This document shows positions 1 to 10,757 of a stretch of 10,757 nucleotides of DNA, piece after piece (within the stretch, counting starts at the first letter, position 1; each line of letters opens with the position of its first letter). The position numbers and the translations under genes were made by a program. Location: the NCBI GenBank assembly GCA_016840025.1, contig JAEOTF010000262.1, positions 1-10,757 on the forward strand, written 5' to 3'. Source of the DNA: Candidatus Hodarchaeota archaeon. Its GTDB lineage: Archaea > Asgardarchaeota > Heimdallarchaeia > Hodarchaeales > YT1-039. The notes under the pieces are model-generated. The model worked only from the letters and a program-made list of their open reading frames with translations. It had not been told where the DNA came from and did no database searches.

Positions 1-2583
1 TACCCAGAGTATGTGGATTTCATTGAATATTTTGTTTTTGACCATTTTGATGTAATAACTGGTGCTTTTGCCGAGGTTGGGGAAAATAGTTCCATATATG
101 CTACTTTCGAGGCTTTAGAGATTCTAAATTACATTGGATTTAATTTTTCGACCTTAGACAATTATACTTTCTATAATACAACCACTACAATCGACGTGAT
201 GGCGGACATTACTAACTTCATTGAAAATTACGTCTGGAATGGCACAATTTTCAATGATTCACTCTCTGTTACGTCACCCATTGCTGATGCCTGGTATGCT
301 ACCGAGATCCTTGATATACTTGAAATTAATGATGTTTTTGTTGAAAACACCCTAAAACCAGCGATGACAACTTGGATTCCTTCCTTACAATCTCCTTATA
401 ATGAAACTAATGCTGAATATGGCGGTATAAGTTGGAATGGCGGGGAAGATATTGTAGAAAGTGCCTTTGCAATGGGCGTATTGTCCAATCTAGGGTTAAT
501 GAATCAAACTTCTACTAACATTACGGATCTTCAAAGGTTTATCACCAAATCTCAGTATACCAGTACCAAGAATGATTACTATGGTGGATTCAGAATAAAC
601 CCTACTACCTCGTATACAACATGTACGATTGATACAGCCTATTCTGCTCTACTTATTTTGTTTTTTAGTGGTGGTTGGCGTGATAGTGCTGATATTGTCA
701 TTTCAACTGATGATAGTGAAGCCAATCAATGGAATAGTGCTGGAAATGAGATTCTTCAAAATGAGAACAGTTCAATCTATGTAGGTATTGCAATTCAAAA
801 CTATACTTTTCACAAGGACTTATCTGTGTCTCTCAAAGTGGAAGACTGGAAAATTTCAGAAAAGGATCCAGACTATCTAGACCGGTATTGCTTCTTTATT
901 GATATAGAAAACCAAACATTCCCATTAGGTCTTCATAATCTTAGCGTTAATTTTACTATTTCTGATCTTTCTTACTTAGATAATCCTCTCTATTCATTTA
1001 GTGATACAATAAAAGTTCGTTATGACATTGACGCAAGTTTTAGTTCTTCTATAACCGCTCTTACACCTGGGTCTTCTTTTGAATTCAATGCTACAATATT
1101 AACTGGGCAACTTCCTGGTACGGATGAAACTACAAAATATGTGGATAATGAAACCGCAATAGTAAATCTTACAACCCCTGCAAAAGTCTCCCATGATCTC
1201 AACATTCCAAGTTCTCTTCTTTCTATAACTGCAGGCAGATTAGAATTTGTTCCTGTTTCTTTACCCGAGGATGCTCTGTTAGGTAGCTGGAACTTTACTC
1301 TGTCGGTCGGTAACCATTCAGTAAATGTCTATAAGTTACTCCTTTTTGATGTTACTAATGTTGTTTTTAGTGACGCTGAAAGCACAAATTTCAGCTATTA
1401 TTTAGGATCTCCAATCACATTTAACTTAACTTTCTCCTATAATAACACAGGAAAATTCCCCACCAGCGTTAATGGAACGGTCCTATTTCAAACTCAAGAC
1501 CAAATCCTCTTTGAATATAACATTACCCACAGTAGTAGCCAGACTTACACCCTTAGCGAGGCAAATATTCCCACCAATCAAGGATTTATTCTAGGAGAGC
1601 TAAATATGACTGTAATTCTTAAATGGGACGAATATGGCGGAATAGCTGAGTACCTCGATAATCACAATCAAACTATAATCATAAAGGGTGAACCTGTAGT
1701 ATTAAATGTAGAAGTAAAAACAAAAGATTCTATTCTTTCTGAATCTGATACTGAACCCTTAGAGGTCTATTATGGTGATTGGATTTCAGTCACATTTGCC
1801 CTCGGATCACTTGCAGCTAATAATGTAATTTCCCCCATAGAAAATGTCACAACAACAGCTGGAGTTGCCGATGTCAATGGAACCCTCCTTTCTCCTTTTA
1901 CTGGGACTCATACAAACGACACGTTTAGTCTCAGCCCCTCTCAAGAGATAGATGAGACTCATAATTATACAGACATCATTAATCCAAATTTGCGCCGTTC
2001 CAATCCAGCACAAAACATTTCATATAGTGTGGGCATCTATGTATACAATGTGTTGAATGATAGTCTTATAACGACAGAGGCGTTCTCCCGTAACTTAACC
2101 ACCCCGTTATATGGATTCGATCGTCTTAAGCTTACTATTGGAGGAACTTTTAAAATAGTTACCAATAGTTTGAAGTATATAACACCATCTCGGCTTGACC
2201 CCGAGAGAGATTCTAACTTTATCGCTTACTTCAAAGTTGAATGTAAGGAGACAGAGCTGGAAATTCAAGAATTGGATATGAACGCCACAGTATCGAAAAA
2301 CGATGATCTAGTCCTCTCGATTCCCTCAATAGGTTATTCGAGAGAAAATGGCTATTATCTTCTAATTCTAGCTATAAATACCCTTTCTCCAGGAGATTAT
2401 CAAGTAACTATAACCGCTGTTGCCGACGGAACTACCGTGGATGATCAAATAAAATTTGCTATAATTTCGGAGCAAACAGAAGAGGATATACCCATCCTAG
2501 AAGGGACTGTGATCATTATCGTGATTATTAACCTAATGGTCATCATTTGGACATATAGAATCTGGGCTAAGAGCATCTCTTAA
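1..2583 (+). CDS. Large glycosylated surface protein with alpha/alpha-toroid repeat domain and C-terminal membrane anchor (5'-truncated)
   Basis: The reading frame is open to the left edge (codons Y-P-E-Y precede the GTG at 13), so the true start and any signal peptide lie outside the window. Counting from that GTG, residues about 1-235 hold four helical repeats resembling prenyltransferase/squalene-cyclase toroid repeats (SPIADAWYATEILDIL, DIVESAFAMGVL, YYGGFR, CTIDTAYSALLIL). Residues about 235-820 are Ser/Thr/Asn-rich and beta-strand-like, suggesting several Ig-like extracellular domains. Residues about 831-849 (VIIIVIINLMVIIWTY) form one transmembrane helix followed by a short basic tail. 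More than thirty N-x-S/T sequons run through the ectodomain, as expected for an exported archaeal glycoprotein. I see no cyclase aspartate motif, so the toroid is more likely a binding or structural fold than an enzyme. The ligand is unknown. It converges on the ATPase genes, so no operon link is implied. Confidence 0.8.
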   Translation, partial: YPEYVDFIEYFVFDHFDVITGAFAEVGENSSIYATFEALEILNYIGFNFSTLDNYTFYNTTTTIDVMADITNFIENYVWNGTIFNDSLSVTSPIADAWYATEILDILEINDVFVENTLKPAMTTWIPSLQSPYNETNAEYGGISWNGGEDIVESAFAMGVLSNLGLMNQTSTNITDLQRFITKSQYTSTKNDYYGGFRINPTTSYTTCTIDTAYSALLILFFSGGWRDSADIVISTDDSEANQWNSAGNEILQNENSSIYVGIAIQNYTFHKDLSVSLKVEDWKISEKDPDYLDRYCFFIDIENQTFPLGLHNLSVNFTISDLSYLDNPLYSFSDTIKVRYDIDASFSSSITALTPGSSFEFNATILTGQLPGTDETTKYVDNETAIVNLTTPAKVSHDLNIPSSLLSITAGRLEFVPVSLPEDALLGSWNFTLSVGNHSVNVYKLLLFDVTNVVFSDAESTNFSYYLGSPITFNLTFSYNNTGKFPTSVNGTVLFQTQDQILFEYNITHSSSQTYTLSEANIPTNQGFILGELNMTVILKWDEYGGIAEYLDNHNQTIIIKGEPVVLNVEVKTKDSILSESDTEPLEVYYGDWISVTFALGSLAANNVISPIENVTTTAGVADVNGTLLSPFTGTHTNDTFSLSPSQEIDETHNYTDIINPNLRRSNPAQNISYSVGIYVYNVLNDSLITTEAFSRNLTTPLYGFDRLKLTIGGTFKIVTNSLKYITPSRLDPERDSNFIAYFKVECKETELEIQELDMNATVSKNDDLVLSIPSIGYSRENGYYLLILAINTLSPGDYQVTITAVADGTTVDDQIKFAIISEQTEEDIPILEGTVIIIVIINLMVIIWTYRIWAKSIS

Positions 2584-2708
2584 GGTTAACCTAAGGATAT
2601 CAAAATAAAGACATTTAATGCTCTAAATAATTCAAAACAGCGATATACGGATTATTCATCCCTATCTGAAGAAAGAGATTTCTTGTGAGTTTGGGTTGTC
2701 TACTTAAC
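2584..2708. other. Convergent intergenic gap
   Basis: This 125-bp gap separates the 3' ends of the surface-protein gene (plus) and the pseudo-ATPase gene (minus). It is AT-rich and has no credible ORF. The only structure seen is a short perfect inverted repeat, AAGAAA-gaga-TTTCTT, at 2669-2684. It is weak and has no long T tract on either side, so its role as a bidirectional terminator is only a possibility. Confidence 0.5.
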
Positions 2709-5700
2709 TCAATGGTTTTTACAGTAAAATCTCTCGGTTTTCTTTAATAACCCCACTTTACGAATCCCACCACAATTTGAACAGATAATTAATTCACATT
2801 CCTCTTTTTCACATTTTTTTAAATGTGAATCACAAAATGATAGTTTACATTTATCACATTGCGTGATCGAATGAACGTCACAAGCAGTCTGAAGACATTC
2901 GTGGCATATAACGATTTTATCGGTGACTTTCCTACATATTTTGCATTGAAATAGAGGTGGTACGTCACATGCAGGTGAACTGACTCCTAAAAATGTAGTT
3001 TGTTGGTTTTCGTTCTCTATCAAAACAGAGAAGAAAAGAAAGGGTGTCCACATCACCTGTACTTTTTTTAATGATTTACTTAGATATCGAAGGGATTCTA
3101 TCCATTTATCATCTTCCTGAAGAGAGCTAATATTATTTCGGGTCTTTTGGACAAAATTCTCTCTTTTTACCAGTTCTTCTTGGGTTTGTCGAATATCCAT
3201 CCCTTGTTGATGAATTTTCCTAAGTAATTCCTTCAGGTACTGTCTTGCATCTGTTTCAGTCTGATTTAACTGGTTAATAACTTTTTCTAACTTTCTTGTC
3301 CTAGACTTGAGGTCTTGTGCTGCTTTTGTAGCTTTTTTCTTTTCTTTTCGTAGTTGTTTGGTGATTTCTGCGCGTTCTAATTTCTTGTTCTTGCTTTCTC
3401 TTGTAGCTTTCGCGATAATCACTGATACTTTTCGGACCTTTTTGAGAAGACTAATTTCATTTTTTATTGGAGGAAGAATCTCTTTTTCCCATTCTTGGAC
3501 GAAAGTACTAACAACATGCGAAATGGATTTCATTGTAATGAATTCGTTCATATTTTTCTTGAATTCATTAATTACATCTTTTTTTGGAACTTCTAGGGAG
3601 AGTCGCGGTGTATCAGTCGCATCAAGCGCCTCTGTTCGCGCATTACGTATATAGTTTTCAAGTCCTCGGAACATTTCTATGAAGTAGATGTTATTCTGAA
3701 GTTTCCCAAAATTATAATTCTGGAACTGACCATCTAAGTCTGATAAAACTGAAAAATTGCCTAAAAAAACCGAATTATATGCTTTTACTTCAAAATGCCT
3801 TTTTTCTATACTATCCATCGAATTCATATCATGGGGAAATGGAATCTCGCCTGCAGCGACAGTTCTTCCTTCAAGAATAAGAACTGGTGCATATACTTCA
3901 TGGAATTCGATATTAGCGATATTTTTGGTTCCTTCTAGCCTTAGATTATCTTTAATGCTTTCACGAATTTCTGAAAGTGAAGGAACAGATATTGTTACTT
4001 CAGTTATGTCTTTCAGCCATATAGGTGTAACTTGTTTTACTTGTTCTTTTATTTCTTCAACACGTTTATGTTTAATTGATGATTTTTCTTCCTTTATAAT
4101 CTCAATTCCAAGCTCTTTCGTAACATCTGTGAAAATAGAGGCGATTTCAGTACTATCCTCTGCTTCACCAGTCTCGCTAGGCAGCGATTCAACAATACTA
4201 TCAATTTCGCTTCTAGATAGATCTCCAAGATCACCTTCAGGTATACTTTGATCTATCCTTCTTGATATTATAGGTTTGAACCATGACTCCCGTCCCATAG
4301 TTGGCGGTCGAATTTTTATAGCAAATCCGCGTTCATTCCCTGGTGTGCGGTCGAAAACGCAGCTCACTCCAGGTCTGAAACTACTTATGCTGCTGCTTGT
4401 TTCTCTCTTGAATGCATCGGGCATACTTTTGGGCATATGTGTAGAAAGCTGTTTCACAGCGTTAGGATTCATTTGATGTAAGAGAACTATATCCATATAG
4501 CTCAGTAATTTGTTAGAGGCTGCAGCTGGTTGATTGGAAGAAAGAACGAGAGAGAGTCCTCGATTGGGACCAATTTCACAGAAACGAGTAATCATATTTG
4601 CAATAGGGGTTTTTTTGGTTTTAGGAAATAATGTATGAGCTCGGTCAAGAAATAACCATAGATTCTGCGGGCGGGGTTGCCTAATTAACCTCAGAATTTT
4701 CTGACAAAGTACACTTGCAGCGATCTCGATTATACTTGAAGATACTACACTGGACATCTGCAAAATAGAAATCTGCCCTGGTCGGATGAGTTCATTAATT
4801 AGTATGCCTTCTTTAGAAAATAGATTTGTAGCAACGAGAATCTTTAACCGATTTCGGAGTCCATTTAGTGTACCAGAAGTATAATCATCATCAAGCTGGC
4901 TACTAGTTCCTATTCGGTGAATCATAAAACCTATGGAGTAGTTTATAATACCTTTTTGCTCAAAATGCCGTAAAATATCTAAAAGACAATTTTTCATTGG
5001 TCCAGTAAGAGGAGCAATTGAGGAGAGAAGATATTCCCAATCTTCTTCTCCTAGGTCAACAGGGCGGATTGTTAGTTTTTTATAGATTATACCTTCCTCT
5101 CTAGTACGTAGCTGTGTAAAATCATTTTGAGGAAGATACACAGTTACATTGCTCAACCTTTTAGGGGTAATCCCCCACCTATCAAGTATTTCTAATTGTT
5201 TTTCTTCAATTATCGGATTAAGAGAGGTAAATGTATGTGAAGAATCGAGAATGATTGTACTGAAAGGTATTCGATCAACTACCGTACACTGATTAAGTCC
5301 TTCTAGAATCACACGAAGAGTGGAGTTTCGTCCCGATCCACGTGCACCTGCTACAAAAACAAGATGTGGCTTAGATAGATCAAGATAACAGGGTAATCCT
5401 CGCCATGTAGTATCCTCATAGTTCGCGCCTAAGAGACTTAAACCCAAATCCCCAATTTCATTATGCTCCTGAATTGATCTGCCAATTAATACCTCTTTGG
5501 ATGTTGTTACATTCAATCGTAGAGAGGAACTAACAGCTAATGGTAGGTCTACTTCTTCAAGCAGTTCTGTTGGAGCTTTCTCTTCCTTTTGAGGAGGAAC
5601 AAGTAGTTTATTGAAGTATTTCAAGACATTTTTAGAAGTAATATCAGTAAATTGACCTGTTGCTTCTCGCTCACTATCCGAAAAAGACGTTCTGACTACA

Positions 5701-6839
5701 AAACTACTTTCTTTTTTATCTTCTTTGAGAACTATGAACTCTTCTGATTGAATGTTAGGAAGTGTGTCGTAAACTCGTGTATAGTCAGCAATATATTTTG
5801 TACGTGTTCCTTTTTTAAGAATTAAGTCATCTTCTATCTTTCCTATAAATTGAGTGGTTGTATATTGAAGAATTAACTGATTTAAAGCACTATGCTCTGA
5901 AAAAGAAAATACACTTCCAATCTTGTCAGCTATAATTTGCTCAACGAAATCTTTCCAAACTTCATAACCAGGGCTTTTAGAGCTTTTAAATGACATTTGA
6001 GAGGTTAAATTACTAAAAATAAGGAAAAAAGGCTCAGGTTTATACTTTCTAACCCATATATTCAAAAAAATGACAAGGAGGATTAAGAAATTTCGTCTTA
6101 TTTTCAAATCGGGAATTGAACTCAAATTTATTATTGAGACAGGGCTCTTCTCCGATTTTGGTACTAAAAGATCTTGAGGATTCAGTAAGATGCCCTGTCG
6201 GTATGCTGTATACTTTCTTCCCTTTGCGAGAATACTCAGGTTATTAGTAAGAGTCTCGAGCTGATCAGGCGGAACCGCAAGTTTGTCACTGTTCTCAACA
6301 AAGAAGTTATACAAGTCTGCCAAACTTGTTATTGCTACTTTTCGCCGAAATAAGTCATACAGAACATAAAAGAGAGGGTCGAATAAAGATGTTCTAGTTA
6401 CTTTGTCTATGTTTCTGAAACTTGAGACAATAATGTATGTTATTGCTTCAATAATAGATTCCTGAAAACCAGCATCGAGGTCTTGCATCATAGAAAAGAA
6501 TGCTATAGGATCAATGCTGATTGGTATCCCAGTTTCATTCCCAGGCGTGAAAATTCCTAATTCAACTGATGAATAGAACTCTTTCGCTATTTGTTGGGGA
6601 ATACCGGAAAGTTTCAATTCTTCTTTTTTCTTCTCATTTCTAAGCTGAGTAAACATTACATCAGGTGTATTATCTAGCACAATTACTGGAACTCGTGCTC
6701 TAACCGCTTCTTCGACTAAGATTCTATCTAAAGCCCCTTTTGTGGCGTCAACTACCGCAACTCCTCTAGATAATTCATCAAAGGTAATTGTGAACTCTTT
6801 TCGATCTCGTTGTGTTCCAAGCCACCACACTGTCGTCAA
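2709..6839 (-). CDS. Double HerA-like pseudo-ATPase with coiled coil and multi-zinc C-terminal tail
   Basis: This 1376-residue protein has four parts. Residues 1-285 resemble a HerA/DUF853-type P-loop module (WWLGTQ start, ILVEEAVRARVPVIVLDN, FTPGNETGIPIS). The P-loop site reads DATKGALD, without the lysine, and the Walker B site reads FFLIFSN, without acids. Residues about 449-850 form a second module of the type that normally reads GKRGSGKS. Here it is GARGSGRN (498-505), Walker B is FLDRAH (Asp732, catalytic Glu replaced by Arg733), and the sensor is SSNQP. Residues about 870-1130 are unassigned, about 1140-1260 are a charged coiled coil, and 1299-1376 hold sixteen Cys/His ligands. ATP hydrolysis is therefore unlikely; a scaffold or regulatory role is inferred. 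The start is TTG at 6839, because an in-frame TAA lies three codons upstream; GTG at 6830 is the alternative. It lies 87 bp downstream of an intact HerA-type gene, the probable partner. Confidence 0.85.
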   Translation of the reverse strand: MTTVWWLGTQRDRKEFTITFDELSRGVAVVDATKGALDRILVEEAVRARVPVIVLDNTPDVMFTQLRNEKKKEELKLSGIPQQIAKEFYSSVELGIFTPGNETGIPISIDPIAFFSMMQDLDAGFQESIIEAITYIIVSSFRNIDKVTRTSLFDPLFYVLYDLFRRKVAITSLADLYNFFVENSDKLAVPPDQLETLTNNLSILAKGRKYTAYRQGILLNPQDLLVPKSEKSPVSIINLSSIPDLKIRRNFLILLVIFLNIWVRKYKPEPFFLIFSNLTSQMSFKSSKSPGYEVWKDFVEQIIADKIGSVFSFSEHSALNQLILQYTTTQFIGKIEDDLILKKGTRTKYIADYTRVYDTLPNIQSEEFIVLKEDKKESSFVVRTSFSDSEREATGQFTDITSKNVLKYFNKLLVPPQKEEKAPTELLEEVDLPLAVSSSLRLNVTTSKEVLIGRSIQEHNEIGDLGLSLLGANYEDTTWRGLPCYLDLSKPHLVFVAGARGSGRNSTLRVILEGLNQCTVVDRIPFSTIILDSSHTFTSLNPIIEEKQLEILDRWGITPKRLSNVTVYLPQNDFTQLRTREEGIIYKKLTIRPVDLGEEDWEYLLSSIAPLTGPMKNCLLDILRHFEQKGIINYSIGFMIHRIGTSSQLDDDYTSGTLNGLRNRLKILVATNLFSKEGILINELIRPGQISILQMSSVVSSSIIEIAASVLCQKILRLIRQPRPQNLWLFLDRAHTLFPKTKKTPIANMITRFCEIGPNRGLSLVLSSNQPAAASNKLLSYMDIVLLHQMNPNAVKQLSTHMPKSMPDAFKRETSSSISSFRPGVSCVFDRTPGNERGFAIKIRPPTMGRESWFKPIISRRIDQSIPEGDLGDLSRSEIDSIVESLPSETGEAEDSTEIASIFTDVTKELGIEIIKEEKSSIKHKRVEEIKEQVKQVTPIWLKDITEVTISVPSLSEIRESIKDNLRLEGTKNIANIEFHEVYAPVLILEGRTVAAGEIPFPHDMNSMDSIEKRHFEVKAYNSVFLGNFSVLSDLDGQFQNYNFGKLQNNIYFIEMFRGLENYIRNARTEALDATDTPRLSLEVPKKDVINEFKKNMNEFITMKSISHVVSTFVQEWEKEILPPIKNEISLLKKVRKVSVIIAKATRESKNKKLERAEITKQLRKEKKKATKAAQDLKSRTRKLEKVINQLNQTETDARQYLKELLRKIHQQGMDIRQTQEELVKRENFVQKTRNNISSLQEDDKWIESLRYLSKSLKKVQVMWTPFLFFSVLIENENQQTTFLGVSSPACDVPPLFQCKICRKVTDKIVICHECLQTACDVHSITQCDKCKLSFCDSHLKKCEKEECELIICSNCGGIRKVGLLKKTERFYCKNH
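2712..2945 (-). other. Sixteen-ligand zinc-binding tail
   Basis: Residues 1299-1376 contain eight successive Cys/His pairs: C1299/C1302, C1312/C1315, C1320/H1323, C1328/C1331, C1336/H1339, C1343/C1348, C1353/C1356 and C1373/H1376. The first eight ligands have spacing C-x2-C-x9-C-x2-C-x4-C-x2-H-x4-C-x2-C, close to FYVE-like cross-brace treble clefs. Two C-x2-C-x4-C-x2-H units (starting at C1312 and C1328) follow each other at 16-residue spacing. The tail could bind four zinc ions and serve in DNA or protein binding. It is not a canonical RING. Confidence 0.7.
3060..3422 (-). other. Coiled-coil segment of the pseudo-ATPase
   Basis: Residues about 1140-1260 are almost entirely Lys/Arg/Glu/Gln with regularly spaced Leu, Ile and Val and no proline, typical of a long coiled coil of about 120 residues. 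The N-terminal half is strongly basic (KQLRKEKKKATKAA), so it could also contact nucleic acid. It separates the ATPase-like modules from the zinc tail and could mediate oligomerisation. Confidence 0.65.
4290..5495 (-). other. Degenerate ATPase module 2 (protein domain)
   Basis: Residues about 449-850 match the HerA/VirB4-like family that has the strand LSKPHLVFVAG before its P-loop, LDxAHTLFP at Walker B, GLSLVLSSNQP at the sensor and a SYMDIVLLHQM strand. The P-loop lysine is Arg504 and the following Thr/Ser is Asn505. The Walker B glutamate is Arg733, while Asp732 and His735 remain. The family GRQ before the sensor is altered to GPNRG. A lysine-to-arginine change alone normally abolishes ATP turnover in P-loop NTPases, and loss of the Glu makes hydrolysis less likely still. 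Nucleotide binding without turnover stays possible. Confidence 0.7.
5985..6839 (-). other. Degenerate ATPase module 1 (protein domain)
   Basis: Residues 1-285 of the large protein follow the order of HerA-like bacterial/archaeal ATPases: WLG strand, P-loop, ValProValIleValLeuAsp strand, FTPG-x3-GIPIS, a helical insert, a VSIINLSS strand and a Walker B strand. At the P-loop the expected G-x-T-G-x-G-K-T is DATKGALD (31-38), with Leu at the lysine position and Asp at the Thr position. At Walker B (271-277) the acidic pair is replaced by Ser-Asn. The fold appears kept while both nucleotide motifs are lost. The assignment is by eye, without a profile search. Confidence 0.6.
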
Positions 6840-6854
6840 ATTCCATTAGTTTTC

Positions 6855-6867
6855 AAATTTATTTTCC
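6855..6867 (-). promoter_or_regulatory. Possible TATA-like element for the pseudo-ATPase gene
   Basis: The minus strand reads GGAAAATAAATTT here, centred about 22 nt before the TTG start at 6839. No Shine-Dalgarno-like purine run lies between the TATA-like box and the start. The spacing fits an archaeal promoter giving a leaderless or nearly leaderless transcript. The gene may instead simply be co-transcribed with the HerA gene upstream. AT-rich sequence produces such boxes often, so this is tentative. Confidence 0.3.
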
Positions 6868-6926
6868 AAAAAGGGAATTCAGCTAAGAATTTGTTTAATT
6901 GACTACCTAAAGATTTTTTGTTTTCT

Positions 6927-9107
6927 TTATTCCAATAATTCCTGTATTTCCCCTTTATATTCAGAGATAACACCAATACTCCAAAATACTTTATTTTCTT
7001 CAATAAGTGCTGCCCCACTTGCTATTCCTATATTTTCTTCCTTTTTAAGGAGGAGAAAGTGCTCTTTATTAGACAAGTTAGCGAATGTCTGGGCGATGTC
7101 CCACTTGTTCTTCTCTACTAATCTTGAAAGAAGTCTTATATATTTTCGTATAGTAGTTTTTATCGTTATTATCTCTGGGGTTATATCATGCCACCATTTT
7201 CCGAATTGAATTTTACGACGAAATTCGTCCTCAAGAGTATCGGGTTGGTCCGTTATTTCGGTCAATGAGCTATGTTTAATGAGAGCAAGCGGATAACGAT
7301 TATATGGGTAACCTTTGATTGTTATGGGTGTTCTGGTGTATACAGGAACTAATAAAAAATGGTGCGGGGGGAGATTCTTCATCAATTCGCTATAGGAAGG
7401 ACCTAAATTCTTCAAGCTTTTTATAACCCATTTACGGTCTTCATCTGCAGTTAAATAGCCTATTGCTGCCATACTGACGTGAGGTACGACACGGTGATCT
7501 AAATCCCGTGGTCGTTGAGTACCGAGCACCATTTTGAGATAATATTTTCGTCCCATCCTAGCTACTAATCTCATCTTATCTGCAAGCCGTCCTCCTTCTC
7601 TTCGAGTTTCTGGGAAAGAGAGATGCGCTTCGTCAAAGAAGATAATAATTGGTCGGAGTTGTTCTTTTAGAACTCGTTCAAAATCATCATTTGAGCCGCC
7701 TTTAGCTAGGATTTCAGCTTTCACTTTCCCTGCAATTTTATCTCGATGATCATAAATTTCTGATGTAATATATCGAAGCACAAATTGAATAAGATTCGTA
7801 GGAGTACCTGGAGGCATTCGAAAAATATGTAATCGCTTTCCCCGTTCATCATCGAACAATTTCTCTACATTGAGAAGGTTTGCCCGGCGATAGCCAAAGA
7901 TATTATTCTTAATCAATAACTCAAGGTAATTGAGACTGTTTTGAATCCATTTTTGGTGATCAGCCCGTTCTCCTTTGAGTCGTACCTTAGATCTTTCCAC
8001 AAATTTCTCAGGCGTCAATCCGATTATATCCTTAGTATCATCAATCAGCTGTCCTATAAAACCAGCTGCGCTTGCGGACATAAAGCGTTGTGGTGACATC
8101 TCCTGAATGATCTCAATAAGATAGGTCGTCGAAAGAAGAAGCTGCATATCTAGTTGCATACTTTTCCCTATTACCAATACTTCTGTCATATCTTTAAATT
8201 CCGCTTCGTTTTCGTAGAGGTATTCACTCTGCACATCACCAATGACGATTTGTGCATTAGAATTACGCAGAATCTGAGCGATCTGGTTCTTCATGAAGGT
8301 TGTTTTCCCGCTACCAACTGTCCCGAGTGTCAGTACGTTTGCATATTGCGCTGAAATGATCGTATCAAGGTCAATCTCTATTTGTACATTCTCATTGTTA
8401 CGATAAGACCCCATTGGTACTCCTTTCTTAAAACCAAAGAAATCGTTCATTTCTCTCTCTGACATTTTCACAAGGAATTGATTCATAAAACCGCTCAATG
8501 CATAATTGATTGCTAACTTCCCCCATTTATTGATATACCCTAAATTTTTAAATTGAATCGTAGTTTTATCTTTTTTCTTTGCTATAACATTTACAGAAAG
8601 ATAGTTATCGGTTCTTTCGCCGCTATCAGAGTAGTGGTAGATTTTAAAGTAGTCACCAAGCGAAATTGGAATTCTATCCGCCGTCTCATTTGGGATCTCA
8701 ATTTCAAGAATTTCTTGATCCATTTCAACAAATTTGAAGTCCACATCCCGTTTCAAATAGAACTGATTTGAATAATCCATACGTTTGACAAGGAATTCCG
8801 CGTCCATCAGAAATTCGAGCAGTCGGCTTTCCGCTCGATTATTTGAAGCTAACTCCATACGTCTTTCTGAAAGTAGGTATTCACCATAGCGGGGCATATC
8901 TCGCAATAGCTTCTCTATACTTTCAATCTTCTCGGTGGCGGTTTCATCGCCTTCTAACTCCATATACTCCCCACGAAGATGCGTAAGTAGCCGAATAAGT
9001 TTTGATACTACTTCGTTAAGGGGAAGATCAAGTAAAATTGCTGCAGCTTCACGGGGATCATTGATAAAAAGGTCTAAGACCTTTTGTAGTTCTTCTGAGA
9101 GTGACAT
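6927..9107 (-). CDS. HerA-type DNA-translocating ATPase (motifs intact)
   Basis: This 726-residue protein belongs to the HerA/FtsK group of P-loop motors, which form hexameric rings that pump or unwind duplex DNA. Numbered from the chosen ATG, Walker A is GTVGSGKT (262-269), Walker B is FFDEAH (DEAH 492-495), and the sensor/arginine region is ARMGRK followed by GTQRPRDLDHRVV, all canonical for HerA. An N-terminal helical part (about 1-100) and a beta-rich part (about 105-195, perhaps a HAS-like barrel) precede the motor. About 120 residues follow it, ending in a small beta domain (GIASGAALIEE). It is longer than typical archaeal HerA, roughly 500-600 residues. The ATG at 9107 is preferred over ATGs at 9149 and 9134 because only it has a GAGGAG ribosome site. 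The pseudo-ATPase gene follows in the same direction. No NurA nuclease gene is adjacent in the window. Not necessarily the orthologue of repair HerA. Confidence 0.85.
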   Translation of the reverse strand: MSLSEELQKVLDLFINDPREAAAILLDLPLNEVVSKLIRLLTHLRGEYMELEGDETATEKIESIEKLLRDMPRYGEYLLSERRMELASNNRAESRLLEFLMDAEFLVKRMDYSNQFYLKRDVDFKFVEMDQEILEIEIPNETADRIPISLGDYFKIYHYSDSGERTDNYLSVNVIAKKKDKTTIQFKNLGYINKWGKLAINYALSGFMNQFLVKMSEREMNDFFGFKKGVPMGSYRNNENVQIEIDLDTIISAQYANVLTLGTVGSGKTTFMKNQIAQILRNSNAQIVIGDVQSEYLYENEAEFKDMTEVLVIGKSMQLDMQLLLSTTYLIEIIQEMSPQRFMSASAAGFIGQLIDDTKDIIGLTPEKFVERSKVRLKGERADHQKWIQNSLNYLELLIKNNIFGYRRANLLNVEKLFDDERGKRLHIFRMPPGTPTNLIQFVLRYITSEIYDHRDKIAGKVKAEILAKGGSNDDFERVLKEQLRPIIIFFDEAHLSFPETRREGGRLADKMRLVARMGRKYYLKMVLGTQRPRDLDHRVVPHVSMAAIGYLTADEDRKWVIKSLKNLGPSYSELMKNLPPHHFLLVPVYTRTPITIKGYPYNRYPLALIKHSSLTEITDQPDTLEDEFRRKIQFGKWWHDITPEIITIKTTIRKYIRLLSRLVEKNKWDIAQTFANLSNKEHFLLLKKEENIGIASGAALIEENKVFWSIGVISEYKGEIQELLE

Positions 9108-9111
9108 TGTA

Positions 9112-9117
9112 CTCCTC
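9112..9117 (-). promoter_or_regulatory. Ribosome binding site GAGGAG of the HerA-type gene
   Basis: The minus strand reads AAGAGGAGTACAATG, placing a purine-rich site 4 nt before the ATG at 9107. The two in-frame ATGs further upstream (9149 and 9134) are preceded by T/A-rich sequence without such a site. This motif therefore decides the start and removes 14 residues from the longest reading frame. Confidence 0.65.
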
Positions 9118-9162
9118 TTAAGTAAGAAATTCATGGTTAAAAAATTCATACGTTTTTTTAAG

Positions 9163-9172
9163 AAGTATATCG
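9163..9172 (-). promoter_or_regulatory. Possible TATA box of the HerA-type gene
   Basis: The minus strand reads CGATATACTT about 60 nt before the ATG at 9107. A TATA box here would put the transcript start near 9140 and leave a leader of about 30-35 nt containing the ribosome site. It lies just after the poly-T tract that could end the upstream transcript. This is tentative, from spacing and base content only. Confidence 0.3.
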
Positions 9173-9174
9173 AT

Positions 9175-9183
9175 AAAAAAAAA
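9175..9183 (-). terminator. Poly-T tract, likely archaeal terminator of the endonuclease gene
   Basis: Nine consecutive T residues on the minus strand follow a C-rich run (CTCCTCCCC), about 25 nt past the stop of the homing endonuclease frame. Archaeal RNA polymerase terminates at such T tracts without needing a hairpin. The position, between the endonuclease stop and the candidate promoter of the HerA-type gene, suggests separate transcription units. Confidence 0.5.
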
Positions 9184-9207
9184 GGGGAGGAGAAATAGGA
9201 AATACTC

Positions 9208-10062
9208 TCAGGGGAATTTGTCTCTATATGTAGGGAAGATGTCGTGGTAAGGTTTGGTATAAGCGAAAAATTCTTCCAATGCGTTTTGCTTCAGGCGGAT
9301 GTAGTAGTAGCAGTTGAGTCTTGAGTTTTTAGATTTTCTTGGAAAAACCTTGATATCATCGCTATCGGGATGAATGCCAAGTACTTTTCTTAGAAATCCT
9401 GTTAATCGTTCATTCTCAGTTTTAGTGAATGTTAATGATAGTAAATTGATGCACCACTTATTCTTGTAAGAACCGTCTTCAAGGTACCAAAGATATAGAA
9501 CATAGGGCGTAAAATCACTTGCTTTCAACCACTCAGGCAGAATCTTGATATGCGTCAAATCAGGATTTTTCCGTATTTCATCACTCGTTGGGAGTCTGTA
9601 CCAATCCCAAAACCACTCCATCAGTTCAACGGATCCCATTGTCTTGAAACGTGTAGAATATGAGGGAGTACCGTCCTTGAGAAGGACTTCATCTGTTTTG
9701 TAGAGAATGGTAAAGCCAAGTCCTGTGTTCTCAACCTTACCTGCCAGAGATTCAACGTATTCGGTGTGTATCTCATTCTGAGCTAATGTGAAGTAGGCAG
9801 TATTTCCGTACCGAAGAACATTACCGTCTTCAGCTTTAGTGAAATTAGTCGCAATACAACCATCTGCGAGCATTGACCCGATCAACTGTTCTCTGAACAA
9901 CTTATCTATTGGAAAACTATGTTCTTCTGCCGCCTTCTTCTTACAGAGGAGGATCTGTGCTTCTGACCTGTCTCTGTAACAATAAGGCAACAATTCCTTG
10001 ACCTTATCACGAAGAAGAGTCTTACCACACTTCGCAATAGGTGCAATCTCCTCTGGAGTCAT
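9208..10062 (-). CDS. LAGLIDADG homing endonuclease, catalytic part still open
   Basis: This 284-codon open frame holds both LAGLIDADG motifs of a two-motif, single-chain homing endonuclease: LIGSMLADG (60-68) and LYLWYLEDG (189-197), with acidic residues Asp67 and Asp196 at the catalytic positions. Basic, beta-rich stretches between and after the motifs fit the DNA-contacting saddle, and the C-terminal half ends in a FFAYTKPYH helix typical of the family. Such enzymes cut a long specific DNA site so that their own gene is copied in. The ATG at 10062 is probably not the native start. It has no ribosome site and falls inside a helix-turn-helix repeat whose first half lies upstream in the same frame. 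The frame is therefore best read as the 3' remnant of the longer broken gene. No intein splice motifs or host exon sequence are visible, so it looks free-standing. Confidence 0.75.
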   Translation of the reverse strand: MTPEEIAPIAKCGKTLLRDKVKELLPYCYRDRSEAQILLCKKKAAEEHSFPIDKLFREQLIGSMLADGCIATNFTKAEDGNVLRYGNTAYFTLAQNEIHTEYVESLAGKVENTGLGFTILYKTDEVLLKDGTPSYSTRFKTMGSVELMEWFWDWYRLPTSDEIRKNPDLTHIKILPEWLKASDFTPYVLYLWYLEDGSYKNKWCINLLSLTFTKTENERLTGFLRKVLGIHPDSDDIKVFPRKSKNSRLNCYYYIRLKQNALEEFFAYTKPYHDIFPTYRDKFP

Positions 10063-10278
10063 TTTGAGGAAACAATAGAAGGTAATGAGAAATAGTTTGT
10101 TGTTATAGAACTGAGGATTGTCACTGTGGTTAATGTATGCCTTGACTTTCTTAGTTAGACCAAACTAATTGACATATCTCTGAATTGTCCTCTTTGAACA
10201 ATCCGCAATCTGGGCGATCTTCTTGTCTTTCAATCCAAGAAAGCAATAAAAAACAATCAGAAAAAGTCGGTTGGCATA
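9997..10278 (-). repeat. Tandem duplicated helix-turn-helix coding unit in the endonuclease gene
   Basis: Codons 86-122 (YANRLFLIVFYCFL, then IAQIADC) and codons 143-179 (YNNKLFLITFYCFL, then IAPIAKC) align without gaps at a spacing of 57 codons (171 bp). Both read as a hydrophobic helix followed by a helix-turn-helix-like segment. The first copy ends at the TAG stop. The second copy contains the ATG at 10062 in its middle. Confidence 0.7.
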
Positions 10279-10538
10279 GAGTTTACCAGAACTTCGAGAT
10301 ATCGCATGATGATTGTTCGCTTGTGTTCGAGACTTCAATGGTATCTTCAGAGCTTTGAGAGTATTAGTAACCGTTACTCCACTACATCCTAGTTGTTTCC
10401 CAATGAAGTTCGGACTACGTTTCTTTTGTCAGTACTCTTGTCTGAGGTACTCCTTGTTATCCAATAAGGGAATCCCAAGTCTTTCCCCTATTGTCGTCCT
10501 TTTCTTCTTGTCATTTACTGGACTAAAGCACATTTTAC

Positions 10539-10545
10539 TCACCTT
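10539..10545 (-). promoter_or_regulatory. Ribosome binding site AAGGTGA of the full-length endonuclease gene
   Basis: The minus strand reads AAGGTGAGTAAAATG, a good match to the 16S-complementary GGAGGTGA core, 5 nt before the ATG at 10533. It supports the longer gene model over the internal ATG at 10062. Confidence 0.65.
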
Positions 10546-10590
10546 ATTCGTATCTTGAATTGACAAATCTGTAATTATTTTTGTAACTCC

Positions 10591-10600
10591 CTTTATAATA
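10591..10600 (-). promoter_or_regulatory. Probable TATA box of the endonuclease gene
   Basis: The minus strand reads TATTATAAAG, close to the archaeal TATA consensus, about 60 nt before the ATG at 10533. Transcription would start near 10567, leaving a leader of about 35 nt that includes the ribosome site. Confidence 0.4.
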
Positions 10601-10693
10601 GACTAATAAAATTCTAAAAAACTACAATACACCGAATTTTCAAACTTTTAGAAACTTGGACATTCACTTGGAATGCCTTTTCGCTCTAACCGT

Positions 10694-10725
10694 TAGTGGT
10701 AGCCCAATTCGGGGGGTTGCCGCTA
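10694..10725 (+). ncRNA. Possible structured RNA hairpin
   Basis: TAGTGGTAGCCC (10694-10705) pairs with GGGTTGCCGCTA (10714-10725) in a 12-pair stem with an 8-nt loop. Several pairs are G-T, which would be G-U wobbles in a plus-strand RNA but A-C mismatches in a minus-strand RNA. The fold therefore favours plus-strand transcription. It could be part of a leader or a small RNA. I could not match it to tRNA, rRNA, SRP or RNase P RNA. Confidence 0.3.
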
Positions 10726-10757
10726 CTGCATATAGCAATAGAGGAGGAAGGAACTAA

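Follow-up and report, generated by a model that had tools for sequence, protein, structure and literature searches.

The 10,757-nt window, the whole stretch of archaeal DNA analysed here, encodes two neighbouring proteins of the HerA/FtsK superfamily, one apparently a live motor and the other a dead relative. Judged by its motifs, the 740-residue protein is an intact HerA/FtsK ATPase, and the 1376-residue protein carries one dead HerA/FtsK module and, probably, a second. We tentatively propose that the larger protein assists the live motor without catalytic activity of its own, with the two genes forming a DNA-handling unit. The motor gene lies at 6927..9149 (-), possibly with its start at 9107, where an internal methionine would give a protein of 726 residues and where the initial annotation had set the start coordinate. 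The second gene, at 2709..6839 (-), opens with a TTG codon and has a database form, P0001, that is three residues shorter and fits a GTG start. An 87-bp gap separates the two. No terminator-like site was found in it by a scan whose promoter part covered bacterial promoters only, and the gap does not prove that the pair is co-transcribed. The contig ends 1.6 kb past the motor gene. One of the four ORFs scanned resembles a LAGLIDADG homing endonuclease. Neither the 740- nor the 1376-residue protein yielded an identifiable DNA-binding or nuclease domain.

The 740-residue protein retains every motif expected of a HerA/FtsK motor. The Walker A motif, GTVGSGKT, is found at residues 276-283 (8301..8324 (-)), and the Walker B motif, IFFDEAH, resides at residues 503-509 (7623..7643 (-)) with its catalytic acid present. 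Further downstream are the arginine finger R534, within GRKYY, and the sensor TQRP at residues 544-547 (7509..7553 (-)), both of which align with their counterparts in 11 other references. In the available sections of a study of these ATPases (PMC10853773), the HerA/FtsK group is defined by two features of strand 4, an arginine finger shortly before it and a sensor glutamine at its end. The protein matches Pfam DUF87 above the Pfam cut-off (E 1.6e-10), solved HerA chains in the PDB (best E 2.6e-8) and the PADLOC model mad8 (E 1.7e-14); its N-terminal part matches no family above cut-off. The initial annotation had listed GSGKT, DEAH and GTQRP as kept in the first gene, and all three stand, with the arginine finger intact as well.

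Within the 1376-residue protein, the better-defined HerA/FtsK core is module 2, at about residues 478-850 (4290..5408 (-)). A P-loop fold had been suspected at residues 449-850, and profile comparison of this module with 12 HerA/FtsK references returned an hhalign P of 1e-30, supported by a match to PADLOC mad8 (E 2.9e-10) and by one to DUF87 that falls under the Pfam cut-off (E 0.0014). By these comparisons, module 2 has the HerA/FtsK fold. The description of the two genes as adjacent, on the same strand and of one ATPase superfamily is borne out.

Five catalytic positions are kept in 12 of the 12 references, and all five are substituted in module 2. The degenerate Walker A motif, GARGSGRNST (residues 498-507; 5319..5348 (-)), has R504 in place of the lysine and N505 in place of the serine or threonine, and the degenerate Walker B motif, WLFLDRAH (residues 728-735; 4635..4658 (-)), has R733 in place of the glutamate. 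In the finger and sensor region (residues 755-771; 4527..4577 (-)), the finger segment reads EIGPNRG (755-761), with the arginine replaced by P758, and the sensor segment reads VLSSNQP (765-771), with the glutamine replaced by N769. The pattern [GA]xxxxGK[ST] occurs nowhere in the 1376 residues. Module 2 is accordingly predicted to lack a working active site. The loss of the P-loop lysine and the Walker B glutamate had been noted before; for module 2 it holds, and the damage goes further than was claimed, taking in the finger and sensor positions too.

The non-catalytic alpha subunit of F1-ATPase keeps its Walker lysine and supplies an arginine finger. By analogy, dead module 2 subunits might alternate with live ones in a mixed ring, and the retained glycine scaffold of the P-loop, GARGSG, makes nucleotide binding imaginable. 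Such a ring is nonetheless improbable, as both the Walker lysine and the aligned finger arginine are gone from module 2 and the live protein comes from another HerA branch. A role for module 2 as arginine-finger donor to the live ring is likewise disfavoured, the aligned position being a proline in both the window protein and its relative P0002. An arginine two residues past P758, R760, is retained, and a shifted finger is conceivable.

The only close relative found of the 1376-residue protein is P0002, from the Promethearchaeota, which begins mid-protein, its contig apparently ending there, short of the neighbouring gene. Across module 2 the two are identical at 300 of 373 positions (80%), and at the motif positions they agree at 30 of 30 (hypergeometric P 0.001 against the module-wide figure). 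Because P0002 is identical at all of these motif positions, the dead motifs are not a sequencing slip and the dead pocket was inherited; set against the identity of the whole module, the agreement indicates that the pocket is conserved and not drifting, a comparison made between two sequences, the window protein and P0002. No close homologue with intact motifs was found, the sole one carrying the same dead motifs. The shared substitutions argue for a structural or regulatory role that has been kept, in support of the selection for a structural role suggested by the initial annotation.

That the second gene is instead a decaying pseudogene is very improbable. Its catalytic residues are lost and its C-terminal part is grossly different in P0002, yet it holds 1376 open codons, its codon usage resembles that of the other large ORFs, and its dead motifs are unchanged in a relative only 80% identical. 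Within module 2, residues 591-666 (4842..5069 (-)) are identical to P0002 at 75 of 76 positions and fall outside the catalytic motifs; such conservation is as expected of a binding surface, and we regard this stretch as a candidate partner surface.

The initial annotation had described two tandem modules. Module 2 stands, but the case for the N-terminal module, for which the profile evidence is moderate, is less secure. Module 1, at about residues 1-345 (5805..6839 (-)), is by profile comparison a probable degenerate HerA/FtsK core; it has no Walker A glycine loop, and LIFSNLT stands where Walker B would align. Against a 14-row profile it gave a global hhalign P of 4e-7, and none of 60 shuffles or 52 real windows scored as high. 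A profile search of this part of the protein yields a HerA/FtsK signal, with support that is good when module 2 is in the profile and mixed when it is not. With five references alone, P was 0.14 and 238 of 1417 scored shuffles did as well; with module 2 added, P was 0.1 (26 of 1427 shuffles). An eight-reference profile, with four haloarchaeal rows left out, gave a local P of 0.036 and a global P of 0.81, with shuffles as high in 21 of 1500 cases for the window row and 341 of 1500 for the P0002 row; adding module 2 brought these to 2.5e-4 locally and 2.2e-6 globally (11 and 9 of 1500 shuffles). A three-row profile gave P values of 0.025 and 0.53 (4 and 15 of 1500 shuffles), and in pairwise comparisons shuffles scored as high in 1 of 200 cases against module 2, 4 of 200 against the live HerA and 90 of 200 against the distant relative P0004. 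No HerA match for module 1 was found in Pfam, PADLOC or NCBIfam, and none of relevance in the PDB.

The two-row AF2 model of module 1 had a pLDDT of 32.3. Module 2, with a fold already evident from its sequence, served as the matched control and was modelled equally poorly (pLDDT 30.8); neither model is therefore readable, and no readable model gives module 1 a different fold. Foldseek on the module 1 model returned 409 matches, none at E 0.001; among the best 50 of these were four HerA entries (8xav, 8xau, 9c1m and 8ziq; E 0.94 to 1.6), the rest being other P-loop and unrelated folds. The control model returned eight matches, all unrelated. On the profile evidence, module 1 probably has a P-loop fold of HerA/FtsK type.

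Beyond the modules, a heptad-period peak marks a coiled-coil-like stretch at about residues 1131-1242 (3114..3449 (-)), and residues 1291-1376 (2712..2969 (-)) form a Cys/His-rich tail with 14 cysteines and four histidines, likely to bind zinc; Pfam gave no match to this tail, and the PDB none of significance. These two stretches correspond to the coiled coil and zinc tail reported earlier, but they are not part of the core of the 1376-residue protein, since in P0002, its closest relative, the tail is absent and the coil much shortened, with most of it gone.

The live protein and module 2 align weakly with each other (BLASTP E 1e-4 over 137 residues), and their nearest references differ. The best match of module 2 among the 12 references is a HerA from a Haloplanus plasmid (L001; BLASTP E 1.8e-22, 23% identity over 330 residues), followed by the C-termini of three proteins of 1784-1858 residues (P0004, L002 and L022; E 1e-13 to 5e-10), which match mad8 at the C-terminus and a DndH or SspH model in the middle. 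The live protein matches the Haloplanus and DndH-like motors at E 2.8e-4 and above 3, respectively; its best reference (E 1.3e-9) is a HerA whose gene has a DUF4297 anti-phage gene for a neighbour. By sequence comparison the two are members of different HerA branches, and direct co-assembly is therefore not implied.

Protein searches with the 1376-residue protein, each scoring about 8000 candidates and thus able to miss distant relatives, found P0002 and the distant P0004 (E 1.1) besides the window's own entry; those with the live protein found only its own. Scans of viral and genome contigs with the window queries found no relatives. Phage records numbered zero for the 1376-residue protein and one for the live protein, and plasmid records two and 55, none spanning 80% of the query.

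The different branches and weak mutual alignment, together with the 87-bp gap, would also fit a chance neighbourhood, in which the dead protein works independently of the motor, for instance as a DNA- or protein-binding scaffold. We consider this somewhat unlikely, given that the two genes are of the same superfamily, on the same strand and directly adjacent. Slightly less likely, and compatible with an adaptor role, is that the pair belongs to a larger anti-invader defence system built on HerA capture (DndH, BREX-related or MADS), only two genes of which would lie on this contig. Both proteins match mad8, module 2 is closest to a HerA from a BREX-like locus and then to DndH/SspH-matching proteins, and the live protein's best reference adjoins an anti-phage gene. 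However, PADLOC HerA models match ordinary HerA too, the resemblance is distant (20-23% identity), and, the LAGLIDADG ORF apart, the four ORFs scanned on this short contig (three for PADLOC) include no recognised nuclease, methylase, PglZ or DndF/G partner.

HerA/FtsK motors serve in DNA repair, segregation, conjugation and anti-phage defence, and pseudo-ATPases can control their live relatives. In the proposed partnership, the first gene would supply an ATP-driven ring motor of HerA/FtsK type acting on duplex DNA, which it would move, and the second a large protein of the same fold with no working active site. The dead protein may act as an adaptor or scaffold, using its retained fold to dock on DNA or the live ring and bringing the motor to its target, and the variable coiled coil and zinc tail could serve as a lineage-specific attachment. 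It is more doubtful that a dedicated Asgard family of dead double-HerA proteins regulates or loads a live HerA motor of another branch; as part of that reading, and equally doubtful, the conserved dead pocket may have taken on a new use in binding a ligand or partner. A HerA module with five catalytic positions lost and a pocket unchanged in a relative offers a testable case in which the shape of a motor fold would be what is retained; the lineage concerned is probably that of the archaea nearest to eukaryotes.

Several known systems share features with this pair. The live protein has the core and motifs of the HerA of HerA-NurA, and no NurA, Mre11 or Rad50 family match was found among the four scanned ORFs. 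DndH and other HerA/FtsK capture systems comprise, in the available sections of their description (PMC10853773), large proteins that combine a HerA/FtsK domain with other, catalytically inactive domains, and P0004, L002 and L022, which match DndH/SspH and mad8, also match module 2. There, as far as those sections describe, the HerA/FtsK domain is intact, C-terminal and behind a nuclease, whereas that of the 1376-residue protein is dead and no accompanying nuclease was identified. The BREX-like Haloplanus plasmid locus resembles the BREX-related capture systems described in the accessible part of PMC12839542. Its HerA keeps GKRGTGKS, LFIDEAH, GRQPG and TQQP intact, and the corresponding motifs are dead in module 2.

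A two-gene split between motor and pseudo-motor was not described in the parts of the literature searched. Tandem degenerate FtsK-type modules are already known from EccC/EssC of type VII secretion (D2, D3 and DUF modules), where the canonical FtsK-like module is presumably the one labelled D1. In the available text on these proteins, a structural or regulatory role is proposed for the modules with degenerate Walker motifs (PMC11154593). The initial annotation knew of no described two-gene system with this architecture; degenerate tandem modules do have a precedent, but the canonical module there, by the same partial account, shares a polypeptide with them. In the present case secretion genes were not seen, the 1376-residue protein retains no [GA]xxxxGK[ST], and the live motor is encoded by a separate gene.

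The 740-codon ORF of the live motor lies on the minus strand (9149..6927). Its product matches DUF87, the HerA central domain, over the curated Pfam cut-off (E 1.6e-10). Several of the HerA models in PADLOC match it too (best E 4.8e-17), as do HerA chains of solved structure (best E 2.6e-8). The initial annotation of a gene that keeps GSGKT, DEAH and GTQRP was borne out, with an intact Walker A motif, GTVGSGKT, at residues 276-283, an intact Walker B motif, IFFDEAH, at 503-509 and TQRP at 544-547; R534, within GRKYY, is also kept. A Pfam search found no family over cut-off for residues 15-245. Directly upstream sits a 284-aa minus-strand ORF (9208-10062) matching the LAGLIDADG_2 homing endonuclease family (Pfam E 4.2e-7, over cut-off). 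On the plus strand, an open-ended 860-aa ORF (1-2583), rich in Asn and Thr with a hydrophobic stretch near its C-terminus, looks like a cell-surface protein; Pfam and NCBIfam gave it no family above their cut-offs, and PHROGs gave no match.

The neighbouring big protein (1376 codons, 6839..2709, minus strand) was described initially as two tandem dead HerA modules, a description that holds for module 2 (residues 478-850, approximately) and is probable for module 1 (about 1-345). By hhalign, module 2 aligned to a profile of 12 HerA/FtsK references with P values of 1.4e-30 (global) and 5.6e-24 (local). The references comprise the live protein, P0004, a distant relative of the big protein, and ten plasmid loci hand-picked among tblastn matches, three from earlier listings and seven among 20 listed of 289 records. 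Five catalytic positions are kept in 12/12 references: P-loop lysine, the S/T next to it, catalytic glutamate, arginine finger and sensor glutamine. The first two are intact by construction, since each reference was excised around its P-loop (none fetched was discarded for missing either), and the other three were not used in choosing references. In the same alignment, module 2 carries R504, N505, R733, P758 and N769 at these positions, consistent with the proposed loss of both the P-loop lysine and the Walker B glutamate, while its P-loop still has the glycine frame.

Judged from sequence, this catalytic loss is inherited, because P0002, the sole close relative found, matches all 30 positions of the four module 2 motifs. 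This compares with 300/373 identical positions over the whole module (hypergeometric P 0.001, from two sequences and with motif boundaries set by the analyst). Residues 591-666 are identical at 75 of 76 positions, and module 1 (50-345) at 189 of 296. In NCBI, P0002 (917 aa, 3.3-kb contig) bears the name of a partial ATP-binding protein from a Promethearchaeota archaeon. The first 49 residues are missing from it, and since its 917 codons account for all but about 540 bp of the contig, it probably ends at a genuine stop.

Module 1 has no glycine loop, reads LIFSNLT at the profile's Walker B position (LVFSNLS in P0002), and found no HerA match in Pfam, PADLOC or NCBIfam. Smaller tests before had been weak or mixed. 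Against the 12 references plus two module 2 rows, its global alignment covered residues 4-345 with a score of 38.0 (P 4.2e-7), reached by 0/60 column shuffles (maximum 12.2) and 0/52 real-protein windows (maximum 23.4), an imperfect comparison in that the windows are single sequences and module 1 a pair. The two top windows (23.4 and 16.3) bear a Walker A motif and are probably P-loop proteins. The local score, 41.4, was likewise matched by no shuffle (22.5) or window (37.9). Without the module 2 rows, the global score was 22.5 (P 2.8e-4; as high in 0/60 shuffles and 1/52 windows), and the local score, 22.4, was not above the null, being equalled by 1/60 shuffles and 13/52 windows. AF2 modelling of module 1, with module 2 as control, gave structures too poor to read in both cases. 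We consider it fairly likely that module 1 is a degenerate HerA core.

The proposed coiled coil and zinc tail stood in part. A heptad-period peak occurs at residues 1131-1242, and residues 1291-1376 contain 14 Cys and 4 His; the tail has no Pfam family, and its best PDB match, a small zinc-finger protein, is not significant (E 0.69). Judged from P0002, the tail and long coil are not core features, since this relative, with its probable genuine stop, lacks the tail and retains only coil-like fragments, as assessed by eye.

Among the 12 references, module 2 is closest to a Haloplanus HerA (BLASTP E 1.8e-22, 23% over 330 residues), followed by the C-termini of Piscinibacter, Hymenobacter and P0004 proteins (E 1e-13 to 5e-10). 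These C-termini barely match the live core (E above 3), which is closest to a Phaeobacter HerA (E 1.3e-9). In each of these three long proteins, the C-terminus is a PADLOC mad8 match and the middle part matches DndH or SspH models. Because of these matches and the differing nearest references, module 2 has the appearance of a dead representative of the Mad8/DndH-end branch, and the live protein appears nearer other HerAs; the two seem not to have arisen by recent duplication. On an Aneurinibacillus plasmid (L024, 5335-11586), a HerA-type gene is adjoined by genes for SAF-domain, AAA, T2SS/T4P/T4SS ATPase and TadB proteins, an arrangement resembling that of a Tad pilus. Actin genes sharing 46-99% identity with the eukaryotic bait occur in contigs whose labels give bacterial genomes (L004-L017); where identity is nearly complete, contamination by eukaryotic DNA is probable.

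We infer that the live protein most likely forms a DNA-translocating ring, and that the big protein would interact with it as a non-catalytic adaptor, its retained fold most likely serving as a docking surface. The main rival is that the two genes are adjacent by chance. They are separated by 87 bp, the big-protein ORF downstream, and a scan (its promoter part for bacterial promoters only) found no terminator-like site between them. No two-gene system of this layout appeared in the titles and abstract openings of the literature matches listed, which include few subscription journals, weak evidence that the layout is undescribed. EccC/EssC have tandem degenerate FtsK-type modules with a proposed structural role; D2 and D3 are degenerate, and a DUF module studied by crystallography does not bind nucleotide (PMC11154593). 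Large defence proteins joining a HerA/FtsK domain to inactive other domains are also described (PMC10853773, PMC12839542), and the nearest references of module 2 are of the same kind, for example at the BREX-like Haloplanus locus. There, the plasmid HerA-type gene (L001, 5209-6378) stands in a row with BREX ATP-binding, GNAT, PD-(D/E)XK nuclease and helicase genes, whereas the only nuclease-like ORF among those scanned in the window is the LAGLIDADG one.
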